NCBI GenBank assembly: GCA_030613785.1
Contig: JAUWLF010000028.1
Coordinates: forward strand, 1 to 42,051
DNA length: 42,051 nt
Direction: 5' to 3'
Source of the DNA: Chloroflexota bacterium
Lineage (GTDB): Bacteria > Chloroflexota > Anaerolineae > UBA7937 > B3-Chlor
A model generated the notes under the pieces. It ran no database searches and was not told where the DNA came from. It worked only from the letters and a program-made list of their open reading frames with translations. Of the stretch, positions 1-42,051 are shown one piece after another. A program made the translations under genes and the position numbers. Every line of letters begins with the position of its first letter. The first letter of the stretch is position 1.

Positions 1-364
1 CCCGCACGCAAACTGAGAGAAGGGGTGAGGAACCATCGAAGGTCCCTCACCACAGGAGTTGGGTCTGATCTCCAACACGTTCGACTTCATCGTTCCGCAA
101 CCCTGCTGTTGTGCGACGGGTAAGCGGTCCAGCTTCGTGACAGCGAGACGGTGCCAGCATTCTCTGCTCTCATCGCCCCAGTGACCTTCTGCCTCCTGCT
201 TGTCCTCTTCCACACCACAACGACCAGGAGAAGATGTGCGACATAGCTCAAGACCTCGAGTAGCGAAGGGTCCACACATACCCTTGATGTGATTCAGTCC
301 AAAGCGTAAGCTGCCTACTACGCGAGCCACGGGGGCACGGGATCCGCTGTCGTTGAGTGTTGAC
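1..364. other. Left-edge stretch without a supported gene
   Basis: No gene here can be supported. On the minus strand a short frame opens at an ATG at 90 and runs off the left edge, but it has no clear Shine-Dalgarno sequence and no recognisable motif. A 62-codon frame at 87-275 on the minus strand looks like chance. The stretch lies downstream of the small monooxygenase gene that ends at 365. Confidence 0.4.
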
Positions 365-655
365 CTACGCTTTCAGCTCCACTACCTCGAACAACGTTGC
401 GGTCGGCGGCGCCTTGGCGATGCCCTCCAGGGCGCTCTGTAGCTGGGGGAATGCGACTTGGAAGTGCGCCTCCGCGTCCCCTTTCGATTCCCATAGAACC
501 AAGGCTCCGTACTGGCCGGTCGTGTCATCTCCAAGGAACGTTACGCCTTTGAATCCCTTCGCGGCTCTCATGCCGGCAGGGAACCGCCCCATCACTTTCT
601 CCGCTGTCAGCCGCATCCCTGAGCCCAGGGTGAACAAGACTAAACGTGCATACAT
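365..655 (-). CDS. ABM-type small monooxygenase/dimeric alpha-beta barrel protein
   Basis: A 96-residue protein beginning MYARLVLFTLG. The pattern (short beta strand, helix, the phrase FKGVTFLGDD, then GALVLWESKGDAEAHF) is that of the dimeric alpha-beta barrel superfamily that includes antibiotic biosynthesis monooxygenases and EthD/NIPSNAP-like proteins. I chose the ATG at 655 because GGAGA lies 7 nt upstream; an in-frame start at 673 lies upstream of that site and is less likely. The enzymatic role is unknown: members range from cofactor-free oxygenases to stress proteins without known activity. Two related but distinct small proteins lie at 1479-1772 and 10619-10909, so this fold is over-represented here. 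Confidence 0.7.
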   Translation of the reverse strand: MYARLVLFTLGSGMRLTAEKVMGRFPAGMRAAKGFKGVTFLGDDTTGQYGALVLWESKGDAEAHFQVAFPQLQSALEGIAKAPPTATLFEVVELKA

Positions 656-786
656 GATTGTTTCTCCTTTCACTTATCTGAGATTCTGGCATCCCGTGCG
701 ATGCCCGTGGGCCGCGCAATTCCGAAAGAATGAGATACTGTGCATAAGTCCGTGTCCATGATAGGACCCATACGTGCCAATCAGCA

Positions 787-1095
787 CTATGCCCTGCGTT
801 CTCGGCCAAGCCGTCGCATCGGAGCCAACGAGATGATCGCGATCAGCCATAGCAACGCGCCCATGATGAAGGCGGTCGTCATGCCTAGTGCGTGGCATTC
901 CGTACGCCCGCGAAACGGATGATCGCCCCCACCCAGACCGTGGCCTTGAAGAGAGATATGCGCGATCCCAAAGAATCAGGCGGAGCCATATCGGTTACCA
1001 GCGCTGCTCCAACGGCGAGGCTGGAATTCACGGCCTCCGCTCGCCCCTCCCAGTCAAAGACCTCGCGAGCACGGAAGTTGATGCTCTGCCCTGGT
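787..1095 (-). pseudogene. Decayed MFS transporter, C-terminal remnant
   Basis: Read on the minus strand, one frame gives NSSLAVGAALVTDM and SRISLFKATVWVGAII, which resembles the middle loop and a later helix of major facilitator transporters. It meets a TAG at 885-887. A one-base shift restores the sequence as LGMTTAFIMGALLWLIAI followed by a short basic tail and a stop at 787-789, matching a last MFS helix. No start and no N-terminal half are present. The sequence supports a frameshifted, truncated fossil; the substrate is unknown. It lies downstream of the DsrE-family fossil on the same strand. Confidence 0.6.
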
Positions 1096-1104
1096 GAAGT
1101 CTGC

Positions 1105-1460
1105 TTACCCGCTCACCACCTAGTCGGCGTCCACCGTCAAATCGGCGAAATCCTTGGGTGTCATGAACCTGGCATTCTTGGCCTGCAAATCTTCGTCTGT
1201 GACCCCACCGGCCTTACGGTAGCCCTCTCAGACGTACATGGGCGCGCCGTGGTCGATGATCTCGGCTAGCAGGTCCTTGAGCGCTGGCCACCCCACCCCC
1301 TTGATCTGCTCAACGATCTAGTTCTTCATCAGGCAGGTGGCCTACCCGACCAGTGCAATCTGCGGTCGGTGGCCGCCTTCCACCGCACCCAGCGCGGACA
1401 CAAGAGCGTGCGTGACCCAGGTGAGGTCATCGGAGCCACAGGTGCTGGTCTGGAGAACAG
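1105..1460 (-). pseudogene. Decayed DsrE-family gene with three TAG and one UGA in frame
   Basis: One uninterrupted minus-strand frame reads SDDLTWVTHALVSALGAVEG, PQIALVG, then IVEQIKGVGWPALKDLLAEI, APMYV, GVTDEDLQAKNARFMTPKDF. This is the order of a DsrE/DsrF-type sulfur-relay or peroxide-related small protein. It is broken by TAG at 1342-1344, 1318-1320 and 1120-1122, and by UGA at 1228-1230. The UGA falls after MYV, where relatives carry a cysteine (usually YVC-x-x-C). No frameshift is needed, so decay is recent or point-mutational. Whether the UGA was once selenocysteine is discussed in the findings. The true start is not recognisable. Confidence 0.7.
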
Positions 1461-1478
1461 TTGCCAGAGGATATCTCC

Positions 1479-1772
1479 TCAGTCTTCGATGTTGTAGAAC
1501 TCGCGGCCACCCGATTCGACCAGTGGCACCATGCGGGCGAACCAGTCACCGAACTCGCCCTGAGCGAAGACTTCGGCGCTGCGCCGCTCCCACTCCGCGA
1601 GGCTGTCCACCTCCGTCTCAGTGACGACGGTGAAGAAAGACCCGCTGGCATCAGTCAGGATGCGATCGCCGCTGGCCAACGGGCCCAATACCTCGCGGGC
1701 CTCCTTGAAGAGTGCCACCAGCTCGCCTCCCTTACCGTACTTTGCTTGAAATACGCTACGTACTAGTACCAT
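1479..1772 (-). CDS. ABM-like small protein, duplicate copy A
   Basis: A 97-residue protein starting MVLVRSVFQAKYGKGGELV with internal FFTVVTETEVDSLAEWERR and WFARM. The length, the beta-helix-beta spacing and the SLAEWE helix fit the ABM/NIPSNAP-like dimeric alpha-beta barrel proteins. The function is not known. It is a clear paralogue of 10619-10909 (about seven in ten residues alike by eye); a third, broken copy lies at 15271-15464. The start at 1772 aligns exactly with the start of the paralogue. It stands directly upstream of the DsrE-family fossil, and about 150 bases of its upstream region are duplicated together with the gene. Confidence 0.75.
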   Translation of the reverse strand: MVLVRSVFQAKYGKGGELVALFKEAREVLGPLASGDRILTDASGSFFTVVTETEVDSLAEWERRSAEVFAQGEFGDWFARMVPLVESGGREFYNIED

Positions 1773-1920
1773 TGTCCACTTTTCCCCTTTCCATATTTGT
1801 TTGCGTCTTGGTGCCGTCTAACGTGATCCGGTCTTGCGCACCGACCGAACGCCATTTGCGCGGGCCGGTGACGCGAACCTCAAACCCCGTGTTAACCTAG
1901 TCGAAGAGCAAGCGACCAAA
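1773..1920 (-). repeat. Duplicated upstream region, copy A
   Basis: The roughly 150 bases upstream of the ABM-like gene closely match 10910-11061, upstream of its paralogue. Shared blocks on the plus strand include AACGTGATC, ACCGACCGAACG, CCGGTGACGCGA, CCGTGTTA and GAAGAGCA-GCGACCAAAG. The promoter therefore moved with the gene. I cannot assign -35/-10 boxes with confidence. Confidence 0.75.
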
Positions 1921-1993
1921 GGGAGCTTGGAGCCCGCCCACCTCCGCATCCAACTGGTCCCAGCATCATTGACTGGGTTTGTTGTGCGTTGAC

Positions 1994-3178
1994 CTATCCC
2001 TGCCTGATTTTGCTGGCCAGTTGCTTCCCGATCTCGACGATTCTCTCCTCGTCATCAGCCGTAGGGGGACCATGCACCTCAAGCGCGTCGACGACCTCGA
2101 TCTTTGTCGGGCCCAGGATTTCGCCCGCCTGCTTGAGGGCGCCTCCGCCCCAGCCGTAAGAGCTGAGCACGACCCCATACTTCAGGGGCGGGCGCAAGGC
2201 TTTCACCAGATGCGCCGCATAGATAGCCTGAGGATGCATTCCGCCCAAGACCGTCGGCGTGCCCAGGACGATGGCCCTCGAATCCACTAGATCTTTGGCT
2301 ATGTCCCCCAGGTCTGCATTGACCAAGTTGTACAGCGCAACCTCGATACCCTCTCCTAGCAACGTTTCAGCCATGGTCTTGATCATCGCTTCCGTGGAGT
2401 TCCACATCGTCACGTAGACCAGGATGACTTTCTCCCTCGTCTCTCCGGCGGTCCATTTGCCGTAGGCTTCGAGGATCCTCTCAGGGTTCCTGTGAATAGG
2501 GCCGTGGCTCGGGGCGATGATCTCGATTTCCAGACCCGCTATCTTGTCAAGAGCCTTCTTGCCCATCTTGTTGAAGGGCATCATTATCTCCCCATAGTAC
2601 CTCTTCGCAAAGGGGATCAGCTCCTCGACTTCGTCATCGTAGAACCCCGCTGCCGTGTGAGACCCGAAGAAATCGCACGGGAACAGCACTTTGCTCTCCA
2701 CCAGGTACGTGAACATGGTCTCGGGCCAGTGAAGCCAGGGAGCGTCGATGAACTTCAAGGTCTTGCCACCCAGATCGATGGTGTCCCCATCTGCAACGAT
2801 GCGGATTCTCTCTTCGGGTACCCCGGAGTACACCTGCGCCATCTTTGCGCCCTTTTTCGTTGTAACCAACTTGGCCCCTTCGGTGACGTTCAGCACAAAG
2901 GGGATGGCACTGGCATGATCTGGCTCCGCGTGATTCATCACCAGGTAGTCCACATCGTCGAGATTGGCCACCTGATCGACTTTGCCGGCCAGTTCCTGCT
3001 CGAAGCCGGGATTCACCGTATCGATCAGCGCAGTCTTCTCCTTTCCCACCACAAGGTAGGCGTTGTACGTTGTTCCCTGGGGAAGAGGGATCAGCGCATC
3101 GAACATCCTGCGGTTCCAATCCTTCACCCCCACCCAGAATACGTTGTCCGCTATCTCAGGCACGTTATACCTTTTCAC
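1994..3178 (-). CDS. Flavodiiron protein (FprA-type NO/O2 reductase)
   Basis: A 394-residue A-type flavodiiron protein. It reduces O2 to water and/or NO to N2O in the cytoplasm, taking electrons from rubredoxin or a similar carrier. The N-terminal metallo-beta-lactamase domain shows the diiron motif H83-x-E85-x-D87-H88 (NHAEPDH), a later D in FPCDFFGSH and an H in APSHGPIH. From about residue 255 a flavodoxin domain follows (VYVTMWNSTEAM, FMN phosphate loop). Length is normal for the family. The start is GTG at 3178 with GGAGG 8 nt upstream. It is the last gene of a colinear run beginning near 8240. Together with the YgbA-like gene it suggests defence against nitrosative and oxidative stress. 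Identification is firm; the preference between NO and O2 cannot be read from the sequence. Confidence 0.95.
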   Translation of the reverse strand: MKRYNVPEIADNVFWVGVKDWNRRMFDALIPLPQGTTYNAYLVVGKEKTALIDTVNPGFEQELAGKVDQVANLDDVDYLVMNHAEPDHASAIPFVLNVTEGAKLVTTKKGAKMAQVYSGVPEERIRIVADGDTIDLGGKTLKFIDAPWLHWPETMFTYLVESKVLFPCDFFGSHTAAGFYDDEVEELIPFAKRYYGEIMMPFNKMGKKALDKIAGLEIEIIAPSHGPIHRNPERILEAYGKWTAGETREKVILVYVTMWNSTEAMIKTMAETLLGEGIEVALYNLVNADLGDIAKDLVDSRAIVLGTPTVLGGMHPQAIYAAHLVKALRPPLKYGVVLSSYGWGGGALKQAGEILGPTKIEVVDALEVHGPPTADDEERIVEIGKQLASKIRQG

Positions 3179-3244
3179 TTTCGTTACCTCCCATTCTGTT
3201 GCTCATTATGTCAACTAGTTGCGTACACGGGGGTCTGGTCAGCC

Positions 3245-4087
3245 TCACGTCTGGCGCATCAGCGCCACTTTCTCCGCACATCCCTCGAAGAAGTATCCAG
3301 AGCCCCCTTCTCCCACAAGTCTCACCATCTCGTCTCCGTCATTGATGGTGATACCGCCGAGCACAGTGGCTCCCCGGGCGAACAAGGGGTCAGGGTACAT
3401 GCTGGCCGTGGGCCCAGCCACGATCACCTCGCGGGCGGAAGTGCAAAGGCCCAACAGATGGTCCAGCGAGCGGTGGACGATGGCCGACCCGGAGATGACG
3501 ACTACATCCGCCTGCGACAGGACCTCTGGGGCCTCTTCTGCCGGCCTGTAGAAAGGCATCTCGTCGGCCTTGAGTGCCTGAGGGTTCTTCTCCAGCACCC
3601 ACAAGCGCGCCACCTGTCCTTTGAGTTTTTTGATGAAAGGCACGAAGGCCCCCACCAGGGCAACCTCGTCATCCGGACCAATGTGCGCCACATCCAGGGC
3701 GTCAGCGCCCTTGAGGACACGATAACCATCCAAATTGTGCTCCTCCAGCGCCAGAGCGGAGAGTGCATTGAGGGTGGCTATGCCCAGGGATACCTTCAGT
3801 GGACTGTCCGTCAACGCATAGCCCAGGAGTTCCCATGCGCTCTCGCCGGCCAATCTGCCAGCAGCCGGCATGCGGCCGGCGGAACGGGGACAGCACACCG
3901 CCTCCGGAATCTCACGCACAGGCGTGAACGCGACGCCGGTGTGGCCGGTCTCCAGCTTCACAGCAGTGTAGAAGACTCCGAGCACCGCCTTATCCGCCTT
4001 CAAGTCCCGCCTGCCAAGTCTCGCTTCCACCGCCTCGATCAGTTCCTCAATAAGGCCTGTACCATGTTCATCGTTCATCTCGCTCAC
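3245..4087 (-). CDS. DUF4213/DUF364 putative heavy-metal chelation protein
   Basis: A 280-residue cytoplasmic protein. Residues about 10-110 match the DUF4213 N-terminal domain (KAVLGVFYTAVKL, TGHTGVAFTPV). Residues about 120-275 match the Rossmann-like DUF364 domain (VALVGAFVPFIKKLKG, ADVVVISGSAIVHRSLD, VAGPTASMYPDPLFARG, GGITIND). Family members are annotated as putative heavy-metal chelating and often sit near molybdenum, tungsten or metal-transport genes; biochemical proof is scarce. It lies between the YgbA-like gene (94 bp upstream) and the flavodiiron gene (66 bp downstream) on the same strand. A regulatory or metal-handling role is inference only. Confidence 0.85.
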   Translation of the reverse strand: MSEMNDEHGTGLIEELIEAVEARLGRRDLKADKAVLGVFYTAVKLETGHTGVAFTPVREIPEAVCCPRSAGRMPAAGRLAGESAWELLGYALTDSPLKVSLGIATLNALSALALEEHNLDGYRVLKGADALDVAHIGPDDEVALVGAFVPFIKKLKGQVARLWVLEKNPQALKADEMPFYRPAEEAPEVLSQADVVVISGSAIVHRSLDHLLGLCTSAREVIVAGPTASMYPDPLFARGATVLGGITINDGDEMVRLVGEGGSGYFFEGCAEKVALMRQT

Positions 4088-4181
4088 CCTATCTCATCCC
4101 TGGTGTTCATGGCCTTGCTCCTTCCTGTGCGAGATCTCGCTCCCCTCACAGTAGGGCACAGTCGCCTCCCTCGTGTCGCCC

Positions 4182-4592
4182 TCAAAACAGATAATGCCAC
4201 AACAGATCGAGCCGGCCATGCAGAACCAGCCGCTTGCCCGAATACCGCATTACGTCCCGAATCTTTTCGCGGTACGCGGGCTTGTAGCAGTGGATCTCAC
4301 AGTGCTTGCACGCCGGCTTGGGATCCAGGGGGCACCGTTGCAGCCGCTGGATCGCGTAGGATAGCAGATCCTGGCAATCAGCGCACAACTCGCCATTGCG
4401 CATCTTGTCTTTGCCCCGACAGTAGATGTGCACGAACTCCTCCAAGATGTCCTGCTCCTTCTGGTTCTGGTCCACAGTTAGGTCTTTCTCACATGTCCGG
4501 CGAGCGTGCGCCCGTGATCCAGATTTTCCGCCAGCTTCGCCAAGTGCTGAGTAACGGCTACCGGCCTGATCGCGTCGAGTCATCCAGACCAC
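4182..4592 (-). CDS. YgbA-like protein (nitrous oxide-stimulated promoter family)
   Basis: A 136-residue protein whose C-terminal 100 residues show the cysteine/histidine pattern of the YgbA family: EKDLTV, IYCRGKDK, LCADCQDLLSYAIQRLQRCP, KPACKHCEIHCYKP, REKIRDVMRYSGKR. The regularly spaced cysteines suggest a metal or Fe-S site. In enterobacteria ygbA belongs to the NsrR regulon and is induced by nitric oxide (known for the family). A flavodiiron NO reductase two genes downstream strengthens a nitrosative-stress link. The start is uncertain: GTG at 4592 or ATG at 4583. The first 30 residues are basic and low in conservation, so an internal start is possible. Confidence 0.75.
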   Translation of the reverse strand: MVWMTRRDQAGSRYSALGEAGGKSGSRAHARRTCEKDLTVDQNQKEQDILEEFVHIYCRGKDKMRNGELCADCQDLLSYAIQRLQRCPLDPKPACKHCEIHCYKPAYREKIRDVMRYSGKRLVLHGRLDLLWHYLF

Positions 4593-4625
4593 GAGAACGT
4601 CTGCTTCCTTCGGTGGATAGTCGGT

Positions 4626-4913
4626 TCAGCCCTTCAACTCCTCGTTTATCTCATCCGCCTGCGAATGCTCTTGGACGATGACCTCCACTTCGTTGATCCC
4701 TTCCACTTCAAGCGCCTTCTCTCTGATCTCCCGTCCGATATGTAGGGCAAAGGGCTTGGGGCAAAAGGGGACCGTGAGATGATAGCGCACTCGAGCCTTG
4801 TCGTCCTCCACCACAACCTCGTCCACCAGCTCTCGCTCCATGATGGACTTGCCAAACTCGGGGTCACGGACCTCTTTGAGCTGCTCCCTTACTTTCTGCC
4901 GCTTGTCTTCCAT
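4626..4913 (-). CDS. MIP18/DUF59 family Fe-S cluster assembly protein
   Basis: A 95-residue single-domain protein of the MIP18 (DUF59) family, as in SufT, PaaD and the Cia2-type maturation factors. Typical parts are VREQLKEVRDPEFGKSIMERELV at the start and VPFCPKPFALHIGREIREKA, which contains the conserved cysteine, followed by the alternating strand VEGINEVEVIV. These proteins help load Fe-S clusters onto client enzymes. The ATG at 4913 is preceded by GGGAGGT at a good distance. With ferredoxins upstream and Fe/S or diiron proteins downstream in the same run, a role in maturing these redox proteins is plausible. The family is firm; the exact client is unknown. Confidence 0.88.
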   Translation of the reverse strand: MEDKRQKVREQLKEVRDPEFGKSIMERELVDEVVVEDDKARVRYHLTVPFCPKPFALHIGREIREKALEVEGINEVEVIVQEHSQADEINEELKG

Positions 4914-5036
4914 GTCATCTACCTCCCAGAATCACACCGGGTCGAGCGTCTCCCGATCATCGCGCAGAAGGAGCGCAAAGGCAGCATTACTCCCTTCCTG
5001 AGCACGATGCGGGAGACACCCACCGTATTGTCCGCC

Positions 5037-5462
5037 CTACTCCAGCTTCTCTCGCACGCAAGCAGCGAAGTAGTCGATTTGATTGCCAATTTGCACCGCG
5101 GCCAAGGGCTCGATGACCAGCGACATCGGTCCCAGTCCTGTCATCTCCAGCGTCAACTCGACCTCGGTCTCCTGCTCGTTACTCTCTTTGAGGGCGACCT
5201 GGCCTCTGGTTTCGAGATGGCTGCCCTGGCCGTGCCACGTTATCTCGCCAGCGGGCTGGGCGTCAAACTCCAGGTCGAGGGACGAGGTACTGGTGATGGT
5301 GGACATGGGACTCTTCATCACCCAGTGCAAGCCGTTGTCGTTTTCCGTCTCCTTCACGAAGGACAGGCAGCTTCCCACCGCTGTCGGATCGGAGAGGATC
5401 CGGTAGACCTCATCCTTTGGTTTCTCGATCGTGAAGCTCTCTGTGCCTTTGGCCATAGTCAC
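5037..5462 (-). CDS. SRPBCC (START/CoxG-like) protein
   Basis: A 141-residue SRPBCC-fold protein. It shows the expected start FTIEKPKDEVYRILSDP, then SFVKETENDNG, a long antiparallel sheet and the C-terminal helix LAAVQIGNQIDYFAACVREKL. This helix-grip fold binds hydrophobic ligands or acts in cyclisation or membrane recruitment (CoxG); the ligand here is unknown. The start may be GTG at 5462 or the ATG at 5456; GGAGAG sits upstream of both. It is 12 bp after the M24 peptidase gene, so co-transcription is likely. A second SRPBCC protein of a different subgroup is at 11222-11659. Confidence 0.75.
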   Translation of the reverse strand: MTMAKGTESFTIEKPKDEVYRILSDPTAVGSCLSFVKETENDNGLHWVMKSPMSTITSTSSLDLEFDAQPAGEITWHGQGSHLETRGQVALKESNEQETEVELTLEMTGLGPMSLVIEPLAAVQIGNQIDYFAACVREKLE

Positions 5463-5474
5463 TACTCTCCAAAC

Positions 5475-6587
5475 TCAGACTACAATGATCTCGTCGCGAG
5501 GTGAGCGAGTCAGATAGACGGGGCCTTCCTCTTCAAGGAGCACCGTGTCTTCCACTCGCACGCCGCCGATCCCTGGCACCGAAAGATTGGGATGGCCGAA
5601 AGCCAGCGTCATGCCAGACTCCAAGGGGACCAGTACGTCCTCTGGAAAAATGGTAGGGAAAGGCATCTCCTCAAAAGCAAGCCCAATGCCATGAATGAAG
5701 CCCCGGATGAAGTGCTCCTCATATCCATCATCCTTCAGCACTTCCTCTATCTGGGCCTCGATCTTGTGGATGGGTACTCCGGGCCCCGCCACCTCCAATG
5801 CCCTTCGCTGCATCTCTCGATAGAGCCCATAGAGCCGCCGCGCCTCCTCGGAGGGTTCGCCGACGGAAAACGTGCGACAGATATCGGCGCAATACCCCAT
5901 GTAGACAGGTCCGATATCCACGATGATCAGATCACCCTTGTCGATGGGCTTTCGGGTAGCCATGCCGTGCAACCAGAGCGACCGGTATCCGGAATTGACG
6001 AACATAGGAAAGGCCAATCTATCTACCCCGTTCTTGCGCAAGACGTACTCCACCTCAGTGGCGACCTCCAACTCCGTCATCCCAGGCCGAATGACCTCCC
6101 TGGCGGTCTGAATGCCCAGGTCGGCCAACTCGGCCGCTCGTTGGATGCGCTCGACCTCCTCGGGCTCCTTGATCGACCGCAGCGGCGCGACCAGCGGTTT
6201 CGCATCCACGACCTCGACTAGAGGATTGGCCGTCTTGAACCTCTCCACAAGGAAGTGAGGGGTGGCGAACTCCATCTCCAGCGCCATTTTGGGCTTGTCC
6301 ACGCCTAGTTCCTTGAGGAAACCGATGATCCCCAGCATCATTTCATGCAACCCGCGATAGCCGCGGATGTCGGTGATCCAGGTCTGTCTCTTTGCCTCCT
6401 CTATCTCAGCGGCGAAGACAAACAGCATCGGATCTCCCTCGCGAGGGATCAGAACCCGGGGCTGCCTCCTCACATCGCCGGTGAAGTAGTAGTAGTCCTC
6501 CCCACTCAGAACGAGGAAGGCGTCCACTCCCTCTTCGACCATCCTCTCCTGGACGCGCTTGGTGCGGTTCTGGAAAATCTCGTACAT
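5475..6587 (-). CDS. M24B family metallopeptidase (Xaa-Pro aminopeptidase-like)
   Basis: A 370-residue cytoplasmic pita-bread metallopeptidase. Residues 1-130 form the creatinase N-terminal domain (VQERMVEEGVDAFLVLSGED). Residues 140-370 form the catalytic domain with the five dinuclear metal ligands visible: D in IVDIGPVY, D in YCADICRTFSVG, H in FIHGIGL, E in the MPFPTIFPED segment and E in GVRVEDTVLL. Such enzymes remove N-terminal residues next to proline or act on related amide substrates such as creatine; specificity cannot be read here. The ATG at 6587 lies 2 bp after the methyltransferase stop, showing tight coupling. Confidence 0.9.
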   Translation of the reverse strand: MYEIFQNRTKRVQERMVEEGVDAFLVLSGEDYYYFTGDVRRQPRVLIPREGDPMLFVFAAEIEEAKRQTWITDIRGYRGLHEMMLGIIGFLKELGVDKPKMALEMEFATPHFLVERFKTANPLVEVVDAKPLVAPLRSIKEPEEVERIQRAAELADLGIQTAREVIRPGMTELEVATEVEYVLRKNGVDRLAFPMFVNSGYRSLWLHGMATRKPIDKGDLIIVDIGPVYMGYCADICRTFSVGEPSEEARRLYGLYREMQRRALEVAGPGVPIHKIEAQIEEVLKDDGYEEHFIRGFIHGIGLAFEEMPFPTIFPEDVLVPLESGMTLAFGHPNLSVPGIGGVRVEDTVLLEEEGPVYLTRSPRDEIIVV

Positions 6588-6589
6588 GG

Positions 6590-7354
6590 TTACCCCTTTC
6601 TGGCCACGACGATCAAGTCCCCACTGGTATCCTGCTGGTAAGGATTGTGATCGTAGTCTCCGTAGAAGTCAACGTTCGGAAAGCCCGACTGCTCCAGCAA
6701 CCGATTCAAGTCCTCGCTGAAGATCGGGCGTAGCTCAGTGGCCTCCGCAGCGTAGTTCCATATCTCGCCGTTCCTGTGAAGAATAACCATATTGAACGTC
6801 AGTGTCTCCTGGTGGAAATCCACGAAGCGGAAGAAGAGCCATTCCTCTTGGCCCTGCCGGTGGGTCTGCAAAGGCATGAACCGTTCACGACGCGGCCACA
6901 CGCGATCGTAGTTCAGGTTCTGAATGATGAGCAAGCCTTCAGGGACCAGCACTCCGGCCATGTCCGCCAAAGCACCTCGAAGCGCATCCTCACTGAGCAC
7001 GCTGGGTAGCGAATTCCCCAGGCAGAGCGCTGCGTCGTAGCGCTTCTCCACTGCCCCGCACAACTCTCCAAAACCAGCCTGTAGGAACGTGACAGCTAAC
7101 CCCGCGGTCTCGGCGTTGTGGCGTGCCTCGGCGACCATCCCCTCGCTCACGTCGCTTCCCGTGACCTCAAACCCTCGTTCTGCGAGAGCGATGGCGTGAT
7201 GTCCCGTACCGCAGGCCACGTCCAGCACCCGCTGCGCTCCTCGTTCCGCAAGGAAACCCTCCAGGAAGGGCATCTCTCGGGCCAGGCGGCCTTCCCAGTC
7301 CACAAAACGGTCGTAATCAGCACTGAACGTATCCCACAGAGGGACCTCGCTCAC
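6590..7354 (-). CDS. Class I SAM-dependent methyltransferase
   Basis: A 254-residue cytoplasmic methyltransferase. Motif I is VLDVACGTGHHAIALAE at about residues 40-56, followed by VTGSDVSEGMVAEAR (acidic ribose-binding residue) and LCLGNSLPSVL at motif IV. The C-terminal half (PEGLLIIQNLNYDRVW, FFRFVDFHQETLTFNMVI) resembles small-molecule methyltransferases of the glycine/sarcosine or unclassified kind. The substrate is not recognisable. It overlaps the upstream zinc-ribbon gene by 4 bases and ends 2 bp before the peptidase gene, so the three are translated as one unit. Confidence 0.85.
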   Translation of the reverse strand: MSEVPLWDTFSADYDRFVDWEGRLAREMPFLEGFLAERGAQRVLDVACGTGHHAIALAERGFEVTGSDVSEGMVAEARHNAETAGLAVTFLQAGFGELCGAVEKRYDAALCLGNSLPSVLSEDALRGALADMAGVLVPEGLLIIQNLNYDRVWPRRERFMPLQTHRQGQEEWLFFRFVDFHQETLTFNMVILHRNGEIWNYAAEATELRPIFSEDLNRLLEQSGFPNVDFYGDYDHNPYQQDTSGDLIVVARKG

Positions 7355-7614
7355 GACGCATTCTCCTCAACGGAGCTGTCCTTCTTGAGGCGCTCATACT
7401 TCTCAGTGCCGATGCACTGCTCAGCGAAGGAGCACCAGTCGATACAAGACGGACCAAGTTCCCGGCTGACGCGCGCCCCACACTGAGAGCAGCGAGCGGT
7501 CACTTCATCGGACCAGATCTCCACCTCCGCTGCGCACTCCGGACACTCTATGTCCTCAGGCCTCACTTCTCTGAAGGTTACCGCTCCCGGACAGCCTCTG
7601 AATAGGGACATCAT
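7351..7614 (-). CDS. Small zinc-ribbon, cysteine-rich protein
   Basis: An 87-residue protein with an N-terminal half holding two CxxC pairs (IECPECAAEV and ARCSQCGARV), a classic zinc ribbon, followed by a second cysteine cluster CIDWCSFAEQCIG. AAGGAGGAAG sits right before a double ATG (7614 or 7611). I do not recognise a named family. The second cluster resembles tails seen next to anaerobic redox proteins, where it may bind a metal. It overlaps the methyltransferase start by 4 bases and begins 10 bp after the ferredoxin stop. A partner or redox-sensing role is conjecture. Confidence 0.75.
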   Translation of the reverse strand: MMSLFRGCPGAVTFREVRPEDIECPECAAEVEIWSDEVTARCSQCGARVSRELGPSCIDWCSFAEQCIGTEKYERLKKDSSVEENAS

Positions 7615-7624
7615 CTTCCTCCTT

Positions 7625-8002
7625 CTATCCGTGAATCAGGACAGGCAGGCACCCCGTACAGACCCAGAGGCTCTGCCCCTGCCTGCGACAAGGCAGCAGC
7701 GTCGATTCCTCCTCCGTTCCCCCACACTGAAAACAGGTCTGGACCATGTACCCAGGAGCCTGCTCACTCTGTCGTTCCTCAACAGCAGCCTCGTTGAAAG
7801 CCACCGCCTCCCTCTCCTCAATGCTCAGCGCTCCCGTGGGACAGACGCCCAGGCAGAACCCAGCGCCATCGCACAACTCCTCCTTCAGGACTTTCGCCTT
7901 GCCGTCCACCATCTCTATCGCACCCTCGGCGCAAGGCATGACGCACAGCCCACAACCGTTGCACAACTCCTCGTCGATCTTGACTATCTGACGCGTTACC
8001 AT
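7625..8002 (-). CDS. 4Fe-4S dicluster ferredoxin with C-terminal zinc-ribbon-like tail
   Basis: A 125-residue iron-sulfur protein. Site 1 is complete: [11 protein letters not shown] near residue 14. Site 2 reads [12 protein letters not shown], so the second of the four usual cysteines is alanine. This variant occurs in a known subgroup often found near hybrid-cluster or sulfite-reductase genes and implies an altered or lost second cluster. After [18 protein letters not shown] a tail with CFQCGG and CTGC follows, probably binding zinc. The ATG at 8002 is preceded by AGGGGGTTAGG. It is the second gene behind CRP-box promoter 1. Confidence 0.88.
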
Positions 8003-8012
8003 CCTAACCCCC

Positions 8013-8240
8013 TTACGAATCTTCGTTGTCTAACAGGACTATCTCGAAGGCACGGGCTATGGCTCCATACGGGCACAACTCCTCACAGTCCCCACAGTAC
8101 TGGCAGTCCTCAGCGTGCGCCATGACCGCGTGTCCATTCTCCAGCGTCAGAGCCCCTACAGGACAGACGGCCACGCAATCGCCACACCCCATGCACAGCT
8201 CCCGGTCTATCTCTGGCGCCATTGTGTCCCCTGGACTCAT
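8013..8240 (-). CDS. 2[4Fe-4S] ferredoxin
   Basis: A small bacterial-type ferredoxin with two complete motifs: [12 protein letters not shown] and [12 protein letters not shown], separated by [16 protein letters not shown]. It carries low-potential electrons in the cytoplasm. The start is ambiguous. The ATG at 8240 has GGGAGG 4 nt upstream. The ATG at 8222 (MAPEIDREL) has AGGGGA 4 nt upstream and is the more usual beginning for the family. A TTG at 8267 lies so close to the predicted transcription start (about 8276) that it is unlikely. It is the first gene of the ten-gene run under promoter 1, and its stop is 10 bp from the next gene. Confidence 0.9.
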
Positions 8241-8260
8241 CATGCCTCCCAAAACAAAAA

Positions 8261-8325
8261 CGATCAACCTCCCGACATCCTCAGTATACGGGATGGTTGA
8301 CCGCCTGTCTGTGACAAAAGTCTCA
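8261..8325 (-). promoter_or_regulatory. CRP-box class II promoter 1 (ferredoxin operon)
   Basis: On the minus strand TGAGACTTTTGTCACA (8325-8310) lies 21 bp upstream of the hexamer TATACT (8288-8283). Seen on plus, the operator is TGTGAC-AAAA-GTCTCA, one base from the CRP consensus TGTGA-N6-TCACA. If the hexamer is -12 to -7, the operator centre is -41.5 and the start point is about 8276. An inverted repeat GGTTGACCG (8295-8303) / CGATCAACC (8261-8269) brackets the -10. Three sister promoters lie near 15535, 16654 and 16899. Confidence 0.8.
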
Positions 8326-8340
8326 TCTTCGCATTGGATT

Positions 8341-8424
8341 CTACATCATCGCCTCTTCTTCCAATCCCTCCCAATCCAGAATGATGAGCCATTGGCGATC
8401 CATGCGAAGGAGACCTCCGTCCTC
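8341..8424 (-). pseudogene. 3'-end remnant of a Crp/Fnr gene
   Basis: Twenty-seven codons before a TAG read GGLLRMDRQWLIILDW, EGLEEEAMM. They align end to end with the last residues of the intact regulator at 16930-17610 (EGLIRFDRHRLIILD, EGLENRAMV), with 17 of 27 residues identical. Nothing upstream (8425-8548) continues the gene. It sits just upstream of CRP-box promoter 1, as the intact gene sits upstream of promoter 4. Confidence 0.75.
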
Positions 8425-8548
8425 GGACCTATGCAGTAATCGCGGAAGGAATCGACCGCGCTCGCATACTGATTGGCTGCGCCTGTACCATACGTGGGAG
8501 GCCCAGGTGACTGACCTGGGAGCATGAATTCGACCAGAGATTGACTGT

Positions 8549-10108
8549 TCAGTCCTCTATGATCACGTATCTGTTTATGAGTTCTTCTGCTACTGGTGCC
8601 ACTTCCAGCCAGAAGCGCTTGTTCTCGGGATCCCCGGGGGCGAAGAGATGGTCGTACTTGACCCGGTCATCTCCTCGCGGCCCGCGCTCAGCGGCGCGGA
8701 TCGCAAACTCATGTAACTGGCGCGCACTGGTTAACTTGGAGGCTAGCGCAATGTAATAGAGGCCGAGCTTTTCCACCGCTCGTATATCTCGCCCAGTGTC
8801 ATTCCCCGCCCGCATGAATTGGCTGAGAACCACCAGGACCCGATCTCCAAAGCTCATCTGGGGAATCACAATCTGGTTCTCTACGGGGATCCGGCTAAGG
8901 AGATCGCTCCCCTTGGGACGGGATGCGAGCCGCTGCTTCATCCCGTCCAGGCTGAATCCAGAGCTGCCCGCCAGGACGAACACGACCCGCCCAGTTCCTT
9001 CGACAGCCGAGTCTAGATAAGGCAAGAGCACCTCGTAGGGCCATGTCTCATCAGGCTTGGCATCTATCTCGTCGACCAAAGCGAGGGATGGTCTTGTGTT
9101 CTGAGCCAATTCGGAAAGCCCGGAACGATACTCCTGCTCGCTGAGTTTGGCGAGGTTGAGTTCAACATAGCGACAGGTTCTTGAGAGCGATTCAGCAATC
9201 TGCTGTGCGAAATAGGTCTTACCGCTGCCAGGTGCCGCCCAGATAAGGTAGTTCTCCCTTCTGTGGCTCTGCTCTTCAATCCCAGCTACAATTCTCTGCC
9301 GCGCGTCCTTCAATGCGTTCAGCACGGTTTCCTCATATCGTGTGTACTTGCCGACGACTTGATACCGTGACAACTTGACCACGTCCAGATCAGCGATAAA
9401 GGGATACTGCCAGAGGGGGCTAGCCTTTCCTACCTCCTTCAGAGCAGCGTGGTACTCGGTGAGGTAGTCCTCCGCCTTTTCGAGGCAATCCGGGTCAAGA
9501 CGATTTCTAAACAGGCGACTACTGAAGACCTTAGCCCAATCTGCCACCAACATGACATAGTCTTCCGCCGCGCGATGATAGAGTGACCATCTGTTGACAT
9601 GCTCTTCCGACCGGAAGAGATTCATGCGGCTTCAATTGAACGCGGCAGAGCCTTCCCTCCAATACGCAAAGGGGGAGATCATGTAGCCGACGGCCGTCGG
9701 CGGATCTACTTCCAAGATCTTGTCATCCTTCATGCGGATGAAGATCGGCTGCCCACAATCCAGGCAATGGGTCTGAATGCCGACCTCTTTGCCAGGGAGA
9801 AGCCAGCGCACGGCCAGCGCCTCCATGCCTCACAGAGCGTACCACTTCTGCTGGCCATCCACCGACACCAGATGGTGAGTGGGGATATTCGAAAAAGGCC
9901 CCCACACCTCTATGTAGTCCGTGTCATGGCTCAACCAGCAGGTGGCGGCAGGCGCTGCTTCGGCCGCCTCTCGCTGCAGCTCCCTGGCCTCGTCGGGCCG
10001 CAACCCCATAATCTGAGCCAGCTCCGTGTAGTGCGGTGCACGTCCTGTCTGTACAAAGTGCTCCAGAATGGTGGTGTAGGCGCGCTGCACCAACTTCGCT
10101 TCGGTCAT
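8549..10108 (-). CDS. Predicted selenoprotein: MerB-like domain with two Sec, fused to AAA+ ATPase
   Basis: One frame of 519 residues interrupted only by UGA at 9830-9832 (codon 93) and 9632-9634 (codon 159). Residues 1-225 match alkylmercury lyase: winged-helix start TEAKLVQRAYTTI, then FSNIPTHHLVSVDG, WYAL-U-GMEALAV aligning with MerB YAWCALD (Cys96), CLDCGQPI, DPPTAVGYMI, and FN-U-SRMNLFRSEEHV aligning with the MerB Cys159 region. MerB Asp99 is Glu here. From about 250 an AAA+ domain follows: APGSGKT (Walker A, about 293-298), LALVDEID (Walker B), VVFVLAGSSG. ATG 10108 has GGAAGG upstream; the apparent internal starts at 9826 and 9625 have no good one. Known MerB cleaves carbon-mercury bonds using Cys96/Asp99/Cys159. 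The fusion, and selenocysteine at both cysteines, are inferences from the sequence. Substrate is uncertain. Confidence 0.82.
9598..9626 (-). promoter_or_regulatory. SECIS hairpin for second UGA of the MerB-like gene
   Basis: In the RNA, CUCUUCC-GGUC-GGAAGAG forms a perfect 7-bp stem with a four-base loop. The flanking CAUG...CAUG adds 4 bp across an AAU bulge. The loop begins 19 nt after the UGA at 9634-9632 and starts with GG. This matches the published bacterial SECIS description: a short hairpin inside the coding region, loop about 16-37 nt from UGA, with G among the first two loop bases. Confidence 0.82.
9796..9824 (-). promoter_or_regulatory. Possible SECIS hairpin for first UGA of the MerB-like gene
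   Basis: After the UGA at 9832-9830, a lower stem GGAG/CUCC and an upper stem GGCC/GGCU (one G-U pair) can form around the loop GUGCGCU, which begins 18 nt after UGA and starts with G. An alternative stem GCGC/GCGC gives a loop starting 13 nt after UGA. The structure is weaker than the one for the second UGA. Confidence 0.5.
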
Positions 10109-10284
10109 GTCAAGCCTTCCTTTCACTAGTGCTGGATAGCCAGACTGCGCAACTCGTAGGCTGCGCCGAGGACCCACGCACGATATCCAAGGATAGTTTG
10201 AGTCCAGCTGCCTTTGCATGGGACCGCAACGTCAAAGTGCGGCATGGGCATGAGGCGCGATGAAGCTCACCGCTACTTCTCAGC

Positions 10285-10593
10285 CTATCCCTGCTCCGCC
10301 ATCTCTCTGACCATGGCCATCGTTTCGGCTAGATGTTCCACCGGGGCCACCCTGAAGTCTTGAGGCATGGGTATTGAGCTCACGAAGCGCTATATCGCAC
10401 CGACGCTGTCGGCTTCGAGCAGCGCGAAAGCTACGTGCTCAGGTGCACCGGTGACCAGGAAGTGCACCTTCACGCCCAGCTCTTTGCTAAGCTCCTGGAG
10501 TCCGTCAGCAGCCGCGACGGTCTCCGCTCGTATGGCGGGGTTATAGCCGGGACAGTTGTCTTCGGTATGCGTCATGGTGACGTGGAAAAGCAT
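10285..10593 (-). pseudogene. Small conserved protein gene interrupted by one TAG
   Basis: From ATG 10593 the frame reads MLFHVTMTHTEDNCPGYNP, then LGVKVHFLVTGAPEHVAFAL, LEADSVGAI, and meets TAG at 10390-10392 (codon 68). The same frame continues sensibly as RFVSSIPMPQDFRVAPVEHL and AMVREMAEQG to a stop at 10285-10287, giving the full 102-residue length expected for this family of small alpha-beta proteins. Only one base change separates it from an intact gene, so it is either a young pseudogene, a sequencing error or a readthrough case. The function is unknown. It lies 25 bp after the ABM-like copy B and upstream of the MerB-like gene. Confidence 0.7.
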
Positions 10594-10618
10594 TGTTTAC
10601 CTGCAGTGTTGGCGTTCA

Positions 10619-10909
10619 TTAGTTTTCAATGTGGTAGAACTCGCGGCGACCGGATTCAACCAGGGGGGTCATGCGGGCGAACCAGCCACCGAATTCGCCT
10701 CGAGCGAAGATTTCGGCGACGCGCCGCTCCCACTCAGCCAGGCTCTCCACTTTTGTCTCGACGACGACGGTGAAGAAGGGGCCGCTGACATCAGTAAGGA
10801 TGCGGTCGGCATAGCCTTGGGGCCACTTTTGGCGGGCCTCTTTGAAAAGGGCCACCAGCTCGCCTCCCTTACCGTACTTTGCCTGAAATCCGTCACGTAC
10901 TAGTATCAT
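10619..10909 (-). CDS. ABM-like small protein, duplicate copy B
   Basis: A 96-residue paralogue of 1479-1772: MILVRDGFQAKYGKGGELV, FFTVVVETKVESLAEWERR, IFARGEF, WFARM. It is a dimeric alpha-beta barrel of ABM/NIPSNAP type with unknown function. Its start matches that of copy A, with AAGGAG upstream. It heads a colinear set with the TAG-interrupted gene and the MerB-like selenoprotein gene. Copy A in turn heads a set with a DsrE fossil and an MFS fossil. The gene and about 150 bases of upstream DNA form one duplicated block. Selection has kept both proteins open, so they are probably in use. Confidence 0.75.
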   Translation of the reverse strand: MILVRDGFQAKYGKGGELVALFKEARQKWPQGYADRILTDVSGPFFTVVVETKVESLAEWERRVAEIFARGEFGGWFARMTPLVESGRREFYHIEN

Positions 10910-11061
10910 TGTCGACTTATCTCCTTTTCACATCTGTGCTCGTTTTCGTAGCGTCCAACGTGATCGGGGTTTGCGAACCGACCGAACGGCATCTAGGAGA
11001 GCCGGTGACGCGAGCCGCAAACTCCGTGTTAGCCTACCCGAAGAGCAGGCGACCAAAGAAA
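10910..11061 (-). repeat. Duplicated upstream region, copy B
   Basis: Matches 1773-1920 across about 150 bases with many conserved blocks (ACCGACCGAACG, GCCGGTGACGCGA, TCCGTGTTAGCCTA, GAAGAGCA). It marks the duplicated promoter region of the ABM-like pair. The rest up to 11221 (about 160 bases) holds no gene I can support. Confidence 0.75.
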
Positions 11062-11221
11062 AGAGAACTCATAGTTCGACCGCCCAGCCCCCTCGTCATG
11101 CGGACGGCGGTGATTGAGAATGCCTCTGGCTCAGCACCGTGGGAGTACCACCTGGGAATGGGACGGTGGCCCACAAATTAGAACAGGCTACTCCGGGCGG
11201 TGACGGCCGCGAAGCGCTCCC

Positions 11222-11659
11222 CTAGGCTCCGGCTTCCAGCAGGTCCTTCATGGTGGCCAGATTGGTTTCGTACTGTCTCCGCATCATGCGGGCGGCGAGT
11301 GGCTCGGCCATTTTGAGAAACCCACCAATCTCGGCATCGAATGCGAAGGTGGCTTTTGTGCCGCCATCGACGGACTCGAAGGTGTAGCCGCCCCCGCCTG
11401 TTATGGGCCCTGAGGTCACCTTGATGTTGTACCTCTTGTTTGGCTCATAGGCACTGACCTCATTGTCGACCTCGGTCCGCCGGCCCAGAAACTTGACCGC
11501 GGTGGTGAACGTTGTCCCCAGGCCCACCGGACCTTCGGTAGTTTTCTTGACTTCCACGAGTTCGGCAGACCACTGCGTCATCTTGTCGAGGTCGGTCACA
11601 AACGAGAAGACCTCCTCGACCGGCCGGTTGATCACCGCGCTCAGTTCCATCTTTGCCAT
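11222..11659 (-). CDS. SRPBCC family protein (polyketide cyclase/CoxG-like)
   Basis: A 145-residue SRPBCC protein. It opens MAKMELSAVINRPVEEVFSF, the usual first strand and helix, followed by WSAELVEVKKTTEGP, a central sheet (YNIKVTSGPI, GGYTFESVDG) and the long C-terminal helix (FLKMAEPLAARMMRRQYETN). The fold holds a hydrophobic cavity for small ligands; nothing identifies the ligand. TAAGGAGGTATTGAG precedes the ATG at 11659, a strong ribosome site. It stands alone between the duplicated block and a 220-base gap. No CRP box is visible upstream. Confidence 0.8.
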   Translation of the reverse strand: MAKMELSAVINRPVEEVFSFVTDLDKMTQWSAELVEVKKTTEGPVGLGTTFTTAVKFLGRRTEVDNEVSAYEPNKRYNIKVTSGPITGGGGYTFESVDGGTKATFAFDAEIGGFLKMAEPLAARMMRRQYETNLATMKDLLEAGA

Positions 11660-11883
11660 CTCAATACCTCCTTAATTGTTATTGTCTTTCGTCCATTGTC
11701 GTTTGGCTGTCTTGGTTGGCCACCATCGAGTGCCCACTGCTACTCTGGCTCAGCAGACCAAAAGCAAACGGTGGTGGCTTGCCGGGCCCTTGACATTCTT
11801 CATTCGTGTCCGGGGCTAGTCAGATACCACTTCCGCGTCGGCTCGATCCTCCTTCCCTGAGTGTCCTGAGTATGGTAGGTCAT

Positions 11884-12066
11884 CTAATAGGTGATATGTA
11901 GTATGTGGCGACCGCCAGAGCTGAGCAGGTGTTGTTTTTCGATCGCACGACGCTGTTCCGGCGACGGTGGCCGGTGTACTCGCTTCGCGGCGGGCGCTGG
12001 CGTGCCCTCAACTTGCTTTCTTAGTATCCTTACGCTAATCCCTTGGCCTTTCCACGTTAGTTCCAT
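11884..12066 (-). CDS. Small basic protein, unknown
   Basis: A 60-residue open frame starting MELTWKGQGISVRILRKQ, with VHRPPSPEQRRAIEKQHLL and ending HILHITY. AAGGAGGTAGAA directly before the ATG at 12066 is an excellent Shine-Dalgarno sequence, which is the main reason to call it. The protein is rich in basic residues and has no cysteine, membrane segment or family I recognise. Neighbours are the kinase/regulator pair upstream (behind a terminator) and an SRPBCC gene downstream, so it is probably its own transcription unit. Confidence 0.5.
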   Translation of the reverse strand: MELTWKGQGISVRILRKQVEGTPAPAAKRVHRPPSPEQRRAIEKQHLLSSGGRHILHITY

Positions 12067-12171
12067 TTCTACCTCCTTAGTTGTTTTGGTGTGTACACAT
12101 AGCATACTCCTCAATCCTGAAAGGGGCCTGAATCAGCCCCCCTTCCTCCTGAATAAGTCCTGAAAAAGAGC

Positions 12172-12206
12172 GACCCTCCCGCAGGTTTACCACCCGCGGG
12201 AGGGTC
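12172..12206 (-). terminator. Rho-independent terminator after the response regulator gene
   Basis: A perfect 11-bp inverted repeat GACCCTCCCGC / GCGGGAGGGTC with a 13-base loop. Read on the minus strand it is followed by GCTCTTTTT. It lies 24 bp past the response regulator stop. Its arms share ACCCTCCCG with the hairpin at 19595-19627, so it may also belong to an intergenic repeat family. Confidence 0.8.
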
Positions 12207-12229
12207 ACTGAGCCGTAAGCACCCTGGGA

Positions 12230-12922
12230 TTATGGTGGCCCCACGAAGTGGTATCCCACGCCAGGCTCGGTGAGGATGTACTCGGGGTTGCTGGGATCTG
12301 GCTCGATTTTGCGCCGCAGGCGGCGCACGTACGCCCACACGTACTCTGTCTCGTCACCGTACTCGGGACCCCAAACCGCCTGCAAGAGAGCCCGATGAGT
12401 GAGCACGCGCCCGGCATTGATCGCGAGCTGCGCCAACAGCTCGTACTCCGTAGGGGTTAGTCGCACCTCGCGGTCTTGCACCGTCACGAGCCGCGCGGCG
12501 AAATCGATCTTCAGCTCCCCCGCGGTCACCGGAGGACGCAACGTCACCCCGGTCCGGGCGCTGCGACGCAGCGCGGCCCGCACCCGGGCCAACATCTCCT
12601 CCACCCCAAAGGGCTTCGTCAGGTAATCGTCTGCTCCCAGGTCCAAGGCGCTCACGACGTCTTTTTCCTGCCCTCGCGCGCTAAGCATGATGATCGGTAC
12701 GTCTGACCGCTGGCGGATGGCCTGGCACACTTCAAAGCCATCCGGGCCTGGCATCATGATGTCCAGGATGATCAGGTCCACCACCGATTCGTCAAACACC
12801 TTGAGCGCCGTCCGACCGTCGGCAGCGGTCAGCACGTCGTAGCCCCGCGCGCGTAGGTTGGCGCCAACGTATTTCACGGTCTCCGGCTCGTCATCTACTA
12901 CCAAGACTCTCGGCTTTTTCAT
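12230..12922 (-). CDS. OmpR/PhoB-family response regulator
   Basis: A 230-residue response regulator. The receiver domain (2-118) has the acidic pair D10/D11 in VLVVDDEP, the phosphoacceptor D54 in LIILDIMMPG, and the lysine in DYLTKPFG. The DNA-binding winged helix (about 130-228) shows LTPTEYELLAQLAINAGRVLTHRALLQAVWG and YVRRLRRKIEPDP, typical of the KdpE/PhoB group. The ATG at 12922 (MKKPRVLVVDD) has GGAG upstream; the open frame extends further upstream but only as antisense of the kinase region. It starts 10 bp after the kinase stop, so the pair is one operon. The target promoters are not visible. Confidence 0.93.
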   Translation of the reverse strand: MKKPRVLVVDDEPETVKYVGANLRARGYDVLTAADGRTALKVFDESVVDLIILDIMMPGPDGFEVCQAIRQRSDVPIIMLSARGQEKDVVSALDLGADDYLTKPFGVEEMLARVRAALRRSARTGVTLRPPVTAGELKIDFAARLVTVQDREVRLTPTEYELLAQLAINAGRVLTHRALLQAVWGPEYGDETEYVWAYVRRLRRKIEPDPSNPEYILTEPGVGYHFVGPP

Positions 12923-12932
12923 CGCTCCACAC

Positions 12933-15155
12933 TCACTCGGGGCTGTCCACCCCATCCACCGGCAGGCTGAAATAGAAACGCGAACCCACACCCGGCGTGC
13001 TCTCGACCCAGATGCGGCCGCCGTGGGCTTCGACGATGCCCTTGCAGATGGCCAACCCCAGCCCGGTGCCTGCGACCCGGACTCCCTCACCGTCTGCGCG
13101 ATAGAACCGTTCAAAGATGCGCTCCAGGTGCTCCGCGTCAATGCCGATGCCCTCGTCGACCACGGAAAAGAGTACCTGGTCGCCTTGGCGCTCAACTCCA
13201 ACTGTGATCGGCGTGCCGCGACTGGAGTACTTCACAGCGTTCTCTATCAGGTTAATCAGTACGACTTCGATCTCACGGCCGTCCACAAATAAGGTCGGCA
13301 GGTCAGGCACCACGCGAAGACGCACCTGCCGGTCGGCGGCCAGGTTGCGCCGCCACTGTAACGCCCCTTTCGCCAGGTCATGGGCCTGGTGCCAATCTTT
13401 TTCCATCGGCAGTGCGGCGGCCTCTAGGCGGGACAACTGCAGGATCTTCTCCACCAAGTTGGCGAGCCGATCGGTCTCTCGGCTGATGCTCTCCAAGAAA
13501 TCGCGCTGCGTGGGCGCGTCCCACTCCACGTCGGTCTGAAGGAGGGTCGTGGCGAAGCCTTTGATGTGATGAAGCGGCGTGCGCAGCTCGTGCGAGACCA
13601 TGGAGATGAATTCGTCTTTCAGTCGCTCGACCTCTTTGCGCTCCGTCAAGTCGTGCACGATGTGCATCACCCCCGCTAGGCGGCCAGTGGCATCTGTGAT
13701 GCGCCCGTAACTGATCTCAATCGAGACCTCTTTGCCGGACACCGTCCTGATGCATCCTTCAATTGTCCCGCTCTCGGCGTCCGGGTGCCGGAAGGGGCAA
13801 AGAACGTCGCAGATGGAGGCTCCATCAATGGTATGCACCTCCAACAGGTAGCGGCAGGTCTCCCCGAGCAACTCCTCCCGGCGCCGCCCGGTCAGCCGTT
13901 CCAGTGCCGAGTTCACCATCACGACGCCCCGCCGCGAGTCGCTGACCCAGATGGCGTCCGGAGAGGCCTCGATGGCCGTTATAGCTTTGCTCTGCTCCTC
14001 GGCAACTCTGCCGTACGACTCCTGCAACTGCCGGGCCATGCGGTTGAAGGCCTGGCTCAGTTTTCCAATCTCGTCCGCACCCGTTGTGTGGACACGCGCG
14101 CCCAGGTCGCCTCCCGCAATCGCCTGCGCTTTGACCGTCAACTCCTGGAGGGGACGAGCCATCCGAGCCCTCACGAGCATCGCCACTCCTATCGCCAAGA
14201 TCATGCCGAGGAGCAGACTCACTATAACCGCCTGGACGGCCTCCTGGTGTAGTCCCCAGAAGAGCTGGTTAGGCAAACCCACGCTCAGGGTGCCCACCAC
14301 CTGGCCACGCCCGTCGCGGATTGGATCTATTGCCATCAGGAACGGCACGCCCTGGATCCTCAAGGTGCCACGGTAGGGAGTACCGGCTTCCACCTGCGCC
14401 ATGACGTCCTCAGGCAGTAGGTCGCCCAGGGCTGAACTCCCGCTCGGTTCTTTCAAAGAAGTGGCGACGATCATTCTGCGATGGCTGATGAAGACAATCG
14501 GCCCATGCAGTTCCTGGCCGACTGTCGTGTGCTCGAGATGGCCGTGCAGCTTCTCCCGTAGCGTGTCGGGCACATAAGAGTCGCCGTCCAGCAGGTCGCC
14601 GGCGACGATGAGGCCGCAGACCGAGCCGTCGCACAGGATGGGGCTGACCACGACCACTGCAAGCCCGCCGCCGGAGGAGGGAGTGGCCCAGTACCCCGTG
14701 GGCAGGAGATCGGGTATGAGGATCTCGCTCGAAAGAAGGGCCTCTCGGCGCTCAACCACAGGGGCGATCAGATCGTTGAGGAGAGGAAGGTCATCTGGCT
14801 GCTCCGAGTCGAGCCCAGCCACCACTCGACCATCCGGATCGGCCACGAGCCACAGATCTACGTAGGGGTAGAAGTCCTTCCAGGCACTCATCTCCCGGCG
14901 CAAGCCAGCAGCGTCACGCAGCCGGATAAGGTCTTGCAGAGAGGTTTCGGCCGCGGCCTGGAGCATCCCGAGGCGTATCTGCTGACCCCGGTTCCAGTAT
15001 TCGACCCACGCCGTTTGCAGGCTGTGCTCGAGGGTCTCCTGCGCGCTGCGTGCCATCGCCCGATCGATTAGGTGGGTAGTCAAAACGCCCAATCCGATGA
15101 TCGGCCCTAAGATCACCAGCAGAAGGAGGAGGGTGAACTTCTGTGTCAGCCTCAT
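12933..15155 (-). CDS. Membrane sensor histidine kinase (CACHE-like, HAMP, PAS, HisKA, HATPase)
   Basis: A 740-residue inner-membrane kinase. One membrane helix lies at about 9-30 (FTLLLLLVILGPIIGLGVL). It is followed by an extracytoplasmic double-CACHE-like sensor of about 280 residues (YPYVDLWLVADPDGRVVAGL, GTLRIQGVPFLMAIDPI). A second helix (AVIVSLLLGMILAIGVAML), HAMP, then a PAS domain with the cysteine pair ICDVLCP come next. HisKA has the phosphorylated H522 in MVSHELRTPLHH, and HATPase shows NLIENAVKYSS, DEGIGI and GTGLGLAI. The periplasmic sensor suggests a small organic ligand. CRP-box promoter 2 lies about 350 bp upstream, so it may be the promoter of this operon. Confidence 0.93.
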   Translation of the reverse strand: MRLTQKFTLLLLLVILGPIIGLGVLTTHLIDRAMARSAQETLEHSLQTAWVEYWNRGQQIRLGMLQAAAETSLQDLIRLRDAAGLRREMSAWKDFYPYVDLWLVADPDGRVVAGLDSEQPDDLPLLNDLIAPVVERREALLSSEILIPDLLPTGYWATPSSGGGLAVVVVSPILCDGSVCGLIVAGDLLDGDSYVPDTLREKLHGHLEHTTVGQELHGPIVFISHRRMIVATSLKEPSGSSALGDLLPEDVMAQVEAGTPYRGTLRIQGVPFLMAIDPIRDGRGQVVGTLSVGLPNQLFWGLHQEAVQAVIVSLLLGMILAIGVAMLVRARMARPLQELTVKAQAIAGGDLGARVHTTGADEIGKLSQAFNRMARQLQESYGRVAEEQSKAITAIEASPDAIWVSDSRRGVVMVNSALERLTGRRREELLGETCRYLLEVHTIDGASICDVLCPFRHPDAESGTIEGCIRTVSGKEVSIEISYGRITDATGRLAGVMHIVHDLTERKEVERLKDEFISMVSHELRTPLHHIKGFATTLLQTDVEWDAPTQRDFLESISRETDRLANLVEKILQLSRLEAAALPMEKDWHQAHDLAKGALQWRRNLAADRQVRLRVVPDLPTLFVDGREIEVVLINLIENAVKYSSRGTPITVGVERQGDQVLFSVVDEGIGIDAEHLERIFERFYRADGEGVRVAGTGLGLAICKGIVEAHGGRIWVESTPGVGSRFYFSLPVDGVDSPE

Positions 15156-15270
15156 CCCTCGTCCGCCTCTCGGTCCTTCAATCTTCCTCCCACGGTCCTC
15201 TGGTCGGCAGTTGTCCGCCTAGTGGGCATCCCCAGCTGCGCCATCCTGGCGAGCCTGTCGCCAGCGTCAG

Positions 15271-15464
15271 CGGAGGGAAGAGTTCGATGATGTGCCGCCT
15301 CCACTCGACCGGGCTCTGCATCTCAGGCTCTGCGGCGATGGCAAAGAAAGGCCCACTGAACTCGGCTAGGATGCCGTCCGCAGCGACCGGTCCACTTTCT
15401 CGCTGACCCCCTCCAGGAGTTCTGCCAGTTCGCCTCCCTCCGCGCTCTACCTGAAAGACATCCT
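15271..15464 (-). pseudogene. Broken third copy of the ABM-like gene
   Basis: The minus strand reads DVFQVERG, then after a frameshift GGELAELLEGVSEKVD, then after another shift GILAEFSGPFFAIAAEPEMQ and SPVEWRRHIIELF. These pieces line up in order with FQAKYGKGGELVALFKE, DRILTDASGSFFTVVTETEV and SLAEWERRSAEVF of copies A and B. It starts about 40 bases downstream of the predicted start point of CRP-box promoter 2, so this promoter once drove it. The rest of the gap between 15156 and 15674 holds only that promoter and sequence I cannot assign. Confidence 0.7.
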
Positions 15465-15484
15465 CGTTCGAAGAGAAACAAAGA

Positions 15485-15550
15485 CGGTCAACCTTTCGAT
15501 TGTATCGATTCTACCGGAAAGCTGACCGCTTGTCTGTGACAAAAGTCTCA
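15485..15550 (-). promoter_or_regulatory. CRP-box class II promoter 2
   Basis: Operator TGTGAC-AAAA-GTCTCA at 15535-15550 (plus reading), with a minus-strand -10 TAGAAT at 15513-15508 and a 21-bp spacing as in promoters 1, 3 and 4. An inverted repeat CGGTCAACC (15485-15493) / GCTGACCG (15521-15528) brackets the -10. The predicted start is near 15501. Downstream are the broken ABM copy and then the kinase/regulator operon. Confidence 0.78.
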
Positions 15551-15674
15551 TTCTCTTCATGAAGCGTTCCGATCTCATCTCCTCTACCGCAAGAGGGCGG
15601 ACGATGTACCGCGCGGCGCTGAGACAATGGATCAGTGCTATGTCCAACGAAGGGACCGAGAGAAGAACCGTTAT

Positions 15675-16283
15675 TCAGGGAGTGTCCTGCCGAGTGTGTA
15701 TCCCCAGGATCTTCTCCAGTTCCTCATTCGAGGGCTCTCTCACGATCCGCCCTTCGATATCCAGCGTAGGAGTGGAGACGTAGCCTTGGTTCCACTCCCT
15801 CACTCTCTCCGCTGCCTCCTGGTCTTGGTCCACATCCACCAGGGTATAGGGCACCCGGTGGCAATTCAGGAAGCGCCTGGTGCGGATAGTATCGCTACAC
15901 CAGTAGGCCCCATAAACAACGATGCGCGGCCAAGGGCTACCCTCCTCTCGGATGGGTGGGCTCTCTATCACCGGCGGTCGATAATCACTGCTCACGAACA
16001 GATGGCAGATGCAATGGCCGCTCTCGGCTATATCTTGCTTATGGCGGTAGCAAGGGCAGATGAACTTCCGATCCTGCACGGGATCGCTGGTCCGCTCCTG
16101 TCAAGGACAGTAGGGCCAGCCGAACGTATCAGCCTGCCGACCTATGCCCCTGACGATGCCCTCCCAAACATCCTGGTCTGGGTTGAGATGGTAGGGGCTG
16201 ATCTCCGCGTAGCGCAAAGCCATTCGTCTTGCGCGGTTGATCAACTCCTCCAGGCTTTTACCGGTATTGGGAGTCTTCTGCAT
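15675..16283 (-). CDS. Predicted selenoprotein: ferredoxin-thioredoxin reductase beta domain fused to glutaredoxin
   Basis: A 202-residue frame interrupted only by UGA at 16101-16103 (codon 61). Residues 1-105 match the catalytic subunit of ferredoxin-thioredoxin reductase: LEELINRARRMALRYAEISP, FGWPYCP-U, ICPCYRHKQDIAESGHCICH. The motif is CPU-x14-CPC-x12-CIC. In the cyanobacterial enzyme the first and third motifs provide the redox pair Cys57/Cys87 beside a 4Fe-4S cluster; the UGA is exactly at the Cys57 position. Residues 120-200 are a glutaredoxin (IVVYGAYWCSDTIRTRRFLN, STPTLDIEGRIV) with a one-cysteine CSDT site. ATG 16283 has AAGGGTG upstream; a GTG at 16079 that would start the rear half alone has none. 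The protein likely passes ferredoxin electrons to a thiol/selenol site in the cytoplasm. Sec is inferred. Confidence 0.82.
16069..16086 (-). promoter_or_regulatory. SECIS-like hairpin for the reductase/glutaredoxin gene
   Basis: In the RNA, CGAUCC-CGUGCA-GGAUCG makes a perfect 6-bp stem with a six-base loop whose second base is G. The loop starts 20 nt after the UGA at 16103-16101. Position, stem length and loop G fit the bacterial SECIS description. Confidence 0.68.
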
Positions 16284-16626
16284 ATCACCCTTCTAAGCTA
16301 TCTGGTTTGAATCAGTCCGCATTGTGGGCTTAGGCTCCGCGCGTGTCATCCGGGCGTACAAGTTCACAAGCCCACGAAAGTGAAGCTGGCCCTGATGCGA
16401 TGCTGAGAGGTGCGCTGAAAACGTGGTGTGCTGCAGGGAGCCTATGCTGACCGGCGCCTCGTAAGGTAGGTGACCGATACCGCGTCTGCGACGATAGGCT
16501 CGATATCGAAGTGCGGAGCGAAACGTCGCTCCAGTCGGCGGCCCCTCCACGATTCCAAGATGGAATACTCCGCGTGAGTCCTCGTGCACGACAAGCCCCG
16601 CGTGTGCCAACCAACCATTTGTTCTT
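16284..16626 (-). other. Leader or decayed stretch before the reductase/glutaredoxin gene
   Basis: Between CRP-box promoter 3 and the reductase start there are about 340 bases. All minus frames are poorly gene-like; one gives FDIEPIVADAVSVTYLTRR, faintly like a methyltransferase, but it meets stops. I read it as a decayed gene or a long leader. No riboswitch is recognised. Confidence 0.35.
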
Positions 16627-16669
16627 ACTGTACCAGAAAGCGGACCGCCTGTATGTGACAAAAGTCTCA
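16627..16669 (-). promoter_or_regulatory. CRP-box class II promoter 3
   Basis: Operator TGTGAC-AAAA-GTCTCA at 16654-16669 (plus reading), and minus-strand -10 TACAGT at 16632-16627, 21 bp apart. The predicted start is near 16620. The next real gene downstream is the reductase/glutaredoxin selenoprotein. The downstream arm of the inverted repeat seen in the other copies is not clear here. Confidence 0.75.
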
Positions 16670-16735
16670 TTTCTGCAAGGCTTTCGACGTTGTCATCCTA
16701 TCCTCCAGCCCTTCCTCAGACAGTCAGTGGCGATT
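16667..16735 (-). pseudogene. Second 3'-end remnant of a Crp/Fnr gene
   Basis: Twenty-three codons read NRH-stop-LSEEGLEDRMTTSKALQK, then TGA. NRH-L-EEGLEDR aligns with DRHRLIILDQEGLENR at the end of the intact regulator, with an in-frame TGA and small changes. It lies directly upstream of operator 3 and its last codon touches it, mirroring the arrangement at promoters 1 and 4. Confidence 0.5.
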
Positions 16736-16849
16736 GATTGAGCCAATCGAACTGCAATCTCATTTTAGGAGAGACGCGCAATGAGACCCCTCGGCTTCGA
16801 AGCATATCGCTCGTTTGCTGGAGCCTACAGGCCGAGATGCAAAGAAAAA

Positions 16850-16914
16850 CGATCAGCCCTCCAGCACCTTCGATGTACCTCAAAGCTGATCGCCTGTATG
16901 TGGCAGGAGTCCAG
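16850..16914 (-). promoter_or_regulatory. CRP-box class II promoter 4 (degenerate)
   Basis: Operator TGTGGC-AGGA-GTCCAG at 16899-16914 (plus reading) keeps one good half. The minus-strand -10-like TACATC at 16877-16872 is again 21 bp away. A perfect 8-bp inverted repeat CGATCAGC (16850-16857) / GCTGATCG (16885-16892) brackets it. It lies just past the 3' end of the intact Crp/Fnr gene. No intact gene follows directly. Confidence 0.55.
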
Positions 16915-16929
16915 TCTTAGCGACGCATC

Positions 16930-17610
16930 CTACACCATGGCCCTGTTTTCGAGCCCCTCCTGATCCAGAATGATGAGCCGGTGACGATCAAAGCGGATGA
17001 GGCCCTCCTCTTCGAAGTCCCGTAGTGCCCGCCCCACTGTCTCTCTTACGGTGCCCAGTTGGGCAGCCATCTCCTGCTGCGTCATGCGACGCGGCGCCTC
17101 GTGGCCTCCGACCGCCTCGGTCAGCAACAGCTTGGCCAGACGCGCGCTGACCGTCCGCAACGAAAGATCCTCCACTAGCGAGAGGAGATGACGGGCGCGT
17201 GCCGCCAGATTCTCAATGATCCCTACGGCGAGGGCCGGATACCTGGCCAGGAGATCCAACATGGTGCCTCTATCAATGATCCTCAACACCGAGCCCAGAG
17301 CTGCCATGGCGCTCAGAGGATTGGGACCGCCGTCGAGCACGGCCACTTCATTGAAGAACTCACGTGGACCCAGCATCTTCACGACCTGCTCCCTGCCATC
17401 CCGCGACACTTTGAACAGCTTGACGCGCCCCTTCTCGACGATACACAACCCCGCACAGGGATCGCCCTCCAGGAAGATCACCTCTCCTTTGCCATACCGA
17501 CGCTCGATGGCTGCTCGAGCAACCGCTCCCAAAGCAACCTCATCGAGACGGGCGAAGTAAGGTACAGAACGCAGTAGTTCCGTGCTCGAGTCCACCGTGT
17601 CAGCCTCCAC
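16930..17610 (-). CDS. Crp/Fnr family transcription regulator
   Basis: A 226-residue regulator. The cyclic-nucleotide-type beta-barrel spans about 15-125 (GEVIFLEGDPCAGLCIVEKG, PREFFNEVAVLDGGP). It is followed by the long dimer helix and a winged helix-turn-helix (RRMTQQEMAAQLGTVRETVG, RALRDFEEEG). There is no N-terminal cysteine set for an Fe-S cluster as in Fnr, and no CooA-type heme motif is obvious. The recognition helix contains RETVGR, identical to E. coli CRP, which predicts TGTGA half sites; four such operators lie in this window. The effector is unknown. It starts 32 bp after the isomerase stop and probably continues that operon. Confidence 0.92.
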   Translation of the reverse strand: MEADTVDSSTELLRSVPYFARLDEVALGAVARAAIERRYGKGEVIFLEGDPCAGLCIVEKGRVKLFKVSRDGREQVVKMLGPREFFNEVAVLDGGPNPLSAMAALGSVLRIIDRGTMLDLLARYPALAVGIIENLAARARHLLSLVEDLSLRTVSARLAKLLLTEAVGGHEAPRRMTQQEMAAQLGTVRETVGRALRDFEEEGLIRFDRHRLIILDQEGLENRAMV

Positions 17611-17642
17611 TGCATCTCCTCAACGGCCTGATAGGATCGAGT

Positions 17643-18707
17643 TCATGAAGCCCCGGCTAATCTCTCCTTGAGGTAGTCGATGGTCCTCACGGGCGTGGGG
17701 TCAATCCCCCGCAGCGCAGCCAGATAGTAACTGACATAATCGCCGAAATGGATCGCCCACAGCGCCTGCGACAGACGACTTTCGCCCTCCACCTGTATGA
17801 ACTCGTGAGCGATGCCTTTCTCCTCTAGAATCTCCCCGGTCACTTGGAGGCGCACGCGATGGCGAGGATGGTACAAGTCCGAGGAGAGCATCAGCACCCG
17901 CGCCACTTCGCGCAGAGTTATGGGAAACTCGTAGCCAGCCACCGCGTTGTGGTTCAGTTCCGGTAGTACCTCCCAGAAAGCCCAGCCCTTGCTGTTCTCG
18001 TTGAACTGGCATTTCCACCGGCGCGCCACCTCGGACAGATGCCCTGCCCCGTAGACCACGGGCAAGCGCTCCTCCAGCCTGCGGGCCAGTTGCTTGGCCG
18101 CGTTTTCTTCGTCCGGAACCTGCACCCCTATCTGCGACTGTAGACGCTCAGTCAAGACGATCGCCTCCTCCAACTGCTCCCACATGTCCCGAATGAGATC
18201 GAGTTCTCGCAGGATTCCAAGGATCAGCACGAAGGAGAAGCCCAAGGCAGCTCGAGGCTGGGACTCGTAGTCAAAGGTAATGAGGGGGAGGCCCTGCTTC
18301 TGGCAGATCTGCGCCAATCTTCCACCAGTGGTGACGGCGAGTGGCCAAGCTCCGCGCTCCAGTGCCTCGGCAAAAGCGGCGAGGGTCTCCTCTGTTTCAC
18401 CCGAATAGCTGGATGCGATAACCAAGGTATGATCATCCACAAAGGCTGGCAGGCCGTAGTCTCTGTTGACGAGAATCGGCACGGAGCATGAATCCTGCAC
18501 CAGGTTCCGAACCAGGTCGCCGCCGATGGCCGAGCCCCCCAGGCCGAGAATGACCACTTCATCCACCAGACGGTACTCTATGGGCAGGGAACAGGCCTCC
18601 ACGAGGGACCTGGCTTTCCTGCACTGCGCGGGCAGTTCCGACACACGTGCGGCCATGCCATCGGGGTCTACGCTCTTCAGGTAAGCGATGTCGTCGAGAT
18701 CAACCAT
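17643..18707 (-). CDS. Bifunctional phosphoglucose/phosphomannose isomerase
   Basis: A 354-residue isomerase interconverting glucose-6-P/fructose-6-P and mannose-6-P/fructose-6-P in the cytoplasm. It has two SIS domains. The first shows VVILGLGGSAIGGDLVRNLV and VIASSYSGETEETLA (sugar-phosphate loop). The second shows PVVYGAGHLSEVARRWKCQF, NENSKGWAFWEVLPELNHNA, with the catalytic Glu/His region. This form, common in archaea, Aquifex and Chloroflexota-like bacteria, differs from E. coli Pgi. The ATG at 18707 lies 2 bp past the rsmI stop. It links glycolysis to mannose-based glycans. Confidence 0.92.
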   Translation of the reverse strand: MVDLDDIAYLKSVDPDGMAARVSELPAQCRKARSLVEACSLPIEYRLVDEVVILGLGGSAIGGDLVRNLVQDSCSVPILVNRDYGLPAFVDDHTLVIASSYSGETEETLAAFAEALERGAWPLAVTTGGRLAQICQKQGLPLITFDYESQPRAALGFSFVLILGILRELDLIRDMWEQLEEAIVLTERLQSQIGVQVPDEENAAKQLARRLEERLPVVYGAGHLSEVARRWKCQFNENSKGWAFWEVLPELNHNAVAGYEFPITLREVARVLMLSSDLYHPRHRVRLQVTGEILEEKGIAHEFIQVEGESRLSQALWAIHFGDYVSYYLAALRGIDPTPVRTIDYLKERLAGAS

Positions 18708-18709
18708 GC

Positions 18710-19540
18710 CTATTCTTCCTCCATCGACAGCCAGATGCGGTACACTTCATTCCGAGGACGCCGCCCTAACTTTGCCACTTCCCTGACCGCGTCACTTCCA
18801 GACATCCCCTCGTCCCGAGACCTCGCCAGTGCCTCCTCGATCATTCCCTGGTCCCAGCTCTCTTCCTCGGCACCCTGCATAACAAGGGTGACTTCACCTC
18901 GCGGCGGGTTCCCTTCGAAGCGGTCCACAACCTCGCTCACACTCCCACGCACCACCTCCTCGTGCAACTTGGTCAATTCCCTGGTGATAGCCACGGACCG
19001 TTCGCCCAACGTCTCCCTGATGTCCTCCAAAGTCCTCAGCAAGCGATGGGGAGCCTCGAAGGCTACGATCGTGCGTGTCTCGCCAGCGAGCGATTGGAGC
19101 AAGCGCACCCGTTTGCCCCTCTTTCGCGGCAGGAAACCTAGATAGAGGAAACTATCGGTCGGCAGTCCTGAGATGACAAGCGAGGACGTTACCGCCGAAG
19201 GGCCGGGAACCGGCACCACATCGATGCCCCTTTCGATGGCAGCCTTGATCAGTTCGTACCCCGGGTCGGAGATACCAGGCATGCCCGCCTTGGACACCAG
19301 GGCCACGTCCTTCGTCTCCAAGGCATCCATGACGTATTCCAGCTTGGTCAGCTTGTTGTGCTCCCAGTAGCTGGTGAGAGGGGTCTTGATGTCGTAGTGG
19401 CTTAGAAGCCTGCGGCTGGCGCGGGTATCCTCAGCAGCAACAAGGCCCACCTGGCCCAGGACGCGCAAAGCCCGCAAGGTGATGTCTTCTAGATTCCCTA
19501 TGGGCGTTCCTACGATGTACAACGTCCCCACCAGATTCAA
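18710..19540 (-). CDS. rsmI: 16S rRNA 2'-O-ribose methyltransferase RsmI
   Basis: A 276-residue tetrapyrrole-methylase-fold enzyme that methylates the ribose of C1402 in 16S rRNA. The signature start is GTLYIVGTPIGNLEDITLRA. Then follow VAAEDTRASRRLLSHYDIKT, LVSKAGMPGISDPGYEL (normally SDAGTPG), VPVPGPSAVTSSLVISGLP, FLYLGFLPRKRGKR and FEAPHRLLRTLEDI. The end of the protein matches the normal length of about 280. It is the first gene of a three-gene minus-strand operon with the isomerase and the Crp/Fnr regulator. The ATG at 19540 is the natural start. Confidence 0.95.
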   Translation of the reverse strand: MNLVGTLYIVGTPIGNLEDITLRALRVLGQVGLVAAEDTRASRRLLSHYDIKTPLTSYWEHNKLTKLEYVMDALETKDVALVSKAGMPGISDPGYELIKAAIERGIDVVPVPGPSAVTSSLVISGLPTDSFLYLGFLPRKRGKRVRLLQSLAGETRTIVAFEAPHRLLRTLEDIRETLGERSVAITRELTKLHEEVVRGSVSEVVDRFEGNPPRGEVTLVMQGAEEESWDQGMIEEALARSRDEGMSGSDAVREVAKLGRRPRNEVYRIWLSMEEE

Positions 19541-19594
19541 TCTCCCTCACACAAGCATACGCCAACGCGATGCCTTTGTCAAGGGATGGAGACT

Positions 19595-19627
19595 ACCCTC
19601 CCGAAGGTTCAGAACCTTCGGGAGGGT
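19595..19627. repeat. Perfect 16-bp hairpin, intergenic repeat type
   Basis: ACCCTCCCGAAGGTTC and its exact reverse complement are separated by one base, between the divergent rsmI and lon genes. It is not placed as a terminator for either gene. The arms resemble the terminator at 12172-12206 (shared ACCCTCCCG and AGGTT), suggesting a mobile or dispersed palindromic repeat. Confidence 0.75.
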
Positions 19628-19665
19628 TAGGGCGAGTGGCCCCATCCCGCCGCGCGACTCGTAGC

Positions 19666-19681
19666 AAGGGCTTCAGCCCTT
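19666..19681. repeat. Short hairpin AAGGGC-TTCA-GCCCTT
   Basis: A perfect 6-bp inverted repeat with the tetraloop TTCA, 38 bp from the large hairpin at 19595-19627. The two together look like one composite intergenic repeat. Nothing else explains 19541-19800. Confidence 0.55.
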
Positions 19682-19809
19682 CACACCCGCGAAAGTGGGG
19701 AATACGAACCAGGAAGCTAGCAGAAGGGCTGGCGTTGTGGCAACCGTCTTCTGATAACAGTATGGGAAAACGCTTCTCAAGGCTCCTGAGTTTCCTCCAC
19801 GGTCTCCAC

Positions 19810-19838
19810 TTGAAAGACACCAGACTATCGTGTATTAT
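19810..19838 (+). promoter_or_regulatory. lon promoter
   Basis: TTGAAA (19810-19815), a 17-bp spacer, then TATTAT (19833-19838), a good sigma-70-type promoter. The transcript would start near 19845 and carry a small hairpin GAGAGC-TTC-GCTCTC (19848-19862) directly before the GGAGGA ribosome site. This hairpin could tune translation. Confidence 0.7.
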
Positions 19839-19874
19839 CTATTTCAGGAGAGCTTCGCTCTCGGAGGACCAAAC

Positions 19875-22262
19875 ATGGAACAGGATCAAGTCGAGCCAAC
19901 TGAAGAAGCGGTAGATCTGGTTGAGTATCCCCTTCTGCCCGTGCGGGACGCGGTGGTGTTTCCGCACATGATGATACCTCTTTTCGTGGGTCGGGATCGC
20001 TCCCTGAGGGCCGTAGACGAAGCCCTGGAAGCCGACCATCGCATCCTCATTGTCACACAAAGGCAGGCTGAGATCGCGGAGCCAACCCCTGAAGATCTCT
20101 ACACTATCGGCACGATCGCCTCCATCGCTCGCATGCTGCGCATGCCTGATGGCACCACCAGCATTCTGGTTGAAGGCTTGCAGCGCGCGAAGGTAGTTGA
20201 CTTCACACAAACTCGTGCCTTCTTCCGGGCGAGGGCAATGCCCATCCTGGAAGTCGTTGAAGAACAGCCCCTCACCGAAGCCCTGATGAGGGCGGCCCTG
20301 GCGCTTTTCGAGAAATGCGTAGAGCTCAGTCGCTCTCTGTCCGATGACGCCTACGTGACCGCCATGAATGCCCAAGATGCCGGCTGGCTGGCCGATGTCT
20401 TAGCTGCACATCTCGATCTCGATGTGGATGAAAGGCAACAGTTGCTGGAAACGCTGGATCCGGTGACCCGTTTGCAGAAGCTGAGCATCCTGCTGGCCAA
20501 AGAGCTGGATGTCTTGGAACTCGAGGATCAGATTCACTCTCAGGTGCAGGAGGAGGTCGACAAGACCCAACGGGAGTTCATGCTTCGGGAGCAGATGAAG
20601 GTCATCCAGCAAGAACTTGGTGAATTGGATCCTCTGATGCAGGAGAAGAATGAACTCCACGAGAAGATCGATGCCTCTCAGATGCCCGATGAGGTGAGGG
20701 AGAAAGCGGAGAAGGAGTTGGCCCGTCTGGACGCCATGCCGCCGATGTCTCCCGAAATGGGGATCATTCGGACCTACCTCGATTGGCTGATCGAGTTGCC
20801 ATGGGCTGAGGAGACGAAAGACAACGAAGACGTCGTGCAGGTGGCCAAGCTTCTCGATGAGGAGCACTACGGCCTGCCAAAAGCGAAAGAGCGAATTCTG
20901 GAATACATCTCGGTGCGCAAGCTGGCTGGCGAGAAGATGCGGAGCCCCATCCTGTGCTTTGTGGGTCCGCCAGGCACTGGGAAGACCTCACTGGGTAAAT
21001 CCATTGCCAAGGCTCTCGGCAGGAACTTCGTTCGCGTGAGCCTGGGGGGCATACGAGATGAGGCGGAGATCAGAGGGCATCGCCGCACGTACATCGGGTC
21101 ATTACCCGGCCGCGTGATCCAGACCATGCATCGAGCCAAGACGGTCAACCCCCTCTTCATGCTTGACGAGATAGACAAGCTGGGAACCGATTTTCGTGGA
21201 GACCCCGCCGCTGCGCTGCTCGAGGTGCTGGACCCTGAGCAGAACCATGCCTTCTCCGACCACTACCTGGACGTGGACTACGACTTGTCGAAAGTGATGT
21301 TCATTACCACAGCCAACATCTTGGACCCCATCCCGCCTGCACTCCAGGATCGGATGGAGGTCATCGAATTCCCTGGTTACATCGAAGAGGAGAAGGTGGA
21401 GATCGCGAAGAGATTCCTGATACCTCGCCAGATGGAGGAGCATGGTCTGAAGGACCTCAGATTCTCGGACCGGGTGCTGCGCGAGATGGTTCGCGAATAC
21501 TGCTATGAGGCTGGCGTGCGCAACCTGGAGCGGGCGGTCGCCACCATTTGCCGGAAAGGGGCCAGGGCCATCGCCGAGGGCAGGAAAGCCCCTCGCCACG
21601 TCTCGGTGCAATCTTTACCCAAGTATCTTGGGCCTCCTCAGTACTCCTATGGAATCATGGAGGAAGAAGATGAGGTGGGACTGGCCACGGGTATCGCCTG
21701 GACCGCTGGCGGCGGGGACACGATGGCGGTGGAAGTGACACTCATGGAAGGCAAGGGGAATCTAATCCTGACCGGCCAGTTGGGTGAAGTGATGCAAGAG
21801 TCAGCCCAAGCCGCCCTGAGCTATGCCCGATCCCACGTCGCCGACCTGGGGCTCAAGAAGAGAAGGTTCGACAAGCTGGACATCCACGTACATGTGCCTG
21901 AGGGAGCGATTCCCAAGGATGGTCCCTCTGCTGGGGTGACGATCGCTACGGCCCTCGTCTCCGCACTCTCCAGCCGTCCCGTCCATCGTGAGGTGGGAAT
22001 GACTGGTGAGATTACCCTGAGGGGACGGATCCTGGGGATCGGTGGTTTCAGGGAGAAAGTTCTGGCTGCCCACAGGGCGGGTCTGAAGAAGGTCCTCCTT
22101 CCCAAGAAGAACGAGCGGGACTTGCAGGAGATACCGAGGAAGGTGCGAAGAGACATGGAGTTCGTTTTTGTGGAGAGGATGGACGAGCTATTGCCACTCG
22201 CGCTGGTGCAGCCTGCCCCTGACAGCGCCAAGAAGCACCCCCGTGCAGGTATCTCCTCTTGA
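19875..22262 (+). CDS. lon: ATP-dependent protease Lon
   Basis: A 795-residue Lon A-type protease that degrades damaged or regulatory proteins. The N-terminal substrate domain spans about 1-210 (YPLLPVRDAVVFPHMMIPLF). It is followed by a coiled helical section, an AAA+ domain with GPPGTGKT at 364-371 and MLDEIDKLG (Walker B), then a serine-lysine protease domain with Ser685 in PKDGPSAGVT and Lys728 in FREKVLAA. The length is standard. The ATG at 19875 is chosen because GGAGGA lies 6-8 nt upstream; an upstream in-frame start at 19830 falls inside the promoter. It is transcribed away from rsmI and appears monocistronic. Confidence 0.97.
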   Translation: MEQDQVEPTEEAVDLVEYPLLPVRDAVVFPHMMIPLFVGRDRSLRAVDEALEADHRILIVTQRQAEIAEPTPEDLYTIGTIASIARMLRMPDGTTSILVEGLQRAKVVDFTQTRAFFRARAMPILEVVEEQPLTEALMRAALALFEKCVELSRSLSDDAYVTAMNAQDAGWLADVLAAHLDLDVDERQQLLETLDPVTRLQKLSILLAKELDVLELEDQIHSQVQEEVDKTQREFMLREQMKVIQQELGELDPLMQEKNELHEKIDASQMPDEVREKAEKELARLDAMPPMSPEMGIIRTYLDWLIELPWAEETKDNEDVVQVAKLLDEEHYGLPKAKERILEYISVRKLAGEKMRSPILCFVGPPGTGKTSLGKSIAKALGRNFVRVSLGGIRDEAEIRGHRRTYIGSLPGRVIQTMHRAKTVNPLFMLDEIDKLGTDFRGDPAAALLEVLDPEQNHAFSDHYLDVDYDLSKVMFITTANILDPIPPALQDRMEVIEFPGYIEEEKVEIAKRFLIPRQMEEHGLKDLRFSDRVLREMVREYCYEAGVRNLERAVATICRKGARAIAEGRKAPRHVSVQSLPKYLGPPQYSYGIMEEEDEVGLATGIAWTAGGGDTMAVEVTLMEGKGNLILTGQLGEVMQESAQAALSYARSHVADLGLKKRRFDKLDIHVHVPEGAIPKDGPSAGVTIATALVSALSSRPVHREVGMTGEITLRGRILGIGGFREKVLAAHRAGLKKVLLPKKNERDLQEIPRKVRRDMEFVFVERMDELLPLALVQPAPDSAKKHPRAGISS

Positions 22263-22647
22263 ACAGAGATCGCCGCATGACTCCGTGCCAGCACCGTGAT
22301 GGTTGACAGTTCGCGGTCAAGAGAGAGCGGCCATCGGCCCGACACTCTCGGAAGCTACTACCATGGTCAGCGCGGATGGAGGCAGAATCGTCAACGGCCT
22401 TGATCCCAACGGTACCAAGATCGAATTCTCAATGGAGCCCGGGGAGACCCCTGATCTGATCCTCCTGCCGGGCCCCCTCTGCGTTCGGCCCCGCCCACTG
22501 AACATCATAGATGACCGCAGACGCGTCGCGCGCCCCACAGTCACCACATACGCACCATGGATGCGCAGACACGGCTAGACCATCATGGGGAGCCTGCACC
22601 ATGGAATCCCGTTGCTTCACTTGGGGGACATCATCAAGGGAGGAGGA
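22263..22647 (+). other. Gap between lon and xpt without a supported gene
   Basis: Both strands show short frames, none with a recognised family or good ribosome site except the real xpt start. I looked for a purine riboswitch, which often precedes xpt, and did not find its conserved core. No convincing terminator or promoter could be assigned. Confidence 0.4.
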
Positions 22648-23217
22648 ATGAAAGAACTCAAGGAAAAGATCCTGGCCGAGGGAAAGAACATGGGAGGAGG
22701 GATTCTCAATGTTAACAGCTTCCTGAATCATCAGGTTGACTGTGAACTGATGGTCCACATCGGTCAGGAGCTGGCGGAGAGGTTCGCCTCCGACAACGCC
22801 AACAAGATACTAACGGCTGAGATCTCAGGTATTGCGCCAGCCCTTGAGGTGGGTGTGGCCCTGGGGGTTCCAGTAGTATTCGCCCGCAAGATATGGTCTG
22901 TCACCATGCCCAAAAACTGCCATGTGCGCATGGTTCCCTCCCACACCAAGGGAACCATGGTTCAACTGATAGTGGCTCCGGATTTTCTGAACAAAGGGGA
23001 CAGAGTGCTCATCATTGACGACTTCTTGGCCACGGGACGGACCATAGAAGCCTTAGCTCACATCGTCGGCGAGAGCGATGCCGACTTGGTCGGCTTCGGC
23101 GCAGTCATAGAGAAGGCCTTCGAAGGAGGCCGGGCGCGCTTGGCAGCGTTCAATGTGCCCATCGAATCCGTCGTCATCATCGAGAGCATGGAGGGCGACA
23201 AGATAGTCTTCAGATAG
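22648..23217 (+). CDS. xpt: Xanthine phosphoribosyltransferase
   Basis: A 189-residue purine phosphoribosyltransferase that makes XMP from xanthine and PRPP. Features: KILAEGKNMGGGILNVNSFL at the start, SGIAPALEVGVALGVPVVFA, and the PRPP loop VLIIDDFLATGRT with the acidic pair, all matching Bacillus Xpt. The start is the ATG at 22648, preceded by AGGGAGGAGGA; an earlier in-frame ATG at 22585 adds 21 residues not typical of the family. It is 9 bp ahead of guaA, so xanthine salvage to XMP feeds directly into GMP synthesis. Confidence 0.93.
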   Translation: MKELKEKILAEGKNMGGGILNVNSFLNHQVDCELMVHIGQELAERFASDNANKILTAEISGIAPALEVGVALGVPVVFARKIWSVTMPKNCHVRMVPSHTKGTMVQLIVAPDFLNKGDRVLIIDDFLATGRTIEALAHIVGESDADLVGFGAVIEKAFEGGRARLAAFNVPIESVVIIESMEGDKIVFR

Positions 23218-23226
23218 GCTGGAAAC

Positions 23227-24780
23227 ATGAAGAGCGAAACAGGCGACGCAATAGCCGTCATAGATTTCGGCTCCCAATATAGCCAACTCATCGTGCGGCG
23301 GATACGGGAAGCTCACGTCTATGCCGAGTTGATCAGCCACAGTGCCCCTTCGGAGGAAGTAGCAGAACTTCAGCCCAAGGGGTTCGTTCTTTCAGGGGGG
23401 CCGGCCAGCGTTTACGATGACCATGCCCCATCCTTGCCTCAATATACGCTGGAGAGCGGCTTGCCCATCCTGGGGATCTGCTATGGGATGCAGCTCTTGG
23501 CTCACCGGTTCGGTGGTGTTGTCGGCAGGGCAGAGAAGCGCGAGTACGGCCCGGCTGAATTGAACATCAGCGATCTCTCCCGTCCTCTCTTCGCCGGCCT
23601 GCCCTTTTCGCAGTCAGTGTGGATGAGCCACGGCGACAGAATCGAAGATCTGCCGCCGGGTTTCAGGGCGCTGGCTTACACTGCCAATTCACCCTTGGCG
23701 GCGATGGGGAACGAAGTCCGTCAGTTCTATGGATTGCAGTTCCATCCCGAGGTCTCTCATACTCCGCATGGCGCGGGGATCATCGCCAATTTCGTGCATC
23801 GCATCTGCGGCTGCAAGCCAACATGGACGCCTCGGTCCATCATCCAGCGTAGCGTCGCCCACATTCGTGCCCAGGTGGGATCCAAGAAGGTCCTGTGTGC
23901 CCTGTCTGGGGGTGTAGATTCGACCGTCACCGCTACCCTGATGCGGAGGGCTATTGGCGATCAACTCACTTGCATCTTCGTGGACCACGGTCTCCTCCGT
24001 GAGGGCGAGGTCGAAAGAAACGTAGACCTGTTTGAACGCCAGTTGGCGTTGTCGGTGATCCACGTTGACGCCAGTCACAGGTTCCTGCGACGATTGAAAG
24101 GCGTGGTGGATCCCGAGCAGAAGAGAAGGATCATCGGGGAGGAGTTCATCCGCGTCTTTGAGGAACAGGCCCAGAAGTTGGGACCCATCGAGTATCTTGC
24201 GCAGGGGACGCTCTATCCAGATGTGATAGAGAGCGCCGGCGCTGACACGAAGGTAGCCGCGCGCATCAAAACCCACCACAATGTGGGTGGGTTGCCATCG
24301 CGCATGGCCTTTTCACTTGTGGAGCCCCTCCGGTACCTCTTCAAGGATGAGGTGAGACAGGTGGGGCTGGAGTTGGGCCTATCAGAGGACGTCGTCTATC
24401 GGCATCCCTTCCCGGGGCCCGGGTTGGCAGTGAGGATAGTGGGGGAAGTGACCGAAGAGCGTGTGGCGATGGTGCGAGATGCCGATCGCATCGTGATGGA
24501 GGAGATTGAGCGGGCGTGGCTCTACCGTGATATCTGGCAATGCTTCGCCGTTCTCACTCCAATGAAGAGCGTGGGAGTGATGGGAGACGAGCGGACCTAT
24601 GAACACGTGGTTGCTGTGCGAGCCGTCACCAGCGAGGATGGCATGACGGCGGACTGGGCGCCGCTGCCTCCTGAAGTCCTGGGCCGCATCTCCAACCGTA
24701 TCGTCAACGAGGTATCAGGTGTAAACAGAGTGGTCTATGATGTGACCAGCAAGCCCCCCTCCACCATAGAGTGGGAATAG
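23227..24780 (+). CDS. guaA: GMP synthase (glutamine-hydrolysing)
   Basis: A 517-residue GMP synthetase: XMP + Gln + ATP to GMP. The class I glutamine amidotransferase part (1-195) shows Cys85 in [16 protein letters not shown] and His/Glu in [10 protein letters not shown]. The ATP pyrophosphatase part has the loop [10 protein letters not shown] near residue 226, [11 protein letters not shown] and [12 protein letters not shown]. The C-terminal dimerisation domain ends [17 protein letters not shown], the standard terminus. Complete and normal in length. It shares an operon with xpt and converges with the nitroreductase gene 15 bp downstream. Confidence 0.97.
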
Positions 24781-24795
24781 GCCTGTCCCCGCATC

Positions 24796-25515
24796 TCAAG
24801 CCTCAGGGTGTCCCACAGGGATGAGATAGAGGGGCCGATGCTCTGAGGGCAGGCCGAGGACATCCTGGACCTGGTCATCGTAGAAAGCTCCGATGGGAAC
24901 CGCCCCTAGTTTCAGAGCCACCGCTTGCAACAGCATGTTCTGCGCTGCGTGTCCCGCTTCCAACTCGACGTAGCGCTCAGTACGCCCTCCGTATTTGCCC
25001 TCGGTCCGTTGATAGATACCCGTGACGACGAAAACAGCTGGCGCCGCCTGAAGAGCTCCCTGCCGCAAACCCGCCTCCCAAAGACCCTGCCGTCCGTCTT
25101 CTCCCGTGACAACCTGAAGCGCGTGCCCCTGAGGCAGGTAGCGGTATGCACCATCAGCCACGGCCACGTACAACTCCAGGGGGTAGAGGGCTCCCGCCGA
25201 GGGGGCCGCCCGCAAACCCCTAGGATCGGTAATGCCTTGAGCAGCCCAAAGCAACTGCGAGATCTCCTCCATGGATAGGGACTCATCCGTGAACTCCCGC
25301 ACCGACCGCCGGCTGGCGATGGCTTGCTCCAGAGATATCTCCCCTTCTAGACGCGGCTCGGGCAGGGGCATCTCATCCTCACCCACAGGATCGAGAACTG
25401 AGTGTGGTGCCGTAGGCTCAGAGGTGGCACAGCCTGCCAGAGCCCCCATCGCCACCAGTCCGCTGCCCTGCGCAGCCGCCAGCCGCAAGAACTGACGTCT
25501 CGTTAGCTTGCCCAT
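24796..25515 (-). CDS. SagB-type nitroreductase with Tat signal and lipobox
   Basis: A 239-residue flavin enzyme of the nitroreductase fold. The N-terminus carries a twin-arginine signal (KLTRRQFLRLAAA) and a lipobox-like ALAGC at about 24-28, so it is probably exported folded and lipid-anchored. The domain shows ASRRSVREFTDESLSMEEIS, LLWAAQGITDPRGLRAAPSA, GALYPLELYVAV and ELEAGHAAQNMLLQAVALKL, matching SagB-like dehydrogenases that often dehydrogenate or reduce small molecules with FMN. The substrate is unknown. A TatA gene is present at 31257. It is convergent with guaA. Confidence 0.87.
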   Translation of the reverse strand: MGKLTRRQFLRLAAAQGSGLVAMGALAGCATSEPTAPHSVLDPVGEDEMPLPEPRLEGEISLEQAIASRRSVREFTDESLSMEEISQLLWAAQGITDPRGLRAAPSAGALYPLELYVAVADGAYRYLPQGHALQVVTGEDGRQGLWEAGLRQGALQAAPAVFVVTGIYQRTEGKYGGRTERYVELEAGHAAQNMLLQAVALKLGAVPIGAFYDDQVQDVLGLPSEHRPLYLIPVGHPEA

Positions 25516-25604
25516 CTCTCACCTCACCTCTGACTAGCGCAGATCACCCACACCCTGCGCCTGAGGATTCTAGGACTGCCAGCCCTCACGATCCGTCGGT
25601 TCGG

Positions 25605-26138
25605 TCAATCGGGATGCTGCTTGAGCTGTTCCAAATAGGTCTCGCGTACTTGGTTGAAGAACTGGAGGTAGTGGTCGGTGCGGTAGTCGGGATAGGTCCA
25701 CTCCCAGGGCCGAAAGCTCTGCCGCGTGAAGCGCAGAGTCACCTCGCCGTAGATCCCCTGGCCCAAGTAGATGCGGTGCTGGTGGTTCTTGGTGGTGGCC
25801 AGGACCAGCTTCGAGAGGTCTATGTAGCCAGGGTCGAGGTTGATCCGTCGTTTGCCGCCCTCGGCGAGGGTTTGCTCAAGCTTGTTGGTGAACAGCTTTA
25901 TCTCCGGCAGTCTGGCGGGATCTATCAACTGGGAGAAGCTGATGAACTGTCTCAGGAGATGACCCCCGAACTCTTCGGCATAGTACGTGGTGAAGTCGAA
26001 GGGCCAAGTGGGACTGACGTGATCCACCGCGCCGTAGACCTCGGCAAGCTCGCCACGCGCGGTGTCCAACAGCTCCTCTTGACCTGTGAACATACCAACG
26101 ATCAGCTTGACTGGACGGTGCTCTTTGGCCAAGCCCAT
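25605..26138 (-). CDS. DUF4416 family protein
   Basis: A 177-residue protein matching DUF4416: PVKLIVGMFTGQEELLDTAR at the start, PTWPFDFTTYYAEEFGGHL, RINLDPGYIDLSKLVLATTK, RIYLGQGIYGEVTLRF and a YPDYRTDHYLQFFNQVR end. Members occur in thermophiles, Deltaproteobacteria and Chloroflexota and have no proven role; they are sometimes annotated as GTP-binding without evidence. No transmembrane segment. It points away from the DUF917 operon, with a 352-bp divergent gap between. Confidence 0.88.
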   Translation of the reverse strand: MGLAKEHRPVKLIVGMFTGQEELLDTARGELAEVYGAVDHVSPTWPFDFTTYYAEEFGGHLLRQFISFSQLIDPARLPEIKLFTNKLEQTLAEGGKRRINLDPGYIDLSKLVLATTKNHQHRIYLGQGIYGEVTLRFTRQSFRPWEWTYPDYRTDHYLQFFNQVRETYLEQLKQHPD

Positions 26139-26297
26139 CTGAATCCCTCTCGCTGGACACCGATGCCCGCGCTCAAGCTCATAGTATCACAAAGGATGAC
26201 CTGTGCCAAGGAGGGACACCCCGTGGCGGGCGCAGCGTGTCGAATAACGCCTCTCGGAGCTGCCGCTGGATTCATCCTGAACCCCGGGGTGTGCTCT

Positions 26298-26327
26298 TTG
26301 ACAAGTTGTGGATGATTCGGTTACAAT
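26298..26327 (+). promoter_or_regulatory. Promoter of the DUF917 operon
   Basis: TTGACA (26298-26303), an 18-bp spacer and TACAAT (26322-26327). It lies in the 352-bp gap between the divergent DUF4416 and DUF917 genes and would start transcription near 26334, about 157 bp before the first DUF917 start. The rest of the gap shows nothing I can name. Confidence 0.65.
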
Positions 26328-26490
26328 GTGGCGCGAGACTAAAGGTGATCTCACGGCGCGGTGAGGAATCAGACATCAGGATAAGGAGCGTAACCAACGT
26401 GCTGGGCCGTCAGCTAGATCTCTGGGGATTTGGGCGGCCCTTTGGTTTATGGCGTGTCCAGGCGCAAGCGCCGGTAGAAAGGAGAGGAGA

Positions 26491-27642
26491 ATGAGCAAGG
26501 TGGTATTGCGGACCCGACAGGAGTGCGAGGATCTCGTGCGTGGCCTGTGCTTCAGGGGAGCTGGCGGAGGCGGCGGGCCCACGGGAGGTTTGAAACTTCT
26601 TCTCGACCAGTTGGAGGCTGGCCGCCAGATAGAATGGGTGGACCTGGCTACCCTTCCCGACGACGCATGGACGGTCACAGTGGCTGGCATGGGCGGCAGG
26701 GCCGGCGAGGGAGGCACCGAGGAGGAGCTGGCCCAACTAGGATGTGTCGAGGAGAAGTATGACCACTTGGGTCTCGCGGTAGCTGCCGTCAAGGCACTGG
26801 AGGACTCCGAGGGTGCTCGAGTGGAAGCTATCGTGCCTGGAGAGACAGGGGCCAGCGCTGTCCCAGCGGCCATCGCCACCGCACTGGAGTTTGGTGTGCC
26901 TGTCGTGGATGCTGACTACGCTGGTGGCCGCGCGATTCCCGAGGTCCCGCAAGCGATACCGGAGCTTCGGGGGGTGCCAGTCTGCCCGATGTCCTTCGTG
27001 ACCCGTTGGGGTGACGTCGTGATCCTCAAGGACACGGTCAGCTCGGCGATGGCCGACCGTATAGGTCGCATGATAACCCTGGCCTCTTATGGCGCTACCG
27101 GGTTCGCCTGGTATCTGATGCAGGCCAAGCAGGTGAAGGACGTCGTGGCGGTGGGGACTCTGACTAAGGCACTCAACCTCGGGCGCGTGATTCGAGAGGC
27201 CCGTGAGGCAGGCCTTGACGCGGTGAAGGAGGCGGTCGAGGCTGTTGACGGCTGGTTGCTCTTTGAGGGAGAGATCACCGAGACCGAGGTGGCGGACGAA
27301 CAGTCCTACGCCTTCGGGCTGGGAACCCACAAGCTCAAAGGACTGGGAGGCCACGAGGGACATACCTTCAGCATCTGGTACAAGAACGAGTACCACGTGA
27401 GTTGGCTGGACGACAAGCCTTTCGTAACCAGCCCCGATTCCATGATCATCGTGAATCTCAAGACCGGCGAGCCAGCGATCAGCTACGATTTCTCTGTGGG
27501 GGATCATGTTGCGGTCATTGGACGCAGGGCCCACGAAGCTCACCGCACAGCGGAAGGGATAGAGGCGTTGGGCCCGCGGCACTTCGGATTTGACATCGAC
27601 TATGTCCCCATCGAGGAAAGAGTCAAGGAGTTTGACCTCTGA
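26491..27642 (+). CDS. DUF917 family protein 1 (S-methyl-thiohydantoin desulfurase-like)
   Basis: A 383-residue cytoplasmic protein of the DUF917 family, now named after S-methyl-thiohydantoin desulfurase. Typical features are CFRGAGGGGGPTGGLKLLLD at the glycine-rich start, VAGMGGRAGEG, VDADYAGGRAIPEVPQ (family-typical D-x-D-x-x-GRA) and IWYKNEYHVSWLDDKPFVTS in the C-terminal domain. Family members are usually found with hydantoinase/oxoprolinase enzymes. AGGAGAGGAGA precedes the ATG at 26491; an in-frame ATG at 26449 is upstream of that site. Protein 2 follows 12 bp later and is its close paralogue. Substrate unknown. Confidence 0.9.
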   Translation: MSKVVLRTRQECEDLVRGLCFRGAGGGGGPTGGLKLLLDQLEAGRQIEWVDLATLPDDAWTVTVAGMGGRAGEGGTEEELAQLGCVEEKYDHLGLAVAAVKALEDSEGARVEAIVPGETGASAVPAAIATALEFGVPVVDADYAGGRAIPEVPQAIPELRGVPVCPMSFVTRWGDVVILKDTVSSAMADRIGRMITLASYGATGFAWYLMQAKQVKDVVAVGTLTKALNLGRVIREAREAGLDAVKEAVEAVDGWLLFEGEITETEVADEQSYAFGLGTHKLKGLGGHEGHTFSIWYKNEYHVSWLDDKPFVTSPDSMIIVNLKTGEPAISYDFSVGDHVAVIGRRAHEAHRTAEGIEALGPRHFGFDIDYVPIEERVKEFDL

Positions 27643-27654
27643 GAGGAGGAGGCG

Positions 27655-28794
27655 ATGAGCAAAGTAGCATTGCGTAGCCAGCAAGAATGCGAGGATTTCG
27701 TACGCGGTCTGTGCTTCATGGGAACTGGCGGAGGCGGACCGCCGAAGTTGGGCCTGAAGCTGCTTCTAGATCAGTTGGCGGCGGGTCGCCAAATCGAGTG
27801 GGTGGACGTAGATAGCCTGCCGGATGAGGCGTGGACGGCCACAGTGGCTGGCATGGGCGGCAGAGGCGGCACGGCCCCCACCGAGGAGCAGTTGGCCGAG
27901 CTTGGGTGCGTAGATGAGAAGTACGGCCCGTCGGGTCGCATGGTAGCTGCGGTCCAGGCGTTGGAAGAGGATGCGGGGATCAAGGTGTCAGCGATTGTGC
28001 CGGTGGAGATAGGGGCCAGCAACGTTCCGGCACCCATAGCGGCGGCGCTGGAACTTGGAATACCGGCAGTGGACGGTGACTACGCCGGTGGCCGGGCCAT
28101 TCCCGAGGTACCGCAGACGATACCCGAGGTTCGGGGTGTATCGGTCTGCCCCATGTCCTTCGTCACCCGGTGGGGCGATGTGCTTATCCTGAAGGATACA
28201 GTGAGCACAGCGATGTCCGATCGCATCGGCCGGATGATCATCGTGGCCGCATATGGTGGTATGGGCATCTCCTGCTATCTGATGCAGGTCAAGCAGGCCA
28301 GGGAACTGCTGGCTGCGGGCACGCTGACCAAGGCGCTGGAGGTGGGTACGGCCATCAGAGAGGCACGCGAAACGGGAGCCGACCCGGTGGCCGAGGCGAT
28401 CAAGGCGGTGGATGGCTGGCTGCTTTTCGAGGGTGAGGTGACCTCTTCGGAGATAGCGGATGAGGAGTCTTATGCCTTCGGACTGGGGAGTCATTCGCTG
28501 ACAGGCTTGGGAGAGTACGATGGCCACACCTTCAAGATATGGTACAAGAACGAATACCACGTCACTTGGAGAGACGATGAGCCTTTCGTCACTAGCCCCG
28601 ACTCTCTGATCATGGTAGACTTGAGAACCGGAGAGCCTGCCACCAGCTACGATTTCTCCGCGGGCGACCGCGTGGCGGTCATCGGGCGCAGGGCCCATGA
28701 GGTCCACCGCACGGATAGGGGCATCGAGCTATTGGGACCTCGGCATTTCGGGTTTGACTTCGACTATGTGCCCATTGAGGACAGGCTCAGGTAG
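27655..28794 (+). CDS. DUF917 family protein 2
   Basis: A 379-residue paralogue of protein 1, alike over its whole length (start SKVALRSQQECEDFVRGLCF, VDGDYAGGRAIPEVPQTIPE, IWYKNEYHVTWRDDEPFVTS). GAGAGGAGGAGGCG lies before the ATG at 27655. The tandem pair arose by recent duplication. One possibility is a hetero-oligomer, another is two enzymes of different specificity. As in protein 1, no membrane segment or export signal is present. Confidence 0.9.
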   Translation: MSKVALRSQQECEDFVRGLCFMGTGGGGPPKLGLKLLLDQLAAGRQIEWVDVDSLPDEAWTATVAGMGGRGGTAPTEEQLAELGCVDEKYGPSGRMVAAVQALEEDAGIKVSAIVPVEIGASNVPAPIAAALELGIPAVDGDYAGGRAIPEVPQTIPEVRGVSVCPMSFVTRWGDVLILKDTVSTAMSDRIGRMIIVAAYGGMGISCYLMQVKQARELLAAGTLTKALEVGTAIREARETGADPVAEAIKAVDGWLLFEGEVTSSEIADEESYAFGLGSHSLTGLGEYDGHTFKIWYKNEYHVTWRDDEPFVTSPDSLIMVDLRTGEPATSYDFSAGDRVAVIGRRAHEVHRTDRGIELLGPRHFGFDFDYVPIEDRLR

Positions 28795-28895
28795 TATAGC
28801 CTTTGAGAGAAGCGACCATCAGTCGGACGGCGGTCAGCTAGGCCGAACTGGACGGGAGCGGGCCACAGCGAATGCAGCACGAGGAAGCAAGCCGA

Positions 28896-29993
28896 ATGGC
28901 AAAGACCATCAAGGAACGAGATCTCAGAGATATCATCACCGGGGCGGCCTTCATGGGTTCAGGAGGCGGTGGATCGCCCAAGGACGGACTCAAGCTTCTG
29001 AACGAACTGGTGTCTCTCGGCAAAGCCGACGTCACCCTGATCAGCCATCAAGAAATGGCAGATAACGAGTGGGCCGTCATGGTCGCCGAGATAGGGGCCC
29101 CGAAGGTCTTCTCAGAGGTCGAGTCTTTTCCGGAGACGGTCATCGCCTTCAGCTTGATGCAGGAAGTGGCGGCTCAATCCGGTAGGCCTCTCAGGTATCT
29201 CATGGCGGGTGAACTGGGGGGCTTCAACACCATGGTGCCTCTCTACGTGGCGGCACTGAAAGGCGTACCCTTCGTGGATGCAGATGGAAACGGCCGCGCA
29301 GTTCCCGAGTTTGGAACAGACCTGTACGCCGTGGGCGACGTCCCCCACTCCCCTATCACCATGGCCAGCAACAACGGGGACTCAGTGGTCGTTTATCTCG
29401 ATGATCCCCTGGATCACCGGTCCGCAGAGAACATCGCCCGGCATATCTCCATGGCGTATGGACAGATGGCCGCATTTTGCACGTACGTTGTAGATCGGGA
29501 TCTGATCGTGGACAAGCTGGTACCGGGTTCGATGACACTGTGTAGGGCTATCGGAGAAGCCTTTCGGGAAGCCGACGGGTTCCAAGAGCTTTCCGAAGCT
29601 CTCGAGGAAGAGATCGGTGCCCAAGAGCTGTTCATGGGCACCATTTCCGACGTCGAACTGAAAAGCGAAGGCGGGTTTGACTTTGGCATCACCCATATCG
29701 ATGGCACTGAAGCCTACGCGGGCCAGTCTGTGACCATCGGCTTCAAGAACGAGAACATGCTGCTTCGGAGTGACTCCGGGCAAGTCATGGCTACTGTGCC
29801 AGATTTGATCACCCTCGTCGATGTCGAAAGACTGGAGCCTCTGACGAATGCGGATACCAGGACAGGACAGCACGTAGCGGTCTTTGGTGCCACAGCACCG
29901 GCAAACTGGTTGAAGAGACCGATGGGTTTCGAATGCTGGAAGCACATTCTCGAGAAGTTTGACTACGATGGGGACTATGTCCCGGTCAAGTGA
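28896..29993 (+). CDS. DUF917 family protein 3
   Basis: A 365-residue, more divergent member: ITGAAFMGSGGGGSPKDGLK, AGELGGFNTMVPLYVAALKG, VDADGNGRAVPEFGTDLY, NMLLRSDSGQVMATVPDLIT. The ATG at 28896 (MAKTIKERDLRD) is preferred; an ATG at 28872 adds eight residues. It is separated from protein 2 by about 100 bases without a promoter I can identify. The glycine-rich start and D-x-D-G-x-GRA motif are kept, so it should have the same basic chemistry as the other copies. Confidence 0.88.
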   Translation: MAKTIKERDLRDIITGAAFMGSGGGGSPKDGLKLLNELVSLGKADVTLISHQEMADNEWAVMVAEIGAPKVFSEVESFPETVIAFSLMQEVAAQSGRPLRYLMAGELGGFNTMVPLYVAALKGVPFVDADGNGRAVPEFGTDLYAVGDVPHSPITMASNNGDSVVVYLDDPLDHRSAENIARHISMAYGQMAAFCTYVVDRDLIVDKLVPGSMTLCRAIGEAFREADGFQELSEALEEEIGAQELFMGTISDVELKSEGGFDFGITHIDGTEAYAGQSVTIGFKNENMLLRSDSGQVMATVPDLITLVDVERLEPLTNADTRTGQHVAVFGATAPANWLKRPMGFECWKHILEKFDYDGDYVPVK

Positions 29994-30047
29994 GATGAAG
30001 GACAATCGTTACGTCTTGCTCGTCGAGAAGCTACACGGAGGATTGAC

Positions 30048-31142
30048 ATGGCCAAGAGCTTCGATCTGGAAAAGCTGATAGTTGACGTATTTGCGCCTCA
30101 GCCTGGGGAGAAGGTTCTGGTGATGAGCGATCTCCCTCACGGAGAGCTCACCGACCATGAGAAGTGGGTGGAGCGGCGCAAGATGGCCCAGGAATGGCAC
30201 TCTGCCTTCCAGCGGTTGGGGTCGAAGATGGGCTTCGATGTGCATCCTCTGCTTACCTATCCCGCCACTGGCGCCAACAATGGCCCTCTGCCGGAGTCAG
30301 GAGAGATGGACGCCCAGGAGGTTCGCTTCGCGGACATCCTGGCAGACGCAAACATAGCTGTCGCTCTCACGGAGTACTCGGCCACGGCCCCGTTGATCGG
30401 CTTCTGTCAGAAGCTGCCGAACCTACGAGTCGCCAGCATGCCCAAGGTGATGAGGAGCATGGAGGAAACGGCTCTGGCGGCGGACTACACCGAGGTAGCA
30501 CGTAAGAGCCATATCCTGGCCGACAAGCTGGTCCGTTCTCTGGGAGCCAGGGCGGAGTTCTCGACCGGACATAAGATGTACTTCGACCTGCGCCATCGAG
30601 AGGGTGAGGCGGACGACGGACAGCTTCACGCTGACAAGAAGGGCGTACGCTTGATCAATCTTCCCAGCGGCGAGGCCTTCAGTGCCCCCTATGAGGGGGA
30701 GCTGGAGGGGCGGCCCAGCCAAACCGAAGGTACGATCCCTGCCATGTACGACGGCGAACTGGTCCTGTTCAAAGTGCGGGAGAACCGCATCGTGGAAGCG
30801 ATCGGCGATGGCCCTCACGCGGCCCACATGAGGGAATACTTCGCCGTAGATGAGGCGCGCCGCAACATCGCCGAGCTCGGCTTGGGCTGCAACGACAAAG
30901 CCGTCATGTCGGGCAGCGTTCTGGAGGACGAGAAGGTCTTGGGAATGCATTGGGCCTATGGCCTTAGCGATCATCTCGGTGGCACGGTCGGCATCGCCGA
31001 TTTCAGCGATCCCAGCCACGCCGTGCACCAGGACATCGTCTACGCCAAGGGAGGTGCCATCGAGATGGCCAGTCTCGTTCTGGAATACGAGGATGGGACG
31101 TCCGAGGAGATCATCAAAGACGGTGAGTACACGATCTTCTAG
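30048..31142 (+). CDS. M29-like metallo-aminopeptidase
   Basis: A 364-residue protein resembling the thermophilic aminopeptidase (M29, aminopeptidase T) family and related leucyl aminopeptidase-like proteins. The metal-site region is in the C-terminal half: IAELGLGCN, SGSVLEDEKVLGMHWAYGLS, HLGGTVGIADFSDPSHAVHQ, DIVYAKGGAIEMA, with E, H, H and D in the usual order. These enzymes cut N-terminal residues from peptides in the cytoplasm. CACGGAGGATTGAC before the ATG at 30048 is a strong ribosome site. Downstream of three DUF917 genes, it may finish amide or peptide degradation. Confidence 0.82.
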   Translation: MAKSFDLEKLIVDVFAPQPGEKVLVMSDLPHGELTDHEKWVERRKMAQEWHSAFQRLGSKMGFDVHPLLTYPATGANNGPLPESGEMDAQEVRFADILADANIAVALTEYSATAPLIGFCQKLPNLRVASMPKVMRSMEETALAADYTEVARKSHILADKLVRSLGARAEFSTGHKMYFDLRHREGEADDGQLHADKKGVRLINLPSGEAFSAPYEGELEGRPSQTEGTIPAMYDGELVLFKVRENRIVEAIGDGPHAAHMREYFAVDEARRNIAELGLGCNDKAVMSGSVLEDEKVLGMHWAYGLSDHLGGTVGIADFSDPSHAVHQDIVYAKGGAIEMASLVLEYEDGTSEEIIKDGEYTIF

Positions 31143-31256
31143 CCTCGTGTGTGGAAGGATAGTCAGAACAGGAGTCTATCTTGCAGGCCTCAGCAGCTCT
31201 TCCGTGCTGAGTACGTAGTTCACATCGACAACCGAGTACCGGAAAAGGAGGACACT

Positions 31257-31463
31257 ATGCCTGGTTTACCTTCGCTTGGAGTGCCTGAACTGCTGATCTT
31301 ATTGGTGATCATCCTGCTCGTCTTCGGCGCAGGGAAGTTGCCCGAGATCGCCAAAGGGATGGGTCAAGCCATCGGGGATTTCCGTCGCGCCAACGAGGGG
31401 CTAGATCTGGATGAACTAGTCCAAGGCAAGGAGGAGGACACAAAGGAGAAGACGGAGGGGTAG
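31257..31463 (+). CDS. tatA: TatA/E family twin-arginine translocase subunit
   Basis: A 68-residue protein with the TatA layout: short N-terminus, a single membrane helix ([20 protein letters not shown]), the [20 protein letters not shown] hinge and amphipathic helix, and an acidic tail ([17 protein letters not shown]). It forms the pore part of the Tat system for folded proteins. AAAAGGAGGACACT precedes the ATG at 31257. No tatC is in the window. It is 114 bp behind the aminopeptidase gene. A possible client is the Tat-type nitroreductase at 24796-25515. Confidence 0.92.
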
Positions 31464-31851
31464 AGTCTTCCTCCGGGCTGGGTACGTTCTGCTTCCCATG
31501 AAGTCTCCTCAAGAAGCAGAGGTAGGCATAGCTGGGCGTATTCCGCAATCTTTTCCCCATCGTGACCTTCCAGCAATACGTGGCGAGCACTTCACTTGTC
31601 GATGGTGCCGAGTTGATGATAGGTGGTAGACTTCGTCGGCTCACCTCCTTCCGTAAGTCTTGTAGATCCCATCCTCCCTTTGGTAGAAGCTCACCCCCCT
31701 ATCAGAAGCCTGAAGAACAGGTCACGATGTCTAGCCTCGGCCACGCCGTAGGTCTGGTTATGGTCACTGAAGGTACTTTTTCCTGACCACAATAATCCCA
31801 AGTTGAGGGTCCGCAAGCTGCACTCTGGAGTTGGATATCCTGACGAGGAGA
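31464..31851. other. Gap after tatA, no supported gene
   Basis: About 390 bases. A minus-strand frame reads HVLLEGHDGEKIAEYAQLCL but has stops on both sides and no start signal, so it may be a decayed fragment. I can assign no promoter with confidence. A GAGGAGA ribosome site at its right end belongs to the next gene. Confidence 0.35.
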
Positions 31852-33000
31852 ATGAATAGCAGAGACAGAGTCCTCGGTACCTTGTCACACAGAGAACCGG
31901 ATCGAGTGCCATTGGACATAGGTGGCTCGGACGTCACGGGCATTCATCGGGATGCTTACCGCGACTTGGCGCGGTTCCTAGGTATGGAGGAAGAAGTGCC
32001 GCTCTGCCACAGAATTCAGCAGTTGGCTCTACCCAGTGAGGAAATACTTCAACGACTTGAGGTTGACGTCTATCCACTGTATCCAAGTCCACCTGACGGT
32101 TGGGAACTGGAGGTGAAGGATGCGGGAACACACCTGACGTTCACAGACGAATGGGGCGTAGAGTGGGCGATGCCCAAAGAGGAAGGGCTCTATTATGATA
32201 TGATAGGCCATCCCCTCTCCCGTGTGTCGGGAGTGGCTGAGCTAACTGACTGGCCATGGCCGGACGGCGCCAACCCGGGACGTTTCAGGGGATTGCGAGA
32301 TCAAGCGGAGAATTTGGCTGCTAGTGGTGCGGCCATAACCATGGCCCCTATGTATGGAGGCATTCTTGAATCGGCCTTCTGGTTACGCGGGTACGAGAAC
32401 TTCTACAGGGATCTGATCCGCGACCCCATTCTGGTGGAAACAATCCTGGACGCGACTCTTCAGTTTCATCTTGACTTTTGGCGCAGCGCATTGGAAGAGG
32501 TTGGAGACCTGGTGGATGTAGCGGTGGAGTACGACGACTTAGGATGGCAGTCAGGGCTGTTGGTGTCTGCGGAGATGTATCGACGGTATGTGAAACCACG
32601 GCACAAAGAACTCTTCAACTTCATAAAGGCTCGCTCCCACGCCGCCGTGTTCCTGCACACTTGTGGGGCGGTGTATGAGCTGATTCCCGATTTCATCGAA
32701 ACAGGAGTGGACATTCTCAATCCTTTGCAGGTGAGTGCGGCTGGAATGGACGATACTCGAAGACTGAAACAAGAGTTTGGAGACAAGCTGACATTCTGGG
32801 GAGGTGGAGTAGACACCCAGGGTGTTCTGCCTGGAGGAACGCCAGAGGAAGTGAAGGACGAAGTCAAGCGGAGAATTGCCGATCTCGCTCCTGGAGGGGG
32901 CTTCGTTTTCTCCGCAGTGCACAACATCCAGCCCGACGTCCCGCCTGAGAACATCATGGCTATGTGGGAAGCCTGGAAGGAGTATGGGGCATACACGTAG
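31852..33000 (+). CDS. Uroporphyrinogen decarboxylase family protein (MtaA/CmuA-like)
   Basis: A 382-residue TIM-barrel protein of the UroD superfamily. It begins NSRDRVLGTLSHREPDRVPL, as do corrinoid-dependent methyltransferases and UroD-like proteins of anaerobes. It shows VEYDDLGWQSGLLVSAEMYR, FLHTCGAVYELIPDFIETGV, VDILNPLQVSAAGMD and FWGGGVDTQGVLPGGTPEEV. The HTC cysteine may bind zinc as in MtaA/MtbA. It is more likely a methyl- or carboxyl-group handling enzyme than true heme biosynthesis HemE, but this cannot be decided. The ATG at 31852 follows GACGAGGAGA; a TTG at 31831 is less likely. Confidence 0.85.
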   Translation: MNSRDRVLGTLSHREPDRVPLDIGGSDVTGIHRDAYRDLARFLGMEEEVPLCHRIQQLALPSEEILQRLEVDVYPLYPSPPDGWELEVKDAGTHLTFTDEWGVEWAMPKEEGLYYDMIGHPLSRVSGVAELTDWPWPDGANPGRFRGLRDQAENLAASGAAITMAPMYGGILESAFWLRGYENFYRDLIRDPILVETILDATLQFHLDFWRSALEEVGDLVDVAVEYDDLGWQSGLLVSAEMYRRYVKPRHKELFNFIKARSHAAVFLHTCGAVYELIPDFIETGVDILNPLQVSAAGMDDTRRLKQEFGDKLTFWGGGVDTQGVLPGGTPEEVKDEVKRRIADLAPGGGFVFSAVHNIQPDVPPENIMAMWEAWKEYGAYT

Positions 33001-33115
33001 TCCACATTGGAACCGATCCATCCGCCAAAGCGAACCTGCCGGTCTTGGAAGTCTTCCGGTTGGCTGACCACGGTGAGCCACCACACGCAAAGATCAAGAA
33101 AGGGGAAAGTGGATT

Positions 33116-33841
33116 GTGAGGATTCGAATGATAGCGCCGGTGACCGCTGACAGACTTGTGAAGGTCACATCTCAGGAGTACGTCGCCGCCGCCCGCCCGG
33201 ACGCTGAGGTCACCGTGGTCACTCTGGACAAGGGCCCAGCCTCCATCGAGTCCCGGTACGAGGAGTCCTTGGCAGCCCCTGGCGTGGTGGCCAAGGCCGT
33301 GCAGGCTGAGAAAGAAGGCGTACAGGCGGTCATCTCTGAGTGCATGGGGGATCCCGGGGTTGACGCAGCTCGAGAAATGGTAACTATTCCGGTCATCGGC
33401 CCCGCCGAGACATCGATGCATATCGCGGCCATGCTTGGACACCGTTTCTCGGTAGTCACCATTCTCGACAGGTTGATCCCTGCCCTCCACGACCGAGCGA
33501 CCAAGACCGGCCTGACGGGGCAGCTGGCCTCGATAAGGGCGATTGGCATACCCGTTCTGGAATTGGATGATCACGCACGGCTCCTGCGTGCACTTATCGA
33601 TCAGTCGGTCAAGGCGGTTGAGGAGGACGGAGCTCACGTCATCATCTTGGGCTGCACGGGCATGGCTGGTCTGGCCCGGGAGGTAGAGAAAGGCCTGAAG
33701 AAGCGGGGCATCGGTGATGTTCCGGTCATCGATCCAGGAATACTCGCACTGAAGATTGCCGAGGCCTTGGCCGACATGGGTCTCTCCCACAGTAAGAGAA
33801 CCTATCCGTTCCCGCCGCAGAAGGAGATCATCGGATACTGA
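33116..33841 (+). CDS. Asp/Glu/hydantoin racemase family protein
   Basis: A 241-residue cofactor-independent racemase. The two active-site cysteines are visible: SECMGDPGVDAAREM in the first half and ILGCTGMAGLA in the second, with VIDPGILALKIAE at the end, as in hydantoin racemase HyuE. It would interconvert D- and L-forms of a 5-substituted hydantoin or a related amino acid derivative. The start is GTG at 33116 with GGGGAAA upstream. Its presence among four DUF917 genes supports a hydantoin-type substrate for the island. The gene is 115 bp after the UroD-like gene, all on the plus strand. Confidence 0.88.
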   Translation: MRIRMIAPVTADRLVKVTSQEYVAAARPDAEVTVVTLDKGPASIESRYEESLAAPGVVAKAVQAEKEGVQAVISECMGDPGVDAAREMVTIPVIGPAETSMHIAAMLGHRFSVVTILDRLIPALHDRATKTGLTGQLASIRAIGIPVLELDDHARLLRALIDQSVKAVEEDGAHVIILGCTGMAGLAREVEKGLKKRGIGDVPVIDPGILALKIAEALADMGLSHSKRTYPFPPQKEIIGY

Positions 33842-33938
33842 GGCGAGGCCGCCGGCCAGCCACCGCACGTTTGTTGATCAACCCCCCAAGTCCAACCTTA
33901 ACTCTCTGCGCCATCTCCAAGACTGCGACGATTACACC

Positions 33939-33967
33939 TTGACAACTTGACTCACTTGGTGTATGAT
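33939..33967 (+). promoter_or_regulatory. Promoter of DUF917 protein 4 and iclR
   Basis: TTGACA (33939-33944), a 17-bp spacer and TATGAT (33962-33967), the best consensus promoter in the window. The transcript should begin near 33974 and includes the palindrome at 33977-33991. Confidence 0.78.
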
Positions 33968-33976
33968 GTTGCAGAG

Positions 33977-34001
33977 TGAAAGGGGCTTTCATACACTGAA
34001 A
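33977..34001 (+). promoter_or_regulatory. Candidate IclR operator
   Basis: A perfect palindrome TGAAAG-GGG-CTTTCA (33977-33991), then four bases and a third TGAAAG. It sits just downstream of the predicted start point, where a bound repressor would block transcription. An IclR-family regulator is the second gene of this transcript, so autoregulation is likely by inference. Confidence 0.5.
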
Positions 34002-34039
34002 GATCGTCCGCATGTCGCTAGTGAAAGAAGGATAGGCCC

Positions 34040-35176
34040 ATGAGCCAGTATGTACTGGTGCAGGATGATATTGCCCCTCTCCTGGAAGGTCTGGCGATCT
34101 TGGGCACAGGTGGGGGCGGCTCTCCTTCGTGGGGCAAGGCGATCATGGAGCAAGACCTCGCCATGGGCAGGACGCTGACCATCATCCCCCTTGGGGAGAT
34201 AAGCGACGATGCGACCGTCGTCAGCGGCGGAATGATGGGATCGGTGAAGGTCCTTGAGGCCATGGGCATCGAAGGAGTGATCGACCACTGGGAGGAGCGC
34301 TTCGAGCTACTGGAGGTGACCCGAGTGATGGAGGGCATCCTCGGTAGGAACGTTGACCACGTGGTCCCCTTCGAGGTAGGAGGCTTGAACACGCCGGTCA
34401 TCCTCTCTCTGGGGGCTCGCATGGGCATACCCGTCATCGACGGCGATGCCCTCGGACGTTCCGCACCTGAGACCCAGATGACGAGCTTCATTGGCCATGG
34501 CATCTCCCTAACCCCCATGCCACTCATCGACTACGAAGGCAACGTCGTGATCGTCCAAGAAGCCACCGAGCCTACCTATGCCGACGAGCTGGGCCGCTGG
34601 GTGGTCACCAAAGGCGGCGGCATGGGCGCCAACAACCACTATCCGATGACCGGACGCCAGGCCAAAGAGGCGATCGTTCCCAACACCATCAGTGGGGCCC
34701 TTGACCTAGGACGTACTGTGTTCCGAGCGCGACAGGAAGGCGACGACCCTGTCGCGGCGGCCATCGCAGCTCTCCATGGTGTGCTCCTTTTCAACGGCGC
34801 GGTGGAGCGTATAGTAGAAGAGGAGAAAATGGGCTTCTACCATACGCTGGTCGACCTTCGGGGGATGGCGCAAGACGAGGGCCGCACCGCTCGATTGGTG
34901 ATCAAGAACGAGACCATGCTCCTTTCGATTGACGACACAGTGAAGGCCATCTTCCCCGACCTGGTCTGTATGCTGGAGGCAGATACCGGACGTGGGGTGA
35001 TGAGCGTCGAGCTGATGACGGGCACATCATTGGCTCTGGTCGGAGTAAGGTGCCATCAGCGACTGCGTGAAGCACTGGACTCCGAAGTGGGCGCAATTGC
35101 TTTCAGCCCGGCTCGCTACGGCCGCCCCGAACTGGAATACCTGCCTATTGAGACCCTCGTGGAAGGCTTCGATTAG
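34040..35176 (+). CDS. DUF917 family protein 4
   Basis: A 378-residue DUF917 member: LAILGTGGGGSPSWGKAIME, MGSVKVLEAMG, VVPFEVGGLNTPVILSLGAR, VIDGDALGRSAPETQMTSF, ending LEYLPIETLVEGFD. It is the most diverged of the four, with its own promoter and an IclR regulator 10 bp downstream. AGAAGGATAGGCCC precedes the ATG at 34040. It probably acts on a related substrate under separate control. The family is firm; the reaction here is not proven. Confidence 0.9.
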   Translation: MSQYVLVQDDIAPLLEGLAILGTGGGGSPSWGKAIMEQDLAMGRTLTIIPLGEISDDATVVSGGMMGSVKVLEAMGIEGVIDHWEERFELLEVTRVMEGILGRNVDHVVPFEVGGLNTPVILSLGARMGIPVIDGDALGRSAPETQMTSFIGHGISLTPMPLIDYEGNVVIVQEATEPTYADELGRWVVTKGGGMGANNHYPMTGRQAKEAIVPNTISGALDLGRTVFRARQEGDDPVAAAIAALHGVLLFNGAVERIVEEEKMGFYHTLVDLRGMAQDEGRTARLVIKNETMLLSIDDTVKAIFPDLVCMLEADTGRGVMSVELMTGTSLALVGVRCHQRLREALDSEVGAIAFSPARYGRPELEYLPIETLVEGFD

Positions 35177-35186
35177 GGGACAGAGC

Positions 35187-36008
35187 TTGTCTGACACAAA
35201 GAAGCGTTATCGGATCAGAGCGGTGGAGCGTGCCCTAGACCTCCTCGGCGCATTCTCCACATCCGAGCCGGAACTCACGCTGACCGAATTGAGTGCCCGG
35301 GTGAACCTAAGCACGAGCACAACCTACCGCCTGCTGGTCACTCTGGAGAGCCGGGGCTACGTGGAGAACAACCGCAAGACAGGAGGGTACCGTCTGGGGG
35401 TCACCTGCATGGACCTGTCCACCGTTTTTCTATCCCAGCTTGACCTACGGGAGCGGGTCTTGCCTCTGTTGGAGGCTCTCCGGGAAGAATACAGGGAGAC
35501 AGTGCACTTGGCGATTCTGGATGGCAACCGGATGGAGGTGATCTATCTCGAAAAGCTGGAGGGGTTGCAGGCGATCGGGATGATGGGCTCACGGGTAGGT
35601 GGGCGGGCACCTGCCCACTGCACAGGGTTGGGCAAGTGCATGCTGTCCTACCTTCCCGAGGAGACTGTGCGTGGCTTCTATGCTGCCCACGGACTTCGCG
35701 CACACACTTCCAACACCATCACTGATGTGGAAGAACTGCTACAAGAACTGGTGGGCGTGAGACAGAGAGGCTATGCCATTGACGATGTCGAGCACGAACT
35801 TGACGTGAAATGCATCGCTGCGCCGGTGTGGAACCACGAAGATGCGGTGGTCGGGGCGATCAGTGTCAGCGGCCCAGAGCAACGGATGAATCGTCTCATC
35901 GCCAACGATGACCTGGTTGACAGAGTGAAGACCACGGCCAGTGAAGCCTCGATGCGCCTGGGCTATGCTCGCCGCGGAGATACAGGAGAAGTAGCAGAAC
36001 CTTTGTAA
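35187..36008 (+). CDS. IclR family transcription regulator
   Basis: A 273-residue regulator. The N-terminal winged helix-turn-helix reads YRIRAVERALDLLGAFSTSE, LTLTELSARVNLSTSTTYRL, LVTLESRGYVENNRKTGGYR. The C-terminal effector domain (about 85-260) has VHLAILDGNRMEVIYLEKLE, GGRAPAHCTGLGKCMLSYLP, RQRGYAIDDVEHELDVKCIA and AISVSGPEQRM. IclR proteins bind small carboxylic metabolites. The start is TTG at 35187, with AGGGGA 7 nt upstream and only 10 bp after the DUF917 stop; an earlier frame start inside that gene is not credible. It probably controls this catabolic island. Confidence 0.92.
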   Translation: MSDTKKRYRIRAVERALDLLGAFSTSEPELTLTELSARVNLSTSTTYRLLVTLESRGYVENNRKTGGYRLGVTCMDLSTVFLSQLDLRERVLPLLEALREEYRETVHLAILDGNRMEVIYLEKLEGLQAIGMMGSRVGGRAPAHCTGLGKCMLSYLPEETVRGFYAAHGLRAHTSNTITDVEELLQELVGVRQRGYAIDDVEHELDVKCIAAPVWNHEDAVVGAISVSGPEQRMNRLIANDDLVDRVKTTASEASMRLGYARRGDTGEVAEPL

Positions 36009-36057
36009 TTGTTTTGGCAGGGTTCTCCCTTCCTGTCTGAGGAGCTTTCGTTATACC

Positions 36058-36738
36058 ATGAACAGAGAGCAGAATCTCCAACGAATACTCGATAGCAGAG
36101 TAATAGCCATCATTCGTCTGGACAGTGCCGCACAGTCGGTGCAGGTGGCTCAAGCTATCAAAGCAGGGGGGGTGCACGTCATAGAGTTCACCATGAGCAC
36201 TCCCCGTGCTCTGGAGTCGATCGATGAATCGGCACACCTCTTTGGAGATGACGTGCTTCTAGGGGCAGGCACGGTTCTTGATCCCGAGACAGCCAGGGCT
36301 GCGATCTTGGCCGGTGCCCAGTTCATAGTTTCACCAACCCTGAACCAGAGGACGATCGAGATGTGCCATCGCTACGGGGCTATAGCTGTACCGGGAACTC
36401 TGACGCCCACTGAAATCCTCACTGCCTGGGAATGGGGCGCTGATCTGATCAAGGTCTTTCCCGCAAGAGTGGGGGGGCCTGCCTACATAAGCGATATCTT
36501 GGCGCCGCTGCCCCAGGTTCGGTTGGTGGCCACTGGCGGCGTCGGCCCTGCCAACGCGGCTGATTTCATCCGTGCAGGAGCGGCAGCGGTGGGCATCGGG
36601 GGCGCTCTGGTGAGCAGACACGCGGTGGCCGAGGGCAAGTTCGACTTGCTAACTGAGCACGCGGGCCAATTGATGGCCGCGGTACATGCCATTCAGCCCG
36701 ACGTGAGGATCAAGCGCAATGGTCACGGAACGGCGTGA
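36058..36738 (+). CDS. eda: KDPG/KHG aldolase family protein
   Basis: A 226-residue class I aldolase. Marks: VIAIIRLDSAAQSVQVAQAI, Glu in GGVHVIEFTMSTP, GAGTVLDPETARAAILAGAQ, FIVSPTLNQRTIEMCHRYG, VPGTLTPTEILTAWEWGADL, and the Schiff-base lysine in DLIKVFPA. It cleaves 2-keto-3-deoxy-6-phosphogluconate or 4-hydroxy-2-oxoglutarate to pyruvate plus an aldehyde. Next to IclR and the tungsten aldehyde oxidoreductase, one could imagine aldehyde release followed by oxidation, but this is inference. The gene symbol refers to the family; the substrate is not settled. A GAGGAG site lies somewhat far (13 nt) from the ATG. Confidence 0.88.
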   Translation: MNREQNLQRILDSRVIAIIRLDSAAQSVQVAQAIKAGGVHVIEFTMSTPRALESIDESAHLFGDDVLLGAGTVLDPETARAAILAGAQFIVSPTLNQRTIEMCHRYGAIAVPGTLTPTEILTAWEWGADLIKVFPARVGGPAYISDILAPLPQVRLVATGGVGPANAADFIRAGAAAVGIGGALVSRHAVAEGKFDLLTEHAGQLMAAVHAIQPDVRIKRNGHGTA

Positions 36739-36795
36739 CACACGCCATCTCGTCAGTAGCTATGGAGCAGAATAGATGCAGGAGGGAAGATCCCT

Positions 36796-37530
36796 ATGGA
36801 CGCAATCAGGCTGCTAGGCATCTGCGGCAGCCCTCGTAAGACCGGCAACAGTCGATTTCTCTTGGAGCGTGCTGTCGCGGCGGCCAAGGAGACCGCTCCG
36901 GACGCGGTGGAAATCGAAGTGTACACGTTCGCTGGCAAGGAAATCGCGCCGTGTATCTCTTGCTTTCGGTGCATGGAGGCCGGTGACTGCACGACAGAAG
37001 ATGATTTTCAGGAGTTGCGCGACAAATGGGTGGCGGCAGATGCGATTATCTACTCGGTTCCAGTGTATCACATGGGAATTCCCGGCCAGTTGAAGTGCTT
37101 CATAGATAGGCTGGGCAATTCTCTCTATTCCTACTATGGGGGCGTTATCTCCAGGAACCTCAAGACCGTGGGCGTTGCGGTACAGGGCAGTCACATCTTC
37201 GCCGGCCAGGAGCAGGTGATGACCACCTTGATCAACCATGCCGTGCTCATGAGTTGCGTCCCCGTTGCAGGGGATCCCTGGCAGTCGTACATAGGCGCGG
37301 CCGGCTGGACGCGGAATGAATCACGTAAGGATGGCCTACGCCGCTTATACGATGAAGGAGAAGCAGATGCGCAGATCGCTGTAGCCGCAGCAGAAAGCCT
37401 GGGCAAGCGAGTTGTGCAGATGGCACTGGTGATCAAAGGCGGTGGACTCATCCATCGTGATATGCTGGAAGAGGACGGCTCGTACACCGTCTTTCTCAGC
37501 CGCCTTGCTTCTGGAAATCAAATGAGTTGA
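36796..37530 (+). CDS. NADPH-dependent FMN reductase/flavodoxin-fold iron-sulfur flavoprotein-like
   Basis: A 244-residue flavodoxin-fold protein. The FMN loop GICGSPRKTGNSRFLLERAV opens it. Then come APCISCFRCMEAGDC (a cysteine set seen in iron-sulfur flavoproteins), ADAIIYSVPVYHMGIPGQLK, CFIDRLGN and GVAVQGSHIFAGQEQVMTTL. It transfers electrons through FMN, and perhaps a 4Fe-4S cluster held by the CxxC-x-C segment. The ATG at 36796 has GGAGGG upstream. It is directly upstream of a ferredoxin and the aldehyde oxidoreductase (9 bp to the ferredoxin start), so it is probably their redox partner. Confidence 0.86.
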   Translation: MDAIRLLGICGSPRKTGNSRFLLERAVAAAKETAPDAVEIEVYTFAGKEIAPCISCFRCMEAGDCTTEDDFQELRDKWVAADAIIYSVPVYHMGIPGQLKCFIDRLGNSLYSYYGGVISRNLKTVGVAVQGSHIFAGQEQVMTTLINHAVLMSCVPVAGDPWQSYIGAAGWTRNESRKDGLRRLYDEGEADAQIAVAAAESLGKRVVQMALVIKGGGLIHRDMLEEDGSYTVFLSRLASGNQMS

Positions 37531-37538
37531 TAGGAGGG

Positions 37539-38033
37539 ATGATGGATACATTGACCATAGACCCAGAGAAATGCACGGCCTGTAAGGCGTGCGAACTGGT
37601 GTGCTCCTTCACACATGAAGGCGTGTTCGCACCGACGCTATCGCGCATTCGCGTGGTGCGGTTCATGGACCGGGGCCTTAGCGTGCCTATAGTATGCGTG
37701 AACTGCGCTCGTCCGGCCTGCGTCGAGGTGTGTCCCACCGGGGCAGCCTACATCGATCGCAGCGTGCCGGTGGTACGAATCAACGAAGAGGAATGCATCG
37801 GTTGCGGAGACTGCATCAAAGCCTGTCCCTTTGGAGCAGCGGACTTCAATGACGAGAAAGAGGTGGCCTTCATCTGTGACCTCTGCGACGGCGAGCCGGT
37901 CTGTGTAGCCAACTGCATTTATGGGGCCCTGAGTTTCGAGCCGGTGCGAAGCGTTGCTCAGCGCAAGCGACGAGCCACGGCTGAGGCCTACGCGCTTGGA
38001 GAACACGTTGGGCGAAAGGAGAGCCATGATTAG
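37539..38033 (+). CDS. 4Fe-4S ferredoxin subunit associated with aldehyde oxidoreductase
   Basis: A 164-residue polyferredoxin of the DMSO-reductase-B/AorB kind. Clusters: CTACKACELVCSF, then CVNCARPACVEVCP, CIGCGDCIKACP and CDLCDGEPVCVANC, making four 4Fe-4S sites. It would carry electrons between AOR and the flavoprotein. GGAGGG lies before a double ATG (37539 or 37542). Its end overlaps the AOR start by 8 bases, a sign of coupled translation and complex formation. Confidence 0.9.
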   Translation: MMDTLTIDPEKCTACKACELVCSFTHEGVFAPTLSRIRVVRFMDRGLSVPIVCVNCARPACVEVCPTGAAYIDRSVPVVRINEEECIGCGDCIKACPFGAADFNDEKEVAFICDLCDGEPVCVANCIYGALSFEPVRSVAQRKRRATAEAYALGEHVGRKESHD

Positions 38034-39936
38034 AGACATCGGTAACCAGCGGATACTGAATGTGGATCTCGCCTCCGGCCGCACCTGGACAGAAGACCTT
38101 GCACGTGAGGACCTGCTTCAGTTCCTGGGCGGCAGAGGCATTAACGCCAAGCTACTCTACGAGCGGGTTGGTCCAGGCATCGATCCTCTCGGACCGGAGA
38201 ACGTGCTCATTTTCGGTCCAGGTACACTAACAGGCACCAGCGCCCCTTCATCGGGTCGCACTTCTGTGACCTGCAAGGGGCCCGCTACCGGCCTCTACCT
38301 CAAGGTGAGCGCAGGTGGGCACTTGGGTGCTGAGTTGAAGTACTCGGGGTACGACTACCTGGTGGTCCAGGGGACTGCCAGGGACCCCGTCTATCTCTGG
38401 ATCGACGATGGTCAGGTGGAGATACGCGACGCCCGTCACCTTTGGGGGCTGGGGACTCGCGACACCGATCGCGTGATCAAGGAGGAGCTAGGGGACGACG
38501 AGATCGAGGTAGGCCTTATCGGCCCTGCTGGTGAGAACGGAGTTCTCTTCTCCTGTATCATCTTCTCTCTCTACAACTCAGCCAGTCGCGGCGGAGTGGG
38601 CGCGGTGATGGGTTCCAAGAACCTGAAGGCCATTGCCGCGCGGGGAACTGGTGGATTGAGGCTAGCTGAAGGCCAGGAGTTCTTCGATCTGGCGGCTCGC
38701 ACGCGGCGGGAACTGGCCAAGGATGCCGGTTCGGAAACATTGTACAGGTGGGGTACTGCAGGATCCATCCCCCCTCTGAACGAGTTAAGTATGCTGGCCT
38801 CGTACAACTTCAGCCACGTGAGGATCGATGATGCGGAGAAGATCAGTGGTCAGTACTTGGAGGACGAAGGCTATCTTACCGGACGCGAGTCCTGCTTCTC
38901 CTGCTCCACGGCCTGCCACCGATTCGTCCGTACCAAGGAACACAAGTACGGAGAGGTACAGGATTCGGGGCCCGAGCTAGAGACGATGCTCTCTCTAGGT
39001 GCGGAGTGCGGAATCGTGGACACGGAGGCCGTGATCAAGGGCAATCAACTGTGCAACGACTACGGACTGGACGTGATTTCGGCTGGGCATGTCATTTCCT
39101 GGGCCATGGAGTCCTACGAGAAAGGGTTGATCAAGGGCCACCAGGCGGATGACCTGGACCTACACTTCGGCAACGTTGACAGCCAGTTGGAACTGATCCG
39201 CCGCATAGCCTTTCGAGAGGGGTTGCTCGGCGGTCTACTGGCCAACGGTACCAGGCAGGCCGCAGAGGAAGTAGGTGGCGACTCCTGGAAGTGGGCGATA
39301 CAGGCTAAGGGATTGGAGATGTCAGCCGCAGACACTCGAATGGCCAAGAGCTATGCACTCGCCTTCGCTGTTAACCCCAGAGGACCGGATCATCTGATGA
39401 CCGAGTGCCTTGCTGAGTTTGGATTCACGGAGGAAGCCCGCGCCCTCATCAAGCAGATCACGGGCGATGAGAAGTACGCGGACGCCACCCTCCTTGATAA
39501 GCGGTCTGACATCGTGCGTTGGCACGAGGACTGCTATGCGGCCACAGACGCCTTGGGGTTCTGCGCCTTCACTTCGACTGCCGCCTATGCCGTGAACCCA
39601 GAGAATATGGCACAGTTGTTCGGCCATGCCCTGGGTATCCAGTTCACCGAGGAGGAACTAATGATGGCCGGGCGTCGAATCGTGACGCTGGAGAGGTGTT
39701 TCAATGTCCGACAGGGTGCGCGCCGGAAGGATGACGTCTTGCCCTGGCGGATGATGAACGACCCTGTGCCCGAGGGTCCGAAGAAAGGATTGGTGACCGA
39801 CAGGGAGACCCTCGATCGGCTATTGGATGAGTACTATGAGATGCATGCCTGGGAGCTGACAACGGGCATCCCGACGAGGGAAACCTTGGAACTCCTAGGG
39901 CTACTTGAGTTATGTGGTGACACCGTAGCAGACTAG
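38026..39936 (+). CDS. Tungsten-dependent aldehyde ferredoxin oxidoreductase
   Basis: A 636-residue AOR-family enzyme that oxidises aldehydes to acids using a tungsten-bis-pyranopterin and a 4Fe-4S cluster. The start RILNVDLASGRTWTEDL and GGRGINAKLLYERV are family hallmarks. Cluster ligands C290-x2-C293-x3-C297 (CFSCSTAC) and C513 (DALGFC) are all present. Pterin-binding segments are SAPSSGRTSVTCKGPATGLY and GLEMSAADTRMAKSYALAFA. Length is as expected. GGAGAG precedes the ATG at 38026. The aldehyde substrate is unknown. The ferredoxin upstream and MoaD-like protein downstream form the usual AOR module. Confidence 0.95.
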   Translation: MIRDIGNQRILNVDLASGRTWTEDLAREDLLQFLGGRGINAKLLYERVGPGIDPLGPENVLIFGPGTLTGTSAPSSGRTSVTCKGPATGLYLKVSAGGHLGAELKYSGYDYLVVQGTARDPVYLWIDDGQVEIRDARHLWGLGTRDTDRVIKEELGDDEIEVGLIGPAGENGVLFSCIIFSLYNSASRGGVGAVMGSKNLKAIAARGTGGLRLAEGQEFFDLAARTRRELAKDAGSETLYRWGTAGSIPPLNELSMLASYNFSHVRIDDAEKISGQYLEDEGYLTGRESCFSCSTACHRFVRTKEHKYGEVQDSGPELETMLSLGAECGIVDTEAVIKGNQLCNDYGLDVISAGHVISWAMESYEKGLIKGHQADDLDLHFGNVDSQLELIRRIAFREGLLGGLLANGTRQAAEEVGGDSWKWAIQAKGLEMSAADTRMAKSYALAFAVNPRGPDHLMTECLAEFGFTEEARALIKQITGDEKYADATLLDKRSDIVRWHEDCYAATDALGFCAFTSTAAYAVNPENMAQLFGHALGIQFTEEELMMAGRRIVTLERCFNVRQGARRKDDVLPWRMMNDPVPEGPKKGLVTDRETLDRLLDEYYEMHAWELTTGIPTRETLELLGLLELCGDTVAD

Positions 39937-39945
39937 GCGAGGAAG

Positions 39946-40218
39946 ATGCCGGCGATCACGTTACGCCTCTTTGGCTTTGGCCCCAAGGCCAGCGGTTACG
40001 ACACTGAAACTAAGTCTATCCCTGAAGGTGCTACCATCCGGGGAGTCTGGGAGAGCCTACGGTCCTCAGCCAATGAGGATGAATTGCTGGCACGAATAGA
40101 TCAAAGAAACGTCTTCTTCCTCGTGAACGGCAGACTCATCCACGGGGCGGAGACACGGAGAACTGTACTACAAGAGGGTGATACGGTCACATTCATGGTG
40201 CTAGCGATTGGAGGCTAG
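39946..40218 (+). CDS. MoaD/ThiS family sulfur-carrier protein
   Basis: A 90-residue ubiquitin-fold protein ending in VLAIGG, the required Gly-Gly tail. Other marks are ITLRLFGFGP, SIPEGATIRGVWESL, NVFFLVNGRL and LQEGDTVTFM. Such AOR-linked MoaD proteins supply sulfur for the pyranopterin of the tungsten cofactor after adenylation by a MoeB-like partner, which is not in this window. It begins 9 bp after the AOR stop, so it is part of the same transcript. Confidence 0.9.
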   Translation: MPAITLRLFGFGPKASGYDTETKSIPEGATIRGVWESLRSSANEDELLARIDQRNVFFLVNGRLIHGAETRRTVLQEGDTVTFMVLAIGG

Positions 40219-40359
40219 TCCGTATGCTGGACGGTGATGCAGGAGCCAAGGAGGCTCGCATTCCGTGAAGGAAGGGGGTGGTGAACCGGGCATATTTGCT
40301 AAGACCTGGTGGACGAACGAAGAGACAGCTAGCCTAAGAAGAGCTAAAGGAGGAAAGTC

Positions 40360-42000
40360 ATGAAACTGCGAAGCTTGTACCTTATCACCATATTGCTGAT
40401 CGCCTCGCTGCTAGTGGGGGTGATTAGCTGCGGCACGCCGGCACCAGAACCGACCCCCACGACGGCTCCTCCACCTGTGGAGAAGCCTGTCATGGTGATC
40501 GCTCTGGATAGCGACATAGACCATATCAACCCTCAAGAGTTCCGCAGCGATGCAGGCTACCACGCGGTGGCCAACCTGTATGAGCCTGCGATCTTGCAGG
40601 TGCTTGTGCCAGACCCAGACCAGGAGGGAGTGCTGCTGGGCATTGCCGAGTATGGCCCCGGCATGGCCACCGAGGTGACGGTGGACGAGGAGAATGCTGT
40701 CATCACACTCCACATCCCAGATGGGCTCAAGTTCCCCAATGGCAACCCCATCACGGCACACTCCTTCAAGTACGCGTATGACTTGGCGTTCCAGATGCCC
40801 ACCAGCTACGCGCCCGTGCTGTTCCCGTATATGGGCCTAGCGAGCCACGAGGATGTGGTTGCGGTGGATGATAACACACTGGAGTTCCACCTCGAACAAC
40901 TGACCCCGCTCACTCTGGCGGTCATGGCCTTCAATCCCTTCGGGGCGTTGGACGAAGCAACCATTGCGGAGAACGCCACAGCGGACGATGAGTGGGCTGC
41001 GGAGTGGCTCCGTCGTAACTCTATGTCTAGCGGGCCCTACGTTATCACCGAGTGGGAACAGGGTGTGGAGTACGTATTCGAGCCTAGCCCCAACTATTGG
41101 CAGGGCGAAGACTACTTCCAGAACTCCAAGGTCATCCTCAGGGTGGTGCCCTCAGCCGAGGATAGGGAACTGCTGTTGAGGCAGGGAGACGTGGATATGG
41201 CCTGGGGCCTGCCTTATAAGAACGTGGATGATCTTAAGGCCGACCCCAACGTCGAGGTGTACAACGTCAGCACCACACGACTCTTCTACCTGGGGATGAA
41301 CAACAATCTTCCGCCTTTCGACAACAAGGCGCTACGCCAGGCCATCTCGTACGCTATTCCCTACGATACACTCGTTGAAGAGGTGTTCTATGGATACGCG
41401 CAGAAGGCCACCAGCCCCATCCCCGTAGGCATGCCCACCCACACCGACGAGTTCTGGCCCTACGACACGGACCTGGACATGGCCGCGGATAAGTTGGAGG
41501 AGGCCGGCTATCCCGACGGCCTGGATGTGACGTTGGCGGTGCGCATGTCAGTTCCCTGGGATGTCGAGGCTGCGACATGGATTCAGGCCTCCCTGGCGGA
41601 GGTAGGCATCAATGTGACCATCGACAGGCTGCCCGATGCCCAGTTCTTCGATCAACTCAACGGCCATCAGCTCCCCCTCTTCATCCACGACTGGTATTCT
41701 TGGGGCAATGACCCCTCGTACCAGTTGAGTTTCCTGCTCAAATGCGGTCAATTCACCAACTATGCCGACTACTGCAACGAGCGGGTGGACGAGCTAATCG
41801 AGACCACGGCCTGGTCTCTGGACGCTGCGGTGAAGGAAGCTGGCATGCGTGAGGCCCAGCAGATCATCATTGATGATGCGCCTTGGGCCTTCCTGTACCA
41901 GCCCGATCTGATCGTGGCTGGCAGCAAGGGCTTCACCGGATTCGCCGTGGTCGATGATCAACTGCTCCGCTTCGCCTACATGGGCAAGACGACGGAGTAG
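40360..42000 (+). CDS. ABC transporter solute-binding lipoprotein, family 5 (peptide/nickel type)
   Basis: A 546-residue extracytoplasmic binding protein. A lipoprotein signal with the lipobox VISC at about residues 22-25 follows a hydrophobic helix (LYLITILLIASLLVGV). The mature part has the SBP_bac_5 pattern: YHAVANLYEPAILQV, ITLHIPDGLKFPNGNPITAH, SFKYAYDLAF, VVPSAEDRELLLRQGDVDMA, NKALRQAISYAIPYDTLVEE and FIHDWYSWGNDPSYQLSFLL. It captures oligopeptides or similar ligands for an ABC importer whose other subunits must lie beyond the right edge. AAAGGAGGAAAGTC precedes the ATG at 40360. Confidence 0.93.
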   Translation: MKLRSLYLITILLIASLLVGVISCGTPAPEPTPTTAPPPVEKPVMVIALDSDIDHINPQEFRSDAGYHAVANLYEPAILQVLVPDPDQEGVLLGIAEYGPGMATEVTVDEENAVITLHIPDGLKFPNGNPITAHSFKYAYDLAFQMPTSYAPVLFPYMGLASHEDVVAVDDNTLEFHLEQLTPLTLAVMAFNPFGALDEATIAENATADDEWAAEWLRRNSMSSGPYVITEWEQGVEYVFEPSPNYWQGEDYFQNSKVILRVVPSAEDRELLLRQGDVDMAWGLPYKNVDDLKADPNVEVYNVSTTRLFYLGMNNNLPPFDNKALRQAISYAIPYDTLVEEVFYGYAQKATSPIPVGMPTHTDEFWPYDTDLDMAADKLEEAGYPDGLDVTLAVRMSVPWDVEAATWIQASLAEVGINVTIDRLPDAQFFDQLNGHQLPLFIHDWYSWGNDPSYQLSFLLKCGQFTNYADYCNERVDELIETTAWSLDAAVKEAGMREAQQIIIDDAPWAFLYQPDLIVAGSKGFTGFAVVDDQLLRFAYMGKTTE

Positions 42001-42021
42001 CGACTGGACCGAGCAGTGGGT

Positions 42022-42051
42022 GGGGGGGGCCAGTTGGGCCCCCCCCCCCCC
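42022..42051. repeat. G-run/C-run inverted repeat at the contig end
   Basis: A run of eight G, then CC, a five-base loop and GGCC followed by C to the last base, forming a possible 10-bp stem. The sequence ends in a C homopolymer, which is typical of an assembly break. It could belong to a terminator of the binding-protein gene, but no T tract is present. Confidence 0.5.

Follow-up and report, generated by a model that had tools for sequence, protein, structure and literature searches.

A MerB-like coding frame with two internal UGA codons

The enzyme known to break down methylmercury is MerB, and the locus studied here raises the question of whether a MerB-like protein can carry selenocysteine (Sec) at both of its metal-ligand positions and, if so, what such a protein might do. 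The locus lies in a stretch of 42,051 nucleotides of DNA from an uncultured member of the Chloroflexota (contig JAUWLF010000028.1), which is referred to below as the window; its features are collected in Table 1. A preliminary description had proposed a MerB-like gene with UGA at both catalytic cysteine positions. Its coding frame is confirmed: 519 codons and a terminal TGA on the reverse strand, with TGA at codons 93 and 159 as the only internal stops, and the peptides around them correctly given as WYAL-U-GMEALAV and FN-U-SRMNLFRSEEHV. With both UGAs entered as Cys, as was done for the programs used, the protein matches PF03243 (MerB) across both UGAs (residues 72-190; E = 2.9e-20; 72.9 bits, the cut-off being 27), and a six-frame search gave 58.5 bits for this family. 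The MerB half was folded and searched separately, the AAA+ domain having filled the whole-protein list, and has a MerB fold that extends across both UGAs. Alignment with solved MerB sequences places U93 on Cys96 and U159 on Cys159, exactly the two residues named earlier, and the distance between the UGAs, 66 residues against 63 in MerB by residue numbers, also stands.

Two features go beyond the preliminary description. Where MerB has Asp99 the window protein has Glu96, and its C-terminal half is an AAA+ ATPase, assigned from an above-cut-off match to PF00004 (AAA ATPase; residues 288-388; E = 4.1e-07), Walker A and Walker B motifs and an AAA+ fold. We take AAPGSGKT at residues 291-298 to be the Walker A motif; A291, P293, G294, G296 and K297 are invariant among 45 sequences.

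Table 1. Positions in the window of the features of the MerB-AAA+ fusion gene
Feature	Position	Strand	Detail or basis
MerB-AAA+ fusion coding frame	8549..10108	-	ATG 10108, terminal TGA 8551-8549, 519 codons, two internal UGAs
AAGGAAGG, likely ribosome-binding site for start 10108	10115..10122	-	direct reading; function inferred
N-terminal helical region, residues 1-70, aligned with MerB N-terminal domain	9899..10108	-	
MerB (alkylmercury lyase) domain, residues 72-190	9539..9895	-	
UGA codon 93, at MerB Cys96 position; predicted selenocysteine 1	9830..9832	-	alignment
Glu96, at MerB Asp99 position	9821..9823	-	alignment
Site-1 SECIS-like hairpin, after UGA 93	9796..9824	-	loop CGUGC 17 nt after UGA
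Cys115, at MerB Cys117 position	9764..9766	-	alignment
UGA codon 159, at MerB Cys159 position; predicted selenocysteine 2	9632..9634	-	alignment
Site-2 SECIS-like hairpin, after UGA 159	9602..9619	-	stem CUCUUCC/GGAAGAG, loop GGUC
AAA+ ATPase domain, residues 237-519	8552..9400	-	
Walker A motif AAPGSGKT, residues 291-298	9215..9238	-	sequence

Close relatives and database pieces

A scan of genome contigs returned 56 loci. Nine of them (L027-L035), from MAGs placed in Chloroflexota or Actinomycetota, cover the MerB part at 61-66% identity; all nine are full-length, co-linear with the window gene, and have both UGAs, with no further stop inside the frame. The remaining 47 loci correspond to the AAA+ part, two of these (L055 and L078) from query residue 129 with upstream sequence that is not MerB-like. 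Among 100 related genomes, the window's own included, the full fusion was found in that genome only, and four others have shorter MerB relatives. Viral contigs gave 61 pattern matches and no relatives, phage DNA no match, and a search for anti-phage defence weak AAA matches only; plasmids gave a single record, annotated merB, with 28% identity over 32% of the query.

Databases list pieces of such genes as proteins, which is what one would expect if the frame were in fact three short separate genes, a pseudogene or a product of sequencing errors. Among the best 120 N-piece matches listed, 113 end just before codon 93 (motif test), six have Cys at codon 93 and end just before codon 159, and one fits neither class. 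For the whole-protein query, 100 of the best 120 listed have their start at MNxF directly behind codon 159, another 18 begin at a more internal position, and P0121, with Pfam hydrolase domains and PF00004, is a different fusion; the last, P0003, starts directly behind codon 93, carries Cys at codon 159, and presumably has a UGA immediately before its start. We rejected split genes because the MerB domain, as fold and as PF03243 match, crosses both UGAs. Pseudogene and sequencing error were rejected on the same two stops in nine of nine relatives from different MAGs; across relatives each site is only ever Cys or UGA, and sequencing error cannot explain the 113 N-pieces that end just before codon 93 either. 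We regard this whole group of explanations as scarcely credible.

Hairpins follow both UGA codons

If the UGAs are read as Sec, an RNA element is expected after each. When the ten fusion genes are aligned by codons, synonymous sites vary least in the stretches directly behind the UGAs. Of 506 14-codon windows, the 25 with the least variation start at residues 88-97 or 151-166, with ratios of 0.40-0.73 against 0.95 gene-wide, a constraint that also speaks against separate genes, a pseudogene or sequencing error. With a consensus fold computed for each of 499 windows of the gene, the 15 most favourable energies fell behind codons 90-96 and 156-163, a signal to which amino-acid conservation adds after both UGAs.

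The preliminary description had reported a bacterial SECIS-like hairpin after the second UGA. Its geometry holds, the GGUC loop starting 19 nt after the codon; its folding energy in the single window sequence is not significant (z of -1.16 and -1.59), and the same is true of the hairpin that we found after the first UGA as well (0.09 and 0.01). Single-sequence folding was therefore rejected as evidence, and the case for the hairpins comes from comparison. At site 2, GGUC occupies the loop position in 36 of 37 UGA rows of the family alignment described below against 1 of 24 Cys rows, and the six inner pairs are 98.2% formed in the UGA rows against 60.4% in the Cys rows. In E. coli, the fdhF element likewise has a GGUC loop. 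The closing pair over the 37 UGA rows is CG in 32, UA in three, AU in one and GU in one. Five cells are doubly changed, a number that none of 500 shuffles reached, although all lie at one pair, a count of pairs that 159 of the 500 shuffles attain; the GU among these changes belongs to L128, which has no GGUC loop. In 48-nt minimum-energy folds, the site-2 hairpin is absent from six of the 37 UGA rows (L002, L005, L032, L099, L124 and L128) and has a wider loop in L003 and L119.

At site 1, 95.0% of 140 cells are paired over 14 rows; covariation in these rows is not clearly above that of shuffles, and when only the ten fusion rows are used, the score is equalled or exceeded in 50 of 500 shuffles. 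The 48-nt minimum-energy folds lack the site-1 hairpin in three of the ten fusion rows. In three more distant proteins with UGA at both sites (L115, L119 and L120), the loop CGUGC sits on another site-1 stem, 26 nt after the UGA.

The genome encodes selenocysteine machinery

The bin that contains the window encodes a tRNA-Sec with a UCA anticodon (74.7 bits, with which ARAGORN agrees), selA (575.6 bits), selB (309.5 bits, or 342.1 including a second piece) and selD (355.9 bits), all above their family cut-offs; a second match to tRNA-Sec, which barely clears the cut-off, is classed by ARAGORN as tRNA-Ser. These genes lie on contigs other than the window's, in a bin with 94.99% completeness and 6.63% contamination. 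In G486 and G489, from which relatives L032 and L035 come, selA is on contig C1, and in G440 a UGA/UGA gene and selA share one contig. All 32 genomes with a UGA-type MerB have selA, but so do 18 of 20 genomes with Cys-type MerB only; selA is needed for the Sec reading, but because of these 18 genomes it does not discriminate, and we dropped its presence as a discriminating test. The selD gene of the bin (L024) has one in-frame TGA near its start (KAAGUAAKRG) and is likely a selenoprotein gene itself.

With an in-frame UGA at each homologous Cys, a hairpin after each UGA, and selA, selB, selC and selD in the genome, the locus has the features by which a bacterial selenoprotein is predicted. The UGAs could in principle be decoded as another residue, through a Cys-tRNA with a UCA anticodon or a changed genetic code, and Cys is indeed the aligned residue in relatives. 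Against this, the genome has the tRNA-Sec and selA, selB and selD, the site-2 hairpin is conserved among UGA rows but not among Cys rows, the fusion gene itself terminates with TGA, and selD has its single in-frame TGA; we consider such decoding very improbable. Together with relatives that hold only Cys or UGA at the two positions, the Sec genes support the double-selenoprotein reading first put forward in the preliminary description, and from these comparisons Sec is almost certainly the residue at both codons.

Cys and UGA in the wider MerB family

Across 400 genomes of the phylum, the window's included, PF03243 gave 72 matches in 59 genomes; 17 of these contain one TGA, eight two TGAs, one a TAG, one a TAA and 45 no stop. 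We aligned 61 MerB-domain rows, made up of 48 of the 72 matches, L006, three Cys/UGA rows from the search of 100 genomes, and L027-L035; the 24 matches left out comprise 22 without stops, the one with TAG and the one with TAA. The columns of the two sites hold Cys or UGA only, as 24 Cys/Cys, 20 Cys/UGA and 17 UGA/UGA rows. In the stretch that starts 40 columns before site 1 and ends about 15 columns beyond site 2, the 61 rows contain 54 in-frame stops, every one of them a TGA at one of the two sites; with the retention of both UGAs in the nine relatives, this bears out the earlier judgement that chance placement is unlikely. One genome, G440, holds all three types (L106 Cys/Cys, L124 Cys/UGA and L114 UGA/UGA).

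A tree was built without the two site columns and rooted at the midpoint. Fourteen UGA/UGA rows group with the Cys/UGA row L130 in a single clade (support 100/99), inside which the ten AAA-fused proteins form a clade of their own (100/99). Four stand-alone UGA/UGA proteins (L114 and L116-L118) branch outside the AAA-fused clade and inside the larger one, and stop about where the AAA+ domain would start. L115, L119 and L120 are a separate, second UGA/UGA lineage, which suggests that the predicted double-Sec state arose more than once. The minimum number of changes on the tree is two at site 1 and three at site 2. The simplest reading of these relationships is that Cys/Cys proteins would have acquired Sec at site 2, then at both sites, and then the ATPase; because the tree is midpoint-rooted, the direction of this series can only be inferred.

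Comparison with known systems

In canonical MerB (PF03243; PDB 3f0o, 3f2f and MerB2 5c17) the two sites are Cys96 and Cys159, where the window protein has UGA; it further differs by Glu in place of Asp99, the fused AAA+ ATPase and the lack of mer genes among its scanned neighbours. A passage of a 2021 mer-gene survey describes Cys96, Asp99 and Cys159 as essential and strictly conserved (PMC8261052), and the corresponding set in the window protein is UGA, Glu and UGA. The NCBIfam MerB models score well under their cut-offs (39.8 against 200 bits for NF033555 and 39 against 193 for NF009710). The preliminary description had not considered SaoL (NF040728), a known family of MerB-like organometallic lyases which has selenocysteine and whose model gives the best NCBIfam score for the window protein, yet at 46.3 bits is far under its cut-off of 140. 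SaoL has one Sec, a model of 159 positions and no AAA+ domain, whereas the window protein has two UGAs and AAA+; none of six MerB-like relatives tested scores above the SaoL cut-off. Membership in canonical MerB or SaoL was rejected on these curated cut-offs, and NCBIfam has no fitting model. On its profile matches, the predicted protein is a member of PF03243 and neither a canonical MerB nor a SaoL.

Nor had the preliminary description foreseen the series from Cys/Cys through Cys/Sec to Sec/Sec. The 20 Cys/UGA rows (e.g. L003, L109 and L121), predicted single-Sec MerB-like proteins, share with the window protein the UGA at the Cys159 position and, in all but L128, the GGUC loop; they differ in having Cys at the Cys96 position and no AAA+ domain in the frames read. 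L128 itself is nearer to canonical MerB (113.3 bits to NF009710), has UGA followed by Cys, and lacks the GGUC loop from its usual place. The stand-alone proteins L114 and L116-L118 share both UGAs and the clade with the window protein but are without AAA+, and the distant lineage of L115, L119 and L120 shares both UGAs but has its own site-1 stem.

Passages in two reviews list one MerB-like selenoprotein (PMC9312934, PMC13188914), which the 2026 review names SaoL, with a CU motif and one Sec (PMC13188914). A term search of the deep-Sep paper (PMC12013277) found neither MerB nor mercury. Among the papers listed in our literature searches, none suggested a double-Sec MerB or a MerB-AAA+ fusion, though an earlier description may exist.

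Genomic neighbourhood and possible functions

Pfam found no mer genes among 20 window ORFs scanned, nor in six ORFs beside two of the stand-alone UGA/UGA relatives. With an operon of the Sec-assisted organometallic (SAO) kind in mind, the same 20 window ORFs, read with UGA as a stop, showed neither an ABC transporter nor a thioredoxin-like protein by Pfam. When ORFs of at least 90 aa were compared, no neighbour was common to more than three of the ten fusion loci, the most widely shared being a histidine kinase ORF (three of ten). A mer operon or conserved neighbourhood was rejected on these comparisons. The same bin does encode a mercuric reductase (MerA; 511.3 bits, above the cut-off) on contig C91. 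Since MerA is in the bin, but no mer genes were found among the scanned window ORFs and no neighbour is shared by more than three of the ten loci, we can only infer organometal cleavage; a lyase activity, most likely on organomercury, nevertheless seems to us reasonably likely.

Two other functions have to be weighed. The first is a sensor or binding module: the double selenoprotein would not be an enzyme, its MerB domain would capture Hg(II) or an organometal, and its AAA+ unit would relay the signal. The AAA+ part occurs in many combinations: among the 47 loci without a MerB part (L036-L082; e.g. L036, L039 and L043), all 37 that were read upstream have other kinds of N-termini, and P0121 joins hydrolase domains to PF00004. 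By eye, these N-termini are often alpha/beta-hydrolase-like and some are TPR-like or receiver-like; the module is widespread, in bacterial and archaeal MAGs. The absence of mer genes from the scanned window ORFs and a two-component system upstream of the fusion gene also fit a sensor. However, the catalytic set is kept, since the protein retains the two metal-ligand positions, an acidic residue in place of Asp99, and Cys115; UGA/UGA and Cys/UGA forms also occur on their own, without the ATPase, and MerA is encoded in the same bin, so that we see a sensor as a minority possibility. The two-component genes, a response regulator and a Cache/PAS histidine kinase, lie at 12230-15155 on the reverse strand, and ORFs related to them occur near the fusion gene in L035 (both) and L034 (kinase only).

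The second is a double-Sec lyase that acts mainly on another organometal, such as compounds of tin, lead or arsenic, as proposed for the Sec-assisted organometallic system. That SaoL is the best-scoring NCBIfam model, although below its cut-off, and that mer genes are missing from the scanned window ORFs would agree with this; the lack of an above-cut-off SaoL match in the six relatives and the above-cut-off MerA of the bin argue against it, and we think it unlikely.

Proposed mechanism

Overall, the best explanation, and one that we hold to be probable, is a MerB-AAA+ protein in which both UGAs are read as Sec and which likely acts as a double-selenolate lyase for methylmercury or a similar organometal. 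In the mechanism that we propose, the genome's own SelA/SelB/SelC/SelD system would decode both UGAs, with SelB docking on each hairpin so that Sec is inserted at codons 93 and 159. Sec93 and Sec159 would then grip the metal of the substrate as a bis-selenolate, and Glu96, in place of Asp99, would supply the proton that releases the hydrocarbon. According to a passage in PMC4525700, Hg(II) is removed from MerB by added thiols or MerA; a bis-selenolate site would therefore be expected to hold Hg(II) harder. Because selenolates hold Hg(II) even tighter than thiolates, we speculate that the fused AAA+ unit might use ATP to open the site and hand Hg(II) to thiols or MerA, although ATP-driven product release by this unit is doubtful. 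Since the stand-alone UGA/UGA relatives exist, a double-Sec site does not need the ATPase. It is with little confidence that we raise the still bolder idea of a first ATP-powered organometal lyase, an end point of the series from Cys/Cys through Cys/Sec to Sec/Sec at which an AAA+ motor would be needed to pull Hg(II) off the bis-selenolate site.

An in-frame UGA is present in 25 of the 72 MerB-domain matches in the 400 genomes of the phylum, and where gene calling takes UGA as a stop, a sizeable share of possible methylmercury degraders would be missed or split. Databases hold such genes in fragments, so that surveys of methylmercury degraders would overlook them, and UGA-type genes would also escape a rule that asks for Cys96, Asp99 and Cys159. 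An enzyme family with natural Cys/Cys, Cys/Sec and Sec/Sec members would offer a direct test of the effect of selenium on Hg-C cleavage and product release, and the AAA+ fusion poses the question of whether metal hand-off from a lyase can be driven by ATP.

Further observations

Two other genes drew our attention. On contig C91, a small glutaredoxin-like frame (L131, 3178-3414, reverse strand; YSQPGUMFCARVKEFL) with a UGA in a UxxC motif lies upstream of merA on the same strand and likely encodes a second selenoprotein. In the window, a DUF364/DUF4213 protein, a family described by Pfam as having a putative role in heavy-metal chelation, is encoded at 3245-4087 on the reverse strand, about 4.5 kb downstream of the fusion gene and on the same strand.
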